From NCBI GenBank assembly GCA_024226515.1, contig JAAELQ010000046.1, positions 1 through 64,000 on the forward strand: a stretch of DNA of 64,000 nt, in the 5' to 3' direction. Each line of letters opens with the position of its first letter. Position 1 is the stretch's first letter. The position numbers were made by a program, and so were the translations under genes. Below, piece by piece: positions 1 through 64,000 of the stretch. The DNA is from a bacterium (GTDB taxonomy: Bacteria > Acidobacteriota > Polarisedimenticolia > Polarisedimenticolales > Polarisedimenticolaceae). Below the pieces are notes generated by a model that saw nothing but the letters and a program-made list of their open reading frames with translations, was not told the origin of the DNA and searched no databases.

Positions 1-1
1 C

Positions 2-1072
2 GGCGGGCTGGGCATCGACGACGTCCATCCATTGACGGACCTGGAGAAGACTGCCACGGTCGAGCAGTTGCTGCAGGGCCGCTCCGGGGTCTATCACCCG
101 GCCGCGAAGGAACCGCGTTCGATGAAGAAAGGGCGGCCGGCTCGCGGCAGCGCCAAACCCGGCGAGCGCTTCTGGTACAACAACTGGGACTTCAACACGG
201 CCGGGCACGTCTTCGAGCAGGCCACGGGACGCGGCATCTTCGAGGCATTCGACCAGGACCTCGCGACGCCGCTGGGCATGGAAGACTTCGAGATCGGCGA
301 CACCTTCTACCAGTTCGAGCGCGGTTCCTCCCGGGTGCCGGCCTACGCGTTTCGCCTCAGTGCCCGGGACGCCGCTCGCCTCGGACTGCTCTATCTGCGC
401 GACGGCAAGTGGGACGGTCGCGACCTGGTTCCAACCGCCTGGATCGAGCGCAGCCTGAAGCCGCACTCGGAGCTGGGCGAGGGCCGCGGTTATGGCTACA
501 TGTGGTGGATCTACGGCCCCGGCTCGATCGCCTCGCAACCGGAGCTGATCGCCTACGCCGCCCGCGGCACCGGTGGGCAGTTGATCGCATTGGTGCCGGA
601 GCTCGATCTGGTGGTGGTGCATCGCGGCGACACCGATTTCTCGCGCGGCGTCGACGGTGGTGAGGTCTGGTCGCTGGTGAGCGGCATCGTCGACTCCATC
701 GACGGGCCGGCGCGTAGGAGCAGGAAGCTGAAGCCGGTGGAGACCAGGCCGTTCGCCGAAGAACTCCCCGAGCTGAGATTTCCGAAGATCGTCGCGCTAC
801 CCGTTTCGACGCTCGATCGGTACGTCGGAGATTACCGCATCTCTCCCGAGATCACCGTGAAGGTATGGCGGATCGACGACGTCCTTGTCGGTCGGATGAC
901 GGGCGCCGGCGAGACCGACCTGTTTGCCATCGGCGAGACGGAGTTCTGGGGCAAGGCCGCAGGCGCGCGGGTGCGCTTCGAGCTGGACGAAGAACAGCAG
1001 GTGACGGGAGCCACGCTGTGGTACCGCGGGCAGGAGATGCACGCGCTGCCGATGCGCGATGATGGGTCGTGA
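2..1072 (+). CDS. Serine hydrolase (class C beta-lactamase family), 5' end missing
   Basis: The reading frame is open from the window edge, so this is the C-terminal part of a longer gene; the TTG at 32 is internal. The protein resembles the beta-lactamase/penicillin-binding (PF00144) serine hydrolases. The Tyr-x-Asn motif is visible as WYNNWDFN (Tyr codon 176-178), and a GTGGQ stretch near codons 557-571 occupies the place of the KTG/HTG motif. The nucleophile motif SxxK would lie upstream of the window. The last 100 residues form a beta-rich extension of the DUF3471 kind often attached to these enzymes. Substrate cannot be inferred; most relatives are esterases or peptidases rather than antibiotic-resistance enzymes. 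Confidence 0.85.
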   Translation, partial: GGLGIDDVHPLTDLEKTATVEQLLQGRSGVYHPAAKEPRSMKKGRPARGSAKPGERFWYNNWDFNTAGHVFEQATGRGIFEAFDQDLATPLGMEDFEIGDTFYQFERGSSRVPAYAFRLSARDAARLGLLYLRDGKWDGRDLVPTAWIERSLKPHSELGEGRGYGYMWWIYGPGSIASQPELIAYAARGTGGQLIALVPELDLVVVHRGDTDFSRGVDGGEVWSLVSGIVDSIDGPARRSRKLKPVETRPFAEELPELRFPKIVALPVSTLDRYVGDYRISPEITVKVWRIDDVLVGRMTGAGETDLFAIGETEFWGKAAGARVRFELDEEQQVTGATLWYRGQEMHALPMRDDGS

Positions 1073-1164
1073 GCCCGCGTCTGTTCGGGCGTCCGACTGA
1101 TGCCGGGCGCGTGCTGATCTGCCCCCTTTCGACCGTTCTCGCGCCTTAGGGGACGAGTCCGAGT

Positions 1165-1389
1165 GCGCCCGTAGCTCAATGGCCATAGAACGGGGCGCGC
1201 GCGCACCGTGGAAGTTCGGCGCCGACGCGGCGCCGGGGGAACGGCGGAGTCCGACTCCTCCGACCGGGAGCCCGGCGTTTGCCGCGGCCCGACGTGCATC
1301 GGGCACAGCGGAAACGGTGCGACCGCGTTCCGGAAGAGCGCCGGCCCGTTAAGCCGGAGGAGCGGGTTCGATTCCCGTCGGGCGTGCCA
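1165..1389 (+). tRNA. tRNA-Asn(GUU)-like gene with a large insertion in the D-loop
   Basis: The ends form a tRNA. The acceptor stem pairs 1165-1171 (GCGCCCG) with 1379-1385 (CGGGCGT), with one G-U at the first pair, followed by discriminator G1386 and encoded CCA 1387-1389. U8 A9 are 1172-1173. The D-stem is GCTC 1174-1177 with GAGC 1336-1339. The D-loop begins AATGG (1178-1182, G18 G19). The anticodon stem is CCGGC 1341-1345 with GCCGG 1353-1357, and the loop CCGTTAA gives anticodon GUU at 1348-1350. The T-stem is GCGGG 1362-1366 with CCCGT 1374-1378, and the T-loop is canonical TTCGATT. Odd points: about 152 nt sit between G19 and A21, position 33 is C instead of the nearly universal U, and position 48 is A. 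Asn identity is consistent with G73 but rests on the anticodon. It could be a functional tRNA with an intron-like insert, a specialised non-translational tRNA, or a disrupted copy. Confidence 0.7.
1183..1334 (+). other. Structured insertion in the tRNA D-loop
   Basis: The extra segment folds back on itself. Long-range pairs are GAACG 1188-1192 with CGTTC 1326-1330 and GCACCGT 1203-1209 with ACGGTGC 1314-1320, and the possible pair CC 1183-1184 with GG 1332-1333 would stack it on the D-arm. Inside are local hairpins 1217-1235 (7 bp, loop GACGC), 1246-1258 (GGAGT/ACTCC), 1264-1275 (CCGG/CCGG) and 1287-1304 (GCCCGA/TCGGGC). The whole would be a multibranched domain projecting from the D-loop. 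I see no group I intron core, and the site is not the anticodon loop used by bacterial group I introns. The near-terminal inverted repeat could alternatively be that of a small mobile element. Confidence 0.6.
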
Positions 1390-1491
1390 TTCGCTCCGCC
1401 CTCCGTAACCCGCCCGAGGGAATCCTGTACCAGACCCTTGTGGAAGAAGTCCCGGGCGTGGCGTCCGTGGATCCGTTCAAGGGGGAGCGTC

Positions 1492-4400
1492 GTGAAGAAG
1501 CGGAGTCTTCGTGGTTTCTGTCTGACCCTGGTGTACACGATCGGGTTGGCGCTGGTGGTTGGATTACCCACGGCAGTACTGGCCCAGCCCTGCCCGGATG
1601 GCGACCTGGACGGCTACGCCGACTGCATGGTCCCCGGGTGCGACGACACGGGGCTGCTCTGCGGGGACTGCCGAGACGACCTTGCACCGGTGAATCCGGC
1701 GGCGCTCGAGATCTGCAACGGGCTCGACGACGACTGCAACGGTCTGGTCGACGAGGGCTCGACGCTTCTCACGGCACCGCTCCGCATCCGCGATCCCGAG
1801 AGCCGCGCCGGAGACGAATTCGGTGGAGCTCTTGCCGCGATCGGGGACCTGAACGGTGACGGGACTCCCGAGCTGGCCATTGGATCGAAGTTCGACGACG
1901 ACCAGGCCGGCAACGCGGGAACGGTCGTGGTCGTCAGCGGCTCGGACCGTACGGTGTGGTGCCGGCTGACCGACCCGACGGGGGCGGGCACGGACAATCT
2001 GGGCTGGTCCGTCGCGGGGATCGGGGACGTCGACTCCGATGCGATCCCCGACATCGCCGTGGGTGTCCCGCTGGACAACAACGCCGAAGGGGCGGATGCC
2101 GGCAAGATCGTTCTCTTCTCCGGTGCGGACTGCACCGTGATCCGGGAGCTGATCGACCCCAACGGGGCGAGCTCCGATCGACTGGGCTGGTCCGTCGCGG
2201 GCATCGCTGACGTGACCGGTGACGGTGTCGCCGACGTTGTCGGCGGCGCGCCGTTCGATCATACGGCGTTCGGCGACGCGGGCAGCGTCGTCCTGTTCTC
2301 GGGGGCCGACGGCACGGTCGCGTTCAAGGCCACCGACCCGCTCGGCGGTGGCAGTGACAACCTCGGCTGGTCCGTGGCCGCCGTCGGCGACATCGATGGC
2401 GACGGCATGCCCGACGTCGCCGCCGGGGCCTACCGCGCCGACACGACGCAGGGAGTCGACACGGGGCACGTGCTCCTGTTCTCGAGCGCCGACGGTTCGC
2501 TGGTGCGGCGGCTCGTCGATCCGAACGGCGTGAACTCGGATCAGCTGGGCTATGCGGTGGCCGGCATCGACGACCTCAGCGGCGACGGGATCGCCGATGT
2601 GCTGGCCGGGGTCGTGGGGGACGACAACGCGGGTGGAAGCGGCGCGGGAGCCGTCCTCGTCTTCTCGGGGGCCGACGGGAGCGTGGTGCGTACGCTCCTC
2701 GATCCCGCGGGGGCCGTGCAGGATCAGCTCGGCTTTGCCGTCGCGTCGGTTCCCGACGCGAACGGAGACGGGATGCCCGACGTGGCCGCGGCGGCGCCGT
2801 TCCGGGACACGCCCCAGGACGACGACGTCGGTCGCGTGCTGCTCTTCTCGGGCGCGGACGGGACGGTCCTGCGGACGTTTGCCGACGCGGAGGGCGCGTT
2901 CGAGGATCAGCTCGGAACCGCGTTGGCGGTCGCGGAGCTCAATGGCGACGGTGTTCCCGATCTCGTCGCCGGTGCCCCGTTTGCCGAAAGCGAGGAAGAG
3001 GTGAGCGTCGGACAGGCGATCCTCTTCGTGGTGCAAGCGGATTGCGACGGGGACGGCGTCGTGCCGATCGCGGGCGACTGCGACGACGGCGACGCGTCCA
3101 ACTGCCCCGGCAACCCCGAGACGTGCGACGGTCAGGACAACGACTGCGATCTCGTCGCCGACGAGGACGCGGACGGGGACGGCTTCGATGTCTGCTCCGA
3201 CTGCGGGCCGAGCAGCCCGCTCGTCTATCCGGGCGCGCCCGAGCGCTGCAACGGTGTCGATGACGACTGCAACCTCGTCATCGACGACGGGAGCGACGTC
3301 GACGTCGACGGCGTGGAGGCGCCGTGCGACTGCGACGACGACGACCCGAACGTGTTCCCCGGTCAGGTCGAGACCTGCAACGGTCTGGACGAGGATTGCG
3401 ATCGCATGGTCGATGAGGGATTCGCGCAAGAGACGTACGCCGAGCGCGTGATCGATCCCGAACAGTTCGCCGGAGACGAGATGGGCTACGACGTCGCCGC
3501 GGTCGGGGACGTGAACTCCGACGGCATCTCCGAGTTCGTCGTCGGAGTGCCGAACGACGACGAGGGGCTCGGTGGCTCGGGCAGCGTGCTGCTCTTCTCC
3601 GGGAGTGACCGTTCGCCGATCTGCCGCATGACACGCACGTCGCCGGCCAACTCGGATCAGCTAGGTTACTCGGTGGCCGGCATCGGCGACGTCGACGCGG
3701 ACGGCGTGCCGGACGTCGCGGCGGGGGCCATCTTCGCCGATCCGAGCGGGGGCAACTCCGGAGCGGTGGTGCTGTTCTCCGGCGCCGACTGCAGCGAGAT
3801 CCGCGTGCTCTCCGATCCGGACGGGGCGGGGAACGACAATCTCGGCTGGTCGGTGTCGGGGATCGACGACATCAGCGGCGACGGTATCCCGGACATCCTC
3901 GCCGGGTCTTACGGCGACGACGTCGACGGTGAGAACGACGCGGGCAGCGTGCTGGCCTTCTCCGGGGCCGACGGTACGGTGATCCACAAGCTGACCGACG
4001 CGGACGGGCGATTCCGCGACCGCCTCGGCGCGTCGGTGGCCGGGCTCGGCGACGTCGATCTCGACGGTGTTCCGGACATCGCCGCGGGCGCTCCGGAGGA
4101 CGACACGCTGCGGGGCAGCCAGGCAGGCACGGTGGCGGTCTTCTCCGGTGCCGACGGCTCGCGGATCCACACGCTACGCGACCCCGACGGCGCAGGTAGC
4201 GACCGCCTCGGGTTCTCCGTGGCCGGTATCGGCGACGTGAACGGGGACGACATCCCCGACATCGTCGCCGGCGCCCCGCAAAACGACGATGGCGTCTCGA
4301 ACGGGGGAGCCGTGTTGCTGTTCTCCGGCGCCGACGGCTCACGGATCCGCCAGATCACCGCCGCCGTCTCCTCGACCGCCTACCTCGGTCACTCCGTGGC

Positions 4401-7400
4401 GTCGATCCGGGACGTCGACGGCGACGGGATCCCCGACGTCGTCGCCGGGGCGCGCGCGGACGACAGCCAGGCGCAGAACGCGGGTAGTGTGCTGCTGCTG
4501 TCCGGCGCCGACGGATCGTTGATCGATCGGCTGACCGATCCTCTCGCCGGGCCCGACGACAACCTCGGATTCTCGCTCGCGGTGATTCCCGATCTGAGCG
4601 GGGACGGGATCCCGGAGATCCTCGCCGGCGCCGAGCTGGCCGACTCCGCCGAGGAGGCGGACACGGGTCGCGTGGTGCTGTTCTCCATCGGCTCCGATTG
4701 CGACGGAGACGGCCAGAGTCCGTTCGGCGGGGACTGCGACGACGGGAACCCCTCGCGCCGGACCGGCCAGCTCGAGGTGTGCGACGCGATCGACAACGAC
4801 TGCGACCTCGCGGTGGACGAGGACCAAGACGGAGACGGCGCCGACGCTTGCGCCGACTGCGACCCGGACGATCCGTCGATCTACCCCGGTGCGCCGGAGC
4901 GCTGCAACGGGAAGGACGATGACTGCGACACGGTCGTGGACAACGGCACGGACGGTGATCTGGACGGTGTCGAGACCCCGTGCGACTGCAACGACGAGGA
5001 CGACACGATCCTGCCGGGTGCGCCGGAGGTCTGCGACCGTACGGACAACGACTGCAACGGACTGGTCGACGAGACCGCCGCGCAGCCCGCGACGGCGATC
5101 CCGGTTCAGGATCCGGATGGTCTGTTCGCGGACGAGTACGGCATCGCCGTGGCCTCCATCGGCGATCTCACCGGGGACGGCGTCTCCGAGCTCGCGGTCG
5201 GGGCCTGGTTGGCCGGGTCGGGGAACTCCGGCAAGATCGTGGTCCACTCGGGGAGCGACCTCAGCAAGGTCTGTGACGCGGTCGACACGCTCGCGGGGTT
5301 CAACGAGACGCTGGGTACATCGGTGGCCGGCGTCGGCGACGTGAGCGGCGACGGCATCCCCGACTTCGCCGCGGGCGCCACGAGCGCCGACGGGACCGGG
5401 TTCGACACCGGGGTCCTCGTCGTGTTCTCGGGCGCTGACTGCACGACCTACCGTCGACTGACGCTCCCCGACGAGCAGGCCGACGACGAGCTCGGGGAGA
5501 GCGTGGCGGCTTTCCCGGACGTGACCGGCGACGGGGTCCCCGAGATCCTGGGCGGCGCGTGGCGCGACGACACGCCGCTCGGTGGAGGCAACGCCGGCAG
5601 CGCGGCCCTGTTCGACGGGGCGACCGGGGCGCAGGTGTTGCGTCTGATCGACCCCGACGGGCGTTCGGGGGACCAGCTCGGCTCGAGTGTCGCCGCGATC
5701 GGCGACGTGGACGGCGACGGGATCCCCGACATCGCCGCGGGCGCACCCCTCGATGACCACTTCCTGGGCGGCAGCGCCGGCAGCGTCTCCCTCTTCTCCG
5801 GCGCCGACGGCTCGCGGATCCGCAAGTTGATCGACGCCTCGGCGCCGTCGGGTGGCGCGAGGCTCGGCACCAGCGTCGCCGCGATCGGCGACGTGAATGC
5901 GGACGGCATCTCGGACATCGTCGCCGGCGCGCCGCGCGACGCCACCGAGGCCGGCACGGGAGGTGCGGTGGTCGTGTTCTCCGGGGCCGACGGCACGGTG
6001 CTGCACAAGCTCACCGACCCGCTCACGGAGAACGGCGACCAGCTCGGGTACCGCGTGATCGCGCTTCCCGACGTCAGCGGGGACGGCGTGCCCGACGTCG
6101 CGGCGGCCGTCTGGCTCGACGATACCGGCGGAGGAGTCGACGCGGGGAGCGTCGTCGTGTTCTCCGTGGCGGACGAGACGGTCCTGCGTCGCTTCTCCTA
6201 CGCCCTCGGAACCGAGGGAGACCGGCTCGCCACTTCAATCGCGATGCTCGGCGATCTCAGCGGAGACGGGATGCCCGAGATCCTCGCCGGAGCTCCGGAG
6301 GCCGAGCGTGCCGACGACGGCGCGGTCGGGCTCGCGGTGGTGTTCTCCATGGAGAGCGACTGCGACGGCGACGGAGTGAGCCCCTACGGTACGGATTGCG
6401 ACGATGCCGACGCGGCGAACTTCCCCGGCAACCCGGAGCTGTGCGACGCGCAGGACAACAACTGCAACGCTCTGGTCGACGAGGACGAGGACGGCGACGG
6501 GGTGGGCATCTGTCAGGACTGTGCGCCCACGAATCCGCAGATCTACCTCGGTGCGCCGGAGCGCTGCAACGGGCTCGACGATGACTGCGACACGGACGTC
6601 GACGAGGGGGACGACCTGGACGGCGACGGTTTCCAGACTCCCTGTGATTGCAACGACGACAATGATGCCATCCGTCCGGGCGTCGTCGAAGCGTGCGATC
6701 ACGTCGACACCAACTGCAACGGGGCGATCGACGAGGGGTTCCCGGCGCCGATCGCGCAGTTGAAGCTGGTCGACGACTTCGAGACGGCGGCGGACGGCTT
6801 CGGAGGATCCGTCGCCAACCTGGGCGACGTCAACGGGGACGGATTCCACGACTTCGTCGTCGGGGTGCCCGGGAACGACGATCTGTTCTCGGCCTCCGGC
6901 AAGGCCGTCGTCTACTCCGGTGCGACCCGTCTGCGAATCTGCAACCTGTACGACCCCGACGCGGCGGGGTCGGACAACCTCGGCGGCTCGACGGCGGGCA
7001 TCGGCGACGTCACCGGAGACGGGGTGCCCGACATCGTGGTGGGCTCCGGCCGGGACAACACGACGGCTGGAAACGACGCGGGGAGCGTGCTGTTGTTCTC
7101 CGGCGCCGACTGCTCGTTCGTGCGCAAGCTGGAGGACCCCCAGGGGTTGGCCGGCAACCAGCTCGGCGACGCGGTGACCGGCCTTTCCGACATCAGCGGG
7201 GACGGAGTTCCCGACGTTGCGGCGGGTGCCCCGTTCGACGACTCGCCGGTGGCGTCGAACTCCGGCAGCGCCACGGTCTGGTCGGGCGCCGACGGCTCGG
7301 TCCTGTTCCGACTCTTGAACCCGGCCGGGCGTGACGCCGACCGGATGGGCCAGTCCATCGCGGCGATCGGCGATGTCGATGCGGACGGCATCCCCGACAT

Positions 7401-8406
7401 CGCGGTCGGCGCCGACGGAGATTCCACCGTCTTTGCCAGCGGCGCCGGAACCGTGTCCCTCTTCTCGGGGGCGGACGGCTCGCTGATCCGCACGTTGCGC
7501 AACCCGAACGCGGCCTCCACCGACCTGCTCGGCATCTCGGTCGCCGGCATCGAGGACCTGAACGGCGACGGAATCGGGGACGTGGTCGCCGGCGCCTACC
7601 GGGCCAACAACGCGACTGCGAACGATGCGGGCAGCGTCTTCCTCTTCTCCGGCGCCGACGGTACCGTGTTGCTCGAGCTGTTCGATCCCGACGGCATGGG
7701 AGGGGCGTGGCTGGGCAACAGCGTGGCGGTCACGCCGGATCTCGACGGCGACGGACTGCAGGACGTCGTCGCGGGTGCCCCGTTCGAGGATGGCGTCGCC
7801 GGCACGGACACGGGCAGCGCCGTCATCTTCTCTTCTTCCTCGGGAGCCGTGCTGCGTAAGCTGACCGACGCGGAGGGGGCGGCGGACGACGAGCTGGGGC
7901 TCGCACTCGCCGTGGCCGGCGACATCAACCAGGGAGGAGCCACCGAGATTCTGGCCGGCGTCGCCGGGGACGACGGCCCGCCCGGTTCCGGGAGCGGAAG
8001 CGTGGTGCTGTTCGCCTTCGAGCCCGATTGCGACGGCGACGGTCAGTTGCCGCTGTTCGACTGCAACGACCTGGCCGGGGGGCTGCAGTCCGAGCCCGGC
8101 GAGGTGGTGAACCTGCGTTTCACCGACACGACCACGTTGACCTGGGACGTCCCGGTCGACTCGGGCGGCGATCCGTCCCTTCTCGTCTACGACGTGATCC
8201 GATCGGAGGACGCCATCGACCTGGTCGACGGCGCGATCTGCCTGGAGTCCCAGGACGGCAGCGACCGTCAAGCCACCGACGGCGACGTGATACTGCCCGG
8301 CGTCCCGTTCTACTACCAGGTGCGGGCCGGCAACCCGTGTGGACTCGGGGACCTGGGGAGCTGGAGCGACCAGGTGACGCGTCGCGAAGGGCGAGTCTGT
8401 CCGTGA
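1492..8406 (+). CDS. Secreted MopE/FG-GAP repeat protein with four beta-propellers
   Basis: I chose GTG 1492 because AAGGGGGAG lies just upstream and the following residues form a signal peptide (KKRSLRGFC, then a hydrophobic run ending AVLAQP); the longer open frame would run into the tRNA gene. The mature protein (2304 codons in all) starts with one MopE-type Cys motif (CNGLDDDCNGLVDEG). It then alternates four blocks of seven FG-GAP/VCBS repeats, each with a D-x-[ND]-G-D-G calcium-binding loop, with three linkers of three MopE motifs each. I counted 28 FG-GAP repeats, so four seven-bladed propellers are expected. The end (YYQVRAGNPCG...) looks like a fibronectin III-like C-terminal domain common in large secreted proteins of this kind. 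FG-GAP domains are known for calcium-dependent adhesion and MopE motifs are annotated as putative metal-binding. Role here: surface or extracellular adhesion, inferred. Confidence 0.9.
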   Translation: MKKRSLRGFCLTLVYTIGLALVVGLPTAVLAQPCPDGDLDGYADCMVPGCDDTGLLCGDCRDDLAPVNPAALEICNGLDDDCNGLVDEGSTLLTAPLRIRDPESRAGDEFGGALAAIGDLNGDGTPELAIGSKFDDDQAGNAGTVVVVSGSDRTVWCRLTDPTGAGTDNLGWSVAGIGDVDSDAIPDIAVGVPLDNNAEGADAGKIVLFSGADCTVIRELIDPNGASSDRLGWSVAGIADVTGDGVADVVGGAPFDHTAFGDAGSVVLFSGADGTVAFKATDPLGGGSDNLGWSVAAVGDIDGDGMPDVAAGAYRADTTQGVDTGHVLLFSSADGSLVRRLVDPNGVNSDQLGYAVAGIDDLSGDGIADVLAGVVGDDNAGGSGAGAVLVFSGADGSVVRTLLDPAGAVQDQLGFAVASVPDANGDGMPDVAAAAPFRDTPQDDDVGRVLLFSGADGTVLRTFADAEGAFEDQLGTALAVAELNGDGVPDLVAGAPFAESEEEVSVGQAILFVVQADCDGDGVVPIAGDCDDGDASNCPGNPETCDGQDNDCDLVADEDADGDGFDVCSDCGPSSPLVYPGAPERCNGVDDDCNLVIDDGSDVDVDGVEAPCDCDDDDPNVFPGQVETCNGLDEDCDRMVDEGFAQETYAERVIDPEQFAGDEMGYDVAAVGDVNSDGISEFVVGVPNDDEGLGGSGSVLLFSGSDRSPICRMTRTSPANSDQLGYSVAGIGDVDADGVPDVAAGAIFADPSGGNSGAVVLFSGADCSEIRVLSDPDGAGNDNLGWSVSGIDDISGDGIPDILAGSYGDDVDGENDAGSVLAFSGADGTVIHKLTDADGRFRDRLGASVAGLGDVDLDGVPDIAAGAPEDDTLRGSQAGTVAVFSGADGSRIHTLRDPDGAGSDRLGFSVAGIGDVNGDDIPDIVAGAPQNDDGVSNGGAVLLFSGADGSRIRQITAAVSSTAYLGHSVASIRDVDGDGIPDVVAGARADDSQAQNAGSVLLLSGADGSLIDRLTDPLAGPDDNLGFSLAVIPDLSGDGIPEILAGAELADSAEEADTGRVVLFSIGSDCDGDGQSPFGGDCDDGNPSRRTGQLEVCDAIDNDCDLAVDEDQDGDGADACADCDPDDPSIYPGAPERCNGKDDDCDTVVDNGTDGDLDGVETPCDCNDEDDTILPGAPEVCDRTDNDCNGLVDETAAQPATAIPVQDPDGLFADEYGIAVASIGDLTGDGVSELAVGAWLAGSGNSGKIVVHSGSDLSKVCDAVDTLAGFNETLGTSVAGVGDVSGDGIPDFAAGATSADGTGFDTGVLVVFSGADCTTYRRLTLPDEQADDELGESVAAFPDVTGDGVPEILGGAWRDDTPLGGGNAGSAALFDGATGAQVLRLIDPDGRSGDQLGSSVAAIGDVDGDGIPDIAAGAPLDDHFLGGSAGSVSLFSGADGSRIRKLIDASAPSGGARLGTSVAAIGDVNADGISDIVAGAPRDATEAGTGGAVVVFSGADGTVLHKLTDPLTENGDQLGYRVIALPDVSGDGVPDVAAAVWLDDTGGGVDAGSVVVFSVADETVLRRFSYALGTEGDRLATSIAMLGDLSGDGMPEILAGAPEAERADDGAVGLAVVFSMESDCDGDGVSPYGTDCDDADAANFPGNPELCDAQDNNCNALVDEDEDGDGVGICQDCAPTNPQIYLGAPERCNGLDDDCDTDVDEGDDLDGDGFQTPCDCNDDNDAIRPGVVEACDHVDTNCNGAIDEGFPAPIAQLKLVDDFETAADGFGGSVANLGDVNGDGFHDFVVGVPGNDDLFSASGKAVVYSGATRLRICNLYDPDAAGSDNLGGSTAGIGDVTGDGVPDIVVGSGRDNTTAGNDAGSVLLFSGADCSFVRKLEDPQGLAGNQLGDAVTGLSDISGDGVPDVAAGAPFDDSPVASNSGSATVWSGADGSVLFRLLNPAGRDADRMGQSIAAIGDVDADGIPDIAVGADGDSTVFASGAGTVSLFSGADGSLIRTLRNPNAASTDLLGISVAGIEDLNGDGIGDVVAGAYRANNATANDAGSVFLFSGADGTVLLELFDPDGMGGAWLGNSVAVTPDLDGDGLQDVVAGAPFEDGVAGTDTGSAVIFSSSSGAVLRKLTDAEGAADDELGLALAVAGDINQGGATEILAGVAGDDGPPGSGSGSVVLFAFEPDCDGDGQLPLFDCNDLAGGLQSEPGEVVNLRFTDTTTLTWDVPVDSGGDPSLLVYDVIRSEDAIDLVDGAICLESQDGSDRQATDGDVILPGVPFYYQVRAGNPCGLGDLGSWSDQVTRREGRVCP
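1785..8020 (+). repeat. Coding repeat: 28 FG-GAP blades in four sets of seven, with MopE linkers
   Basis: Blade sets lie at about 1785-3030, 3435-4690, 5095-6350 and 6760-8020. Each blade of about 60 residues begins with a DP-like turn, then LG-S-V-A-GI-DV, a DGDGIPD-type calcium loop and an AGAP-like strand end, then VVLFSGADGS. Between sets are about 390-bp Cys/Asp-rich linkers (about 3031-3425, 4691-5075 and 6351-6740), each with three motifs of the CNGxDDDCDxxVDxG type. The regular 7+linker period suggests whole-module duplication rather than blade-by-blade growth. Confidence 0.85.
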
Positions 8407-8410
8407 TCTC

Positions 8411-8445
8411 GCGGCCCCGTGACGAGTCGATCGTGACGGGGCCGC
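8411..8445 (+). terminator. Terminator-like hairpin after the propeller gene
   Basis: GCGGCCCCGT (8411-8420) pairs perfectly with ACGGGGCCGC (8436-8445) across a 15-nt loop, starting five bases after the TGA of the preceding gene. There is no T-run, so intrinsic termination is not certain. It separates the propeller gene from the sigma factor gene. Confidence 0.5.
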
Positions 8446-8471
8446 CCCTGCACCCGGAGAGTGTCGTATAT

Positions 8472-9215
8472 ATGGGCGGCATGCATGACGCCGCCCCCAA
8501 GTCCCGCTACCGCTTCGCGACGACCGAATGGAGCGTCGTGCTGGCTGCTCGCGATCCGGAGGAGCCCGGATTCCGCAGCGCCCTGTCCGATCTCTGCCGT
8601 CGCTACTGGTACCCGGTCTACGCGCACGTCCGGGGCCAGGGTGCGAGCGCCGACGAGGCCCAGGACCTGACCCAGGGCTTCTTCGCCGATCTGCTCGAGC
8701 GCAACGCGCTCGGATGCGCGCGCCCCGAGCGGGGACGCTTCCGCGCGTTCCTGAAGACCTGCCTGAACAACTTCCTCTCCAACCAGAGAGACCGTGATCG
8801 CACGCGAAAGCGAGGCGGGCACGTCGCGATGATCCCGCTCGAGTGGGACGAGGCAGAGCGGCTCTACGAGCTCGAGAGTCGCTCGGACGGCGACGACCCG
8901 GCGCGAGCCTTCGAGAAACGCTGGGCGCTGACGGTGCTGGCGAACACGATGGAGCGCCTGCGCGACGAGGTGCGGAAGTCGAGACGGCCCGAGACCTCGC
9001 TGGCGCTCTTGCCCTGCCTCACCGGTGACCTGGGCACGATGCGCTACCGCGAGGTCGCGACGGAGCTGGGCCTGTCCGAGTCGGTGGTCAAGGTGCGTGT
9101 GCACCGGCTGCGGCGTCGCTACGGAGAGTTGCTGCGCTCGGAAATCGCGGGCACCCTGGCCGACCCCGAGCGGGCGGACGAGGAAATTCGCGCGCTGTTC
9201 TCCGCGATCCAATGA
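8472..9215 (+). CDS. ECF-type RNA polymerase sigma factor
   Basis: A 247-residue sigma-70 family factor of the ECF kind found next to Ser/Thr kinases in Planctomycetes and Acidobacteria. It starts MGGMHDAAPKSRYRFATTEW; the N-terminal FATTEWSVVLAARD pattern is typical of that group. Region 2 is RRYWYPVYAHVRGQG...EAQDLTQGFFADLLER, and region 4 is MRYREVATELGLSESVVKVRVHRLRRRY. ATG 8472 is preceded by GGAGAG at 8456-8461; ATG 8481 is an alternative. The gene overlaps the kinase gene by four bases (ATGA), so the two are translationally coupled. The kinase probably regulates this sigma factor or its target genes (inference from the pairing). Confidence 0.88.
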   Translation: MGGMHDAAPKSRYRFATTEWSVVLAARDPEEPGFRSALSDLCRRYWYPVYAHVRGQGASADEAQDLTQGFFADLLERNALGCARPERGRFRAFLKTCLNNFLSNQRDRDRTRKRGGHVAMIPLEWDEAERLYELESRSDGDDPARAFEKRWALTVLANTMERLRDEVRKSRRPETSLALLPCLTGDLGTMRYREVATELGLSESVVKVRVHRLRRRYGELLRSEIAGTLADPERADEEIRALFSAIQ

Positions 9216-11977
9216 CCGACTCGCGTCCAGCCGATCGCTGCGACGCGTGCGGCTGCGCGGTTTCCCCGGACGGTCCTCTCGCCGGCTCCTGCCCGCGCTG
9301 TCTCGCCGGACTCGCGATTCCCGAGGAGCCACGGACGATCGGTCCCTACCGCATCCTCGACCTGCTGGGAGAGGGCGGCATGGGCGAGGTCTACCTGGCC
9401 GAACAGCAGGAACCGATTCGCCGACAGGTCGCTCTGAAGCGCATCAAGCCCTGGACGGGACGGCGCGGCGTGCTCGCTCGCTTCGATTGCGAGCGAGAGA
9501 TGTTGGCGCGGCTCAGCCACCCGGATATCGCTCGGATTCACGACGCCGGCACGGACGGGGACGGCCGCCCCTACTTCGTCATGGAGTACATCGACGGGGT
9601 ACCGATCACCGAGCACTGCGATCAACATCGACGGACCCTCCGCGAACGCATCGAGCTGTTCCTGGAGGTCTGCGCCGCGATCGATCACGCACACCGGCGA
9701 TCGATCCTGCACCGGGACCTCAAGCCGTCGAACATTCTGGTCACCTACGACGGCGGACGAGCACGCCCCAAGGTCATCGACTTCGGTGTGGCGATGGCCA
9801 TCGGCGACGCCAACGACGTCGCGGGGGGGGCGGCGCGCGGCCCGCTGGCAGGCACACCGGAGTACATGAGCCCCGAGCAGGCCTCGCCACAAGCAGCCGT
9901 GGACGCGCGCTCGGATGTCTACGGCCTCGGCGTGGTGCTCTACGAGTTGCTGGTAGGCGTGGTTCCGCTGGATCTGGCGCAGGCGAGAGGGTCGGGGAAG
10001 GAGCAGGTGCGGCGGGCGATCCGCGAGGTCGAGCCCGAGCGTCCGAGCGAGCGCCTGCGGCAGCTGCCGATCCCTACACAGGAGGAGATCGCCAACGACC
10101 GACAGACGACCCGTTTCGTGCTCGCGCGCCAGTTGCGCGGCGATCTGGAATCGATCGTTCTACGGGTCCTGTCGAAGCGGCCGGAGGAGCGATACGCGAC
10201 ACCGGCTGCGCTGGCCGACGATCTGGGTCGGTTTCTCGACGGGAGGACGGTCCGAGCGCGGTCGGCCGGTGCTCTCTATCGCGGGTGGAAGTTCGCCGGC
10301 CGGCATCGCACGCTGGTTGCCGCCACCGTGCTGGTCATCGTGGCTCTCGGTCTCGGCGCCGTACAGGCTACGCTCGGCTGGCGCACGGCGAAGACCAACG
10401 AGCGCGACGCACAGGACGTCGCCCATCTCATGATGTCGCTGCTGCGGACCGTGGATCCGGCGACCGGAGAGGGGCACTCCCTGACCGCACGTGATCTCCT
10501 CGCGGTGAGCGCGGAGCGTGCCGAGACCCTCGACGGACAGCCCGCGCTGAGGACGGAGTTCCTCGTGGCGATCGGTGAAGCTTACGCCCGACTGGGCGAA
10601 CACCCGGAGGCGCGTCGGCTGGTCGGGCGAGCCCTCGAGCTCGATCGCGAACTGCTGGGTCCCGACCATCCGAAGGTGGCGAGCCGCCTCGAGTCCCTCG
10701 GCGAAGTGCTCCTACGAGCCGGCGACTACGGGCCGGCGACCGAGCTGTTCGAGCAGGCGCGTGGGATCCGCGCATCCGCCGACGACCTCGACACCTCGGC
10801 CACTCTGGGGCTGGCGGAAGCGGCCGGTCGCTCCGGACAGCTGGAGCGGGCGCAGCAGCTCTACGGTGAAGCCCTCCGCGGGCTGCGCCGCATCCGGGGA
10901 GAGGACGATCCCGAGGTCATGAGGACGCTCGAGAACCTGGCCGGAGTCCACGCGGCGAACCGTAGCTTCGACGCCGCCGAAGCGCTGTACCACCGCGTGC
11001 TGGCCTACCACGATGAGGATGAGACTCACGGCCGTTCTCGCTCGAGTGGAGCGTTGAACGGTCTGGCCATGGTGTACCTGGAACAGTCGGCCTACGACCG
11101 GGCCCTGCCGCTGGTAGAACAAGCGCTGACCATCGACCGGGAACGCTACGGCCCCGACCACGTCGCGGTGGGGAACGACCTGAGCAACCTGGGTTTGCTG
11201 CTGGTCAAGCTGGGAAGGCTGCGCGAGGCTCGTCCCGTGCTCGAGCGATCGCTCGAGATCCGTGGTCGCGCGCTGGGACCCACCCATGCGGATCTGGCGA
11301 CGACCCTGGGGCACCTGGGGGCGGTCTACCAGCGCACGGGCGACAACGAGTCCGCGCGCGCCGTGTTCGAACGCGCTCTCGAGATTCGGCGGCATGCGCT
11401 GGGGCCGCGGCATCCCGACACGGCCCGGGCAATGTGTAACGTCGCGATCGCCTACGAGGCGTTGGGTCAGTGGGGTCGGGCGCGCGAGCTGTACCTGCAG
11501 GCGCTGGATATCCAGGAGTCGGCCGAGCCGGTCGGACGCTTCGTCGCGGCCCGCACGCTCGAGCACCTCGCCCGACTGTTCCGCCGCGAGGGCCGCCTGG
11601 AGGAAGCGCGCCGGTTGCTCGAGCGCTCGTTGGCGCTGAACCTCGAGCACTTCGGCGAGAACACACTCGAAATAGCCCGCACGTTGCACGACCGCGCGAT
11701 TCTCCACCTCGATGGCGGAGAACTCGAGCTCGCCGAGAGCGATCTACTGCGCGTACTCGACATCCGCGAGCGCATCCTCGGCGGGGAGCACCTCGAGGTC
11801 TCCGAGGCGTTGCGCGATCTCGCGACCGTGTACGAGCTGAGCAACGAGAGCGATCGAGCGCGTGAGCTGCGCGCCCGCGCGACCGAGTTGCGGGTCGCGG
11901 CCATCGGCGGCGATCACACGGACGCTGAGGATTGCGGCACCGACAACGGTTCGTCACCGTGTGACGATACGCGGTAG
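9212..11977 (+). CDS. Membrane Ser/Thr protein kinase with N-terminal zinc ribbon and C-terminal TPR array
   Basis: A 921-residue Hanks-type kinase. Residues 10-30 hold a putative zinc ribbon (CDAC...CPRC). The kinase domain spans about 44-345: glycine loop GEGGMGEVY, catalytic Lys76 in VALKRIK, HRDLKPSN (Asp169), DFG 190-192 and GTPEYMSPEQA. All key catalytic residues are present. One transmembrane helix lies at about 368-388. The remainder (about 395-900) is a long TPR superhelix with repeated LGxLYxxxGxxxxARxLxERAL units, predicted outside the membrane relative to the kinase. The ATG sits inside the stop of the upstream sigma factor gene. The architecture suggests a receptor whose TPR part binds peptides or proteins and signals to the sigma factor. 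Confidence 0.92.
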   Translation: MTDSRPADRCDACGCAVSPDGPLAGSCPRCLAGLAIPEEPRTIGPYRILDLLGEGGMGEVYLAEQQEPIRRQVALKRIKPWTGRRGVLARFDCEREMLARLSHPDIARIHDAGTDGDGRPYFVMEYIDGVPITEHCDQHRRTLRERIELFLEVCAAIDHAHRRSILHRDLKPSNILVTYDGGRARPKVIDFGVAMAIGDANDVAGGAARGPLAGTPEYMSPEQASPQAAVDARSDVYGLGVVLYELLVGVVPLDLAQARGSGKEQVRRAIREVEPERPSERLRQLPIPTQEEIANDRQTTRFVLARQLRGDLESIVLRVLSKRPEERYATPAALADDLGRFLDGRTVRARSAGALYRGWKFAGRHRTLVAATVLVIVALGLGAVQATLGWRTAKTNERDAQDVAHLMMSLLRTVDPATGEGHSLTARDLLAVSAERAETLDGQPALRTEFLVAIGEAYARLGEHPEARRLVGRALELDRELLGPDHPKVASRLESLGEVLLRAGDYGPATELFEQARGIRASADDLDTSATLGLAEAAGRSGQLERAQQLYGEALRGLRRIRGEDDPEVMRTLENLAGVHAANRSFDAAEALYHRVLAYHDEDETHGRSRSSGALNGLAMVYLEQSAYDRALPLVEQALTIDRERYGPDHVAVGNDLSNLGLLLVKLGRLREARPVLERSLEIRGRALGPTHADLATTLGHLGAVYQRTGDNESARAVFERALEIRRHALGPRHPDTARAMCNVAIAYEALGQWGRARELYLQALDIQESAEPVGRFVAARTLEHLARLFRREGRLEEARRLLERSLALNLEHFGENTLEIARTLHDRAILHLDGGELELAESDLLRVLDIRERILGGEHLEVSEALRDLATVYELSNESDRARELRARATELRVAAIGGDHTDAEDCGTDNGSSPCDDTR

Positions 11978-11990
11978 CCTCCCCATCGAC

Positions 11991-12746
11991 TCAGTTCGCT
12001 CGGTTCAGCTCCCAGGAATAGTCGAGGAAGGTGACCTCGAAGCCGCTCACGTCGGCGTCGGTGTAACGATCGACGTAACGCGCCAGCGCGGCCTTGCCGC
12101 CGAAATCCTCGGCGTACCAGTCGAAGATGCGCGACAGTTCGAGGCGCTTCGCGCGGACGTCGATCCGGTTGCGTGCGGGATCGTTGACGAAGCGGCGCAT
12201 GTTGCGCTCGAGCACGCGGTCGAGGTCGGCCGCGGCGTAGGCCCGGGGCAAGATCGACGGGCAGGAGCGCGCCGCACAGACCAGGGCGACGTGGATCCGT
12301 GGCTCGTCGAACTGTTTGCGGATGATCTCGTGCTCGAGTCGGTTCAGCGAGAGCGCCTCGCCGGCGACGCGTACCACCGGCGCATCGAACACGGAGAAGT
12401 CGTCGCGCGCGGGGGTCCAGTCGCCCGGGGCGTTGCGGGCGATCACCTCGCGCACCATCGTCGCGTTGTAGAGGTTGATGTACAGCGCGAGCCGCTCGGC
12501 GTCGGGCAGCTTCGCGGGATCGAGCTCCGCGATGGCCGCGAGGTACCTTTCGAGCTTCGAGGCGTGTGCGGAGCGGACCCTGGCGTAGTCGATGCCCTCG
12601 CCGACGACCACGTCGCGCAGGATCCTGTCCCACGCCGAGTGGTCGAATCCGCCGGCTTCGGCGTCCGGCGCGCCCGTTGAGGCGGGGCTCGCCGCGAGCA
12701 ACGCGACGAGCAGCAGGAGCGTCGAGGGTGAGATTGTCTTCGTCAT
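11991..12746 (-). CDS. DUF547 secreted protein
   Basis: Recognisable as a DUF547 protein by the order NLYNATMVREVI, the DUF547-type SLNRLEHEIIRKQF, the block HVALVCAARSCPSI and the end of FLDYSWELN type. ATG 12746 gives a clear signal peptide (TKTISPSTLLLLVALLAASP); a GTG at 12761 would add five residues. Relatives have a papain/transglutaminase-like fold, but no biochemical role is established. It is convergent with the kinase gene, with 13 bases between the stops, and divergent from the DUF3052 gene. Confidence 0.88.
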   Translation of the reverse strand: MTKTISPSTLLLLVALLAASPASTGAPDAEAGGFDHSAWDRILRDVVVGEGIDYARVRSAHASKLERYLAAIAELDPAKLPDAERLALYINLYNATMVREVIARNAPGDWTPARDDFSVFDAPVVRVAGEALSLNRLEHEIIRKQFDEPRIHVALVCAARSCPSILPRAYAAADLDRVLERNMRRFVNDPARNRIDVRAKRLELSRIFDWYAEDFGGKAALARYVDRYTDADVSGFEVTFLDYSWELNRAN

Positions 12747-12813
12747 CGGGGCACCGTCCACCCATGCTACAACGGAGGGCGCCTGCGCCGTATTCCGCGC
12801 GGCGGGAGGAACG

Positions 12814-13224
12814 ATGGCCGGCTACTCGGGAACGCCGCTGCCGAAGAAACTCGGTATCAAGGACGAGCAGCGCCTGGCGCTGATCCACGCGCCGCGGGGT
12901 TTCGCGACCACGCTGGGCAAGCTCCCGGCCGGGGTGAAGTCCAGCCGCGACATGCGCGGGCGCGCCGAGTTCGACGTGATCGTCGCGTTCTACGAGTCAC
13001 GCCGCCTGCTCGAGACCGAGTTCGCGCGCCTCGCGCGCCGGTTGAGACCCGCGGGCGGCCTGTGGATCGCCTGGCCCAAGAACGCGTCCGGGGTCGCGAC
13101 CGACGTCACGGAGTCCGTCGTGCGCGGGGCGGGGCTGGCCGGCGGACTGGTGGACAACAAGATCTGCGCCGTGGACGAGACGTGGTCCGGGCTGCGCTTC
13201 GTCATCCGGCTGAAGGACCGTTAG
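12814..13224 (+). CDS. DUF3052 family protein
   Basis: A 136-residue protein beginning MAGYSGTPLPKKLGIK, typical of DUF3052. ATG 12814 follows a strong GGGAGGA at 12803-12809; longer in-frame extensions overlap the DUF547 gene and are unlikely. The fold resembles a small Rossmann-like or methyltransferase-like domain with DVIVAFYESRRLLE and GGLWIAWPKNASGV, but no activity is known. Its stop shares bases with the stop of the convergent downstream gene. Confidence 0.85.
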   Translation: MAGYSGTPLPKKLGIKDEQRLALIHAPRGFATTLGKLPAGVKSSRDMRGRAEFDVIVAFYESRRLLETEFARLARRLRPAGGLWIAWPKNASGVATDVTESVVRGAGLAGGLVDNKICAVDETWSGLRFVIRLKDR

Positions 13225-13511
13225 TCGGCGTCGAGCGGGTTGAACGGCTTCTTGTCGTCCTTGGCCGCCTTCTTCTTCGCCTCTTCGAACTTCTTGTCCA
13301 GCAGGTCGTCCAGCTTCTGCGTGCGGTTGAACGCCTTGTCGAAGGCGTCCTCGCGACGCTTGGCGCCCCCCTCGACCTGGTGCATCGCGGTCTCGAAGGT
13401 CTTCTCGTGGTCGACCTTCGGCCGCTCCTCGGAGAGGATCTCGCCCGTGTCGGTATCGACCGCGAGCTTGGTGCTGCAGCAGGGGCAAACGACGTCGACT
13501 CGGTCCTTCAT
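13221..13511 (-). CDS. Small zinc-ribbon-like protein with coiled-coil tail
   Basis: A 96-residue protein starting MKDRVDVVCPCCSTKLAVD. The CPCC pair resembles half of a zinc ribbon; the second Cys pair is absent, so it may dimerise to bind metal or not bind metal at all. The C-terminal half is charged and helical (LDDLLDKKFEEAKKKAAKDDKK). ATG 13511 is preceded on its strand by GGAGGG at suitable distance. It overlaps the stop of the DUF3052 gene by four bases. Function unknown; similar short proteins are annotated as hypothetical. Confidence 0.7.
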   Translation of the reverse strand: MKDRVDVVCPCCSTKLAVDTDTGEILSEERPKVDHEKTFETAMHQVEGGAKRREDAFDKAFNRTQKLDDLLDKKFEEAKKKAAKDDKKPFNPLDAD

Positions 13512-13555
13512 TTCCCGACCCTCCGCTCCAATTCTCCGCCAACGCCGCGGCGCCG

Positions 13556-13849
13556 TCAAACGCGGGGCCTGAGCCGGGCGATCGTCGCACCCCAGCCGCC
13601 GCGCTCCGGCGGCGCGTCGTGGTAGGACTCGACGTCGGCGTGCTTGGCGAGCAGCTTCTGCACGCTGTCGCGCTGGAAGCCGATGCCGCGGCCGTGGATC
13701 AGCCGCACCTCGGTGTAGCCGGCCTCGCGCGCCGCCTCGAGATAGGCCTCGACGACCGAGCGGATGTCGCGCGGGCGGAACGGGTGTAGATCGATGAAGT
13801 CCTCGATCGGGACGACGACCTCATCCGGCGCATCGTCGTCGTCGATCAT
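13556..13849 (-). CDS. Smr domain protein (MutS2 C-terminal-like)
   Basis: A 97-residue stand-alone Smr domain: it has the IDLHPFRPRDIRSVVEAYL start and the VRLIHGRGIGF motif with its conserved His-Gly-x-Gly, and ends GGWGATIARL. Smr domains are nicking endonucleases or RNA-binding modules. ATG 13849 overlaps the stop of the preceding anti-sigma gene in an ATGA arrangement, so the gene is the last member of a coupled sigma/anti-sigma/smr set. The acidic N-terminus (MIDDDDAPDE) is typical of short versions. Confidence 0.88.
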   Translation of the reverse strand: MIDDDDAPDEVVVPIEDFIDLHPFRPRDIRSVVEAYLEAAREAGYTEVRLIHGRGIGFQRDSVQKLLAKHADVESYHDAPPERGGWGATIARLRPRV

Positions 13850-15105
13850 CGGCCGTTGGCCGTGCCGACAACGACGCTGACCGGCTTGCCGTCGTCCGGC
13901 AGCCGCACGCGGCAGGACGCGCCGGGAGCGCTCGCGGGACGCAGGAGCACGATGTGCGCGCCCGCGCTCTCCACGACGCGCGCGCCCTCGCAGCCGGCTG
14001 CCGGTCTGCGCTTGCCGATCAGCAGCCAGCGTGTTCCGGGCGCGAACACGGGCGCGGCGTCCGCGCGGCCCGCGACGCGCGAGCTCGGCACGCGCGCCAG
14101 CCACTCGCGCTCGTTGCGGACCTCGATCACCCGACCGTCGGGCACGACCCCGTCGGCCAGCTCGACCGCGAGCGCCACGGCCGGCACCTTCTCGGTGAGA
14201 GCGAGTCCCTCGCGGGCGACTCTCGGATCGGCCGCGTCGGCTTCGGCGAACGGTGAGGCCGCAAAGCTGTCGGCGGCGCTGGCCTTCTCTGCCTCGGCCC
14301 GCCGGGCCTTGCTCTTGGCCAGGGGCGCGGCCGCATCCTGCGTGACGCTCTCGGCGATGATCGGGCTCGGCTCGCCCGCGGCAGCCGGTGCGGGGGCGTC
14401 GGCGGGCGGGGCGACCTCGTAGCGCGGAGCGCTTCGGGCGCGTGCGTCGTCGCGATCCGCGAGCTTCTTGCGCGGGGCGGAGCGGGCGCCCGTGGACTCG
14501 TTCTTCACGGAGTCGGGCTCCGCGATCGGCGACGGCGCGATCGGCGGCGGCGCGATCGTCCGCTTCGGGGCGGCGGGGCTCGCCGCGCCCTTCCCGCCCG
14601 ACGCCTGTTTCTTCTCGGCAGGGGGGGGCGTCGCCGGTGCGGCCTCTTCGTCGGCGAAGCCGACCGCGGGAGGTTCGGCCCGTCGTTGCTCGGGCTTCTC
14701 ATCCTGTCGTTCTTCCTTTTCCTGTTCCTGCTCCTGCAGGCGCGCAGTCAGCGTGCCGGTCTCCGCCGTGGCCGGTTCGTCCCGCTGCAACAGGCCGGGC
14801 ACGAACGCGACGGTCAGCAGCAGGCCTGCGGCGACGACGCCCGCGGATTGCCACGACAGCAGGCGGAAGCCGCGGCGCGCGGGCGCGGCGGATTGTTCCT
14901 CGAAGCGCGCGCGAAGCCGCGTGTAGTACCCGGGCGAGACACTGTCGCCGTCGTCGCGCAGCGCCCGCCCGATCTCGCGCAGCTCCTCGACGCGTCGCTC
15001 GAGCGCTCCGTCGCCCGCGATGCGGCGCTCGAACGCCTCCGCGTCCTCGGGGGCCAGCCGTCCGTCCAGGTAGTCCTGGATCTTCCGCTCGATCGCGTCG
15101 CTCAT
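13846..15105 (-). CDS. Putative anti-sigma factor, single-pass membrane protein
   Basis: A 419-residue protein. The N-terminal 70 residues (MSDAIERKIQDYLDGRLAPEDAEAFERRI) look like the anti-sigma zinc-finger-type helical domain, but without the His-Cys-Cys zinc motif. A transmembrane helix at about 88-107 (SAGVVAAGLLLTVAFVPGLL) is followed by a long Ala/Pro/Lys/Glu-rich segment and a folded C-terminal part. The start ATG 15105 lies in the stop of the sigma factor gene, which supports the cognate anti-sigma assignment. I see no protease-site features that would define the release mechanism. Confidence 0.75.
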   Translation of the reverse strand: MSDAIERKIQDYLDGRLAPEDAEAFERRIAGDGALERRVEELREIGRALRDDGDSVSPGYYTRLRARFEEQSAAPARRGFRLLSWQSAGVVAAGLLLTVAFVPGLLQRDEPATAETGTLTARLQEQEQEKEERQDEKPEQRRAEPPAVGFADEEAAPATPPPAEKKQASGGKGAASPAAPKRTIAPPPIAPSPIAEPDSVKNESTGARSAPRKKLADRDDARARSAPRYEVAPPADAPAPAAAGEPSPIIAESVTQDAAAPLAKSKARRAEAEKASAADSFAASPFAEADAADPRVAREGLALTEKVPAVALAVELADGVVPDGRVIEVRNEREWLARVPSSRVAGRADAAPVFAPGTRWLLIGKRRPAAGCEGARVVESAGAHIVLLRPASAPGASCRVRLPDDGKPVSVVVGTANGR

Positions 15106-15770
15106 GGTCCTGCTCCGAAGATCTTGCGCAGGTCGGCCCTGGCTCGAGCCAGACGCGAGCGCACCGTGCCCACCGGAACCTCCGTCATCTCGGCGATTTC
15201 TTCGTAGGACAGCTCCTCGACCTCGCGCAGCAACAGCGTCAGGCGCCGGGTCGGCTCGAGCCGCGACACGGCCTCCCGCACCGCCTCGGCCCGGTCGTCG
15301 GCCTCCAGCCGCTCTTCGGCCGAGGGCGCGGCGTCCAGCGGCTCGGGCGGGCCCTGCTCGTCGTCGTCGCCGCGGCCGCGGAACCAGTCGACGATCCGCG
15401 ACCGGCTGCGCGAGCGCAACCGGTTCTTCCACAGGTTCGTCAGCGCTCGCACCAGATACGTCGACAGCTTGGCGCGGCCCTCGAACTTCCGTAGGGCGGG
15501 AAGCGATTTGAGCAGTGTCTCCTGCACCAGGTCCTCGGCATCCTCCCGGCGGCGGCACAGCCGCAGGGCCAGGCGGAACAGGCGGGGGGTGTGCTCGCGG
15601 GCGACCTCCTCGAAGGCGTCCGCGTCCCCGCGTCGGATTCGTTCCAGCAATTCGGCCGGGTCCCGCTCGGGGGCCCGGTCCACGGAGCTATGGACACCGC
15701 CGGGCCCGTCGAGTTCCGGGATCTTGCCGGATCCGGGTTCTATGTCGTCGTGAGGGGACATGTTCGGCAT
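15102..15770 (-). CDS. ECF sigma factor (RpoE-like)
   Basis: A 222-residue sigma-70 family factor. Region 2: AREHTPRLFRLALRLCRRREDAEDLVQETLLK. Region 4: RLTLLLREVEELSYEEIAEMTEVPVGTVRSRLARARADL. These are the classical ECF signatures. The start may be either of two nearby ATGs (15770 or 15761). It overlaps the anti-sigma gene by four bases. An unusually long N-terminal extension of about 35 residues, acidic and Pro/Gly-rich, precedes region 2. Confidence 0.9.
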   Translation of the reverse strand: MPNMSPHDDIEPGSGKIPELDGPGGVHSSVDRAPERDPAELLERIRRGDADAFEEVAREHTPRLFRLALRLCRRREDAEDLVQETLLKSLPALRKFEGRAKLSTYLVRALTNLWKNRLRSRSRSRIVDWFRGRGDDDEQGPPEPLDAAPSAEERLEADDRAEAVREAVSRLEPTRRLTLLLREVEELSYEEIAEMTEVPVGTVRSRLARARADLRKIFGAGP

Positions 15771-15883
15771 CAGGTTCGCTCGCGTCGGGGCAAGTCGTCA
15801 AGCCGGGGGCGTCGCCGAGCCGGCCGCGATAGAATGCGGCGCTCTCCCCGAGTGGGCCGGGGAGTGTTTTCTCGGGGGCGAAA

Positions 15884-16903
15884 ATGACGGTCGGACGAAG
15901 AATTCCAATGTTGCTCCATCGGGGCGTTTTAGCGACGATCGTTCTCGGCATGCTGGCCGGCTGCGCCGGGCCGGCGCCGGAAGGAGATCCGGATCCGAAC
16001 CGCGTCGTCGCGGAGGTGAACGGGGTCTCCATCCCGGCGTCCCGCGTTCGGGCGATCGACGAGGCCGACCTCGAGCGGTTCGACCCCGTGCTGCAGGAGG
16101 CGGCCGCGGCGGTGGCGGGCGACGAGCAGGACGCCGCGCGGCGCGCGCTGAAGCTGGCGATCAGCGGCGAGCTGCTGATCCAGGCGGCGCAGAAGAAGGG
16201 CGCGACCGCAGGCGAGACCGAGATCGACGAACGGCAGGAGGTTCTGCGTTCCCAGTTTCAGACCGACGAGGAATTCGCCGCGCACCTCGCGGAGACCGGC
16301 CTGACCCCGGAGACATTCCGTCGACAGATCGGGCGCCGGCTGACGATCGCGGACTATGCGCGGTCGATCACCGACGGGATCGCCGTCGACGAGGCCGAGG
16401 CGCGGAAGGTGTACGACGCAGAGCCGGAGCGCTTCATGGAGGACGAACAGGTTCGCGTCTCGCGCGTGTTCGTCGGCATCCGACCCCATGACCCGGAAGA
16501 ACGGCGCACGAGGGCGCGCTCTCGCCTGGAGGATGCGCGACGCCGCGCGCTGGCGGGAGAGGATTTCGGCGCGCTGGCCGACGAGTACTCCTTCCCCCGG
16601 CCTCCGACCCCCGGGGGCGACATGGGGTTCGTCGCGCGCGGGCACGCAGGACCCGAGCTGGAGCGCGTGATTTTCTCGACCCCGGTCGGAGAGATCTCGG
16701 AGATCTTCGAGTCACCGAAGGGGCTGCACATGATCCGCGTCACCGAGCGCCGGGAGGCCGCGGTCGCTCCGTTCGAGAAGGTGCGCGCAGGGCTGATGAT
16801 GGTCCTCGCTCGCGACATGCGCGGCGACGCCCTGCGCGAGCACGTCGACGAGCTGCGTGCCGCGGCGACGGTCGAGATCCTCGATCCGCAGCTGCAGCCG
16901 TAG
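15884..16903 (+). CDS. Lipoprotein peptidyl-prolyl isomerase (SurA/PpiC-like, parvulin type)
   Basis: A 339-residue protein with a lipobox (GMLAGC, Cys27), a SurA N-terminal helical region (about 38-165) and a parvulin domain (about 180-290) marked by QVRVSRVFVG, FGALADEYSFPRPPTPGGDMGFV, PVGEISEIFESPKGLHMIRV. It should fold or escort exported proteins at the outer face of the inner membrane or at the outer membrane. ATG 15884 is preceded by a GGGGG tract. It lies divergent from the sigma factor gene, separated by 113 bp. Confidence 0.9.
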   Translation: MTVGRRIPMLLHRGVLATIVLGMLAGCAGPAPEGDPDPNRVVAEVNGVSIPASRVRAIDEADLERFDPVLQEAAAAVAGDEQDAARRALKLAISGELLIQAAQKKGATAGETEIDERQEVLRSQFQTDEEFAAHLAETGLTPETFRRQIGRRLTIADYARSITDGIAVDEAEARKVYDAEPERFMEDEQVRVSRVFVGIRPHDPEERRTRARSRLEDARRRALAGEDFGALADEYSFPRPPTPGGDMGFVARGHAGPELERVIFSTPVGEISEIFESPKGLHMIRVTERREAAVAPFEKVRAGLMMVLARDMRGDALREHVDELRAAATVEILDPQLQP

Positions 16904-16909
16904 CCGGCG

Positions 16910-17875
16910 CTACTTCGGGTTGACCGTGTCCCCGACCTGCTGCTCGACGTTGATGCGCTGGATGCGGTAGTTGTCGTAGCGTCGCGTCGATGCGCGGATC
17001 GGCGCCACGCGCGCCAGCGAGACCGCGCGGAACGTGTCGTAGCGCAGTTGCGTCGGAAAACGAAGCCCGTCGCGGCTCATGGAGAACTGGATGTGCGCGC
17101 GATAGCCGAAGGGCTTCGGCGCCGTGCGCATGCCGACGATGCTGAACGACTTGTTCCAGTTGCGGTACAGGCCTTCGATGCGCTCCTTCTGGCCCGCCGG
17201 TTCGGCTCGGATCTCGAGCGGCGTGTGGTTCACGGCGTCGATCAGCACCGTGCCCTCCCACTCGCGGATGTCCTTGCCGCTGGTGAACGACAGGCTGCCC
17301 TTGAAGTAGATCTCGTACACCCAGTCGAAACCCTCGAAGCGATCCCCGAGGTAGGCCAGCGAGAAGTACGGCTCGTTGAAGCGGCTGAACAGAAACACCC
17401 ACTCGTACGCCGGGGGGAAGGGCTCCTCGTCGAGCACTTCGCCCGCCTTGAGGTTGCCGTTGCGCCCCATCTCCTGCCGGAACTCCTCGAAATCCTCCTC
17501 GCCGATCGGGGACTTGCGCAGCAGGTAGCCGTAGCGGCGAACGCGCTCCTTCGAGACCGAGCCGTTCTTGCTGTCGTACTCGGCGACGCGCGCCTCCTCG
17601 TCGCAGGTGAAGCGGCGCGTGTACGCGCGATAGACCTCCGCGCGCTCGTAGAGCGGCTCGAGCAGCTCCGGCGGCAGGCCCCACTCGAGGCCGTCGGAGG
17701 GCTTCTCGAAATCGGGCTCGTACTCGACCGCATCCTTCGGCGGCGGCTTGCGTGGAAGCGGCGGCGGGACCGGGTCGGGCAGGCCCTGCTGGTGATCGGG
17801 CGTCTGCATGGCCCAGGCCAGCCCCAGCGTCAGGGCAAACGCCCCGGCGATCACCAAGCTCCGTCCGATTCGCAT
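16910..17875 (-). CDS. Secreted protein of unknown function
   Basis: A 321-residue protein with a signal peptide (MRIGRSLVIAGAFALTLGLAWAMQ) and a Pro-rich linker. The body is beta-rich, with phrases such as EGTVLIDAVNHTPLEIRAEP that recall the LolA/RseB-like lipoprotein-handling fold, but I cannot assign it. It converges on the SurA-like gene with only six bases between stops, and is divergent from dnaJ. Confidence 0.7.
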   Translation of the reverse strand: MRIGRSLVIAGAFALTLGLAWAMQTPDHQQGLPDPVPPPLPRKPPPKDAVEYEPDFEKPSDGLEWGLPPELLEPLYERAEVYRAYTRRFTCDEEARVAEYDSKNGSVSKERVRRYGYLLRKSPIGEEDFEEFRQEMGRNGNLKAGEVLDEEPFPPAYEWVFLFSRFNEPYFSLAYLGDRFEGFDWVYEIYFKGSLSFTSGKDIREWEGTVLIDAVNHTPLEIRAEPAGQKERIEGLYRNWNKSFSIVGMRTAPKPFGYRAHIQFSMSRDGLRFPTQLRYDTFRAVSLARVAPIRASTRRYDNYRIQRINVEQQVGDTVNPK

Positions 17876-17914
17876 CCGGGCATTCTATCCTTCAAATGCG
17901 CTCCCGTCGCATCC

Positions 17915-17943
17915 TTGACAGGCTCGGGTCGCGATCCTAACAA
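17915..17943 (+). promoter_or_regulatory. Possible promoter of dnaJ
   Basis: A perfect TTGACA (17915-17920), a 17-bp spacer and TAACAA (17938-17943) lie 30 bp before the dnaJ start. The -10 matches only half of the consensus. No CIRCE (HrcA) inverted repeat is visible. Confidence 0.4.
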
Positions 17944-17973
17944 CCGGAAGGCGGTCGGCATCGGAACCAGAAC

Positions 17974-19035
17974 ATGAAAAAAGACTATTACGAAATCCTC
18001 GGGGTCTCGAAGAGCGCCGACGCGAAGGAGATCAAGTCCGCGTACCGCCGGCTGGCGCGCAAGCACCACCCGGACGTCAACAAGGGCGACTCGCAGGCCG
18101 AGGAGAAGTTCAAGGACGTCGCGGAGGCGTTCGCCGTGCTGTCCGACGACGAGAAGCGCGCCCGCTACGACCGCGGTGGACATGCAGCATTCGGTCCGGG
18201 CTTCGACCCGTTCGCCGGCGTGGACTTCGGCGACCTCGATTTCGGCTTCGGCGGCATCAACCTGGGCGACCTGTTCGGCTTCGGCTCCCGTGGCGCGCGG
18301 GGCCCGCGGCGGACCAAGGGCTCGGATCTGAAGATGCAGCTCGACGTCTCGTTCGAGGACGCCGTGCGCGGGACCACCGTCGACCTGAAGATCCCGCGCA
18401 CCGTCAGTTGCCGCGTCTGCGGCGGCAGTGGGTCCGCCGCCGGCGCGAGCCGGTCGGCGTGCCGCGACTGCGGCGGCTCGGGGCAGCTGGCCCAGTCGCG
18501 TGGCGTGCTGCAGCTCGGTCGGCCCTGTCCGCGTTGCCGCGGGACCGGGCAAGAGCCCGGGCCGCCCTGCACCGCCTGCGCGGGGGCGGGCCAGGAGAGG
18601 GCCGAGCAGCGGGTCAAGGTGCGCATCCCTGCGGGGGTCGACGACCGGGCCACGCTGCGACTGGCCGGAAAGGGCGACGCCGGCGCACACGGCGGCCCGC
18701 CCGGCGACCTGTTCGTGCAGCTCGCCGTGCAGCGCCATCCGCAGTTCGAGCGCAACGGTCGCGACATCGTGTGCCAGGTGCCGATCGGGCTGGCGCGCGC
18801 GGCGCTGGGCGGCACGATCGACGTCCCGACGCTCGACGGCTCGGCGAGCATCCAGGTCCCCGCCGGGACGCCGAGCGGTCAGAAGTTCCGCCTCAAGGGG
18901 AAGGGCGTGCCCGGTGACGGTCGGCGCCCCGACGGCAATCTGTATGCCGTGATCCAGATCCGGCCGCCGAAGAAGCTCGACGCGCGCTCGCGCGAACTGC
19001 TCGAAGAGCTCGACCGGTTGAACCCGGACAGCTGA
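17974..19035 (+). CDS. dnaJ: Chaperone DnaJ
   Basis: A 353-residue class A J-protein. The J-domain covers residues 1-70 with HPD at 32-34, followed by a Gly/Phe-rich region (about 75-108). Four CxxCxGxG zinc motifs follow ([32 protein letters not shown]), then the two C-terminal substrate-binding domains. It stimulates DnaK ATPase and binds unfolded proteins. No dnaK or grpE is adjacent. It stands alone between two membrane/secreted protein genes. Confidence 0.95.
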
Positions 19036-19069
19036 CCCACGTGGCGGGCGTTCGTATATAGTCCGCCCG

Positions 19070-19495
19070 ATGTGGCATCTGTTCCATCCCGCACTGGTGC
19101 ACTTCAGCGTGGCGTTCCTCGTCGCAGGCGGGCTCGTCGAGGCGTGGGGGCTGCTGGCCGACCGCGAACGCGCGGCGCGCTTCGGCGCCGCGCTGGTCGT
19201 CGCGGGCACGGTGTCGCTCGTGCCCACGCTGGCCACGGGCTACCTGGCGGCCGCGAACGTCGACGCTCCCTCCGCGGTGGAGCCGCTGCTCGACGCGCAC
19301 GAGCGCAACGGGCTGATCCTGGTCGCCGCGTTCCTCGGGCTGCAGTTCTGGAAGGGCTGGAACCAGGGCCGGATTCCCGCGGGCCAGCGCAGGGTCTACG
19401 CGCTGATGCTGCTCGCGGGCGTCGCGCTGGCGGTGTACGGCGCGCTACTGGGCGGCGAGCTGGTCTACCTCCACGGCGTGGGCGTGGGGGACTAG
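19070..19495 (+). CDS. DUF2231 membrane protein
   Basis: A 141-residue protein starting MWHLFHPALVHFSVAFLV, with the HPxxVHF signature of DUF2231 and four predicted membrane helices. Its function is not established in the family. Its TAG stop overlaps the TAG of the convergent proline dehydrogenase gene within CTAG (19492-19495). Confidence 0.88.
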   Translation: MWHLFHPALVHFSVAFLVAGGLVEAWGLLADRERAARFGAALVVAGTVSLVPTLATGYLAAANVDAPSAVEPLLDAHERNGLILVAAFLGLQFWKGWNQGRIPAGQRRVYALMLLAGVALAVYGALLGGELVYLHGVGVGD

Positions 19496-20391
19496 CCGCG
19501 CTGGAAGATGGCCTTGAACGCGTAGCCCGCGATCTGTGGGTTCTCGCGTAGCCGGCGCACCGAGTACGAGTACCAGTGTTTGCCGAAGGGCACGTAGACG
19601 CGCAGCCGGTGACCGGCGTCGATCAGGATCTTGCGCAACGGCTCGTCTACGCCCAGCAGCATCTGGAACTCGTACTGGTCGGGCGTCAGCCCGTACTGCC
19701 GGATCAGTCGCAGGGCCTCCCACACCAGCCGCTCGTCGTGGGTCGCGATCCCGACGTAGTCGCCGCGACGGAACATCTGCTCGAGGATCAGCGTGTAGTT
19801 CCTGCGGATCAGCTCGGCGTCCGTGTACGCGATCTTGCGCGGCTCGAGGTAGATGCCCTTGCACAGGCGGAAGTTGCCCGGCTCTTCGCCCTGCGCGTCG
19901 ACGTCGTCCAACGTGCGACGCAGCCGCGACTGGAGCACCACTCCGACTCGCCCGGGGAACTCGCGGCGCAGCGTCTGATACGTCTCGAGCGTGGCGGTCG
20001 TGCACGGAGAGTCTTCCATGTCGATCCGCAGGAAGTTGTCCGTCTCGGCCACGAGCTCGACCAGCTCGCGCATGTTGTCCAGGCACAGTTGCCGGTCGAT
20101 CAGCAAGCCCAGCGCGCTGAGCTTGACGGAGATGTGGGCGTCCGTCAGCCCCTCGGCACGGATGCGCTGCACCAGTTCGAGGTAGGCCTTCGCGTTCTCG
20201 CGCGCCGCGCCGGGCGCCTCGATGAACTCGCCGAGGATGTCCAGTGTCGACAGCGCGCCCTGGGTCCTGAGCGAGCGCACGACGGACAGCGCATCCTCGA
20301 TCGTCGGCCCGGCGATGTAACGTCTGGAGAAGAAACGGACGACAGGTTTCGGGACGATCGGCAGCGTGGCGCTGATGAGACGATCGAGCAA
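19492..20391 (-). CDS. Proline dehydrogenase
   Basis: A 299-residue stand-alone FAD-dependent PRODH that oxidises proline to pyrroline-5-carboxylate. Visible family features are NAKAYLELVQRI, HISVKLSALG, FLRIDMEDS, RLCKGIYLEPRKIAY, VGIATHDERLV, FQMLLGV and VYVPFGKHWYSYSVRRLREN. The start is TTG 20391 with TGAGG eight bases upstream. It is the third gene of a minus-strand run: 45-residue peptide, SelW-like selenoprotein, PRODH, with gaps of nine and 32 bases. No pyrroline-5-carboxylate dehydrogenase lies in the window. Confidence 0.92.
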   Translation of the reverse strand: MLDRLISATLPIVPKPVVRFFSRRYIAGPTIEDALSVVRSLRTQGALSTLDILGEFIEAPGAARENAKAYLELVQRIRAEGLTDAHISVKLSALGLLIDRQLCLDNMRELVELVAETDNFLRIDMEDSPCTTATLETYQTLRREFPGRVGVVLQSRLRRTLDDVDAQGEEPGNFRLCKGIYLEPRKIAYTDAELIRRNYTLILEQMFRRGDYVGIATHDERLVWEALRLIRQYGLTPDQYEFQMLLGVDEPLRKILIDAGHRLRVYVPFGKHWYSYSVRRLRENPQIAGYAFKAIFQRG

Positions 20392-20423
20392 GCTAGTTCC
20401 TCACCCGGTGAAACAGGATCCGA

Positions 20424-20651
20424 TCACGTCGAACGCGCTCGCAGCGCGTCGGCGATCTCCGGCGTCTCCGGAAACCGTCCCTCGGCCCTCTTCGAGAAGA
20501 CCAACTCATCGTCCAAGCTGACCTCGAACACTCCACCACCCGACGCAACCAGCTCGGTCTCGCAACCGAACTCTCGCTGCATCTCCGCCGCCAGACCGGC
20601 GGCGCGCGGCTCGTAGTTTCACTCGGAGCAGTATTCGATGCGCAGCTTCAT
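20424..20651 (-). CDS. SelW-like (Rdx family) selenoprotein with in-frame UGA for selenocysteine
   Basis: Read from ATG 20651, the frame gives 75 residues if the TGA at 20621-20619 is decoded as selenocysteine (residue 11): MKLRIEYCSE-U-NYEPRA. This is the CxxU redox motif of the SelT/SelW/SelH (Rdx) family. The rest also fits the family: VASGGGVFEVSLDDELVFSK and EGRFPETPEIADAL. A bacterial SECIS hairpin lies 21 nt past the UGA. The true stop is TGA 20426-20424, and GAGG precedes the start. Rdx proteins are thioredoxin-fold redox proteins, probably acting with glutathione or thioredoxin. It lies nine bases after the 45-residue peptide gene and 32 before PRODH. Standard gene finding would miss it. 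Confidence 0.9.
20586..20604 (-). other. bSECIS element for selenocysteine insertion
   Basis: On the minus strand the mRNA reads CGCCGCC-GGUCU-GGCGGCG, a 7-bp stem with a five-base apical loop starting GGU, 21 nt after the UGA. Both the spacing (16-37 nt) and the loop with a leading G match known bacterial SECIS elements recognised by SelB, and the loop resembles the GGUCU loop of E. coli fdhF. Confidence 0.85.
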
Positions 20652-20660
20652 CTTCGAGCC

Positions 20661-20798
20661 TCAGCTCTTCTTTTCCACGTGCCCCAGACCGTCGGGCGAG
20701 ATCGGAGTCCCGCTGATGTTGGCCATCGCCGGTCCGAGCCGTTCGAGAACCTCACGCGCAGGAACGCTCTCCACACGCGGTTGCTGGTAGTCCTTCAT
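20661..20798 (-). CDS. Small peptide of 45 residues, possible RiPP-like precursor
   Basis: ATG 20798 is preceded by a strong GGAGGT six bases upstream, so the short frame is very likely translated. The peptide starts MKDYQQPRVESVPAREVLERLGPAMA, with the YxxP leader motif seen in lasso-type and other RiPP precursors, and ends in a Gly/Pro/Ser-rich stretch (NISGTPISPDGLGH) followed by VEKKS. No cysteine is present. It is the first gene of an apparent operon with the SelW-like selenoprotein and PRODH. No lasso cyclase or leader peptidase is nearby, so the RiPP idea is only a possibility; it could equally be a small regulatory or structural peptide. Confidence 0.7.
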   Translation of the reverse strand: MKDYQQPRVESVPAREVLERLGPAMANISGTPISPDGLGHVEKKS

Positions 20799-20905
20799 TG
20801 TCTTACCTCCGTACCCACTTGACCCCGGCGCCATATTAGCAAGGTGACCCGGCTTTACCAAGAAGGCGTCCGTGGTAGGATTCCCGGCCTTCCGGAGCCA
20901 CGGCG

Positions 20906-21172
20906 ATGCCGCTGTACGTACTCACCATCCTGGTCACAGGGCCGCCCGAGCAGGTCTCGGCCGCCGCCGCCGAGCAGCGCGAGCGGCTGCGCGACCTGCA
21001 CCGCGGCGGAAAGATCTCCCTGGCGGGGGAATTCGCCAATGACGACGGCTTCCTGCAGATCCTCGACGTGGCCGATCGCCACGAGGCCGAGGCGCTGACG
21101 CGCGACCTGCCGCTGGTGCGGGCGGGGCTGGCGTCCTGGATGCTGCGCGAGTGGAAGCGGGCGGAGTTCTAG
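20906..21172 (+). CDS. YciI-like protein
   Basis: An 88-residue ferredoxin-fold protein of the YCII-related family: MPLYVLTILVTG at the start, then AEQRERLRDLHRGGKISLAGEF and a VRAGLASWMLREWK end. The conserved His/Asp-type pocket of YciI is present only in part. A GGAG lies nine bases upstream of ATG 20906. The molecular function of the family is mostly unknown. The 63-bp repeat begins two bases after the stop. Confidence 0.8.
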   Translation: MPLYVLTILVTGPPEQVSAAAAEQRERLRDLHRGGKISLAGEFANDDGFLQILDVADRHEAEALTRDLPLVRAGLASWMLREWKRAEF

Positions 21173-21173
21173 G

Positions 21174-21305
21174 AGGAGAGGGGTCAGACCCCAATCGTGG
21201 ACCGTCGATGGCGGCAAGTCGCACAGCGTTGGGTCAAGGAGAGGGGTCAGACCCCAATCGTGGACCGTCGATGGCGGCAAGTCGCACAGCGTTGGGTCAG
21301 ACCCC
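21174..21305 (+). repeat. 63-bp exact tandem duplication with GGGGTCAGACCCC palindromes
   Basis: Copy 1 (21174-21236) and copy 2 (21237-21299) appear identical. A third partial palindrome (GGGTCAGACCCC) spans 21294-21305. Full palindromes are at 21180-21192 and 21243-21255. Palindromes of this kind are known from REP-like repeats mobilised by tyrosine (Y1/REP) transposases. The element sits between the convergent YciI-like and ispG genes, where it may also act as a terminator, and supplies the last codons and the stop of ispG. Confidence 0.85.
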
Positions 21306-23351
21306 TACTTCATTTGATGGCTCAACCCAGCGGCCGTGCTGCTTGATCAGCTCGACGAGCCGCTCGTCCGCCTCGTGGGTCGGGATGTCCTTGGCCACCA
21401 TCTCCTTGCCGACGAACAGCGCGATCTTGTCCTCGCCCCAGCCGACGTAACCGAAGTCGGCGTCCGCCATCTCTCCGGGACCGTTGACGATGCAACCCAT
21501 CACCGCGATCTTGACGCCCTTGAGGTGCGAGGTGCGCGACTTGATGCGCGCCGTCGTCTCCTCCAGATCGAACAGCGTGCGACCGCAAGACGGGCAGGAG
21601 ATGAACTCGGTCCGCGTGATGCGCACGCGCGCGGCCTGCAAGATGCCGTAGGCCAGCCGGCGCGACTCGTCCGCGGCGCCCGCGTCGATGTGGACCGCGT
21701 CGCCGATCCCGTCGCACAGCAACGCGCCGATGCTGCGCGCGCTGCCGAGCATGGGGTCCGCGCCCCGCTCCGCGGGTCGATCGATCAGCACCACCGGCGT
21801 ATCGAGTCCCTCGCGCGAAAGCAGCGCCACGAGCCTACGCGTGGTGTGCATCGGAGTCGCTCCGAGGGCGGGGGAGACACCCAGCATCAATCCCCCGGAG
21901 TGCGTGCATGCGCGCGCGAGGTCGACCGCGGCGCGCAGCGCGTCGTCGACCGATCCGGCGGCCGACGTCGCCTCGACGAGGATCGCCCGGCACGTCTGGG
22001 CCGCCTCGGTCACCGCGGACGCCGTCGCCTCGCGCGGCGCGTCCGCGTCGAGTTGGACGTGCAGTCGATGCGCGGCATAGACCCAGGCGTGACGACGCTC
22101 GGGATCGTTCAGCCACTCGGCGGGCACCCGGGCCGACAGCGCGACCGACGGAGCGACCAGCTCGACGGACTCACGCAACCCGCGCAGCGCCTCGAGCTCG
22201 TCGGGCGACCCCACGTGGATCGAGAGGATCTCGGCGCGCGTCTCCTCGGGCACGCGTGCGCCGACCTGCGAGTCGATCTCGCCGCGCAGCGACTTCGCGT
22301 CGGCGAGCGGCGTGACCAACGGCACCTCGACCCGCACGGGCAGGCCTGCGCCGATCTCGTGCGGGCCGAACTCGACGCGGGCGCTCGCGCGTCGCTCGTA
22401 GACGAACGGATCGCGGCGTTCCTCGATACCGTCGGAGACGGTAGGCGTCGCTTCCGGCGCGGTCGCGCTCTCGCCGTGGTAGGGCGCGACCAGCGCGCGC
22501 GCGACCGGAATCTCCGCGACGGGATCCTCGGTCAACGAGACGCGAACGGTGTCGCCGATCCCCTCGTCGAGCAACGCGCCGATGCCCACTGCGGACTTGA
22601 CGCGCCCGTCTTCACCGTCCCCCGCTTCGGTGACGCCGAGATGGAACGGGTAGTCCATGCCGCACTCGGCCATGCGCTGCGCCAGCAGGCGATAGACCTG
22701 CAGCACGACGACCGGATTCGACGCCTTCATCGACAGGATCAGTTCGCGGTAGTCGTGCACCTCGCAGATGCGGACGAACTCCAGAGCGGATTCGACCATG
22801 CCCAGCGGAGTGTCGCCGTAGCGGTTCATGATGCGATCGGACAACGAGCCGTGGTTCGTCCCGATCCGCATGCTGACGCCCAACTCCTTGGCGCGCAGGA
22901 CCAGGGGCGAGAAGACCTCTCCGATACGTTCGAGCTCTTCGCGGTACTCGTCGTCCGTGTACTCGCGCACCGCGAACTTCTTCTTGTCCGCGTAGTTGCC
23001 CGGGTTGATGCGGACCTTCTCCACGTGCTCGACCGCCTTCATTGCGGCTGCCGGAGTGAAGTGAATGTCCGCGACGAGCGGCACGTGCAGCTTGCGCTTG
23101 TTCATCTCGGCGCGGATCGCCGGCAGGTTGTCGGCATCCCGGCCGGTCGGTACGGTCAGGCGCACGATCTCGCAACCGGCGTCGACCAGGCGCTCGATCT
23201 GGCCCACCGTCGCCTGCGTGTCGCGGGTCGACGGCGTTGTCATCGACTGCACGCGCAGGGGGTGCTCGCTGCCGACGGCGACGTCGCCCACGTACACGGT
23301 GCGCGTGGGGCGGCGTCTGCGCCGCAGGCCGTCATAGCTCCAACTCGACAT
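21297..23351 (-). CDS. ispG: 4-hydroxy-3-methylbut-2-en-1-yl diphosphate synthase, long form
   Basis: A 684-residue IspG (GcpE), which makes HMBPP from MEcPP in the MEP isoprenoid pathway. The N-terminal TIM barrel (about 20-300: VQSMTTPSTRDT, PLVADIHF, VRINPGNY, RIGTNHGSLS) is followed by an extra domain of about 280 residues and the iron-sulfur domain with Cys586, Cys589, Cys620 and Glu627 (CPSC, GCIVNGPGE). This three-domain layout is that of plants, Chlamydia and Bacteroidetes-type enzymes rather than the short E. coli form. The stop TGA lies inside the GGGGTCAGACCCC repeat, so the last few residues (EVGV) come from the repeat. Confidence 0.95.
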   Translation of the reverse strand: MSSWSYDGLRRRRRPTRTVYVGDVAVGSEHPLRVQSMTTPSTRDTQATVGQIERLVDAGCEIVRLTVPTGRDADNLPAIRAEMNKRKLHVPLVADIHFTPAAAMKAVEHVEKVRINPGNYADKKKFAVREYTDDEYREELERIGEVFSPLVLRAKELGVSMRIGTNHGSLSDRIMNRYGDTPLGMVESALEFVRICEVHDYRELILSMKASNPVVVLQVYRLLAQRMAECGMDYPFHLGVTEAGDGEDGRVKSAVGIGALLDEGIGDTVRVSLTEDPVAEIPVARALVAPYHGESATAPEATPTVSDGIEERRDPFVYERRASARVEFGPHEIGAGLPVRVEVPLVTPLADAKSLRGEIDSQVGARVPEETRAEILSIHVGSPDELEALRGLRESVELVAPSVALSARVPAEWLNDPERRHAWVYAAHRLHVQLDADAPREATASAVTEAAQTCRAILVEATSAAGSVDDALRAAVDLARACTHSGGLMLGVSPALGATPMHTTRRLVALLSREGLDTPVVLIDRPAERGADPMLGSARSIGALLCDGIGDAVHIDAGAADESRRLAYGILQAARVRITRTEFISCPSCGRTLFDLEETTARIKSRTSHLKGVKIAVMGCIVNGPGEMADADFGYVGWGEDKIALFVGKEMVAKDIPTHEADERLVELIKQHGRWVEPSNEVGV

Positions 23352-23482
23352 CGATTACGATCCTAGCAGGAAGGGTAGAGACTCGAATCCTCGGTGCCGT
23401 AAATTGACAGTGGCGGTAGGCCACGGCTGTCCGGATACTTCTAGAACCGCCGCTAACCCGCATTCAGGAGGTGCCGCTCTTG

Positions 23483-23764
23483 ATGACCCCCCGCACGCGC
23501 TGGACCATGATCCTCATTGCGATCGTCGGCACCGGAGTCTGTTCCAGCGCCGTCATCAGCTTCATCCTGACCATCTTCAACAACGAACTGCCGGTCGAGC
23601 CCGGCGGCGGGTCGCTGCAGGCGCAGTACCTCGCCGTGGGCCAGACGTACAGCCAGGGTTTCACCGTCGGCTTCTTCCTGTGTCTGTTCCTGAGTCTCGT
23701 CGCGATCGCCATCGGTAGCTGGACCGACTCACGACGCGCGGCCCGCCTGTCAGATCAGACCTGA
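23483..23764 (+). CDS. Small membrane protein of unknown function
   Basis: A 93-residue protein. The AGGAGGTG at 23466-23473 favours ATG 23483 or TTG 23480 over the GTG 23471 that overlaps it. Two membrane helices (TMILIAIVGTGVCSSAVISFI and VGFFLCLFLSLVAIAIGSW) flank an external loop. It overlaps the end of the convergent TSUP gene by 15 bases. No family recognised. A TTGACA at 23404-23409 lacks a properly spaced -10. Confidence 0.7.
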   Translation: MTPRTRWTMILIAIVGTGVCSSAVISFILTIFNNELPVEPGGGSLQAQYLAVGQTYSQGFTVGFFLCLFLSLVAIAIGSWTDSRRAARLSDQT

Positions 23765-24538
23765 GGCCAGACCCAGACTGAGCAGGATCAGCAGCACTCC
23801 CACCAGCTTGCGCACCGTGTCCAGCGTGACCTTGCGCATCAGCCGCACGCCGACGAAGGCACCCACGAACGCAGCCGCAGTGGCGGCAAACATCAGGCCC
23901 CGAGCGACGCCTCCGTCGGCGGCGTCCGCCGCGGGCCAGAACGAGGGCGCGTACACGGCCAGGCGAGCGATGTCGACGAGCACGGCACAGGCGACGCCGG
24001 TTCCGATGTAGGCCTCCTTGGTGATCCCCGACTGGATCAGGAACGCCGAGCGCAGCGCGCCCTGATGCCCCGACAGCCCGCCGAAGAACCCGGCCAGCAG
24101 TCCGCCCCACACGAGGTGCGGACGGCGGAACGAGAACTTCTTGCCCGCTGCCGACAGCTCGAACACGGAGAAGACGAGAATCAGCAGCCCCACGACCAGC
24201 TTGACCGGCGTGACGACGTGCTCGCGTCCCCCGATCGCGTAGCTCAGCAGCGGGTCGCCCCCGGCGAGGGTCGCGAGCAAGCGCGCTCCGACGAGCGCCG
24301 CGAGCAACGCCGGGACCCCGAACGCGATCACGAGCCGCAGGACGGCGTGGCGTCCGACGAGCGCGATCTTGAACACGTTGTTCGCCAGGTGCACGATCGC
24401 GGTCGAGGCCACGGCGACCTCGATCGGGAAGAACAGCGCGAACGCGGGCAGTAGCAGCGTCCCGAGGCCGAAGCCCGAGAACAGCGTCAGCGCCGAGGCG
24501 ATCAGCGCCACGGAGCAGATGACGAGATAGCTCAGCAT
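23750..24538 (-). CDS. TSUP family membrane transporter (TauE/SafE)
   Basis: A 262-residue polytopic protein of the TauE/SafE sulfite/organosulfonate exporter family: two related halves, the first with TLFSGFGLGTLLLPAF and the second with GGLLAGFFGGLSGHQGALRSAF. Eight or so helices are expected. The substrate is unknown; relatives move sulfite, sulfoacetate or other anions. It begins within the end of the N-formylglutamate amidohydrolase gene, so the two are coupled. Confidence 0.88.
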   Translation of the reverse strand: MLSYLVICSVALIASALTLFSGFGLGTLLLPAFALFFPIEVAVASTAIVHLANNVFKIALVGRHAVLRLVIAFGVPALLAALVGARLLATLAGGDPLLSYAIGGREHVVTPVKLVVGLLILVFSVFELSAAGKKFSFRRPHLVWGGLLAGFFGGLSGHQGALRSAFLIQSGITKEAYIGTGVACAVLVDIARLAVYAPSFWPAADAADGGVARGLMFAATAAAFVGAFVGVRLMRKVTLDTVRKLVGVLLILLSLGLASGLI

Positions 24539-25281
24539 GGGTCGAGCCGCGGCAGCACGGCCTCGATCGCGGCGACGACGGCGCGCCCGAGTCGCGGCAG
24601 GTCAGCCTTGCGAGCGAACAGCTTCTGATTCACCTCGAGCTCCAGGCACGGCAGTCCGTGGTGCTTCCCGTGGCGGTCGACCGAGTACATCATCCCGGCC
24701 ATTCCGGAGTACGGCTGGTTGTAGTGCACCGTCAGCCCGCGGTCGCGCAGCGCGCGCCCCATCCGGTGCGCCAGCCCGCGATGGTGCTCGTACAGCACGC
24801 CGACGTCGAACTTGCGCTGCTGCCCGTGGTAGTCGGGCGTGAACGTGTGCATCGCCAGCAGCAGCGGGCGCACGCCGCGCACGACCCGGCGCAGGATCAG
24901 GCGATCCACCTCGACGTGGTACGGCGTGTGGTAGCGCAGCACGCGGCGCTCGATCTCGGCCGGAGTCAATCCCCGGTTGAACGACAGTTCCACGCCGCCC
25001 GCGCGCCGGCGAACCAGCGTGGCGTCGTCGACGCGCCGGTTGGGGTCGACCAGCAGCCGCGCCCAGCGGGCGCCGATCGCCCCCGCCTTCATGCGCCGCG
25101 CGACGTCGCGCGTCAGGTCCCATGCGCCGATGTCCCAACCCCAGTGGGTCTTCATCGTCTCGCGCTCGGCCGCTGAGAGCCCGGCGCGGAAGGGCAGTCG
25201 GTTCGTCGCGTGCTCGCAGGTCAGCAGCAGCGGCCCGGTGTTCCGGGCGGCGATCGTGAAGAACGGCCTCGTCGCACTCAT
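24532..25281 (-). CDS. N-formylglutamate amidohydrolase
   Basis: A 249-residue FGase family hydrolase. ATG 25281 starts SATRPFFTIAARNTGPLLLTCEHATN; the CEHATN motif, HWGWDIGAWDL, LVDPNR, MHTFTP and CLELEVNQ are family signatures with metal and substrate ligands. In classical histidine degradation it releases glutamate from N-formylglutamate, but many family members act outside the hut pathway, and no hut gene is nearby. It overlaps the TSUP gene and is divergent from the HtrA gene with 46 bp between starts. Confidence 0.88.
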   Translation of the reverse strand: MSATRPFFTIAARNTGPLLLTCEHATNRLPFRAGLSAAERETMKTHWGWDIGAWDLTRDVARRMKAGAIGARWARLLVDPNRRVDDATLVRRRAGGVELSFNRGLTPAEIERRVLRYHTPYHVEVDRLILRRVVRGVRPLLLAMHTFTPDYHGQQRKFDVGVLYEHHRGLAHRMGRALRDRGLTVHYNQPYSGMAGMMYSVDRHGKHHGLPCLELEVNQKLFARKADLPRLGRAVVAAIEAVLPRLDPC

Positions 25282-25327
25282 CGGTCTAGAATAGTCATCG
25301 TCCGAACGACGTTCCAACGGAGATTCC

Positions 25328-26458
25328 GTGAGCAGCCGTACTGCATTTGTCCTCGTTCTGGCCCTGGTCGTGTTCGTCGGCGGGGTCCTGGCCGGCCAGT
25401 GGATGCAGGGCCGCTCGCCGGCGACGCAACGCGTCGTGGACGAGGGCTCACCGCCACTGCTCGCCGCGCGCACGGCGCCGACGGAGCTGCCGCAGGATCT
25501 CTCCGAGGACGAGCGGCGCAACATCGAGATCTTCCGCCGTGCGTCGGCGTCCGTGGTTTACATCACGTCGGTCGCTCTGCGGCGCAACATGTTCTTCGAC
25601 GTGCGCGAGATCCCGCAGGGCTCGGGGACCGGCTTCTTCTGGGATCAAGATGGCCACATCGTCACGAACTACCACGTCATCGAGGACAGCGACCGCATCT
25701 CGGTCACGCTGGCCGATCACACGGAGTGGGACGCGACGGTCGTCGGCGTCGCGCCGGAGAAGGACCTCGCGGTACTACGGGTTCGCGCTCCGCGGTCCAG
25801 CCAGTCGCCGCTGCCGGTCGGCGGCTCGGCGGACGTGCTCGTCGGCCAGAACGTGCTCGCGGTCGGCAACCCCTTCGGCTGGGACCAGACGTTGACCGTG
25901 GGCGTCGTCAGCGCGCTCGGGCGCGAGCTGACGTCTCCCACCGGCCGCACGATCCACGACGTGATCCAGACCGATGCGGCGATCAACCCCGGCAACTCGG
26001 GCGGACCGTTGCTCGACTCGCGGGGGCGGGTGATCGGCGTCAATACCGCGATCTACAGCCCCAGCGGAACCTCGGCGGGCATCGGTTTCGCGATCCCGAT
26101 CGACACCGTCAGCAGGCTCACGCCGCAGCTCATCGCGCACGGTCGCCCGATCGAGGCGGGGATCGGCGGCGTGGTCTGGCTGTCGGATCGGACGCATCGC
26201 ATCGAGGGCGCCGTCGTGCGCTCCGTGCGAGGCGGCAGCCACGGCGAAGACCTGGGGCTCGAGGGTCTCGGCGTCACGCGCCGCGGTCGTGTCGTCGCCG
26301 GAGACATCGTCGTCGCGGTGGACGATCGCCCGGTGCGTTCGGTCAACGAGCTGCGCGACGCGTTCGAGGGGGCGGGCGTCGGCGAGCCGGTGCGCCTGAC
26401 CGTGCGGCGCGACGGCAAACGGCGTACCGTCGAGACGCGCTTGATGAGAGTCGACTAA
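25328..26458 (+). CDS. HtrA/DegP-like membrane-anchored serine protease
   Basis: A 376-residue protease with an N-terminal signal anchor (residues 5-23), a trypsin-like domain with His116 (TNYHVI), Asp146 (EKDLAVL) and Ser224 (GNSGGP), and one PDZ domain (about 275-370). All three catalytic residues are intact. The single PDZ and membrane anchor resemble DegS or short HtrA enzymes, so it may be a periplasmic stress sensor or quality-control protease. It is followed by gloA after 19 bases. Confidence 0.93.
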   Translation: MSSRTAFVLVLALVVFVGGVLAGQWMQGRSPATQRVVDEGSPPLLAARTAPTELPQDLSEDERRNIEIFRRASASVVYITSVALRRNMFFDVREIPQGSGTGFFWDQDGHIVTNYHVIEDSDRISVTLADHTEWDATVVGVAPEKDLAVLRVRAPRSSQSPLPVGGSADVLVGQNVLAVGNPFGWDQTLTVGVVSALGRELTSPTGRTIHDVIQTDAAINPGNSGGPLLDSRGRVIGVNTAIYSPSGTSAGIGFAIPIDTVSRLTPQLIAHGRPIEAGIGGVVWLSDRTHRIEGAVVRSVRGGSHGEDLGLEGLGVTRRGRVVAGDIVVAVDDRPVRSVNELRDAFEGAGVGEPVRLTVRRDGKRRTVETRLMRVD

Positions 26459-26477
26459 CGACATCAGGGGAGATCGA

Positions 26478-26843
26478 ATGAAGCTCGCTCACACGATGAT
26501 CCGCGTGAAGGACCTCGACGCCACGCTCGACTTCTACTGCAACTTCATCGGGCTGAAGGAGACGCGCCGCAAGGACATCGGCGACGAGGCCACGCTCGTC
26601 TTTCTCGAGGACGAGGCGGGGCACTATGCGATCGAGCTGACCGTGAATCACGGCAAGACGGACTACGCTCTGGGCGACCAGTTCGGTCACCTCGCGTTCT
26701 TCGCCCCGGACCTGGAGGCGGTGATCGAGACCGTCGAGAGCCGCGGCTGGAACTACCGTCGCTCACGCCCCGAGCTCAGCTCGAAGTACATCTTCGTCAA
26801 GGACCCCGACGGCTACGACGTCGAGATTCTCGAGCGGCGCTGA
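26478..26843 (+). CDS. gloA: Lactoylglutathione lyase (glyoxalase I)
   Basis: A 121-residue VOC-fold enzyme. The four metal ligands expected for GloA are visible as His5, Glu53, His71 and Glu116, with the [15 protein letters not shown] and [14 protein letters not shown] blocks. It converts the methylglyoxal-glutathione hemithioacetal to S-lactoylglutathione. GGGGAG lies upstream of ATG 26478. No gloB is adjacent. Confidence 0.88.
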
Positions 26844-26887
26844 GCCGGAGGTTCGGCTACCATCCCGCCGAGCCTCAGGAGACGACC

Positions 26888-27244
26888 GTGTCGACCAAGC
26901 CCACCAAGGACCTCGAGACGATCCCCAACCCCAGGCCCGGCCGGGCCTACGAGATCGAGTTCGACTGTCCCGAGTTCACCTGCCTGTGCCCGCGGACCGG
27001 TCAGCCCGACTTCGCGACCATCCGGATTCGCTACATTCCGGCCGAGTCGATCGTCGAGCTCAAGTCGCTGAAGCTCTACCTGTGGTCCTTCCGCGACGAG
27101 GGCCACTTCCACGAGGCGGTGACCAATCGCATCCTCGACGACCTCGTGGCGGCCGTCCAACCCGAGAAAATGACCGTAATCGGGGAGTTTTACGTGCGGG
27201 GCGGGATCCACACCACGATCACCGCCGAGCACGAGACCCGCTGA
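26888..27244 (+). CDS. queF: NADPH-dependent 7-cyano-7-deazaguanine reductase
   Basis: A 118-residue unimodular QueF of the YkvM type: [16 protein letters not shown] with the catalytic Cys, the [18 protein letters not shown]-binding motif, and [12 protein letters not shown]. It reduces preQ0 to preQ1 in queuosine biosynthesis. The start is GTG 26888 with GGAGACGACC upstream. It lies 44 bp after gloA. Confidence 0.93.
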
Positions 27245-27262
27245 TCCGCACGCCGATTTGGG

Positions 27263-27291
27263 TTGGCCCCGAGAGGCCCAGGTGTTATATT
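27263..27291 (+). promoter_or_regulatory. Possible promoter of infC
   Basis: TTGGCC (27263-27268), a 17-bp spacer and TATATT (27286-27291) lie about 62 bp before the infC start codon. The -10 is good; the -35 matches the first three bases. The intervening leader includes AAGGAGG at 27337-27343. Confidence 0.4.
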
Positions 27292-27352
27292 CCGCTGTGG
27301 ATTCGACTGTTTTCGGGTCCTTTCGAACATCTAACTAAGGAGGAATGACTCA

Positions 27353-27868
27353 ATCGAGCACAAAGTCCGTCTGAACGAGCAGATTCGTCTGAGTCCCGTC
27401 CGCTTGATCGGTGCCGATGGACAACAAGTCGGCATCGTTCCCCTCGATGAAGCCCGCCAGGTGGCCAGCGAAGCCGGCCTAGATCTGGTGGAAGTGGCCG
27501 GTGAGGCACGACCGATCGTCGTGCGCATCATGGATTACGGCAAGCATCGCTTCGAGGCCAACAAGAAGGCCAAAGAGGCGCGCAAGAAAGAGAGCCGGAT
27601 CCAGGTCAAGCAGGTCAAGCTGCGCCCCAACATCGACAGCCACGATCTCGAGACCAAGCTGGGTCACGCCAAGCGTTTCCTCGAGCAAGGTGACAAGGTC
27701 AAGATCGTGATCATGTTCCGTGGCCGCGACATGCGTCGCCCCGAGAACGGTCGCAAGCTGCTGGCTCGTGTCCAGGAGATCCTGCGCGAGATAGCGATCG
27801 TGGAGTCCGCGCCCGGAGCGATCGTCAACCGCGACCTGTTCATGGTCGTCGCCCCGCGCAAGACGTGA
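27353..27868 (+). CDS. infC: Translation initiation factor IF-3, non-canonical AUC start
   Basis: A 171-residue IF-3 that binds the 30S subunit and checks the start codon. Homology begins IEHKVRLNEQIRLSPVRLI, immediately at an ATC codon (27353-27355) nine bases after AAGGAGG (27337-27343). No ATG, GTG or TTG fits; the ATG at 27345 is out of frame and opens a nine-codon frame. IF-3 genes are known to start with AUU/AUC/AUA, which allows autoregulation by IF-3 discrimination. N-domain and C-domain (HDLETKLGHAKRFLEQGDKVK, MFRGRDMRRPENG) are complete. rpmI and rplT do not follow. Confidence 0.92.
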   Translation: MEHKVRLNEQIRLSPVRLIGADGQQVGIVPLDEARQVASEAGLDLVEVAGEARPIVVRIMDYGKHRFEANKKAKEARKKESRIQVKQVKLRPNIDSHDLETKLGHAKRFLEQGDKVKIVIMFRGRDMRRPENGRKLLARVQEILREIAIVESAPGAIVNRDLFMVVAPRKT

Positions 27869-27899
27869 TTCCCTCCGTCGACCGCTTCCGCCCCGCCAT

Positions 27900-29471
27900 G
27901 TGAAGCCCTCCAGAACTGCACCCGCGGCGTTCGCCCTGTACTTCGGTTTGCTCGCGATTCCGATCGCGGCGCTGTTGCTGGCGTTCCACGTCGACGACCT
28001 CGCGGCACGCAGGTTCCTGGAGCTGCCGCTGGCGCTGTGCGTCATCCCGGGCATCCCGGTGGCGGTCGCGCTGGCCGTGCGGCGTCGGCGCTACGATGTC
28101 TGGATCGCTCAGCTGACGCTGGGCTGTCTCGCGCTGTTCCTCGTCGCGCTGGCGGCACGCATGTCGTCCGATTTTCGCGACACGATCCTGGACGACTCCC
28201 GACTGGCCTGGGGGACGTTCGCCGTGGCCGCCGTCGCCGCGCTGGCGTACTCGGCGGCGCTGCTGATCCGGCGTCACCACCGCGGCACCGCTGCGGCCGG
28301 AGCGGGGATCGTGGTGCTGGCCCTGTTGCTCGTCTCGCTGCAGGGGCGGATGCAGGGCTATCGCGCGTCGATGCAGGAGGACGCCTGGGCCGAGTGGGCC
28401 ACGACCTTCCTGTTTCTCGGCGCCGGGGTCGTGTTCCTGCGCAACGCCTGGAGGGTCCGGCGATCGAGGATCGCGGGCCCGCTGCGACTGGCCGGACTGG
28501 TCGCCGTCGTCGCGCTGTGTCTCGTCATCGCGGGTGAGGAGCTGTCCTGGGGCCAGCGCTTGATCGGCTTCCGGCCGCCCGAGCTGTTCCTGGAGCAGAA
28601 CTACCAGCAGGAGCTCAACGTCCACAACTTCTTCCGCAAGAGAACTCTCGGCGGGATCCCACTCGACACCAAGCACCAGGTCGCCTTCCTGGCCATCGGC
28701 TACGGGGTGTTCGCACCGCTGGCCGGGATGGCGATGGCCGGCATCCGTTCGCGGCTGCGCACGGCGAGTTCGCTGCACGTGCCGAACGCCTACCTCGTGC
28801 CGTGGTTCGCCGCCGTGGCGCTGGCCGAGTTCGACTACCCGGTGACGTTCACCGGAGAATCGGCGGAGCTGATGCTCGGCGCCGCGTTGCTCGTCGACGG
28901 GTTGCTTCTGGCCGACCTCCGCTCCGTCCGCGCGAGCGCGCGGACGGTGGCCGCACCCGCCGTCGCCGTCGGCCTGGCCTGGTTGTTGGCCGTGCCCACG
29001 CCGCCGCTGGTCGAGCGCCTGGTCTACGGCTCGGCCGAGCAGACCGCGGCCCGGACGCGCGCCGAGCTCGAGACGCTGCGGGACGACCTGTCGGCCCCGG
29101 GCGTACTCTCGCCGTCGCTGCTCAAGCGCAAAGTGCACAAGCGGGTGTTCACCGCGATCCGCTCCGATTACCTCGACCTGGGAAGCGGAAGCGCATTTCT
29201 CGAGCAGCGCCCGACCCCGGCCGACGAGGACGCCGCGGACCCGCGTCGCGATCGCCGCGGCTACTTCCTGGATCCGTGGAACAACGCGTACTGGATCTAC
29301 CACTGGCGGCGCGGGAATCACGTGGTGCTCTACTCGTTCGGCCCCAACCGGCGACGCGACACGCGCTTCGTCGGCCTGTCCGAGGAGGAATGGGCCAACG
29401 CCGAGCTCTCCGGCGACGACATCGGCGTGGCGCTTACGCTCCGGCCGCCTCAGGGCGTCGGCGCGCCGTAA
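27900..29471 (+). CDS. Polytopic membrane protein with pseudopilin-like C-terminal domain, function unknown
   Basis: A 523-residue protein. Roughly ten hydrophobic helices span residues 10-375, with the polar motif AGEELSWGQRLIGF and a QELNVHNFF stretch between helices that is shared by an uncharacterised membrane family. The last 100 residues are soluble and contain YFLDPWNNAYWIYHW...VLYSFGPNRRRDTRF, reminiscent of the GspG major pseudopilin C-terminal signature (DPWGNPY...YSxGxDG). Start GTG 27900 lies 31 bases after infC. The end overlaps the convergent histidine phosphatase gene by 22 bases. Confidence 0.75.
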   Translation: MKPSRTAPAAFALYFGLLAIPIAALLLAFHVDDLAARRFLELPLALCVIPGIPVAVALAVRRRRYDVWIAQLTLGCLALFLVALAARMSSDFRDTILDDSRLAWGTFAVAAVAALAYSAALLIRRHHRGTAAAGAGIVVLALLLVSLQGRMQGYRASMQEDAWAEWATTFLFLGAGVVFLRNAWRVRRSRIAGPLRLAGLVAVVALCLVIAGEELSWGQRLIGFRPPELFLEQNYQQELNVHNFFRKRTLGGIPLDTKHQVAFLAIGYGVFAPLAGMAMAGIRSRLRTASSLHVPNAYLVPWFAAVALAEFDYPVTFTGESAELMLGAALLVDGLLLADLRSVRASARTVAAPAVAVGLAWLLAVPTPPLVERLVYGSAEQTAARTRAELETLRDDLSAPGVLSPSLLKRKVHKRVFTAIRSDYLDLGSGSAFLEQRPTPADEDAADPRRDRRGYFLDPWNNAYWIYHWRRGNHVVLYSFGPNRRRDTRFVGLSEEEWANAELSGDDIGVALTLRPPQGVGAP

Positions 29472-29995
29472 CCCAGCCGCAGCGCGATCGCGCGATTCGC
29501 CTCGTCGACCGTCACGACGAACAGGTCGTCGTACTCGCCGTCGTCGATCGTGATCGATCGCTCGACCCCGAGCGCGGAGAGAATCGCGGGCACCGTGTTG
29601 CTGTGCCCGGAGACCAGGATCGTGCCGCCGCGATGACCCTTCAGCAGGGTCGCGGCGAAGCTCTGCGCGTACTCCGCGACGGGGGCCGCCGCCGGAACGA
29701 CTTGCACCTCCAGCCCGTGGGCCTCGGCCGTCGGCCGTGCGGTGTCGCGTGTGCGGCGATACTGGCTGGAATAGACGGCGTCCAGCGGCACGTCGGCGAG
29801 CACGCGCACCAGCTCGGCGGCCCGCTCCTTGCCGGCCGCCGTCAGCGCCGGATCACGCCCGCCGTCGGCGGCCTTCTCGGCGTGACGCACGAGGATCAGC
29901 GTCGTGGGCCCCTCGGGCGGTGACTCCGCGGCCACGGACAGGCCGACGAGCAGCGAGAGTGCCAGGCAGATGACGAGCGGGCGGTGGTGGCGCAT
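29450..29995 (-). CDS. Secreted histidine phosphatase family protein
   Basis: A 181-residue protein from ATG 29995 (an alternative ATG at 30010 adds five residues). A signal peptide (RPLVICLALSLLVGLSVAAE) precedes a histidine phosphatase domain with the LVRHAEK catalytic motif and the second His in ILVSGHSNTVP, resembling SixA/phosphoglycerate mutase-like phosphatases. The export signal suggests a periplasmic or extracellular phosphatase. Substrate unknown. Confidence 0.87.
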   Translation of the reverse strand: MRHHRPLVICLALSLLVGLSVAAESPPEGPTTLILVRHAEKAADGGRDPALTAAGKERAAELVRVLADVPLDAVYSSQYRRTRDTARPTAEAHGLEVQVVPAAAPVAEYAQSFAATLLKGHRGGTILVSGHSNTVPAILSALGVERSITIDDGEYDDLFVVTVDEANRAIALRLGYGAPTP

Positions 29996-30034
29996 CGAGA
30001 TTCTCCTCACGGGCCGGTCGGGCGGGCCGACCTA

Positions 30035-30040
30035 TATAAT
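30035..30040 (+). promoter_or_regulatory. Consensus -10 box before the PfkB kinase gene
   Basis: A perfect TATAAT occurs 42 bp before the ATG 30082, in the divergent gap with the phosphatase gene. No -35 match lies at 16-18 bp, so this may be activator-dependent or spurious. Confidence 0.3.
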
Positions 30041-30081
30041 GCCCCGCTTCACGGCTTCACCGCGCAGAGGAGAGGGAACCG

Positions 30082-31062
30082 ATGGAAAACGCTCGCTACG
30101 ACGTCGTCGGGATCGGCAACGCGATCGTCGACGTCCTGGCCCGGATCGAGGACGATCTGCTCGAGACGCACGGGCTGATCAAGGGCTCGATGACGCTCGT
30201 CGACGCCGACCAGGCCGAGGCGCTCTACGCCGAGATGACGGGCACGGTCGAGTGTTCCGGGGGCTCGGCCGCCAACACGATGGTCGGACTGGCCTCGTTC
30301 GGCGGGCGAGCGGCCTACATCGGGAAGGTACGCGACGACAAGCTCGGCCGCGTGTTCAGCGCGGACATCGCCGAGGCCGGGGTCGAGTTCCCGACCCTGG
30401 CCGCAGCCGAGGGCTCGCCGACGGGCCGCTGCCTGGTCCTGGTCAGCGCCGACGCGCAACGCACGATGCAGACCTTCCTCGGGATCAGCGCCGAACTCGC
30501 ACCGTCCGACGTCGACAGCCACACGATCGCGGCCGCGAACGTGACCTACCTCGAGGGCTACCTCTGGGACCCTCCGCCGGCGAAGCAGGCGTTTCTGTGC
30601 GCGGCCGAGATCGCCCACGCGGCCGGCCGCCGCGTCGCGTTGAGCCTGTCGGACTCGTTCTGCGTCGAGCGGCATCGCGACGAGTTCCGCGACTTCGTCG
30701 CGACCCACATCGACATCCTGTTCGCCAACGAGGACGAGATCGTGTCGCTGTACCGGGCCGCCGACTTCGACGAGGCTGTGCGGGCCTTGCCGCCGCGCTG
30801 CACGACCGCCGCGCTGACGCGCGGGGCGAAGGGCTCGGTGATCGTCGACGGCGGCAAGGTCTACGAGGTCGCCGCGGCGCCGGTCGAGATGGTGCTGGAC
30901 ACGACCGGCGCGGGAGACCTGTACGCCGCCGGGTTCCTGTTCGGTCTGGGGCGCGGCGATACGGCTCCGGCCTGCGCCCGTCTCGGCGGAATCGCCGCCG
31001 CCGAGGTGATCTCTCACGTCGGCGCGCGACCGCGCAAAGAGCTGGCCTCCCTGATCCCGTGA
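30082..31062 (+). CDS. PfkB-family sugar/adenosine kinase
   Basis: A 326-residue ribokinase-fold kinase. N-terminal MENARYDVVGIGNAIVDVLA, the SGGSAANTM motif (59-67) and the C-terminal DTTGAGD signature (273-279, catalytic Asp279) are all present. The closest annotated group is the adenosine kinase/sugar kinase set found in many bacteria, so the substrate is probably a nucleoside or pentose, but this cannot be settled from sequence reading. GGAGAGGGAACC precedes the ATG. It precedes the DUF1684 gene by 19 bases. Confidence 0.88.
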   Translation: MENARYDVVGIGNAIVDVLARIEDDLLETHGLIKGSMTLVDADQAEALYAEMTGTVECSGGSAANTMVGLASFGGRAAYIGKVRDDKLGRVFSADIAEAGVEFPTLAAAEGSPTGRCLVLVSADAQRTMQTFLGISAELAPSDVDSHTIAAANVTYLEGYLWDPPPAKQAFLCAAEIAHAAGRRVALSLSDSFCVERHRDEFRDFVATHIDILFANEDEIVSLYRAADFDEAVRALPPRCTTAALTRGAKGSVIVDGGKVYEVAAAPVEMVLDTTGAGDLYAAGFLFGLGRGDTAPACARLGGIAAAEVISHVGARPRKELASLIP

Positions 31063-31081
31063 AGCCCCTCGGAGCAAGTCG

Positions 31082-31987
31082 ATGAATCCCACGCGCTGCG
31101 TCGCCCTCGTTATCGCCGTCGTCTGGCTCGCATCCTGCGCGCCGGCCCCGGTGCCCCTCGACCCCGCGTACGAGGCCGAGCTGGCGGAGCACCGCGAGGA
31201 GCGCAACGACGGATTGCGCAAGGAGTACAGCTGGCTGACGCTGGTCGGGCTGTTCTGGCTCGAGCCGGGCGAGAACCGCTTCGGCAGCGCCGAGGAGGCG
31301 CCGGTTCGGCTCAGCGCCGACGTCGCGCCGCCGACCGCGGGCAGCTTCATTCTCGAGGACGACGTCGTGCGCATGGTGGTCGCCGACGGAGTCGAGGTCC
31401 TGGTCGACGGCGCGCCCGTCGAGGAATGGGACACGTCGCGCATCGACAAGGACAACCCGGGCACGATTCGCCTCGGACGTCTCCGATTGCGCGTGCTCGG
31501 CCGGGGGGATCGTTTCGCGGTGCGCGTCCGCGACCCGGAGAGCCCGGTACGAACCGACTTCACCGGCCTGAACTTCTTCGACGCCCGCGCCGAGTACGAC
31601 ATGACGGCCGCGTTCCGCCCGCACGAGGCCCCGCAGACCATCGAGATCCCGACCATCGTCGGCATCCCGGCGAAGTTCCACTCGCCCGGGCTCGTCGAGT
31701 TCACGCTGAACGGCAAGACCCATGCGCTGGAGGCGTTGAGCGACGGACCCGAGGACAACGAATTCTTCATGATCTTCAAGGACAAGACGAACGGGAAGGA
31801 GACGTACGGCGCGGGGCGCTACCTGGCGGCGACCCGCGAGGGCGATAACGTGAAGCTGGACTTCAACAAGGCCTACAATCCGCCCTGCGCGTTCACGCCG
31901 CACGCCACGTGTCCGCTCGCGCCGCCGCAGAACCGGCTGGCCGTGCGGATCGAGGCCGGCGAGAAAATGCTCGACGTGGCGCACTGA
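31082..31987 (+). CDS. DUF1684 lipoprotein
   Basis: A 301-residue protein with a lipobox (WLASC, Cys19) and a DUF1684 body: EHREERNDGLRKEYSWLTLVGLFWLEPGENRFGS, GLNFFDARAEYD, and the terminal DFNKAYNPPCAFTPHATCPLAPPQNRL. The last block is the most conserved part of the family. Enzymatic function is unknown. It is the second gene in the run kinase-DUF1684-mscS-ecsC. Confidence 0.9.
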   Translation: MNPTRCVALVIAVVWLASCAPAPVPLDPAYEAELAEHREERNDGLRKEYSWLTLVGLFWLEPGENRFGSAEEAPVRLSADVAPPTAGSFILEDDVVRMVVADGVEVLVDGAPVEEWDTSRIDKDNPGTIRLGRLRLRVLGRGDRFAVRVRDPESPVRTDFTGLNFFDARAEYDMTAAFRPHEAPQTIEIPTIVGIPAKFHSPGLVEFTLNGKTHALEALSDGPEDNEFFMIFKDKTNGKETYGAGRYLAATREGDNVKLDFNKAYNPPCAFTPHATCPLAPPQNRLAVRIEAGEKMLDVAH

Positions 31988-31999
31988 TCTGGAGTGCAA

Positions 32000-33073
32000 G
32001 TGAACGAGTTCTCGACATTCGTGCAGGAGTTCTGGCAGTACGCATGGGCGCGCGCCCTGACCTACTTCCTCGCCTCGTTCGTCGCCGGCAAGGTCGTCGA
32101 CTTCATCCTGTCGCGCGCCGTCGCCCGTCTGGCGCGCAAGACCAAGACCGATCTCGACAACAAGCTCGTGGCGTTGCTGCACCGACCCGTGTTCGTGACC
32201 TTCGTCCTGATCGGCCTGCGGCTGGCGGCGATCGAGCTGAGTCTGCCCGCGACCCCGGCGTACGTGACCCACGGTCTGCTCGCCACGCTGATCGTCGTCA
32301 TCTGGACCACGGCGGGCTTCAAGATCGGCGGCACGATCGTCGCCGAGCTGTACCGAGTCTCGGGTCGGGTGAGCTGGATCGACGGTCGCACGGTTCCGTT
32401 GCTGGACAACGTCGTCAAGCTGCTGCTGATCGCCGGCGCGGTCTACGGCGTCCTGCTGGCCTGGAACCTGAACGCGACGCCGTGGCTCGCCTCCGCGGGC
32501 ATCGCCGGCATCGCGCTGGGCTTCGCCGCCAAGGACACGCTGGCCAACCTGTTCGGCGGGTTGTCGGTGATCGCCGATGCGCCGTACAAGGTCGGCGACT
32601 TCATCAACCTGGTGGACACCGCCCAGCGCGGGCAGGTGGTCCAGATCGGCCTGCGCAGCTCGCGTCTGCTGACGCGCGACGACGTCGAGGTCACGGTGCC
32701 CAACGCACTCATCGCCAACTCGACGGTAATCAACGAGTCGGGCGGCCCGTGGGAGAAGACGCGCATCTGGATCGAGGTCGGCGTGGCCTACGGCTCGGAT
32801 GTCGACCACGTGCGCGAGGTGCTGACCGCGGCCGCGAACTCGGTGGAGTACGTCCTGGAGGATCCCGCCCCGCGTATCCGCTTCCGCTCGATGGGGGACT
32901 CGGCGCTGATCTGGCGCCTGCAGTGCTGGATCGACGAACCGGTGCTGCGCGGACGCACGGTCGACGCGCTGAACACGGCCGTGTACAAGGCGCTGGGCGC
33001 GGCCGACATCAGCATTCCGTTTCCACAGCGCGACGTGCACATCGTCTCGTCGGCTCCGCCCGCCGCGGGATGA
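32000..33073 (+). CDS. Small-conductance mechanosensitive channel (MscS family)
   Basis: A 357-residue channel. GTG 32000 follows GGAG at 31991-31994; an earlier GTG at 31994 overlaps that site. Four or so helices precede the pore-lining TM3 signature IAGIALGFAAKDTLANLFGGLSV, followed by the beta domain (VGDFINLVDTAQRGQVVQIGLRSSRLLTRDDVEVTVPN) and the C-terminal cytoplasmic domain. It relieves turgor on hypo-osmotic shock. It overlaps the EcsC gene by four bases. Confidence 0.92.
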   Translation: MNEFSTFVQEFWQYAWARALTYFLASFVAGKVVDFILSRAVARLARKTKTDLDNKLVALLHRPVFVTFVLIGLRLAAIELSLPATPAYVTHGLLATLIVVIWTTAGFKIGGTIVAELYRVSGRVSWIDGRTVPLLDNVVKLLLIAGAVYGVLLAWNLNATPWLASAGIAGIALGFAAKDTLANLFGGLSVIADAPYKVGDFINLVDTAQRGQVVQIGLRSSRLLTRDDVEVTVPNALIANSTVINESGGPWEKTRIWIEVGVAYGSDVDHVREVLTAAANSVEYVLEDPAPRIRFRSMGDSALIWRLQCWIDEPVLRGRTVDALNTAVYKALGAADISIPFPQRDVHIVSSAPPAAG

Positions 33074-33861
33074 ACGCGCAGAATCAGCTCGACGCCCGGG
33101 CGCTCGACGAGCTGCGCGTGGCCAAGCGACTGCTGGAGTCGCCCGGCCTGGCGGTGCGCATCGCCGACGCGCTCGGTCGGCCGATCGAGAAGAGCATCGG
33201 GATGTTGCCCGAGAAGGCGCACGCCGCGATCCAGAACGCGGTGCGGCTGGCGCTCGAGCGCGCGGTCGACGTCGCGCTGGCCACGATGGGCAACGCGGCG
33301 CGCGAGCGCTCGTCCGACGGGCTGCATCACCTGGCCGGCGTGACCAGCGGCGCGCTCGGCGGGTTCTTCGGCCTGCCCGGACTGGCGATGGAGCTGCCGG
33401 TGACGACCGTCGTCATGCTGCGTTCGATCGGCGACATCGCGCGCAGCGAGGGGCACGACCTGGGCGATCCCGCCACTCGCCTGGCGTGCCTCGAGGTGTT
33501 CGCCCTCGGCGGTCCGTCGTCCGCGGACGACGGCACCGAGAGCGGCTACTTCGCCGTGCGCGCGGCGCTGACGAAGCTGTTCTCCGACGCCGTGCAGCAC
33601 GTGGCGCAGAAGGGGGTCGGCAGCCGCTCGAGTCCGGTGCTGGTCAAGTTCATGGAGCGCGTCGCCACGCGATTCGGAATCGTCGTGGAGGAGAAGGTCG
33701 CGCTGGAGTGGCTCCCGGTCGTCGGGGCGGTCAGCGGAGCACTTGTAAACAGCGTGTTCATGGGCCATTTCCAGAACACCGCGCGAGGGCACTTCGTCGT
33801 GCGCCGGCTCGAGGCGATCCACGGAGCCGACACGGTGCGCCGGGCCTACGACAGCCTCTGA
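33070..33861 (+). CDS. EcsC family protein
   Basis: A 263-residue protein of the EcsC family, with the LHHLAGVTSGALGGFFGLPGLAMELPVTTVVMLRSI core and the GGPSSADDGTESGYFAVRAAL and WLPVVGAVSGALVNSVFM segments. The ATG 33070 overlaps the mscS stop (ATGA), so the two are coupled. The family is membrane-associated; in Bacillus the name comes from an ABC-linked gene, but function is unknown. Confidence 0.9.
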   Translation: MNAQNQLDARALDELRVAKRLLESPGLAVRIADALGRPIEKSIGMLPEKAHAAIQNAVRLALERAVDVALATMGNAARERSSDGLHHLAGVTSGALGGFFGLPGLAMELPVTTVVMLRSIGDIARSEGHDLGDPATRLACLEVFALGGPSSADDGTESGYFAVRAALTKLFSDAVQHVAQKGVGSRSSPVLVKFMERVATRFGIVVEEKVALEWLPVVGAVSGALVNSVFMGHFQNTARGHFVVRRLEAIHGADTVRRAYDSL

Positions 33862-33922
33862 TAGACTGCTCGCGTTCCCGCAAAAAAACCGAAGCATTGA
33901 TCCGGATCTCTAGGAGGGGGAT

Positions 33923-36742
33923 ATGCGCTTTCTCACCGATCGCGGGGCGGCGACCGCCGGCCTGCTGTTAGCCCTGTTCGTTCTCGGTGCCGTGGCATCG
34001 ACGGCTCAGGCCGGCGATGCGATGGAGATCGACATCCCGCACGAGACGTTCGTGCTCGGCAACGGCCTGACGCTGATCGTGCACGAGGACCGCAAGGCGC
34101 CGATCGTCGCGGTCAACGTCTGGTACCACGTCGGATCGAAGAACGAGAAGCCCGGCCGCACCGGCTTCGCTCATCTGTTCGAGCACCTGATGTTCAACGG
34201 TAGTGAGAACTTCGACGACGACTACTTCCAGGCCATGGCGCGCATCGGCGCGACGGACCTCAACGGCACGACCAACAACGACCGGACGAATTACTTCCAG
34301 AACGTCCCGACCTCCGCGATCGACTCGGCGCTGTGGATGGAGTCCGACCGCATGGGCCACCTGCTCGGCGTGGTGACGCAGGAGAAGCTCGACGAGCAGC
34401 GCGGCGTCGTGCAGAACGAGAAGCGCCAGGGCGAGAACCAGCCGTACGCCAAGAGCCGCGAGCTGATCACCAAGTCCTGCTACCCGGAAGGCCACCCGTA
34501 CTCGTGGACCGTGATCGGCTCGATGGACGACCTCGACGCCGCCGCGCTCGACGACGTGCACCAGTGGTTCAAGGGCTACTACGGCGCGGCCAACGCGGTC
34601 GTGGTCGTCGCCGGCGACATCGACGCCAAGACGGCCAAGGCCAAGGTCGAACGTTTCTTCGGCGACATACCCTCGGGGCCGCCGGTCGATCGACCGGACA
34701 TCGAGGTCGCCAAGCGCAGCGAGTCCACTCGCACCGTCGTGCAGGACCGCGTGCCGCACGCGCGCATCTACAAGGTGTGGAACGTGCCGCAGTTCGCCAG
34801 CCACGACCACGAGCTGCTGGAGCTGGTCTCGGGCGTACTCACCTCCGGCAAGAACTCGCGACTCTACAAGCGGCTGGTGTACGACGAGCAGATCGCGCGC
34901 AGCGTCACCTCGTACGTCGGCAGCCGCGAGATCGGCAGCCTGTTCCAGGTTATCGCCACCGCGCAGCCCGGAGTCGATCTGGCCCAGGTCGAGGCGGCGG
35001 TCGACGAGGAGCTCGCACGCCTGATCGCCGAGGGCCCGACCGCAGAGGAGCTCGAGCGCGTCAAGACGGACAACGTCGCCGGCTTCATCCGCGGCATCGA
35101 GCGCATCGGCGGCTTCGGCGGCAAGTCGGACATCCTGGCCTACAGCCAGGTCTACGGCGGACGCTCGGATTACTACAAGACCGCGCTGGCTTACCAGCGC
35201 GAGGCGACCGCGGCCGACGTGCAGCGCGTCGCGCGCGACTGGCTCTCCGCGGGGGACTTCAACCTCGAGATCCATCCCTTCCCGCAGTACGCGCACGCCG
35301 AGGCGAGCGACGTCGATCGCTCGAAGCTGCCCGAGCCGGGCGAGCCGCCGAAGGCGCAGTTCGTCAAGCTCGATCGCGCCACGCTGTCCAACGGGATGAA
35401 GCTGATCGTCGCCTCGCGGCACGCGACGCCGATCGTCGACTTCGACCTGTTGATCGACGCCGGGTACGCCGCGGACAAGGGCGCGGCCCCGGGTACGGCG
35501 AAGCTGGCGATGGACATGCTCGACGAGGGGGCGGGGAGCCGCGACGCGCTGGAGATCGCCGACGCCCTGACGCGGCTCGGTGCCGAGCTGGGGACGGGCT
35601 CCAACCTCGACATGTCCAGCGTCTCGCTGTCCGCGATCAAGGCCAACCTCGACGAGTCGCTGGAGCTGTACGCCGACGTGATCCTGAAACCGACGTTCCC
35701 CGAGAACGAGTTCGATCGGCTGAAGAAACAGCAGCTGACCACGATCGAGTCGGAGAAGTCGCAGCCCGTGTCGATGGCGCTGCGCGTCTTCCCCGGCCTG
35801 CTCTACGGCCGCGACCACGCGTACGGGACGCCGTTCACCGGATCCGGATCCGCGGATACGGTGTCGAGGCTGACGCGCAAGGACCTCCAGCAGTTCCACG
35901 GCACCTGGTTCAAGCCGAACAACGCGACGCTGGTCGTCGTCGGCGACACCACGATGTCCGAGATCAAGCCCAAGCTCGAAAAGCTGTTCAAGGGCTGGAA
36001 GAAGGGCAACACGCCGAAGAAGGACATCTCGACCGTCGCGCAGAAGTCCGGCGCCGAGGTGTACCTGATCGACAAGCCCGGCGCGATCCAGTCCGTGATC
36101 TTCGCCGGCCACGTGGCCCCGCCGCGCGGCGCGGGCGACGACGTCGCCGCCGAGACGATGAACACGATCCTCGGCGGCTCGTTCATCTCGCGGCTGAACA
36201 TGAACCTGCGCGAGGACAAGCACTGGTCCTACGGCGCGCGCACGTTGCTGCTCGACGCTCGGGGGCAGCGGCCGTTCCTGGCCTTCGCCCCGGTGCAGAC
36301 GGACAAGACCAAGGAGTCGATGATCGAGATCCAGAAGGAGCTCGACGGCATCCGCGGCGGCAAGCCGGTGACCGCCGCCGAGCTGTCCAAGATCAAGAAC
36401 AAGAAGGTGCTGGAGCTGCCCGGGTCGTGGGAGACCAACGGAGCGGTGCTCGGCTCGATCACCGAGATCGTGCGCTTCGACCTCAACGACGGCTACTTCG
36501 ACACCTACGCCGACAAGGTGAGCGGGCTGTCGCTGGAGCAGGTCTCGGGCGCGGCCGCGGCGATCGTCCAGCCGGACAAGCTGGTCTGGGTCATCGTGGG
36601 CGATCGCGAGAAGATCGAGGCCGGCATCCGCGAGCTGGGCTACGGCGAGATCAAGCTGATGGACGCCGACGGCAACCAGGTCGACGGCACGCGCACCGCG
36701 TCGCAGGCGAAGGGCGTTGATCGGGCCGCGGCCGGCTCCTGA
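33923..36742 (+). CDS. M16 family zinc peptidase, two-domain form, secreted
   Basis: A 939-residue tandem M16 (pitrilysin/PqqL-like) peptidase with signal peptide (residues 1-30). The N-terminal unit carries the inverted zinc motif HLFEH (His84, Glu87, His88) and the distal Glu166 (VVQNEKRQ). The C-terminal unit (from about residue 480) has KLAMDMLDEGAG in place of the zinc motif and is therefore a non-catalytic partner, as usual for this family. It probably degrades peptides in the periplasm or at the surface. AGGAGGGGG precedes the ATG, and a strong intrinsic terminator follows. Confidence 0.93.
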   Translation: MRFLTDRGAATAGLLLALFVLGAVASTAQAGDAMEIDIPHETFVLGNGLTLIVHEDRKAPIVAVNVWYHVGSKNEKPGRTGFAHLFEHLMFNGSENFDDDYFQAMARIGATDLNGTTNNDRTNYFQNVPTSAIDSALWMESDRMGHLLGVVTQEKLDEQRGVVQNEKRQGENQPYAKSRELITKSCYPEGHPYSWTVIGSMDDLDAAALDDVHQWFKGYYGAANAVVVVAGDIDAKTAKAKVERFFGDIPSGPPVDRPDIEVAKRSESTRTVVQDRVPHARIYKVWNVPQFASHDHELLELVSGVLTSGKNSRLYKRLVYDEQIARSVTSYVGSREIGSLFQVIATAQPGVDLAQVEAAVDEELARLIAEGPTAEELERVKTDNVAGFIRGIERIGGFGGKSDILAYSQVYGGRSDYYKTALAYQREATAADVQRVARDWLSAGDFNLEIHPFPQYAHAEASDVDRSKLPEPGEPPKAQFVKLDRATLSNGMKLIVASRHATPIVDFDLLIDAGYAADKGAAPGTAKLAMDMLDEGAGSRDALEIADALTRLGAELGTGSNLDMSSVSLSAIKANLDESLELYADVILKPTFPENEFDRLKKQQLTTIESEKSQPVSMALRVFPGLLYGRDHAYGTPFTGSGSADTVSRLTRKDLQQFHGTWFKPNNATLVVVGDTTMSEIKPKLEKLFKGWKKGNTPKKDISTVAQKSGAEVYLIDKPGAIQSVIFAGHVAPPRGAGDDVAAETMNTILGGSFISRLNMNLREDKHWSYGARTLLLDARGQRPFLAFAPVQTDKTKESMIEIQKELDGIRGGKPVTAAELSKIKNKKVLELPGSWETNGAVLGSITEIVRFDLNDGYFDTYADKVSGLSLEQVSGAAAAIVQPDKLVWVIVGDREKIEAGIRELGYGEIKLMDADGNQVDGTRTASQAKGVDRAAAGS

Positions 36743-36767
36743 TCTCACGCCTACGACCGATCTTCGA

Positions 36768-36797
36768 GGCCGGGCGCCCAGGGTGCCCGGCCTTTTT
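36768..36797 (+). terminator. Intrinsic terminator after the M16 peptidase gene
   Basis: GGCCGGGC (36768-36775) pairs perfectly with GCCCGGCC (36785-36792) across a nine-base loop and is followed directly by TTTTT (36793-36797). It lies 26 bases after the stop codon. Confidence 0.9.
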
Positions 36798-36881
36798 CTC
36801 GCCCTGACGGTTCGGGGCTCGCCCCTGCAACGTGGTTTTGACGCCTATCCCGCCGTACGGTCATTCTGAAGAGGGGCACGG

Positions 36882-39695
36882 ATGGGGAAAGGGCCGGATT
36901 TCCGTCGATGGTTCCGCAGCGCGGCCGCCGTGGCGCTCGGCGCGACCCTTGCGTTCGGCGCAGCGGAGAGGGACGGGGCGCGCTCGATCGACCCGCCCGC
37001 CACACTGGAGGACATCTTCGGCAAGACCGGAGACCGGTTCCAGGCGGGCCTCGGCATCCTCAACTTCGAGAAAGTGCGGGCCGGGGACCCGGACCCGGCG
37101 TCCGGATACGGGGTCGGCGTCGACGACATGGTGATCGAATGGCGTGAGTTCGGCCTCGTGCCGGACGAGACCGACTGCTCCCTCGCAGGACAGTGCGCCG
37201 TGGTCAAACTGGAGACAGGCAGTTATTACGAACGCAGCCCGCTCGTGGAACTGACCGTGATCGACGGTTCGCACGACCACAACACCGACTGCGACCTCGA
37301 CGGCGTGGGTGACGGGGTCGCCAACTGCGACGCGGACGCCAATCTCGAGATCTCCGTCGAGGTCCAGACCGAGGCGGAGTTGAACCCCGGCGAGCGCCTG
37401 CTGCTGAAAGAGACGGTCCCGGGATCGGGCGTCTACACCGGGACGGTCCCCGTCTCGGTGTCGTACGACGTCCCCGGCACGCTGTTCGCGCAGGTCGCCG
37501 GAACCGACAACCCGACCGTGTTGGCCACCTATCTCGACAACAACGACGGCACCTGCGCGCCGCCCGCGACGTGCAAGTGCCTCAACGACGTGGACCCCGC
37601 CGCGCAGGGTGACGTGCAGGCGGCGGCCACGATCTTCTTGACCGCGGGCAATGTCATCGTCACGTCGACCCTGCTGTCGGACAACGGCGACGACGACGGA
37701 TGGGCCGACACCAACGAGACGGTCGAGATGCGACTTCAGCTCTCCAACAAGACGGGCGTGGACCTGACGGGCTGCACGGCACGCCTGACGTCGGGCGATC
37801 CGAAGATCGACTGCATCGTCGATTCGTTCGCGAACGTCGGCTCGATCGACGAGGGAAAGGACGTGCTGGCCGCGGACGCGTTCCGCTTCCACGTCGCCGC
37901 GACGGCCGACCGCACGACGGCGGGCCTCGACGACCTCGAGCTGTTCGAGGCCTCGTTCGGCGTTCTCGTGCAGTGCGACCAGTTCGACGTGGTCACGATG
38001 CCGCAGACCGTGACGATCGATCTCGACCTCAGCGCCACGGGTGGCTCCGATCCCACGACCTACCTCGAGGGCTTCGAGGTCGCCTCCGGCCTCGGATCGT
38101 TCACCACGATGAACCTGGACTTCGGCGCGCTCACCGGGGATCCTCTGGTCAACTCGGACGGAAAGCGTTGCCAGTACAGCGACCCTGACTGGATTTACTC
38201 CAACTCGTACGGCGCAATCACGGACTGCTTCGTCGGCCCGACGGCGGCGGCCGCGGACGCCTATCGCTGGCAGGTGCATCGGCCGAGCGACATCGATGGC
38301 GGCAGGGCCTTCTCCGGAACGCGCTCGCTCTACATGGGCATCTTCGGCTCCGTCGCCGACGAGCACACGACCCCGTTTGCGTCCCTCGAGGCGGTCGGTG
38401 CGGCGGACCCGATCAACCTCGGCTGGGACGGAGTGGCGCCGCAGATGAGCTTGCGCCACCAGATCAGTCTGATCGACAGCCGCAGCGTGGGCGCACCACG
38501 CGGAGAGGCGGCCGATCGCGCGGTCGTTCACGTCCAACTTGCCGACGGGACAGGAAACGGATTCGGCGAGTGGGTCAAGCTCGAGCCGTACCAGAACGTC
38601 TACGACCAGCAGGGTACGGACAACTACACCAACTGCCTGTTCGACCCCGACGACGACGGCAACACCGAGGACGACTTCTTCGACCCGAGCGATCCCGACC
38701 GACGCATCGGGCCGTCCTCGATGTGCTTCCCCGCATTCTCGTGGGTCTACCTGGGGGACACGTTCAGCCCGTTCAGCGCCGAGCGGCTGGGCAACGCGGA
38801 GGGGCCCGGCGAACCGGGCAGCCTCGGTCTCGGGACGTGGATCGAGTCCCGCTTCGACCTGGCCCGCTTCCGCGGACGCCGCATCCGGCCGCGGTTCATC
38901 ACCTCGGGCATCAAGTTCGGTTCGTTCGCGAGTTACGAGCAGCTGTTCGGCTTCAACCCCGACCCGGGGGACGACGGCTGGTGGATCGACGACGTCGAGA
39001 TCACGCACACGCTGCAGAGCCCGGCCACGATCGTGAACGACGACTCCGACAACGGCGCGTTGCCGGGCTGCGGAACGACGTGCGACGGTGTGACCGCGGT
39101 CCTCGCCCTGGACCCCGCGGCGACGCTCGGCGCCCCCGGGCGGCCGGTAGAGCTGGACGCGTCCGCATCGTTCGCGGCCGACGGCCGTTGCCTGGACGGA
39201 ACGCTGCAGTATCGCTTCTCGAGCGATCTCGACGGACTGCTGCGCGACTACACGGACGATGCGCTGCTGATCGATGCGCCCCTGCTCGCGACGACCTACA
39301 CGGTCGACGTGCGTTGCTCGTCGGATGCGACCTGCAACGGCTCGGACAGCCGACTTCTCGCCATCGCATGTCCCACGGGGCCCGGGCTCGCGATCTCGTT
39401 CGCGGACGAGACCGCGTTCGGCTGGAACAGCGGCGTCGACAAGTGGCTCTTCGCGCAGGGGATGTTGTCGACGCTCGACGCCGATCGGACCCCGTCCGCG
39501 TCCGGCACGACCTCGTCCGACTGCTCCGCGCCGGGAGGCGGCGCGCATTGCGTCACGGACGTGATTCCCGAGCCTGGCGACGGGGCCTGGTGGCTCGTGC
39601 GGCCCTTCGGCACGCTGGACGAGTTGTGCAACCTGACCTGGTCGTCCGGCGGGGTCGCGGAGCATCCCGGGAGGGACGACTCCGACCTGCCCTAG
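36882..39695 (+). CDS. Giant secreted protein, homologous to the C-terminal part of the downstream subtilase
   Basis: A 937-residue protein with a signal peptide (WFRSAAAVALGATLAFGAAE). From residue about 38 it matches residues about 1625-2522 of the protein encoded at 39782-47350 almost end to end: TLEDIFGKTGDRFQAGLG against KLEDLFGPTGDTFRAAVG, and the last 27 residues differ at only a few positions. Calcium-loop-like Asp-rich stretches (NTDCDLDGVGDGVANCD) and many Cys occur. It has no peptidase domain. Function unknown; the C-terminal WWLVRPFGTLDELCNL end may be a common surface or secretion domain. It lies 87 bp upstream of its larger relative. Confidence 0.85.
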   Translation: MGKGPDFRRWFRSAAAVALGATLAFGAAERDGARSIDPPATLEDIFGKTGDRFQAGLGILNFEKVRAGDPDPASGYGVGVDDMVIEWREFGLVPDETDCSLAGQCAVVKLETGSYYERSPLVELTVIDGSHDHNTDCDLDGVGDGVANCDADANLEISVEVQTEAELNPGERLLLKETVPGSGVYTGTVPVSVSYDVPGTLFAQVAGTDNPTVLATYLDNNDGTCAPPATCKCLNDVDPAAQGDVQAAATIFLTAGNVIVTSTLLSDNGDDDGWADTNETVEMRLQLSNKTGVDLTGCTARLTSGDPKIDCIVDSFANVGSIDEGKDVLAADAFRFHVAATADRTTAGLDDLELFEASFGVLVQCDQFDVVTMPQTVTIDLDLSATGGSDPTTYLEGFEVASGLGSFTTMNLDFGALTGDPLVNSDGKRCQYSDPDWIYSNSYGAITDCFVGPTAAAADAYRWQVHRPSDIDGGRAFSGTRSLYMGIFGSVADEHTTPFASLEAVGAADPINLGWDGVAPQMSLRHQISLIDSRSVGAPRGEAADRAVVHVQLADGTGNGFGEWVKLEPYQNVYDQQGTDNYTNCLFDPDDDGNTEDDFFDPSDPDRRIGPSSMCFPAFSWVYLGDTFSPFSAERLGNAEGPGEPGSLGLGTWIESRFDLARFRGRRIRPRFITSGIKFGSFASYEQLFGFNPDPGDDGWWIDDVEITHTLQSPATIVNDDSDNGALPGCGTTCDGVTAVLALDPAATLGAPGRPVELDASASFAADGRCLDGTLQYRFSSDLDGLLRDYTDDALLIDAPLLATTYTVDVRCSSDATCNGSDSRLLAIACPTGPGLAISFADETAFGWNSGVDKWLFAQGMLSTLDADRTPSASGTTSSDCSAPGGGAHCVTDVIPEPGDGAWWLVRPFGTLDELCNLTWSSGGVAEHPGRDDSDLP

Positions 39696-39781
39696 CGGGT
39701 CTTCCTCCGTTGCCTGCCCCTCCCGCAGCCGTTTCGCGCCTATCCTGAGTGTAGGAAGCACCAGGTCGAGGAGGAGAAGGC

Positions 39782-42700
39782 ATGTGCGCTCTCGCGTTCC
39801 GGATCGCTGGGGGCGCGCTCTGCGCGCTGTTGCTGACCTCGGTGGCTGCCGCCCCGCTGCTCGAACGGCGGGAGCGCGCGGCCGAGCCCACTCGCGAATC
39901 CGACCTCGCCGCGGGCCGCTCCGGACGCGCGCCGACCTACGCGCGCGGGAGCTACGCGTGGCCGTACGCCACGGGACCGGCCTACGGCAACGTCTCCGCG
40001 CGCGAAACCCGCCTTCCCGGTGTCCTGCACACGCCGGTGGGCGCGCTGCGCCTGGACGATCCGCAGCTGCGCCTGCCGCAGGAGTTGACGACGCGCAACC
40101 GGCTGGATCTCGGCGGCGAGCAGTACTTCGTCGTCCAGCTGGACCCGGAGGCGCTGAAGCTGGGCGCCGGCGCCGAGCTGCTGCGTGAGGTCGAGAATCT
40201 CGGCGGCGCGATCGTGCGTCACGTACCGGTCTCCGCCGTGATCGCACGCCTGGATGCCGCGGGGCACGAGCTCGCGCGAACGAGCCCGGCCGTACTGCGC
40301 GTCGAGCCGTACCACGCGGCGCTGAAGCTCGACCCACGGATCGGCCGCGTGCCGCTGCGCGACCCGATCAAGGCGCTGTCCGACGTGTACGAGCTGGAAG
40401 TCGCGCTGTTCCCCGGCGAGCCGACGGCCGACGCGGTGCGCGAGATCGAGGCGCTGGGCGGCAGCGTGAAGCACGTCTGGGGCCGCGTCCTGATCGCGTC
40501 GCTGCACCGTGCGAAGCTGGCCGAGCTGGCCTCGGTCGAGGCGGTGGAGCGCGTGCTCGAGCACATCGCGCCGTCGCCGCACGGCGAGGAGACGACGACC
40601 ACGATCCAGACCGGAGCCTGGCGCAACGGCGCGCTGCCGTACCACGCGGCCGGCATCCGCGGCGGCGGGCAGGTGCTGATGTTGCTCGACACCGGCATCC
40701 AGCTCGACGCGCGCGACCTGTCCGACACGGCGACGACGCCGGGCACGCCGGGCACGGACTGCGCGAACAACGCCGCCGCCGACTGCGTGCACCGCAAGGT
40801 GCTGCTGTACAAGACGACGGGCGACTTCGGCGGACGCGGCGATCTGCAGGGTTGCGACACGCCGTATCTCGGCGGCTTCACCCACGGCCACGCCGTCGCC
40901 GCGACCGCGGGCGGCTGGGCCTCGGACGGTCTGCCGGACAGCTACTGCGCGAACCCGCCCTGCAGCGGTGTGACGGCGTCCAACCCGGAGGGCTCCTCCG
41001 ATCGCTGGAAGCTCGACGGCGTCGCGCCCGAGGTGCGCTTCGTGGTCTACGATGCGCAGTTCACGCCCGCCACCGGCGCCTGCACGGACCCGCTGAACGA
41101 CACGCTCGAGCCGGGCGACCTGTACTCCGGCGGCGCGACGGGCTCGATGGGCGACTCCCACATGACCCACGGAGCGCGCGTGTACAACTTCTCCTGGGGC
41201 TCACCGGGCAACGGCTACACGACGAACGCCTCGAAGATCGACCAGTTCGTCTTCGACAAGGCCGACGCCGCGGTGTTCGTCTCCGTCGGAAACTCCGCGG
41301 TCGACGCCGATGAGGACGGTGTACCCGACGCGGGCACGCTCCACGCGCCCGCGACGGCGAAGAACGTCGTCGCGATCGGCGCCTCCGGAACGGCGAACGA
41401 TCTCGGGGCCGGGGGCGGCCCCGAGAGCCGCGCGGTTCTCTCCTCGGTCGGTCCGGCGCCCGGCGGGCGCATCGCGCCGCTGTTGATGGCGCCCGGCGAG
41501 GACTTCGGCGACGACGAGAACCTGGGCATCGACGGCGAGATCAGCTGCCGCTCGGGCGACACGGATCAGGCATCACCCGTCGAGTGCGACCTGCGCGCCG
41601 GGGGCACGGGGACGAGCCACGCCGCGGCCGCGGCATCGGGCGCGGCGCTGCTGGCGCGCGACTGGCTGGCCCAGGGCTTCTACCCCGACGGAACGACGGA
41701 CGACCCGGACAACGCGTCCGATCGCGTCGCCGAGCCGTCGGCCGCGCTGATCAAGGCGCTGCTGATCAACTCGGCGGAGTTCATGGACGGGCAGAACCTG
41801 ACGCGCCGCTTTCGCTTCAACCGCGAGCAGGGCTACGGCCGGATCCGGCTCGACAACGTGTTGCCGCTCGAGGGTCACGCGTCGAGCCCGACGGCGACGC
41901 TCGTCGTCGACGGCGGCGTGGACGGCAACCCGCTGGACGTCGCGGGCCTCGACGGCACGCTCGACGCGGTGGGCGGCGAGACGCACAGCGGCAGCTTCAC
42001 CGTGGTCGACGCGGGGCAGGAGCTGCGCGTCGCGCTGGCCTGGGTCGAGCCGCCCGGCGCCGCGCTGATCAATAACCTCAACCTCGAGCTGCTGTCGCCC
42101 TCGGGGCGGCTGTACCACGGCAACTACTACAACGACGACGACCGCGACGGCGTCGTGAACCTCACCACGGAGGACTGCCCGGCGTTCGACGGGACCGTCG
42201 GCGCGAGCAAGCCCGACTCCGCTGCGTGGAGCCTGCCCGCCTGCCTGCGGCAGGACGCGACGCTCTCGCCGCACGACCATGCGAACCCGACCGAGGCGAT
42301 CCACCTGACGCCGGACCTCGACGGCGACGGCGCGGCGGATGCCGACCCGTCGGACGACTCGCAGGTCGAGGTCGGGGCGTGGACCGTGCGCGTGGTCGCC
42401 CCGGGCGGCGACGCCGACCCCGCTCAGCGCTACGCGCTGGTCGTGACGGGCGGGCTCGGCTCGCGTTCCTCGATCCGTCTCGACCGCGCGGCGTACGGCT
42501 GCGACGACAAGCTGGTCGTCGAGGTGCACGAGGCGGAGGAGGACCCGGATGCCCTCGACCCCGTCGCCGGGCTGACCCCGTCCGCGATCGCCGAGCGCGT
42601 CGTGCTGCAGGTGCTGGACGGCGCAGCGGTCGTCGACGAGGAGTCGCTGGGCTTCGCGCAGCCGTCGCCGTCGGCGCTAGTGTTTCGCTCTGCTCCGGTC

Positions 42701-45700
42701 GAGCTGTCGGGCGCGACGGCGCAGCAGCCGGGCAACGGCGTGCTCGACGTCCGCGGTGGAAACAGCGTGCGTGCGGTCTACGCCGACCGCGTGGGCGGCG
42801 TGGCCGACCCGGACAGGCGTCGCGCGAGCTCGGCGCCCGTGGAGTGCCGCCCGGCGATCAACTCGGGGACGATCGCGTTCGCGCGCATCGGCACGGACGC
42901 GACCGTCAACGTCCGTGGCGGCTGCGAGGTCAACGCGCGTGGTCTGCGCGAGTTCGGATTCCCGGACCGTTATCTCGACGCCGGCGAGAACGCGATCGTC
43001 CAGTTCGCCTTCTCCTCGGACGAGACGCTCGACCTGGAGAACGTCGAGGCCGCGCTGCGCTGCGTCGTCGCGGACGACTCGAAGGCCGACGCCGCCTGCC
43101 TGCCGGGCGACGCGCTGCGCCCGGGCTGCAGCGATCCACTGCGCGCGACGCACGCGGCATGCTCCGGATCCATGACGATCCTCAACAGCCCGCTGCGCAT
43201 CGGCAACCTCCCCGCGGGATCGGCGGTCGCTCCGAACTTCAACGTGCAGATGGCGCCGGCGATCGCCGGCACGCCCGAGGTCGAGCTGGTGCTGGAGGTC
43301 ACGGCGGCGACGGCGGGCAGGCCCGCGAGCGCCGTCGCGGTCTCGCGCCAGCGACTCGACGTGGACGAGTCCGAGACGCTCTACAGCACCGACTTCCCCA
43401 CGGGCGGCAGTGAGATCCGGGACTTCAACGAGAACGAGTCCGTCGAGAATCCGACGACGCACATCGATGAGTTCCTGCTGGACTATCGCTTCGAGACCCG
43501 GACGTTCGGCGATCTGACCGCGGGCGGTACCAGGAACCTCGACCTTCGTTCGCCGTGGAACTTCGATCTCTCGGACGGCGGTTTCCGTGCGGGCATCGCG
43601 GCTCCCACGACGGAGAGCACGATCGTGGACGTGATCGCGCAGTGGGGCGAGGACAAGAACTTCAACGGCCTCCACGACCGACGGTGCGACGCCCCGCATC
43701 AGCACGTGCCGTGCCTGTCCGACGGCGACTGCGCAGCCCTCGTCCCGCCCACGACCTGCGTCTCGACCGAGGATCGCGACCCGCTGAACGGAGTGCTCGA
43801 CAGCAACTGGGGCACGGGCGGCGGCTGCGGCTGGCAGACGATGGCCCCGGCGAGCTGCGACCTCGATCCGGGCGGGACCTTCTGCTACACCGACGACGAT
43901 TGCATCGTCGGCACGTTCGACGTCGGCCCGTGCGGTTCGGCGGGGCAGGCGTCCGGCGGCGTGTGGCACACGGGTCGGATCGGTAACGAGTTCGGCACAT
44001 GCCTCGTCCAGGGTGCGGCGCCCGGTCAGTGTCAGGTCTTCGAGACGGTCAGCGGCGACAGCGGCGAGCGACTGTGGTTCGAGCTGTTGCTGACCCCGGA
44101 GATCGAGAAGGTCGGCGGTGACGCGGCGACGGTCGAGATCACGAGCTGGGCCTGGAACCAGGCGATCGACCTGCCGGACGAGAACGTCTTCTGGACCTGG
44201 GAGTTCGACACCGACACGTCGCGGCTGGAGCCGGTGGATCTCGTGTCGGACCTGACGGTGCTGAACTTCGGCAGCGGCGGGTACGGCGCGTGGACCCAGG
44301 AGGGTAATCCCGATCTGACCAACGGCTTCTCGATGTTCGCGCCACAGGCCGTCACCGGCGCCAGCTACAACGGAACCGTCGGGAACAACCGCGTCGGCAA
44401 GAACGCCTGCTTCTTCGAGAACGCCGGCGAGCAACTGGGCACGCCGGGGCCAGCTCGCCCAACGGACAACGACCTGGCCGAACGCTATTGCCAGGATGCG
44501 CCTCACGTCCTCTGCAACGGCGGTATCGGGGACTGCACCGCCGCGGGTCTCGCGGGGCCCTGCGTGCAGGACAACGCGATCGTCGACGAGTACGTCAAGA
44601 CCAACGGACCGCTGCGCAACATGGACCTGCTCGCCTTCAACGGCCTGGACATGCGCTACCTCAAGCTCGAGGACCTGTTCGGCCCCACGGGCGACACGTT
44701 CCGGGCGGCGGTCGGGATGATCAACTACGAGAAGGCCGAGCCGGAGGATCCGAACCCGGCGCTGGGCTACGGAGTCGCCGTCGACGACATGCTGGTCGAG
44801 TGGCGCGAGTTCGAGCTGGTCGACGACGCGACCGACTGCGACGCGGTCGGCCAGTGCGCCCAGATTCACGTCCAGACGACGAACGTCTACGGCCCGAGCG
44901 CGACGCTCGAGGTCTCGGTGCTGGAGCCGACGCACGATCTCGACACCGACTGCGACCTGGATGGCGCCGGCGACGGCGTCGACGACTGCGACGGCGACCT
45001 CAGACGCGAGATCGTCGTGCGGGCCGAGACGGACCGGGACGCCGACTCTCCCGAGTCGTTCCTGCTCGAGGAGACCTCCGCGGGCTCGGGCGTCTACGTC
45101 GGGTCGATCCCGTTCTCCGCGGCGTACGACGCGCCGGGCATCCTGCACGGCCGCGCCGTGGACGGGACGGACCCCGAGGTCACGCTGAGCTACACCGACG
45201 GCGACGACGGCGCCGGGCAGGAGTGCCGGAACCACGTCGACCCGTCGCAGCGCGGCGTCGTCGAGGCCCGCACGACGGTGTTCCTCAGGACGGGTTCCAT
45301 CGTGGTCACCGGCACGCTACTGACGGATAACGCCGACGACGACGGCTGGGCCGACACGAACGAGACGGTCGAGATGCGCGTCGGTCTGCTGAACAAGACC
45401 GGTATCGATCTCACCGGATGTACGGCGACGCTGACCGCGCTGGACGCGAACGTCGACTGCGTCATCGACGCCTTCATCCACGTCGGTGACCTCGGCGCCG
45501 GCGCGGGGCTGCTGACGACCGAGTCGTTCCGCTTCCACGTCGCGAGTGCCGTGGATCGCCAGGCGGAAGGCCTGAGCGACCTCGACGCGCTCGTCTCCGA
45601 GCTGGACATCGCGATCCAGTGCAACGAGATCGACGGGCTGGCTCAGCAACAGAAGATCGTGCTGGACCTCGACCTCGACGCCGTTGGCGGCGCGGGCGCG

Positions 45701-47350
45701 ACGACCTACTTCGAGGGGTTCGAGGTCCCGAACGGGTTCGGTTCGTTTACCACGATGAACCTCGATTTCGGCTTCGTCGTCGACGGTGACACCAGCGGAA
45801 ACAACGATCGATCGGACGGGTACCGCTGCCAGTACAACGATCCCGATCACACTGGCGGCGCAAGCTATGGCCAGATCACGGACTGCTACATCGGCCCCAA
45901 CGCCGCGACGGCGGATGCCTACTTCTGGCAGGTTCATCACCCGAGTGACATCGACGGGGGGCGCGCGTTCGCCGGAACGCGGTCGCTGTACATGGGGATC
46001 TTCGGTGCGACACCCGACGGTCACACGACGCCGCTGGCCACGCTGGAGGCGGCTGGCTCGGACGCGCCCATCAACCTCGGCTGGGAAGACGTATCACCGC
46101 AACTCAGCATCAAGCACCAGATCAGTCTCATCGACGAACGCTCCGTCAACGCGCCTCCCGGCGAGTCCGCGGACCGCGGCGTGGTGCACGTTCAGGTCGC
46201 GGACTCGGGCGGCAACCCGGTCGGAGACTGGATCAAGCTGGAGCCGTACTTCAACCTCCACGACCAGCAGGCCACCGACAACTACTCCAACTGCTTCTTC
46301 GACCCGATCGACGACGGCAACACCGAGGATCACTACTTCGATCCGGGCGATCCCGACCGGAGGCTCGGACCCTCGTCGATGTGCTACCCCGAATTCAGCT
46401 TCGTCTATCTTGGCGATACGTTTGATCCGTTCGCCATCGAGAACACGGGCAACGCCGAGGGGCCGGGCCTCGCAGGATCGCATGGCCTTGGAACCTGGGT
46501 GGAATCGCGATTCAGTCTCGATCGTTTCCGCGGGCGGCGTGTGCGATTGCGTTTTATGACCTCGGGGATCAAGGTCGGAACTTACGAGAACTACGAGGCG
46601 CTGTTCGGCTACAACCCGGACCCCGGCGACGACGGCTGGTGGATCGACGACGTCACCGTCTCCGATACGCTGACGACACCGGCCACGATGAGCGTCGACT
46701 CGACCGACAACTCGGCGCTGCCCGCCTGCGGCGCCGCGTGCGACGGCATGAGCGCCGCGCTGGCGGCCGATCCGCCGGGGCCCGCGACGCCCGGACAACC
46801 CGTGGAGCTCGACGCGTCGGCGTCGGCGGCCCTCGACGACCGCTGCGTCGACGGCGTGCTGCAGTACCGCTTCACCAGCGACACCGGCGGCCTGCTGCGC
46901 GACTGGACGGACGACCCGACCTACCTCGACGCGCCGCGGACGGACACGTTGTACGGCGTCGACGTGCGCTGCTCGGCGGACTTCGCCTGCGCGGACGCGG
47001 CGAGCGTGACCTTCGACGTCGATTGTCCCGCGGGGCCGCCGATCGAGGTCGCGTTCGACGACGGGGACGCCTTCGGCTGGGACAGCGGCGTCGACCGCTG
47101 GCTCTACGCACAGGGGACGCTGTCGACGCTGGGCGCCGACCGGACGCCGACCGACTCGGGCGCGACCTCGTCCGACTGCTCCGCAGCGGGAGGCGGTGCG
47201 CACTGCGTGACGGACGTGACCCCGGGCCCGGGCGACGGGGCCTGGTGGCTCGTGCGGCCGTTCGGCACGCTGGACGAGTTGTGTAACCTGACCTGGTCTT
47301 CCGGCGGGGCCGCCGAACAGCCCGGGCGCGACGGATCGGATCTGCCGTAG
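39782..47350 (+). CDS. Very large secreted subtilisin-like serine protease (S8)
   Basis: A 2522-residue protein with a signal peptide (FRIAGGALCALLLTSVAAAP) and a propeptide-like region (about 100-265). The S8 domain has Asp303 (LMLLDTGIQ), His368 (FTHGHAVAATAGG), the oxyanion Asn504 (SVGNSA) and Ser612 (GTGTSHAAAA), so the triad is intact. A beta-sandwich domain of the KP-43 protease type follows (about 690-880: SGSFTVVDAGQELRVALAWVEPPG). The remaining 1600 residues are Cys-containing beta-rich repeats of unknown role, the last 900 shared with the preceding gene. It probably digests extracellular protein. Confidence 0.9.
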   Translation: MCALAFRIAGGALCALLLTSVAAAPLLERRERAAEPTRESDLAAGRSGRAPTYARGSYAWPYATGPAYGNVSARETRLPGVLHTPVGALRLDDPQLRLPQELTTRNRLDLGGEQYFVVQLDPEALKLGAGAELLREVENLGGAIVRHVPVSAVIARLDAAGHELARTSPAVLRVEPYHAALKLDPRIGRVPLRDPIKALSDVYELEVALFPGEPTADAVREIEALGGSVKHVWGRVLIASLHRAKLAELASVEAVERVLEHIAPSPHGEETTTTIQTGAWRNGALPYHAAGIRGGGQVLMLLDTGIQLDARDLSDTATTPGTPGTDCANNAAADCVHRKVLLYKTTGDFGGRGDLQGCDTPYLGGFTHGHAVAATAGGWASDGLPDSYCANPPCSGVTASNPEGSSDRWKLDGVAPEVRFVVYDAQFTPATGACTDPLNDTLEPGDLYSGGATGSMGDSHMTHGARVYNFSWGSPGNGYTTNASKIDQFVFDKADAAVFVSVGNSAVDADEDGVPDAGTLHAPATAKNVVAIGASGTANDLGAGGGPESRAVLSSVGPAPGGRIAPLLMAPGEDFGDDENLGIDGEISCRSGDTDQASPVECDLRAGGTGTSHAAAAASGAALLARDWLAQGFYPDGTTDDPDNASDRVAEPSAALIKALLINSAEFMDGQNLTRRFRFNREQGYGRIRLDNVLPLEGHASSPTATLVVDGGVDGNPLDVAGLDGTLDAVGGETHSGSFTVVDAGQELRVALAWVEPPGAALINNLNLELLSPSGRLYHGNYYNDDDRDGVVNLTTEDCPAFDGTVGASKPDSAAWSLPACLRQDATLSPHDHANPTEAIHLTPDLDGDGAADADPSDDSQVEVGAWTVRVVAPGGDADPAQRYALVVTGGLGSRSSIRLDRAAYGCDDKLVVEVHEAEEDPDALDPVAGLTPSAIAERVVLQVLDGAAVVDEESLGFAQPSPSALVFRSAPVELSGATAQQPGNGVLDVRGGNSVRAVYADRVGGVADPDRRRASSAPVECRPAINSGTIAFARIGTDATVNVRGGCEVNARGLREFGFPDRYLDAGENAIVQFAFSSDETLDLENVEAALRCVVADDSKADAACLPGDALRPGCSDPLRATHAACSGSMTILNSPLRIGNLPAGSAVAPNFNVQMAPAIAGTPEVELVLEVTAATAGRPASAVAVSRQRLDVDESETLYSTDFPTGGSEIRDFNENESVENPTTHIDEFLLDYRFETRTFGDLTAGGTRNLDLRSPWNFDLSDGGFRAGIAAPTTESTIVDVIAQWGEDKNFNGLHDRRCDAPHQHVPCLSDGDCAALVPPTTCVSTEDRDPLNGVLDSNWGTGGGCGWQTMAPASCDLDPGGTFCYTDDDCIVGTFDVGPCGSAGQASGGVWHTGRIGNEFGTCLVQGAAPGQCQVFETVSGDSGERLWFELLLTPEIEKVGGDAATVEITSWAWNQAIDLPDENVFWTWEFDTDTSRLEPVDLVSDLTVLNFGSGGYGAWTQEGNPDLTNGFSMFAPQAVTGASYNGTVGNNRVGKNACFFENAGEQLGTPGPARPTDNDLAERYCQDAPHVLCNGGIGDCTAAGLAGPCVQDNAIVDEYVKTNGPLRNMDLLAFNGLDMRYLKLEDLFGPTGDTFRAAVGMINYEKAEPEDPNPALGYGVAVDDMLVEWREFELVDDATDCDAVGQCAQIHVQTTNVYGPSATLEVSVLEPTHDLDTDCDLDGAGDGVDDCDGDLRREIVVRAETDRDADSPESFLLEETSAGSGVYVGSIPFSAAYDAPGILHGRAVDGTDPEVTLSYTDGDDGAGQECRNHVDPSQRGVVEARTTVFLRTGSIVVTGTLLTDNADDDGWADTNETVEMRVGLLNKTGIDLTGCTATLTALDANVDCVIDAFIHVGDLGAGAGLLTTESFRFHVASAVDRQAEGLSDLDALVSELDIAIQCNEIDGLAQQQKIVLDLDLDAVGGAGATTYFEGFEVPNGFGSFTTMNLDFGFVVDGDTSGNNDRSDGYRCQYNDPDHTGGASYGQITDCYIGPNAATADAYFWQVHHPSDIDGGRAFAGTRSLYMGIFGATPDGHTTPLATLEAAGSDAPINLGWEDVSPQLSIKHQISLIDERSVNAPPGESADRGVVHVQVADSGGNPVGDWIKLEPYFNLHDQQATDNYSNCFFDPIDDGNTEDHYFDPGDPDRRLGPSSMCYPEFSFVYLGDTFDPFAIENTGNAEGPGLAGSHGLGTWVESRFSLDRFRGRRVRLRFMTSGIKVGTYENYEALFGYNPDPGDDGWWIDDVTVSDTLTTPATMSVDSTDNSALPACGAACDGMSAALAADPPGPATPGQPVELDASASAALDDRCVDGVLQYRFTSDTGGLLRDWTDDPTYLDAPRTDTLYGVDVRCSADFACADAASVTFDVDCPAGPPIEVAFDDGDAFGWDSGVDRWLYAQGTLSTLGADRTPTDSGATSSDCSAAGGGAHCVTDVTPGPGDGAWWLVRPFGTLDELCNLTWSSGGAAEQPGRDGSDLP

Positions 47351-47406
47351 AACGCGACGCGAGTCTGACGTAGGATGTCTCCACCCACGGGCTGGAGGTC
47401 CTCGTC

Positions 47407-48831
47407 ATGCGTTTCACGATTCTCGCGCTGCTCGCCGTGCTCTGCCTCCCCGTGATGGCCGGGGAGGACGAGAGGCTCGAGACGGCCGACCGCTTCGCGC
47501 GCCTCTTCATGGACGGCGCCTACGACGAACTGCCGCCGTTCCTCGACGCGGCGCTGAGCGGCGCGATGCCGCCGCCGGTCGCGCGGCAGGTGCGCGAGAC
47601 GCTGATCGCACAGAACGGCGCCGTGAAGAGCGTCGGCACGACCTGGCTGCAAGATGAGCTGCAGGGCTACCTACGCTATCGCACGCCGGTCGAATTCGAG
47701 CACGCGGTGCTCGACCTGCGCGTGATCCTCGACGCCGAGGGCAAGGTCGCCGGCCTGTTCCACGCGGAGCACGAGCCGCAGCCGGGGACCGAGAAGAAGA
47801 AGGCCGAGGGCAGGCCGCAGGATCCCGCTCCGCCGTTTCCGTATCGCGAGGAGGACGTCGAGTACGGGAACGGGAAGATCCGCCTCGGCGGGACGCTGGC
47901 CATCCCCGACGGTGACGGACCATTTCCCGCCGTGCTGCTGATCAGCGGCAGCGGCCCGCAGAACCGCGACTCGGAGCTGTTCGGCCACCGGCCGTTTCAC
48001 GTCTGGTCGGATCAGCTAGCACGCGCGGGCGTCGCCGTGCTGCGCGTGGACGACCGCGGCGTGGGTGACTCCAGCGGAGACATCGCGAGCTCGACGACCG
48101 AGGAGTTCGCCGCCGACGCGCTGGCCGGCGTGCACTTTCTCGCGGCGCGTCCCGAGATCGACGCGCAGCGCGTGGGCCTGCTGGGCCACAGCGAGGGCGG
48201 CGTCGTCGCGCCGCTGGCCGCGTCACGCTCGGACGACGTCGCCTTCGTCGTCATGCTGGCCGGCACCGGGGTTCCCGGGGACGAGACGCTGTACCGGCAG
48301 ATGGAGCTCATCTCCCGCGCGGCCGGAGTCAGCGGAGAGCCGCTGAAGCAACTGCTCGACGCACAGCGCGTGCTGATCCGCGCCGTGTTGAAGGGCAAGG
48401 ACGACGCAACGGTACGAAAGGCGATGCGCGAGCTGGTCGTGACGCAGAACGGAGGCCTGATCGCAGAGGATTCGTTGAAGACCCAGGTCGAGCAGCAGAC
48501 CGATCGCGTGACGAGCCGTTGGTTCCGCTTCTTCCTGGCCCACGACCCGCGCCGCGCGCTGCGCAAGGTCGACGTTCCCGTGCTGGCGCTTTTCGGCGGC
48601 AAGGACCTTCAAGTCGAGCCCGCGCAGAACGCTCCCGAGGTCCAGCGCGCGCTGAAGAAGGCCGGCAACGATGACGCGACCGTGCTCACGATCGACGGTC
48701 TGAACCACCTGTTCCAGAAGGCCGAGACGGGTGCCTCGGGCGAATACGGAGCGATCGACGAGACGATCAACCCCGAGGTACTGCGCATCGTCGGCGAGTG
48801 GATCGTCGAGCGTTTCGCTTCCGACGGCTAG
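47407..48831 (+). CDS. Secreted alpha/beta hydrolase with DUF3887-like N-terminal domain
   Basis: A 474-residue protein with a signal peptide (RFTILALLAVLCLPVMAG), a DUF3887-like N-terminal domain (about 20-125) and an alpha/beta hydrolase domain (about 150-474). The nucleophile is Ser262 in GLLGHSEGG; the oxyanion-hole part is ISGSGPQNRDSE, and the acid and His are in LALFGGKD and DGLNHLF. It resembles the serine aminopeptidase/esterase-type hydrolases of the same domain order. It lies 33 bases upstream of the sulfatase gene. Confidence 0.9.
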   Translation: MRFTILALLAVLCLPVMAGEDERLETADRFARLFMDGAYDELPPFLDAALSGAMPPPVARQVRETLIAQNGAVKSVGTTWLQDELQGYLRYRTPVEFEHAVLDLRVILDAEGKVAGLFHAEHEPQPGTEKKKAEGRPQDPAPPFPYREEDVEYGNGKIRLGGTLAIPDGDGPFPAVLLISGSGPQNRDSELFGHRPFHVWSDQLARAGVAVLRVDDRGVGDSSGDIASSTTEEFAADALAGVHFLAARPEIDAQRVGLLGHSEGGVVAPLAASRSDDVAFVVMLAGTGVPGDETLYRQMELISRAAGVSGEPLKQLLDAQRVLIRAVLKGKDDATVRKAMRELVVTQNGGLIAEDSLKTQVEQQTDRVTSRWFRFFLAHDPRRALRKVDVPVLALFGGKDLQVEPAQNAPEVQRALKKAGNDDATVLTIDGLNHLFQKAETGASGEYGAIDETINPEVLRIVGEWIVERFASDG

Positions 48832-48864
48832 TTTGCGAACAAACGACATGAATGGAGAACGACG

Positions 48865-50310
48865 ATGACGATCCGATCGAAGGCCCTGTTGCTCGCGTTC
48901 TGTGTCGTCGCCCTGTCGACGGCGGCGGCGGCGCAGGACCGGCCCAACATCCTGCTGGTGTTCATGGACAACTTCGGCTGGGGCGAGCCCGGCTTCAACG
49001 GCGGCGGGATCATCCGTGGCGCCGCGACGCCGCGTCTGGACCGGCTGGCCAACGAGGGCTTGCGCCTGACCAACTTCAACGTCGAGGTGCAGTGCACGCC
49101 GTCGCGCTCCGCCATCATGACGGGCCGCTACGCGATCCGCAGCGGCAACGGCACGGTTCCGCTGGGCGAGGGCGTCTACGGCCTGGTGCAGTGGGAATTC
49201 ACCATGGCCGAGATGTTGTCCGAGGCGGGCTACGCCACGGGCATGTACGGCAAGTGGCACCTGGGCCGGACGGAAGGGCGCTTTCCGACCGATCAGGGCT
49301 TCGACGAGTGGTACGGAATCCCGAACACGACCGACGAGTCGGTCTACACGTCGCTCGAGGGTTTCGCCGAGAGCGGCCTGTCGGCGCCGTACGTGCTGGA
49401 CGCGGTGAAGGGCGAAGAGCCGAAGCAGGTGCGCGTCTACGACGTCGAGTACCGCCCGCTGATCGATCGCGACCTGACCGATCGAGCGAAGGCGTTCATG
49501 GAGAAGAGCGCGGCCGCGAACAAGCCCTTCTTCGTCTACCTGCCCTACACGGCGACGCACTTCCCGACGTTGCCCCATCCCGACTTCGCGGGGAAGTCCG
49601 GCAAGGGACGCTGGGGCGACATGCTGATGCAGATCGACAGCTACGTCGGCGAGCTGGTCGACACCCTCGACGAGCTGGGCATCGCGAACAACACCATCGT
49701 CATCTTCACGGCCGACAACGGCCCCGAGTCGCTCGGCTCGGGCGAGACGTCGTTGACGGTCGAGACCGCCCTGCACGGCAGCGCGGGACCCTGGCGCTCG
49801 AGCCTGTTCACTGGTTACGAGGGCGCGCTGCGCGTTCCTTTCGCCATGCGCTGGCCGGCGCAGATCGAGGCCGGGCGCGAGAGCGACGAGATCGTGCACG
49901 AGATGGACCTGTTTCCGACCTTCGCGAAGATCGCCGGAGGCAAGGTGCCCCAAGACCGCGTCATCGACGGGGTCGACGTGTCCGATCTGCTGGTCGGCAA
50001 GAGCGAGAAGTCGGGGCGCGACGGCTTCGTCGTCTACATGGGCAACGACATCTTCGGCGTGAAGTGGCGCGACTGGAAGATCCACCTGAAGGAGCAGAGC
50101 GGGTGGAACGGCGTGCTGCGCGAGTACACCATGCCGCGGGTCTACAACCTCATCAACGACCCCTTCGAGCGAGACAACGTGTTGTTCCCCCACACCTGGG
50201 TGCTGAGGAAGGGGCTGCCCCAGCTCGAGGAGCACGTCGTGTCGTTGAAGAAGCACCCGCCGATTCCGACCGGAACGCCGGACCCGTACGAGCCGCCGCC
50301 TGCCCGATGA
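48865..50310 (+). CDS. Arylsulfatase-type sulfatase, secreted
   Basis: A 481-residue type I sulfatase with a signal peptide. Cys77 of CTPSR is the residue converted to formylglycine by the maturation enzyme. Metal ligands appear in NILLVFMDNFGWGE and in IVIFTADNGPES. MTGRYAIRSGNG and GMYGKWHLG are the usual family motifs. It cleaves sulfate esters; the substrate is unknown. No formylglycine-generating enzyme or anaerobic sulfatase maturase lies in this window. GGAGAACGACG precedes the ATG. Confidence 0.93.
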   Translation: MTIRSKALLLAFCVVALSTAAAAQDRPNILLVFMDNFGWGEPGFNGGGIIRGAATPRLDRLANEGLRLTNFNVEVQCTPSRSAIMTGRYAIRSGNGTVPLGEGVYGLVQWEFTMAEMLSEAGYATGMYGKWHLGRTEGRFPTDQGFDEWYGIPNTTDESVYTSLEGFAESGLSAPYVLDAVKGEEPKQVRVYDVEYRPLIDRDLTDRAKAFMEKSAAANKPFFVYLPYTATHFPTLPHPDFAGKSGKGRWGDMLMQIDSYVGELVDTLDELGIANNTIVIFTADNGPESLGSGETSLTVETALHGSAGPWRSSLFTGYEGALRVPFAMRWPAQIEAGRESDEIVHEMDLFPTFAKIAGGKVPQDRVIDGVDVSDLLVGKSEKSGRDGFVVYMGNDIFGVKWRDWKIHLKEQSGWNGVLREYTMPRVYNLINDPFERDNVLFPHTWVLRKGLPQLEEHVVSLKKHPPIPTGTPDPYEPPPAR

Positions 50311-50492
50311 CCCCTCCCGCGCTGGCCGAGCAGCCTGCTAGTGGAGGAGCGCGCTCAGCGCGTCGCGTTGGGCCGCGTGTTTCGTTGCGTCGTCGTGCCT
50401 CAAGTCTCGTCAGGTTGAGGAGCTTCCAACGCACGGCCGGGTAGCCGGGTCTTAGTCACCGGCCGAACCGAGTTGCGACTTGGAGCGCGTTC

Positions 50493-52622
50493 CTACGAGG
50501 AGCCTGGCCGAACGCGATTCAATGTGATCTCTCCTTCCTCTCCTGCCGCGACGACGACCGGGACCGCCGAGACCCATGAGCCCTTGCCTTTGCCGATGCG
50601 AACTCGTAGGTCGTACTCTCCCGGCGGCAGCATCGTGAGGAGCCGGACCTCACCGTCCCGACCCTCGGCAACACGATGCCGCGCCCGTGGCACGGATACC
50701 CATCCGGAGGCTGCGGGATCCCTTGCTTGGACCTGTCTGACCTCCAGCGACACCGAGTCCATGTGGGTCAGCCGGTAGTCCCGTAGTCCCGTGATCACAC
50801 CACCTACCAGTTGCCCTGGGAGTGTCTCCACGATCGTCCTTTGTCCGGGGCGCACCGCATGGACCGAAGCTCGGGGCGATTTGCCGTCCGGTGTCCAGGC
50901 CGGGATCGCGAGGGATTCCTCCGAGAAGTAGCTCCCGGCCGTGAAGCTCCAGTCGCCGGCTGGAAGCCCCAGGGTGCAGCCGTGGTTCGGAGAGCGGTTG
51001 TGCCGAAGATCGAAGAGGCGACCGCCGGCACTGCGGGAGGTATCCGCGGGGACTGCATACAGCCACGTGATCGGTAGCGGGCCGGGGTCCCTCGACGTTT
51101 GCATGCCTCGAACGCAGAGTGCGCCTCCCTCCGTCGCCAGGATGTCGCGCTTCACGTCTTGCTGTTCTGCGATCTCCACCGGTGGGAGCGGTGCAAGAGG
51201 CTGGTCCACGCCGCCGAGGAGAAGGAACCGTTCCTCACCCCACTGCACCAACTCGTGCAGTTGAACCTCATACCGTCCGGGACCGAGCGGGTGAAACGAG
51301 AAGGCGCCGTCCGATCCGGTCGTCCATTCGCTCGCCCGTGCCCCACTACCTCGAACGAGTTCCAGATGAAGCTCCGGGATGCCGTGACCGTGTTTGTCGA
51401 CGACCGTGCCCGAGAATGTCGCGCCGCGATCGAGGCGGATCGTCCAGGAATCACCGCAGGCATTCGGTGGGACGGCCACTTCCTGTTCGGCGAAGTACTC
51501 GGGGCTATCGCTCCAGTACGGAAGAAGATCGATGGTCGGCGGACAACCCGGTGAGCATGGGATGGCGAAGCCGCCACCCTCGTTCGTTGAGAATGAGGCA
51601 TGCCGCCTGGGAGAACTCTCGAGGCAGTCGAGGTCAGCCATCACATGCACGCCGACGATCGGCTCTCCGGAATCCGATCCGAGCACGCGAACGTTGACTC
51701 GCTGACCGGTCCAGGGTTTCGCTACCCAGGTGAGCTCGTCGCTCGTCCGTTCGACGTCCAGACTCACGGGGTCGAGCACCCATCGAGTTTCGGCGTCGCT
51801 CGCTCGAAGCTCGATGTTCTTCGAGTCTGCCGGGATCCTCAGGCGAAAGCGCCCGTCCGCGTCGGATTCCGTGGACTGCGAGTGCCCCTTCGTGGTTTCG
51901 ACCTCGATTCCCTCGATGGCGACGCCAGCCGGATCGACGATCACTCCCTTGACCGTCATCTTCGGCTCAGGGCGCGTCACCGTGAACACGACGAGCTTCC
52001 CGGAATCGCCGACCTCGAGTATCTCGGACTCCGGAGTCACGCCGTCGACCGTTGTCGGCTGTTCGAGGAAGTTCTCGTCGTCATGGTAGGAGAGTTGATG
52101 CTTGCCTCTGGTTAGCAGGAGCTCTCCCAGACCGTCGTCCTGGATCCGCGTGCCGATCGCCAGAGTGGAGATTCCGTCCCAGTCTACCGGCGAGGCGGAG
52201 ACCGTGCCGCCGCCCACGGGCTTGTTCGAACCATCAACGACTCGACACTGCACCCGACGGATCGGGAGTATCGAGATCTCGACCTTCGCACGTCCGTCTT
52301 CATCGAATTCGAAGAGGTGACGTGCCAGCCTGAGGGATTTGTCGCGAGTCCACCTATCGACGTCGGCAGGCAGATGCACTGCTACCGTCGAGGGTCCGCA
52401 ACTCAACTCGTCGAACTGCACGCGGTGCGTTGTGGCGCTGGTCGTGATCGTGTGCGTCGTGCCGGCCCCGTCGGTGATGCGAACGGAGAGCGCGACGCGC
52501 GGCACGCCCTCGGCAGTGTCTTTGAGTGTGACCTCGGCGAAACAGGTGCCAGAACCGGCGTGGACGATTGCAGACGACAGCAGAAGGGCGCACGCCATGC
52601 AGGCAATCCAACGCGGCGTCAT
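50493..52622 (-). CDS. Secreted protein with carboxypeptidase regulatory-like (CarboxypepD_reg/Cna-B-like) repeats
   Basis: A 709-residue exported protein (MTPRWIACMACALLLSSAIVHA signal peptide). It is composed of several beta-sandwich repeats of the carboxypeptidase regulatory type, seen as VKGVIVDPAGVAIEGIEVETT, FSGTVVDKHGHGIPELHLELVR and the phrases DADGRFRLRIP and GPGRYEVQL. Such domains are structural and occur in large surface proteins. No catalytic domain is visible. The base composition is somewhat less extreme than its neighbours, a hint of different history. Confidence 0.8.
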   Translation of the reverse strand: MTPRWIACMACALLLSSAIVHAGSGTCFAEVTLKDTAEGVPRVALSVRITDGAGTTHTITTSATTHRVQFDELSCGPSTVAVHLPADVDRWTRDKSLRLARHLFEFDEDGRAKVEISILPIRRVQCRVVDGSNKPVGGGTVSASPVDWDGISTLAIGTRIQDDGLGELLLTRGKHQLSYHDDENFLEQPTTVDGVTPESEILEVGDSGKLVVFTVTRPEPKMTVKGVIVDPAGVAIEGIEVETTKGHSQSTESDADGRFRLRIPADSKNIELRASDAETRWVLDPVSLDVERTSDELTWVAKPWTGQRVNVRVLGSDSGEPIVGVHVMADLDCLESSPRRHASFSTNEGGGFAIPCSPGCPPTIDLLPYWSDSPEYFAEQEVAVPPNACGDSWTIRLDRGATFSGTVVDKHGHGIPELHLELVRGSGARASEWTTGSDGAFSFHPLGPGRYEVQLHELVQWGEERFLLLGGVDQPLAPLPPVEIAEQQDVKRDILATEGGALCVRGMQTSRDPGPLPITWLYAVPADTSRSAGGRLFDLRHNRSPNHGCTLGLPAGDWSFTAGSYFSEESLAIPAWTPDGKSPRASVHAVRPGQRTIVETLPGQLVGGVITGLRDYRLTHMDSVSLEVRQVQARDPAASGWVSVPRARHRVAEGRDGEVRLLTMLPPGEYDLRVRIGKGKGSWVSAVPVVVAAGEEGEITLNRVRPGSS

Positions 52623-52702
52623 CCGGGGCCTCCCTTCGCTATCGATCCTTGATACCGATCATACTCCAGTTGTGGGGCGAGTGTTTCGGCGCCGGCGTCA
52701 GG

Positions 52703-55012
52703 CTAGCGCGTCGGCAGCGTGTTGCACGAGCGCACGAGCGCACCGTCGCGCGCCTGCACGACGAAGCCGATCGGCCGGTCCGCCTCGCTCTCCACGGTCA
52801 GCGCGCGCCAACCGGCATACTCGAGGCCCGGCATCTCGTAGTGCTGAGCGACGTCGGGCCGGTGAAGCCCGGTTTGCACCAGCGCGGGCAACAGCTTGCC
52901 CTCGGCGTCGGTGAAGTGGATCGCGCGCGGGTCGACCGCGCGCCCGCCGTCGCGCGCCCAGCCGGCCACGCCGATGAGACGCCGACCGCTGTTCCAGTCG
53001 TAGTACGACAGCGACGCCTCCTCGACGGCGCCCGAGCAGGTGCCGTCGTCATCGGCGTGTGCCAGCACATCGTCTCCGCCGCCCGTTCGCGGCGGCGGTT
53101 TGCGGTCGACGACTTCGAGCCGCTCCCAGCGCAGGTCGAACGCGCCGCCCAGGCGCGTGACGGGCCCGGCGTCGAGGCGCACCTCGGTCACGACCTGCGC
53201 CATGCCGTCCGACAGCATGGTCTTCAGCTCCCACAGCGAGGTCGGCAGCGGCATGATCCACAGGCCCGACGGCAGATGGTCCGGCGGGACGCGGTACGTG
53301 CGCTCGCGGCCGTCCGCGAAGCGCAGCGAAACGCGGACCGGGGCCTGGCGGTAGGCCAGGCGCTCGAAGCGCTCGATCAGCCCGGCTTGGTGCTCGACGG
53401 CCAGCAGCAGCACGCCGCCGTCGATCGCGGGGGCAGGCTTCCACTCGCCCCACTCCGCGCGGTCGGTGGCGATCGTCGAGCGCTCGCCGAAGCGTGGCGA
53501 CTCGCGCCGCACCAGCAGCGTCGCACCGTCCGCCGAATCTTCGACGTCGTAGCGATCGACGATCGTCTGCAGCGTGTAGGGCTCGTCCCAGAACAGGTGC
53601 CGGCCGTCGATCCCGTACACGCCGGCCCCATTGGTCCACAGCAGGAAGCGCGGGGCGTCGTCCGCCGCGAGGAACTGCGCGTTCAGCCGGTCCAGCTGCG
53701 GCGTGTAGCTGCTGAACGACGTGGGCAGCGGCCGTCCGCGCCACGACATGTCGTTCGCGGCCGTGTAGGCGACGTCGCCGGGATAGACGTCGACCGCCTC
53801 GCCGCGCACCGCTGCGAGCAACGGGTCCGGCAGGCGTAACCGCTCGAGGTTCTCGCGCGACGTCGCTGCGAGTTCGGCGCGGTGATCTCCGTAGCGCAGC
53901 GAGCGCAGGATCTCGCCTCCGGCGAGTCGTCGCAGCGGGCGCGTCAGCAGGTCCGGCACCTCGATCGGCGGCACGAGCCCGGACCCCGCCGAGGCGACGA
54001 GCAGGAACGCCAGCGCCACGACGGCGATCGCGCCGGACTCGCGGCGCTTGGCCGAAGGGACCGCGATCGAGCCCGCCACGAGGACGAGCGCGCCGAACAG
54101 CGCGAGGAACACCACGTGACCGTCCTGTCGCACCATCGAGTGCTTCCACGCGGTGAACAGCGGGAAGGCCGAGGCCGCGAGAACGAGCAGCAGCTTCCGC
54201 TCGCGCACCCTCGCGGCCCACAGGCCGAGCAGGGCGAAGAACGACAGGTAGCCGACGACGCCGATCCACCCGCCCGGGGGAGCGAGGCTCATCGCGGCGG
54301 AGTATCCGCTGCTGATCTGCCACCCGGTGGACAGGTACTCCGGCAGCGCGGCGAGGCTCGCGCCGGTCGTCAGCCAGCCGCACGCTCCGACGAGGGCCGC
54401 GGCGCCGACGCCGGCGCCCAGTCGTTGCGCGATGCGGCGCGGTTGTGCGAACAGGGGCGCGGCGACGAGCAGCGTCGCGAACGCACCGAAGCCCAGAGAG
54501 AACTTCAACAGCAGGTACAGTCCCGCGATCGCGCCGGCCGCCCCGAACCACGCCGCGTCGCGTCGCGCGTCGAGCGCGCAGGCCACGACCAGCGTCAACA
54601 CGCCGAAGGCCAGCCACTCCAGGCTCTGCACCGCCAGCGCGTAGGTCACGGCGACGGTCAGCCCCGCTGTCGCCCACGGCGCGGCCGCTGCGTACTGCAG
54701 CACGAAGCGCATCGCGACGATCCCGCCCGCGACCAGCAGCACGAGCTGGAACAGCAGCGCCTGCACGGCGTGGCTGCCGATGTCGAGCGGCATCAACAGG
54801 AAACCGTACGGCCCGTACGTCGACAGGAACTCGCTGCCCCACTGCAGGCCGCGCTCCGCGGCGAAGTTGTAGGCGTAGATGAAGGACGGGTCGAGGCCGC
54901 CGTCGATCGCGCGCAGGTGAACGCGCAGGCCCAGCAGCAGCATGGCGCCGACGCCGACGGCATACGGCACGACCCACGCTCGCGACCCACGGGTTACGGA
55001 GGTGTCACTCAA
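52703..55012 (-). CDS. Polytopic membrane protein, glycosyltransferase-like topology, function unknown
   Basis: About 769 residues from TTG 55012, chosen to avoid overlap with the divergent nitrilase; the start is uncertain and no clear ribosome site is seen. About ten to twelve membrane helices fill residues 10-360 (LRAIDGGLDPSFIYAYNFA, STYGPYGFLLMPLD, AWKHSMVRQDGHVVFLALFGAL). A soluble domain of about 400 residues follows, containing WRGRPLPTSFSSYTPQLDRLN. The topology recalls C-family membrane glycosyltransferases (large helical bundle plus periplasmic domain), but no catalytic motif is identified. Confidence 0.75.
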   Translation of the reverse strand: MSDTSVTRGSRAWVVPYAVGVGAMLLLGLRVHLRAIDGGLDPSFIYAYNFAAERGLQWGSEFLSTYGPYGFLLMPLDIGSHAVQALLFQLVLLVAGGIVAMRFVLQYAAAAPWATAGLTVAVTYALAVQSLEWLAFGVLTLVVACALDARRDAAWFGAAGAIAGLYLLLKFSLGFGAFATLLVAAPLFAQPRRIAQRLGAGVGAAALVGACGWLTTGASLAALPEYLSTGWQISSGYSAAMSLAPPGGWIGVVGYLSFFALLGLWAARVRERKLLLVLAASAFPLFTAWKHSMVRQDGHVVFLALFGALVLVAGSIAVPSAKRRESGAIAVVALAFLLVASAGSGLVPPIEVPDLLTRPLRRLAGGEILRSLRYGDHRAELAATSRENLERLRLPDPLLAAVRGEAVDVYPGDVAYTAANDMSWRGRPLPTSFSSYTPQLDRLNAQFLAADDAPRFLLWTNGAGVYGIDGRHLFWDEPYTLQTIVDRYDVEDSADGATLLVRRESPRFGERSTIATDRAEWGEWKPAPAIDGGVLLLAVEHQAGLIERFERLAYRQAPVRVSLRFADGRERTYRVPPDHLPSGLWIMPLPTSLWELKTMLSDGMAQVVTEVRLDAGPVTRLGGAFDLRWERLEVVDRKPPPRTGGGDDVLAHADDDGTCSGAVEEASLSYYDWNSGRRLIGVAGWARDGGRAVDPRAIHFTDAEGKLLPALVQTGLHRPDVAQHYEMPGLEYAGWRALTVESEADRPIGFVVQARDGALVRSCNTLPTR

Positions 55013-55095
55013 AACGTAGTCATCATGGGGCAGCGGCTCGTGATTTCCAAGCGGGGGCGGGATCGCGCATAGAATGAACGCGGGAGGACGCCGAA

Positions 55096-55941
55096 GTGAG
55101 CGAAGAGCCCCGGATGACACGGATCGCCCTGGTGCAGCAGCCGGCCGGGCCGGACAAGACGGCCAACGTCGAGAAGGGCCTGCGCGCTGTGGAGCGGGCG
55201 GCGGAGCGGGGCGCGCGACTGGTGGCGTTCGCCGAGCTGGCCTTCGAGCCGTTTTGGCCGCAGCGGCCGGCGCGGCAGGATCCGACGTCCGTCGCCGAGC
55301 CGATCCCCGGGCCGACGACCGAGGCCTTTCGCGAGAAGGCGCGGCAGCTCGGCGTCGTCGTCGTGCTGAACCTGTTCGAGCGCGACGCGGGACTGACGTT
55401 CGACAGCTCTCCGGTGATCGACGCGGACGGCCGCCTGCTGGGCAAGACGCGCATGGTGCACATCACCGACTACGAAGGATTCCACGAGCAGGACTGGTAC
55501 GCGCCGGGCGACACCGGTGTCCCGGTTTACGACACGGCCGTGGGGCGCGTCGGTGTCGCGATCTGCTACGACCGGCACTATCCCGAGTACATGCGCGCGC
55601 TGGCCCTGGCCGGCGCGGAGCTGGTGTTGGTGCCGCAGGCGGGCACCGTCGGCGAGTGACCGGACGGGCTGTACGAGGCCGAGATGCGCGTTGCGGCGTT
55701 CCAGAACGGCTACTTCACCGCGCTCTGCAACCGGGTGGGCCGGGAAGACACGCTGACGTTCTCCGGTGAGTCGTTCGTCTGTTCGCCTTCCGGCCAGACG
55801 CTCGCCCGCGCACCCGAGGGGGCCGAACATGTCCTGATCGCCGACGTCGATCTGGCCGAGGTTCCGCGATCCCACGCGAGGAAGCTGTTCCTGCGCGACC
55901 GACGTCCCGAGCTCTACGCGGACTGGCTCGGGCGTTCTTGA
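55096..55941 (+). pseudogene. Nitrilase-superfamily amidohydrolase interrupted by an in-frame TGA
   Basis: The first 187 codons give a nitrilase fold with Glu47 (AFAELAFEPFW), Lys117 (LLGKTRMVHI) and Cys157 (VAICYDRHYPEY), the complete catalytic triad. At 55657-55659 a TGA interrupts the frame, and the same frame continues for 93 codons (PDGLYEAEMRVAAFQNGYF...LYADWLGRS) to a normal end. Relatives, from memory, carry Trp at the site (GEWPxGLYEAE), so TGG to TGA is the simplest explanation. The gene would encode 281 residues, the usual length for carbamoylputrescine-amidase-like enzymes. GTG 55096 follows GGGAGG. Whether it is truly broken, read through or a sequencing error is open. Confidence 0.85.
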
Positions 55942-56001
55942 TCCTACCGGGCCCCGGCCCTACGTTTCCTTAGTCGAAAAACCCTTTCGAAAGGTCGCCC
56001 C

Positions 56002-57237
56002 ATGTCCCAGGAAACAACCCTGACCTCCGTACTCGAGCCGATCGACAGCGAGCAGAACGACGTCGCCGTGGAAGGCACGTGGGATCCGCAACTCATCGAG
56101 TCCCTCTACGATCTGCTCTACGGTGTCAACCCCGGTCGCGAGCTGGTCTCCGAGCTGGAGTTGCTCGAGGCCCGGCACGGCGGAGCGGTCTACTCTGAAT
56201 TGATCTACTTGCTCTCGCACCTGCGCTTCGACCACGAAGAGGCGCGCGAGCACTGGACGAAGATCATCGACCACCGCGACCGCATGCAGGTGGACGAGAC
56301 CGTGCGCGTCGATCTGCGTGTCGCGCTGGTGAGCTACTTCGTCGAGGTCAACCGGCAGTTCACCAACCCGAAGGTGATCGAGCTGCGCGTGTTCGAGCAG
56401 ACGCAGGCCTCGGCCTACCGTGACGACCTTACCGGGTTGCACAACTACCGTCTGTTCCGCGAGCAGCTGATGCGCGAGATCCGTCGCGCCGACGCCGGAC
56501 ACCTTCCGTTGTCGCTGATCATGCTCGACGTCGACTGCTTCAAGGGCTACAACGACCGGCACGGCCACGAGGCCGGCAACGAGGTCCTCAAGCAGGCCGC
56601 CGAGGTTCTGCGCGATTCGATTCGCAAGATGGACGTCGCCGCGCGCTATGGCGGCGAGGAGTTCGCCCTGATCCTGCCCGACACGTTCAAGACGGTCGCC
56701 GCGCAGATCGCGGAGGAGACCCGGCGCCGGATCGAGGACCACGCGTTTCCCTTCGGCGAGACGCAGCCCGGCGGAAGCCTCACGGTCAGCGTGGGTGTCG
56801 CGACCTATCCGGCCGACGCGTGCGAGCCGCTGCAGCTCGTTCGCGCCGCGGACCGCGCGCTGTATCTGGCCAAGAGCGGTGGGCGCAATCAGGTCCAGCT
56901 GTACGGCAGCGATCGGCGTTCGTTCCGCCGCATCGACGCCTCGCTCGAGGGCAGTTACCGCATCTTCGATCAGGAGGGCAGCACGCTGTCCACGCTGAAC
57001 ATCAGCGAGGGCGGGTTGTTGCTGCTGGTAAACCGACCGCTCGAGACGGACAATGTCGTCGAGGCCTCGGTGACGCTGCCGGAGTCGTCCGAGTGCGTGT
57101 CGATCGTCGGCCGCGTCGTCACGACGAAGGAGCGCGGCGACGGGATGTTCGAGGTCGGCATCCGCACGATCGAGATCGGCCAGTCCGATCGCGAAGTGCT
57201 GCAGGACTACCTGAAGGTGACGGAGACCGTCGACTGA
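56002..57237 (+). CDS. Diguanylate cyclase with C-terminal PilZ domain
   Basis: A 411-residue cytoplasmic protein. The N-terminal helical region (about 20-130) is an unrecognised sensor part. The GGDEF domain (about 136-300) has GGEEF at 217-221 and an allosteric I-site RxxD (Arg208, Asp211) five residues upstream. The C-terminal PilZ domain (about 302-405) shows the RxxxR motif at 305-310 and NISEGG (333-338). It should make c-di-GMP from GTP, inhibit itself through the I-site, and bind product through PilZ. Start ATG 56002. It stands divergent from none; serA converges on it with seven bases between stops. Confidence 0.9.
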   Translation: MSQETTLTSVLEPIDSEQNDVAVEGTWDPQLIESLYDLLYGVNPGRELVSELELLEARHGGAVYSELIYLLSHLRFDHEEAREHWTKIIDHRDRMQVDETVRVDLRVALVSYFVEVNRQFTNPKVIELRVFEQTQASAYRDDLTGLHNYRLFREQLMREIRRADAGHLPLSLIMLDVDCFKGYNDRHGHEAGNEVLKQAAEVLRDSIRKMDVAARYGGEEFALILPDTFKTVAAQIAEETRRRIEDHAFPFGETQPGGSLTVSVGVATYPADACEPLQLVRAADRALYLAKSGGRNQVQLYGSDRRSFRRIDASLEGSYRIFDQEGSTLSTLNISEGGLLLLVNRPLETDNVVEASVTLPESSECVSIVGRVVTTKERGDGMFEVGIRTIEIGQSDREVLQDYLKVTETVD

Positions 57238-57244
57238 ATCCCGA

Positions 57245-58840
57245 TCAGACGCTGACCGACCGCGCGAAGACGACGTCGTCGATCGCGCAGATCCGATCCA
57301 ACACCTCCGCCGGGACTTTGCTGTCGACGTTGATGATCGACACCGCGACCTCCTCACCCCGCGGACGTCCGAGACGGATCCCGGCGATGTTGACCCCGGC
57401 GTCGCCGAGAATCGTCCCCATCGTGCCGACCACCCCGGGCACGTCGCGGTTGCGGAAGAACACCATCTCGCCCGCGCAGCGCGATTCGATCGAGACGCCG
57501 TCCACCTCGACCAGCCGCGGTCGATCCGCGGTGACGAGCGTCCCGGCGACCGTCGTCGTTCCCGCGTCGGTCTCCAGCGTCAGACGCAACAGGCCGGCGT
57601 AGGGCGAGCCCTCGCTGCTGCGGCTCTCGTCGACGGTCACGCCGCGCTCGGCGGCGAGGGCCAGCGCATTGACGTAAGACACTCCGCCGGTGGTGACGAC
57701 CGGGGTCAGCAGACCCTTGGCGGCCGCCATCACGACGGGTTTCAGCGTGTGCTCGGCCAGCGTTCCCACGGTGCGGATCTCCAGCCGCTTGAAGCCGCCC
57801 TCGGCGATCTGCGCCAGGAAGCTGCCCAGCCGCTCGGCGAGCTGCATCACCGGCACGAGCACCGCCGAGTCGTCGCGGCCCATCGACGGGAAGTTGACGG
57901 CGTCGAGGATCACGCCGTTCTGCAGGTAGTCACGGATCTTCTCGGCGATCTCGGTTCCGACGCGCACCTGCGCCTCGCGCGTCGACGCCCCGAGGTGCGG
58001 CGTGGCCACGACGTGCGGGTGCTGCACGAGTCGCAGATCCGCCGGCGGCTCGCTCTCGAACACGTCCAGCGCCGCGCCGGCGATCTTGCCCGCCTCCAGC
58101 GCCTCGAGCAGCGCCGCCTCGTCGATCAGCCCACCGCGGGCGCAGTTGATCAGTCGCACGCCGGGCTTCATCCGATCCAGCATCGCGGCGTCGATGATGT
58201 GCCGCGTCTCGTCGGTGCGCGGGAGGTGCAGCGTGAGAAAGTCCGCGCGCTCGACGACCTCCTCGAGCGACATGGCTTCGATGCCGTAGTCCCGCGCCAT
58301 GTCGGCGGAGACGAACGGGTCGTAGCCCACGACCTCCATGCGCAGCCCGCGGGCGGTGCGCGCGACCTCGCGCCCGATGCGTCCCAGGCCGACGATGCCC
58401 AGCGTTTTTCCGGATACCTCCACGCCCATGTACTTCTTGCGCTCCCAGCGGCCCTCGCGTAGCTCGGAGTTGGCCTGCGACACGTTGCGCGACAGGGCCA
58501 GCAGATGGGCCATCGTCAATTCGGCCGCGGCGACCGAGTTGCCGCCGGGCGTGTTCATCACCACGACGCCGGCCTTCGTCGCCGCGTCGAGGTCGATGTT
58601 GTCGACTCCGGTGCCCGCGCGACCGATGGCGCGCATGCGTCCCGGCTCGGCCAGCGTGTCGGCGGTGACCTTGGTCGCCGAGCGGACGACCAGCGCGTCG
58701 TAGTCGCCGATGACCTGCTGCAGCTCCGCGGGTTTCATTCCGGTCTTGACGTCGACTTCGAAGCCGGGAGTGGAACGCAGGAGCTCGATGCCCTCGTCGG
58801 ACACCGCGTCGGCAATCAACACTCGCACAGGATCGGGCAT
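57245..58840 (-). CDS. serA: D-3-phosphoglycerate dehydrogenase
   Basis: A 531-residue type I SerA, the first step of serine synthesis. ATG 58840 follows GAGG by eight bases; ATG 58846 is possible. The substrate-binding/nucleotide-binding domains carry GIVGLGRIGREV, NCARGGLID and TPHLGAST (active-site Arg, Glu and His set), followed by an allosteric substrate-binding (ASB) domain and an ACT domain (FFRNRDVPGVVGTMGTILGDAGVNIAGI). The ACT domain suggests serine feedback. No serB or serC is adjacent. Confidence 0.94.
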   Translation of the reverse strand: MPDPVRVLIADAVSDEGIELLRSTPGFEVDVKTGMKPAELQQVIGDYDALVVRSATKVTADTLAEPGRMRAIGRAGTGVDNIDLDAATKAGVVVMNTPGGNSVAAAELTMAHLLALSRNVSQANSELREGRWERKKYMGVEVSGKTLGIVGLGRIGREVARTARGLRMEVVGYDPFVSADMARDYGIEAMSLEEVVERADFLTLHLPRTDETRHIIDAAMLDRMKPGVRLINCARGGLIDEAALLEALEAGKIAGAALDVFESEPPADLRLVQHPHVVATPHLGASTREAQVRVGTEIAEKIRDYLQNGVILDAVNFPSMGRDDSAVLVPVMQLAERLGSFLAQIAEGGFKRLEIRTVGTLAEHTLKPVVMAAAKGLLTPVVTTGGVSYVNALALAAERGVTVDESRSSEGSPYAGLLRLTLETDAGTTTVAGTLVTADRPRLVEVDGVSIESRCAGEMVFFRNRDVPGVVGTMGTILGDAGVNIAGIRLGRPRGEEVAVSIINVDSKVPAEVLDRICAIDDVVFARSVSV

Positions 58841-58933
58841 GCGCATTTCCTCGGGAGGATCGGAGGTCGTGGAGACGGGTCGAGTGGGGATTGTAGCGGC
58901 GGCCCGAACGGGCCTCAAGACGGAGCGACGACT

Positions 58934-60523
58934 CTACCCGTCGCCCGGCAGAAACTCGACCGAGAAGGTCGATCCGCCGCCCGGGGCGTCGGCGTGACGC
59001 ACCGCCGCGTTCTGCGCTCGGGCCATCGCCGAGACCAGGGCCAGCCCGATGCCCAGCCCGGCCGGGGCCTCCGGGTCCGGGTTGCGCAGGAACGGCCGGA
59101 ACAGCCGCCGTCGCAGCGAGCCGGCCACGCCGGGGCCGTGGTCGGTGACCGACACCACCGGGCCGCGAGCGCCGCTCATCACACGAACTTCGATCGAGCG
59201 GTCGCGGGCGCCGCGCGAGTACTTCTCGGCGTTGTCCAGCAGGTTCTGCAGGATCTGGTGCAGCGCGTCGCGGTCGAAGTGGGCGTGCTGCACGTCGCGA
59301 TCGACCGTCACGACCGGGCGGGCGCCTTGCATCTCCAGCGCGGGGCGCAGGCGCTCGACCGACTCGCGCACCGCGGCGGCGAGGTCGCCGGGAACCGTGC
59401 GCAGGGTGTTGCCGCCGCGCTCGAGATTGGCGAAGCCGAGGACGTTCGACACGACTCGCCCGAGGCGGTCGGCCTCGTCCGCGATGCGGCGGGCGTACTC
59501 CGCGCGCCGCTCTTCGTCTCCGGAGCCGTCCGCCAGCATCTCGCCGTACAGCCGCAGGCCCGTCAGCGGCGTGCGCAGCTCGTGCGCCGCCGAGGCGGCG
59601 AAGCTGGCTCGCTCGCGCGCGAGTCGCTCGGTCTGGCGCACCAGCAGGACGACCGCCGTGCCGGCGATGCACGCGCCGAGCATGCCCAGCAGGAACGTCA
59701 GGCGGAAACGGGCGAGCACGCGCGCACCCTCTGCGGCCGCGGTCTCCAGCCGCGCCGTGGGATCGAGCGACACGGCCCACGGGTCACCGTCCAGCGCGAT
59801 CGGGCTCTCGCCGTCCGCCGCGGCCGGTCCGGGACGGACACGCACCGCCGGGCCCGAGCCGGCCAGCTCGCGCTCCAGCGCGCTCGACAGGATGACGAAC
59901 CCCTGGTTCAGCACGGCCCTCGGCGTGCCCACCTCGCGCAGGGCGACCAGCGCCGGGTCGTCGGAGACCCTCACGGTGTGCCAGCGGAACGGTCCCACGG
60001 TGACGACGCCGCCGGGCGCGGCGAAGCGCCTGCGAGCTTCGAGCTCCTCGTCGTGAGGCGAGGCCAGCAGATGCCCCGGGGTGGCGCACTCCAACTCTTC
60101 GAGGATCGCCCGCTGGATCTGTTCCGCCTCGACCGAGTCGTGCCCGGGCAGCGTCGGCAGGGCGATCTGTCCCAGCTCGTCGAGCTGGAAGTGGGCCCAG
60201 ACGAGCGGGTCGTCCGGCCCCGCGGCGAGCGGGGAGGGGCCCGCGAGATCCAGCTCGCACTCCGGCCCGAACACGCGCGGGTCGCGTTCGTAGTCCGTGA
60301 CCGGCCTCCGCGACTCGGAGTCGCGCAACGACTCGAGGCGGACCGCCAGCCGCTCGGCGTGCCTCTCGGCGTCGCGCTGCACGTCCGCCCGGACGGCCTC
60401 CACGACGCCCGAGGCGCGATGCCGCGCCGCGCGCCAGCCCGACACGTACCACGCCGCGCAGGGCAGCACGACGGCGGCGACGGTGAGCACGATCGCGACC
60501 GTCGTCCGATCGAGCCGGCTCAC
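58934..60523 (-). CDS. Membrane sensor histidine kinase
   Basis: A 529-residue kinase from GTG 60523, which overlaps the stop of the response regulator gene (GTGA). Two membrane helices at about 9-28 and 276-295 bracket a 250-residue periplasmic sensor region without a recognised fold. The dimerisation domain has His314 (SAAHELRTPL), the N-box is LQNLLDNAEKYS, the G-boxes are DHGPGVAGS and GLGIGLALV. The phosphodonor for the adjacent OmpR-type regulator. Confidence 0.92.
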   Translation of the reverse strand: MSRLDRTTVAIVLTVAAVVLPCAAWYVSGWRAARHRASGVVEAVRADVQRDAERHAERLAVRLESLRDSESRRPVTDYERDPRVFGPECELDLAGPSPLAAGPDDPLVWAHFQLDELGQIALPTLPGHDSVEAEQIQRAILEELECATPGHLLASPHDEELEARRRFAAPGGVVTVGPFRWHTVRVSDDPALVALREVGTPRAVLNQGFVILSSALERELAGSGPAVRVRPGPAAADGESPIALDGDPWAVSLDPTARLETAAAEGARVLARFRLTFLLGMLGACIAGTAVVLLVRQTERLARERASFAASAAHELRTPLTGLRLYGEMLADGSGDEERRAEYARRIADEADRLGRVVSNVLGFANLERGGNTLRTVPGDLAAAVRESVERLRPALEMQGARPVVTVDRDVQHAHFDRDALHQILQNLLDNAEKYSRGARDRSIEVRVMSGARGPVVSVTDHGPGVAGSLRRRLFRPFLRNPDPEAPAGLGIGLALVSAMARAQNAAVRHADAPGGGSTFSVEFLPGDG

Positions 60524-61206
60524 GATTCGCCCCAGGCGTAGCCCAGTCCCTTGATCGTCGTCACGATGCGCGGGACTGCCGGGTCGCGTTCGATCTTCTG
60601 GCGCAGGTTGGCGACCGTCATGTCGACGGTGCGCGTCTGCATGTCGCCGCGGGCGCCCCACACGGCCTCCAGCAGCTCCGGCCGCGTCACGGCTCTCGCA
60701 CGGTGATGGAACAGCCAGCGCAGCAGCGCCACCTCGCGCGCGGTGAGCGCGATCGCCTCTCCGTCGCGGTGCGCCTCGCAGCGTCCGAGGTCGATGCGGC
60801 AGCCGTCGATCTCGATCGACTGCACGGGCTCCGGCTCACGCCGGGCCCGGCGGGCCAGCGCCTCGACGCGCGCGATCAGCTCCTTCGTTCCGAACGGCTT
60901 GGTCAGGTAGTCGTCCGCGCCGGCCTCGAGCCCGCGCACCTTGTCGTCCTCCGAGCCGAGCGCCGTCAGCATCAGGATCGGCAGGTCGGGGCGCAGATCG
61001 CGCAACCGGCGGCAGACCTCGACACCGTCCATACCGGGAAGCATCAGGTCCAGGATCAGCATCTCGACCGCCGCCTCGGATCCACGCGCCAGGGCCTCCT
61101 CGCCGTTGTCCACCGCGACGACGGAGTGTCCCGCTCCGCGGAGCAGGTCGATCAGCCCGTCGCGCAGGACGGGTTCGTCTTCTACGACCAGGACGCGCAA
61201 GGTCAC
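60520..61206 (-). CDS. OmpR/PhoB-family response regulator
   Basis: A 228-residue regulator from GTG 61206: TLRVLVVEDEP, phosphoacceptor Asp53 (LILDLMLPGMDG), Thr81 and Lys103 (YLTKPFG), then a winged-helix DNA-binding domain (ALTAREVALLRWLFHH, VDMTVANLRQKIERDP, IVTTIKGLGYAW). It is coupled by overlap to the histidine kinase gene. The gene is divergent from the sigma54 activator gene with 75 bp between the starts, which must hold both promoters. Confidence 0.93.
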   Translation of the reverse strand: MTLRVLVVEDEPVLRDGLIDLLRGAGHSVVAVDNGEEALARGSEAAVEMLILDLMLPGMDGVEVCRRLRDLRPDLPILMLTALGSEDDKVRGLEAGADDYLTKPFGTKELIARVEALARRARREPEPVQSIEIDGCRIDLGRCEAHRDGEAIALTAREVALLRWLFHHRARAVTRPELLEAVWGARGDMQTRTVDMTVANLRQKIERDPAVPRIVTTIKGLGYAWGES

Positions 61207-61281
61207 CTCTGCCCAACATACTGGTTCGCCCGGGGCAAGTCTGTCAAAGCAGGGTAAAAGGCCGGTACGTATACTTAGACG

Positions 61282-62799
61282 ATGGATGACGCGCAGCAGC
61301 CGAGAACCGGACCTCCGGCGTCCGGCGAGGACGACCGCCTGCTGGCGGTCTACGACATGATCCGCGCGTTGAATTCCGAGACCGACCCGGACGTTCTGCT
61401 GGAGACCATGCTGGACATGGCCCTGCGTGTCGTGCGCGCCGAACGGGGGATGATCCTGCTGCGCGGCGAGACCGACGACACGCATTCGGTCCGGCTGGCG
61501 CGCAACCTCGAACACGAGACCATTCTCGAGGCCGCCGAGTTCAGTCGCAGCGTCGTGCTGCAGGCCGGTGAGGGCAAGTCGGTGCTGGCCATGGACACCG
61601 GCAAGGACGAGCGGCTCAAGCAACTCAAGAGCGTCAGCCTGTACGGCATCCGCTCGATCCTCTGCGTCCCGCTGCGCGTACGCGGCGAGATCGTCGGCGC
61701 GGTCTACCTCGACAGCCGCGTCGAAGGGGCGCTGTTCACGCGTGACGACCTGCGCTTTCTCGAGGCGTTCGCCGATCACGCCGCGCTGGCGCTGCAGAAC
61801 GCGCGTCTGTATCGCGGACTCGAGTCGGAGAACCGGCGCCTGCGCGTCGCGGCGGAGGCGCGCGACGGCCTGGGCCGGCTCGTCGGCCGCGCGCCCGCGA
61901 TGCAGGAGGTCTACGACCTGATCGAGAAGGTCGGACCGACGTCGCTGCCGGTGCTGATCCAGGGTGAGAGCGGAACGGGCAAGGAGCTCGTCGCGCGCGC
62001 GATCCACGAACACAGCCTGCGCCGACGCAAGCCGTACCTGTCGGAGAATTGCGCGGCGATTCCCGAGACGCTGCTCGAGTCCGAGCTGTTCGGACACGTC
62101 AAGGGCGCGTTCACCGGAGCCGACCGCGACCGCAGCGGCCTGTTCGAGCACGCCGACGGCGGCACGCTGTTTCTCGACGAGATCGGCGACATGCCCGCCG
62201 CGATGCAGGCGCGCTTGCTGCGCGTGCTGCAGGAGGGTGAGCTGCGCCACGTCGGCGATCACGTCCGGATCAAGGTCGACGTGCGGGTGATCGCAGCCAC
62301 GCATCGAGATCTACAGGTCGAGGTCGCCGAGGGTCGCTTCCGCGAGGATCTGCTGTACCGCCTGCAGGTGCTGGGCATTCGCCTGCCGCCGCTGCGCGAA
62401 CGTCCCGGCGACGTCGAGCGGCTGACGATGCACTTCCTCGAGCGCATCAGCGGCGACCGCGGGCGGCCTCGGCCCGGCATCAAGAGCGACGTGCTCGACG
62501 CCCTCGAGCGCCACGCGTGGCCCGGCAACGTGCGCCAGCTCGAGAACGCGATCCAGCGCCTGGCGCTGCTGGCCGGGGACGACCCGATCACGGTCGAGCT
62601 GCTGCGGGCCGACAAGGAGCTGAGCGCGGCGCTGCTCGGCCCGGCCGCCGACGTGCCGCTGTACTCGCTGCAGCGCAACGAGAAGGACCGCATCCGCGAG
62701 GCGCTCGACGCGTCCTCCGGCAACCGCACGCGCGCGGCCAAGCTGCTCGGCATCTCCCGTGCGACGATCTTCCGCAAGATCAAGGAATACCGGCTGTAG
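61282..62799 (+). CDS. GAF-domain sigma54-dependent transcription activator (Fis family)
   Basis: A 505-residue bacterial enhancer-binding protein. GAF domain about 18-178, AAA+ domain about 200-430 with Walker A GESGTGKE (228-235), the sigma54-contacting GAFTGA (275-280), Walker B GGTLFLDE (293-300), and the arginine finger region. The C-terminal HTH is Fis-like ([24 protein letters not shown]). It activates sigma54 promoters on a small-molecule or redox signal sensed by the GAF. The AAA+ residues are all intact. Confidence 0.93.
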
Positions 62800-62859
62800 G
62801 ACCCGGTTCGCGCGCGTTCGAGTTCTCGGGTCGGCGGGGCAAGCGACCGCCCGGGCAAG

Positions 62860-62888
62860 AAAAAGGCCGGCCGCATGAGCGACCGGCC
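62860..62888 (-). terminator. Intrinsic terminator of the MFS transporter gene
   Basis: On the minus strand GGCCGGTCGC (62888-62879) pairs with GCGGCCGGCC (62874-62865, one G-U) across a TCAT loop, followed by TTTTT (62864-62860). It lies about 22 bases after the stop of the MFS gene. Confidence 0.9.
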
Positions 62889-62909
62889 TACTGACGAACT
62901 GATGGAAGT

Positions 62910-64000
62910 TCAGTTCTGCAGCACGGGCTCCTCGCGGACAACCTGTGCTTTCGGTTCGACCGCGGGGACCGGGATCACCTCGCGGGGGTCCGTCGGTTCT
63001 TCGTCCTCGATCGGTCGTCTCGACAGTGCCCAGACGACGACGGAAGACGCCGCGGCCAGGAAGCAGAGCATGCCGGCGAAGACGAACGCCATGACGTACT
63101 CGCCGGTGGCGTCGAACAGGACGCCGCCGACGGCGGGTCCGAGGATACCGGCGACACCGTAGGCGGTGAAGATGAAGCCGTAGTTCATGCCGAAGTTCTT
63201 CGCGCCGAAGTAGTCGGCCGTTGCCGACGGGAAGAGCGCGAAGTTGCCGCCGAAGTTGAGGCCGACCCAGGCCGACGCGATGAAGACCGCGATGTGCGAT
63301 TGCACGCCGGCGAGCAGCATGAAGGCCAGCCCCTGGCCGAGGAACATGATCATCATCGCCCGCGGACGGTCGATGAAGTCGCTGATGCGGCCCCACAGGA
63401 CGCGGCCGATGGCGTTGAAGATGGCGAGGATGCCGACCGGCTCGACGAAGCGGCCGAAGCCGCCCATCCATTCGGGGGCGAACGTCGTCCCGGCGAGCAG
63501 GCTGCCCATCATCGGCTTCCACTGGCCGATGGCGAGCAGGCCCGAGGTGGCGCCGAAGATGAAGGTCAGCCACAGCATGCAGGCCAGCGGACGCTCGAGC
63601 ATCTGCTTCCAGTTGACGTCACGCTGCACTTTGACGACCGCCGCGCTCTCTTCCCAGCCCGGGGGCTTCCAGCCCGCGGGAGGGTTGCGCAGCAGCGTGG
63701 CACCGAGCAGCACCGCGGCGCCCGCAACGACGCCGTGCAGAATGAAGAACGCCTTCCAGCCGATGCCGAAGCCGGTGCCCTTCGAGACGCCGAGGCCGAC
63801 GAGCAGGATCTGCGAGAGGCCGATCGGCTCCGCCTCGGCCGGAGGCAGCAGCAGCACCGACGCGGGGCCTGCGAAGAACAGCGCGCCCGCGCCGAAGCCG
63901 GCCACCGCGAGGCCGGTGATCAGCCCCTTCTTGTCCGGATACCACTTGACCGCGGCCGCGATGGGGCAGACGTAGGCGAAGCCGATGCCCGCGCCGCCGA
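62910..64000 (-). CDS. Major facilitator transporter (OFA family, oxalate/formate antiporter-like), start beyond the window
   Basis: The frame is open to the window edge and starts with GIGFAYVCPIAAAVKWYPDKKGL, typical of the central loop of OFA transporters (GxGxxYxxPxxxAxKWFPDKKG), so about the first 110 residues lie outside. About nine helices follow in the visible 363 codons; characteristic blocks are LFPSATADYFGAKNFGMNYG and GRISDFIDRPRAMMIMFLG. Substrate probably a mono- or dicarboxylate; not determinable. The gene ends with Glu-rich VPAVEPKAQVVREEPVLQN. It converges on the sigma54 activator, separated by the terminator. Confidence 0.92.
   Translation of the reverse strand, partial: GGAGIGFAYVCPIAAAVKWYPDKKGLITGLAVAGFGAGALFFAGPASVLLLPPAEAEPIGLSQILLVGLGVSKGTGFGIGWKAFFILHGVVAGAAVLLGATLLRNPPAGWKPPGWEESAAVVKVQRDVNWKQMLERPLACMLWLTFIFGATSGLLAIGQWKPMMGSLLAGTTFAPEWMGGFGRFVEPVGILAIFNAIGRVLWGRISDFIDRPRAMMIMFLGQGLAFMLLAGVQSHIAVFIASAWVGLNFGGNFALFPSATADYFGAKNFGMNYGFIFTAYGVAGILGPAVGGVLFDATGEYVMAFVFAGMLCFLAAASSVVVWALSRRPIEDEEPTDPREVIPVPAVEPKAQVVREEPVLQN

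Follow-up and report, generated by a model that had tools for sequence, protein, structure and literature searches.

Duplicated aminoacyl-tRNA synthetases that stand beside an odd tRNA with the anticodon of another amino acid have been described in Streptomyces and Kitasatospora, where the ProRSx isoform is co-encoded with tRNA-ProX, which carries a foreign anticodon (an Asn form, AUU, exists), has lost U33 and combines A15 with A48, and a role in mistranslation has been proposed for this pair in actinomycetes (PMC11415595). An extra LeuRS beside the housekeeping one is found as LeuRS-I in Sulfolobaceae and as LeuRS2 in Halobacteria (PMC9437257), and allo-tRNAs (8/4 and 9/3, present also in Acidobacteria) are rare bacterial tRNAs of odd architecture, some of which are thought to need a synthetase of their own (PMC7609411). 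PylRS and tRNA-Pyl, including PylRS2 with tRNA-Pyl2, exemplify a tRNA to which a separate synthetase, of class II, is dedicated; the anticodon is CUA. The D-loop of tRNA-Pyl is reduced. Folded RNA also interrupts tRNA genes in the form of bacterial group I introns and archaeal D-loop introns.

Here we describe a tRNA(GUU) gene of Acidobacteriota with an RNA domain of about 150 nt in its D-loop, and a LeuRS paralog, LeuRSx, confined to the same genomes. As in the ProRSx/tRNA-ProX case, a duplicated synthetase accompanies an odd tRNA, U33 is lost (in the window copy), A15 meets A48 and the canonical synthetase is kept in the genome; unlike it, the enzyme is of class I and LeuRS-derived, its pocket is rebuilt, the D-loop carries the large domain and the phylum is another one. 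LeuRSx shares a disrupted CP1 with LeuRS-I, whereas LeuRS-I and LeuRS2 bind ordinary tRNA-Leu and the review reports no dedicated tRNA gene for them (PMC9437257), and the deviations of allo-tRNAs, in contrast, concern the acceptor/T-arm and the variable arm, with neither a 150-nt D-loop domain nor a LeuRS partner (PMC7609411). The likeness to PylRS/tRNA-Pyl lies in a tRNA with its own synthetase and possibly in an extra amino acid, whereas the class I LeuRS fold, the anticodon GUU and the extended D-loop set our locus apart. From both kinds of tRNA introns it differs by the lack of an intron core, of conserved junctions and of an endonuclease. To our knowledge, a conserved RNA domain of about 150 nt has not been described in the D-loop of any bacterial tRNA, and our search of open-licence papers found no such case.

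The window (the whole analysed stretch of 64,000 nucleotides, on contig C46 of its genome) contains the following features of this gene, which are in full agreement with the coordinates, the arms and the 152 nt between G19 and A21 that a sequence-only reading had proposed:

1165-1389, plus strand: tRNA(GUU) gene with D-loop domain and encoded CCA (covariance model R1, 220.9 bits)
1165-1171, plus strand: 5' strand of the 7-bp acceptor stem, partner 1379-1385 (same in the three homologues)
1174-1177, plus strand: 5' strand of the 4-bp D-stem, GCTC, partner GAGC at 1336-1339 (alignment and pairing)
1178-1182, plus strand: D-loop A14 A15 U16 G18 G19 (kept in every homologue)
1183-1334, plus strand: structured insert, the D-arm RNA domain, 152 nt between G19 and A21 (homologue alignment and folds)
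1341-1357, plus strand: anticodon arm, 5-bp stem, loop CCGTTAA with GUU at 1348-1350 and C33 (Rfam, alignment)
1362-1378, plus strand: T-arm, 5-bp stem, loop TTCGATT (window sequence, Rfam)
1387-1389, plus strand: encoded CCA (window sequence)

The cloverleaf thus has the 7/5 acceptor branch, the T-loop, CCA and G18/G19 of a tRNA. ARAGORN called no tRNA anywhere in the window, and Rfam RF00005 aligns only the 3' part of the gene (1319-1386, 31.6 bits). The genome (6.5 Mb, 320 contigs) yielded 48 tRNA matches, and since two of them are tRNA-Asn(GUU) called by ARAGORN, the gene of the window is an extra one. The second, ordinary tRNA-Asn that the sequence-only reading had suggested looking for was found on contig C40, with 89-100% identical copies in relatives. 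The body of the window tRNA is nearest to Ala, Arg and Thr tRNAs (72-80%); tRNA-Asn is absent from its top six matches, and a relation of the body to the resident tRNA-Asn was not found. The variable loop is short, the large RNA arm being placed at the elbow, and A15 stands with A48 in these tRNAs except for C48 in one homologue, Mor1.

Some further observations were made in this genome. The other tRNA-Asn(GUU) of ordinary size (C8:109686-109756; L035:84-157), with the sequence TGAGGCGTGAGG..., is very unlike the conserved one of C40 and possibly comes from a mobile element. A weak tRNA match (33.4 bits) at C315:1739-1842 (L044), whose 3' part is apparently displaced or lost, is rejected by ARAGORN. 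Directly downstream of the odd gene, positions 1489-8406 of the window encode a protein of about 2300 aa in which FG-GAP and MopE metal-binding repeats are numerous.

With the 225-nt gene as a query, two further copies were found in 60 related genomes:

1295613-1295840, minus strand, CP011806.1: copy in Acidobacteria bacterium Mor1, same family as the window genome
C38:1881-2104, SMYD01000123.1: copy in the metagenome-assembled genome N074bin37, same class, another family

The lineage of Mor1 is subdivision 22 of Acidobacteriota. A pattern scan of all species genomes returned these two homologues and three false matches (tandem tRNA arrays in two cases, a complete plain tRNA-Asn in the third), and an RNA model of the insert alone gave strong matches among the class genomes in the same three only, the others being at chance level. 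When model R1 was applied phylum-wide, with 5 candidates per genome scored, the other inspected matches were plain tRNAs or tandem Arg tRNAs, and viral contigs scanned with a gapped tRNA pattern yielded only tandem tRNAs. Only three members are known, two of them in one family. In that family 2 of the 6 members in our comparison set carry the tRNA together with LeuRSx, and a genome of the same genus as N074bin37 (G017, 80% complete) is without the set.

Across the three homologues the insert keeps its position and a length of 151-155 nt. Its fold is one long arm of stacked helices, at the end of which a variable arm of about 80 nt and a conserved hairpin meet in a three-way junction:

1191-1199, plus strand: helix P1, 9 bp, partner 1324-1332 (covarying pairs; same helix region in separate minimum-free-energy folds, N074bin37 pairing P1 partly)
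1202-1209, plus strand: helix P2, 8 bp, partner 1314-1321 (strongest compensatory changes)
1212-1215, plus strand: helix P3, up to 4 bp, partner 1308-1311 (RNAalifold, pairing count, single folds)
1216-1292, plus strand: variable long arm P4 of the three-way junction (folds; pairing detail weak)
1294-1306, plus strand: conserved hairpin P5, GTGC-ATCGG-GCAC (GCGC/GCGC in Mor1), loop NYCGG (pairing count, folds)

The helix P2, for instance, is formed by CGCACCGT/ACGGTGCG in the window copy and by CGTGCAGA/TCTGCACG in Mor1. RNAalifold on the three homologues gave 19 pairs changed on both sides, and the named structure (P1, P2, P3 and P5 plus the cloverleaf) has 96.3% of its cells paired, with 11 pairs changed on both sides. 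Shuffled controls had on average 5.1 such pairs and none of 500 equalled the named structure, a result which, with three sequences, is not readable as a probability; when partners were slid, only 1-3 pairs were changed on both sides and pairing fell to 32-47%. Chance is unlikely in view of this control and of how long the covarying helices are. Single folds (Mor1 unconstrained, the window and N074bin37 copies with the cloverleaf enforced) have a common topology of D-stem, stacked P1-P2-P3, three-way junction, long variable arm and NYCGG hairpin, with P1 in N074bin37 and the arm P4 being less certain. The fold energy of the window copy is only mildly unusual (z = -2.2 for the insert and -0.9 for the whole gene), so that the case for structure rests on the comparison of homologues. 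A covariance model of the three scores them at 219-235 bits, and nothing else in the same stretches scores above 17.6 bits.

In the alignment of the three, the tRNA body has 65 invariant columns out of 73, the insert 63 out of 160 (40%). According to our comparison of these sequences, the insert is a conserved RNA domain, which diverged strongly and kept its fold while the body remained almost unchanged. The earlier suggestion that the D-arm carries an RNA domain, as opposed to random DNA, is borne out by these compensatory changes, as is the structured nature of the insert; the long-range helix with four hairpins that had been drawn for it gives way to a single arm with a three-way junction. 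Nor is the insert private to one genome and free of covariation, which would have spoken for a recent insertion.

A near-identical body around a diverging insert would also be expected from an intron of an unrecognised type, excised before charging to leave a tRNA of about 75 nt, and D-loop introns of Archaea and D-loop junctions of algae (PMC3978253) provide precedents. However, the tRNA-splicing endonuclease PF01974 is found in none of the three genomes, with positive controls in 4 archaea, no group I, group II or other Rfam intron matches the insert up to E = 10, and the junctions vary (CCAU/UCAG/ACCA and CGGA/CCCA/UGCU) and are without the terminal G of group I introns. Moreover, none of the relatives searched has an uninterrupted copy, the whole gene being missing instead, and excision at the borders drawn in the sequence-only reading would leave a D-loop of 6 nt. 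We regard this explanation, to which that reading had also pointed, as quite improbable. One may also take C33 and G73 of the window copy, in a genome with an ordinary tRNA-Asn, for signs of a disrupted or decaying tRNA-Asn copy, as had been considered for C33. Both relatives have U33 and A73, with everything else conserved, and the invariance of the body as well as the position, length and covarying fold of the insert, kept in another family, leave decay hardly any credibility. In all three homologues G34 U35 U36 A37 A38 are constant while positions 32 and 33 vary, which indicates that the anticodon matters for something, whether decoding, modification or recognition.

The next gene after CCA on the same strand, 16 nt away in Mor1 and 26 nt in N074bin37, is an ORF of 588-590 aa related to leucyl-tRNA synthetases, here called LeuRSx. 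In the window genome its counterpart lies on a separate contig (C286:14245-15921, 52% identity, no stops), the tRNA being on C46, and the partner was missed by the sequence-only reading because it is outside the window. Full-length matches of about 50% identity were found in N074bin37, Mor1 and the window genome only, both among 41 genomes of the class and among 396 of Acidobacteriota; the paralog is therefore present only with the odd tRNA, in the same 3 of 41 and 3 of 396 genomes. Such a co-occurrence would arise by chance with a probability of about 1e-4 (41 genomes) or 1e-7 (396 genomes) if genomes were independent, which they are not. A canonical LeuRS is also present in all three, and a search of viral contigs found no LeuRSx. 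Besides the synthetase, no neighbours common to the three loci were found with Pfam. In N074bin37 the unit adjoins divergent genes of S-adenosylmethionine decarboxylase and spermidine synthase (L166:173-1559), which are absent from the other two loci.

The distance of 16-26 nt between tRNA and synthetase in two genomes would also suit a cis-acting, tRNA-like leader that controls the synthetase gene behind it by substrate mimicry. Against this, the window copy is on another contig, upstream of the MopE/FG-GAP gene, with all tRNA parts and CCA kept, and covariance model R1 found no second copy of the odd tRNA ahead of the C286 synthetase, and we find such a leader very improbable.

The LeuRSx paralogs form one clade (support 100/100), with 47-52% identity among themselves, as compared with 28-39% when aligned with canonical LeuRS. 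Two linked LeuRSx reach 395.6 and 343.1 bits with leuS_bact, below its curated cut-off of 548.4; PF00133 matches the catalytic part of both LeuRSx scanned, and the best solved relative is LeuRS of T. thermophilus. The region of the CP1 editing domain (WIGRS to DW) measures 16-21 aa, whereas canonical LeuRS have about 205 aa there, and LeuRSx is also devoid of the C-terminal domain. All three keep the class I signatures HMGH and KMSK as well as D80, which we take to be the aspartate holding the amino group. The leucine pocket, in contrast to 12 canonical and 3 cyanobacterial CP1-less LeuRS, where it is invariant (L or F at 41), is not conserved: M40/L41/Y43/Y499/Y527, presumably in E. coli LeuRS numbering, are replaced by S/(G,T)/F/C/(F,C), and the H533/H537 region is also altered. 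As the predicted structure of LeuRSx (two-row alignment) is poor, with pLDDT of 39, the reading of the pocket depends on the sequence alignment, which is gapped near H533. Pocket positions of this kind are those that engineers alter in LeuRS for other amino acids. Because the pocket is rebuilt, the substrate of LeuRSx is probably other than leucine, and probably bulkier or more polar.

CP1-less LeuRS of cyanobacterial plasmids, considered as possible relatives of LeuRSx, form a separate clade with an intact leucine pocket and have no tRNA nearby. They were seen in Aulosira laxa NIES-50 (L170:6001-7869), Nostoc sp. MS1 (L171:6001-7863) and Kovacikia minuta (L172:6001-7880), with a conserved short stretch similar to ATGATGCACGACTGGGACCTRTAA and a GGATC/GATCC hairpin upstream, and are possibly a regulated spare or an inhibitor-resistant LeuRS.

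The anatomy of the tRNA, the fold of the insert, the co-occurrence and operon-like linkage, the catalytic motifs and the domain losses with the pocket change are read directly from sequence, and from them we infer that LeuRSx charges this tRNA with its domain retained and serving for recognition, and what the amino acid and its use may be. It would be logical to suggest, and we hold it for rather probable, that the locus encodes a dedicated tRNA/synthetase pair, in which the D-arm domain is the recognition element and the amino acid is probably not leucine. LeuRSx, derived from LeuRS, would charge this tRNA, and the domain of about 150 nt on the outer face of the elbow would stay in the RNA, where LeuRSx would recognise it as an identity element and other synthetases would be kept off by it. 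Ordinary LeuRS does not read the anticodon; through its C-terminal domain it contacts tRNA-Leu at the elbow and along the long variable arm. The D-arm domain may replace this contact, the C-terminal domain being lost from LeuRSx. The charged RNA, loaded probably with an amino acid other than leucine, would either read AAC/AAU codons under particular conditions or donate its amino acid off the ribosome; a domain of such size at the elbow should clash with the ribosome and EF-Tu partners, which makes decoding doubtful. Counted against a dedicated pair are the number of only three members, two of them in one family, the scoring of only 5 candidates per genome in the phylum-wide RNA search, the location of tRNA and LeuRSx on C46 and C286 in the window genome, and C33 and G73 of the window copy.

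The strongest rival is a pair devoted to mistranslation, similar to ProRSx/tRNA-ProX, in which LeuRSx would load leucine or a near relative for insertion at Asn codons. The GUU anticodon, carried by a tRNA whose body most resembles Ala, Arg and Thr tRNAs, C33 of the window copy, A15 with A48 (C48 in Mor1) and the co-encoded LeuRS isoform all agree with it, whereas the leucine pocket is not conserved in LeuRSx, tRNA-ProX has no D-arm domain, and 150 nt at the elbow are hard to fit in the ribosome; we consider mistranslation unlikely, though not negligible.

Returning to a dedicated pair, we may tentatively go further, with less confidence than for the pair itself, and suggest a natural orthogonal system, in which a LeuRS-derived enzyme would load either an amino acid beyond the standard twenty or one of these twenty destined for use off the ribosome, by means of a mounted RNA domain replacing a lost protein domain. 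The locus is a candidate for an orthogonal pair that does not descend from the PylRS, TyrRS or ProRS lines, and its tRNA makes it possible to test directly if large RNA domains are able to act as tRNA identity elements. Genes of this kind are skipped by standard tRNA finders, and more of them may be hidden in genomes. If the amino acid is non-standard, the finding would bear on the number of amino acids that are loaded onto tRNA in nature.
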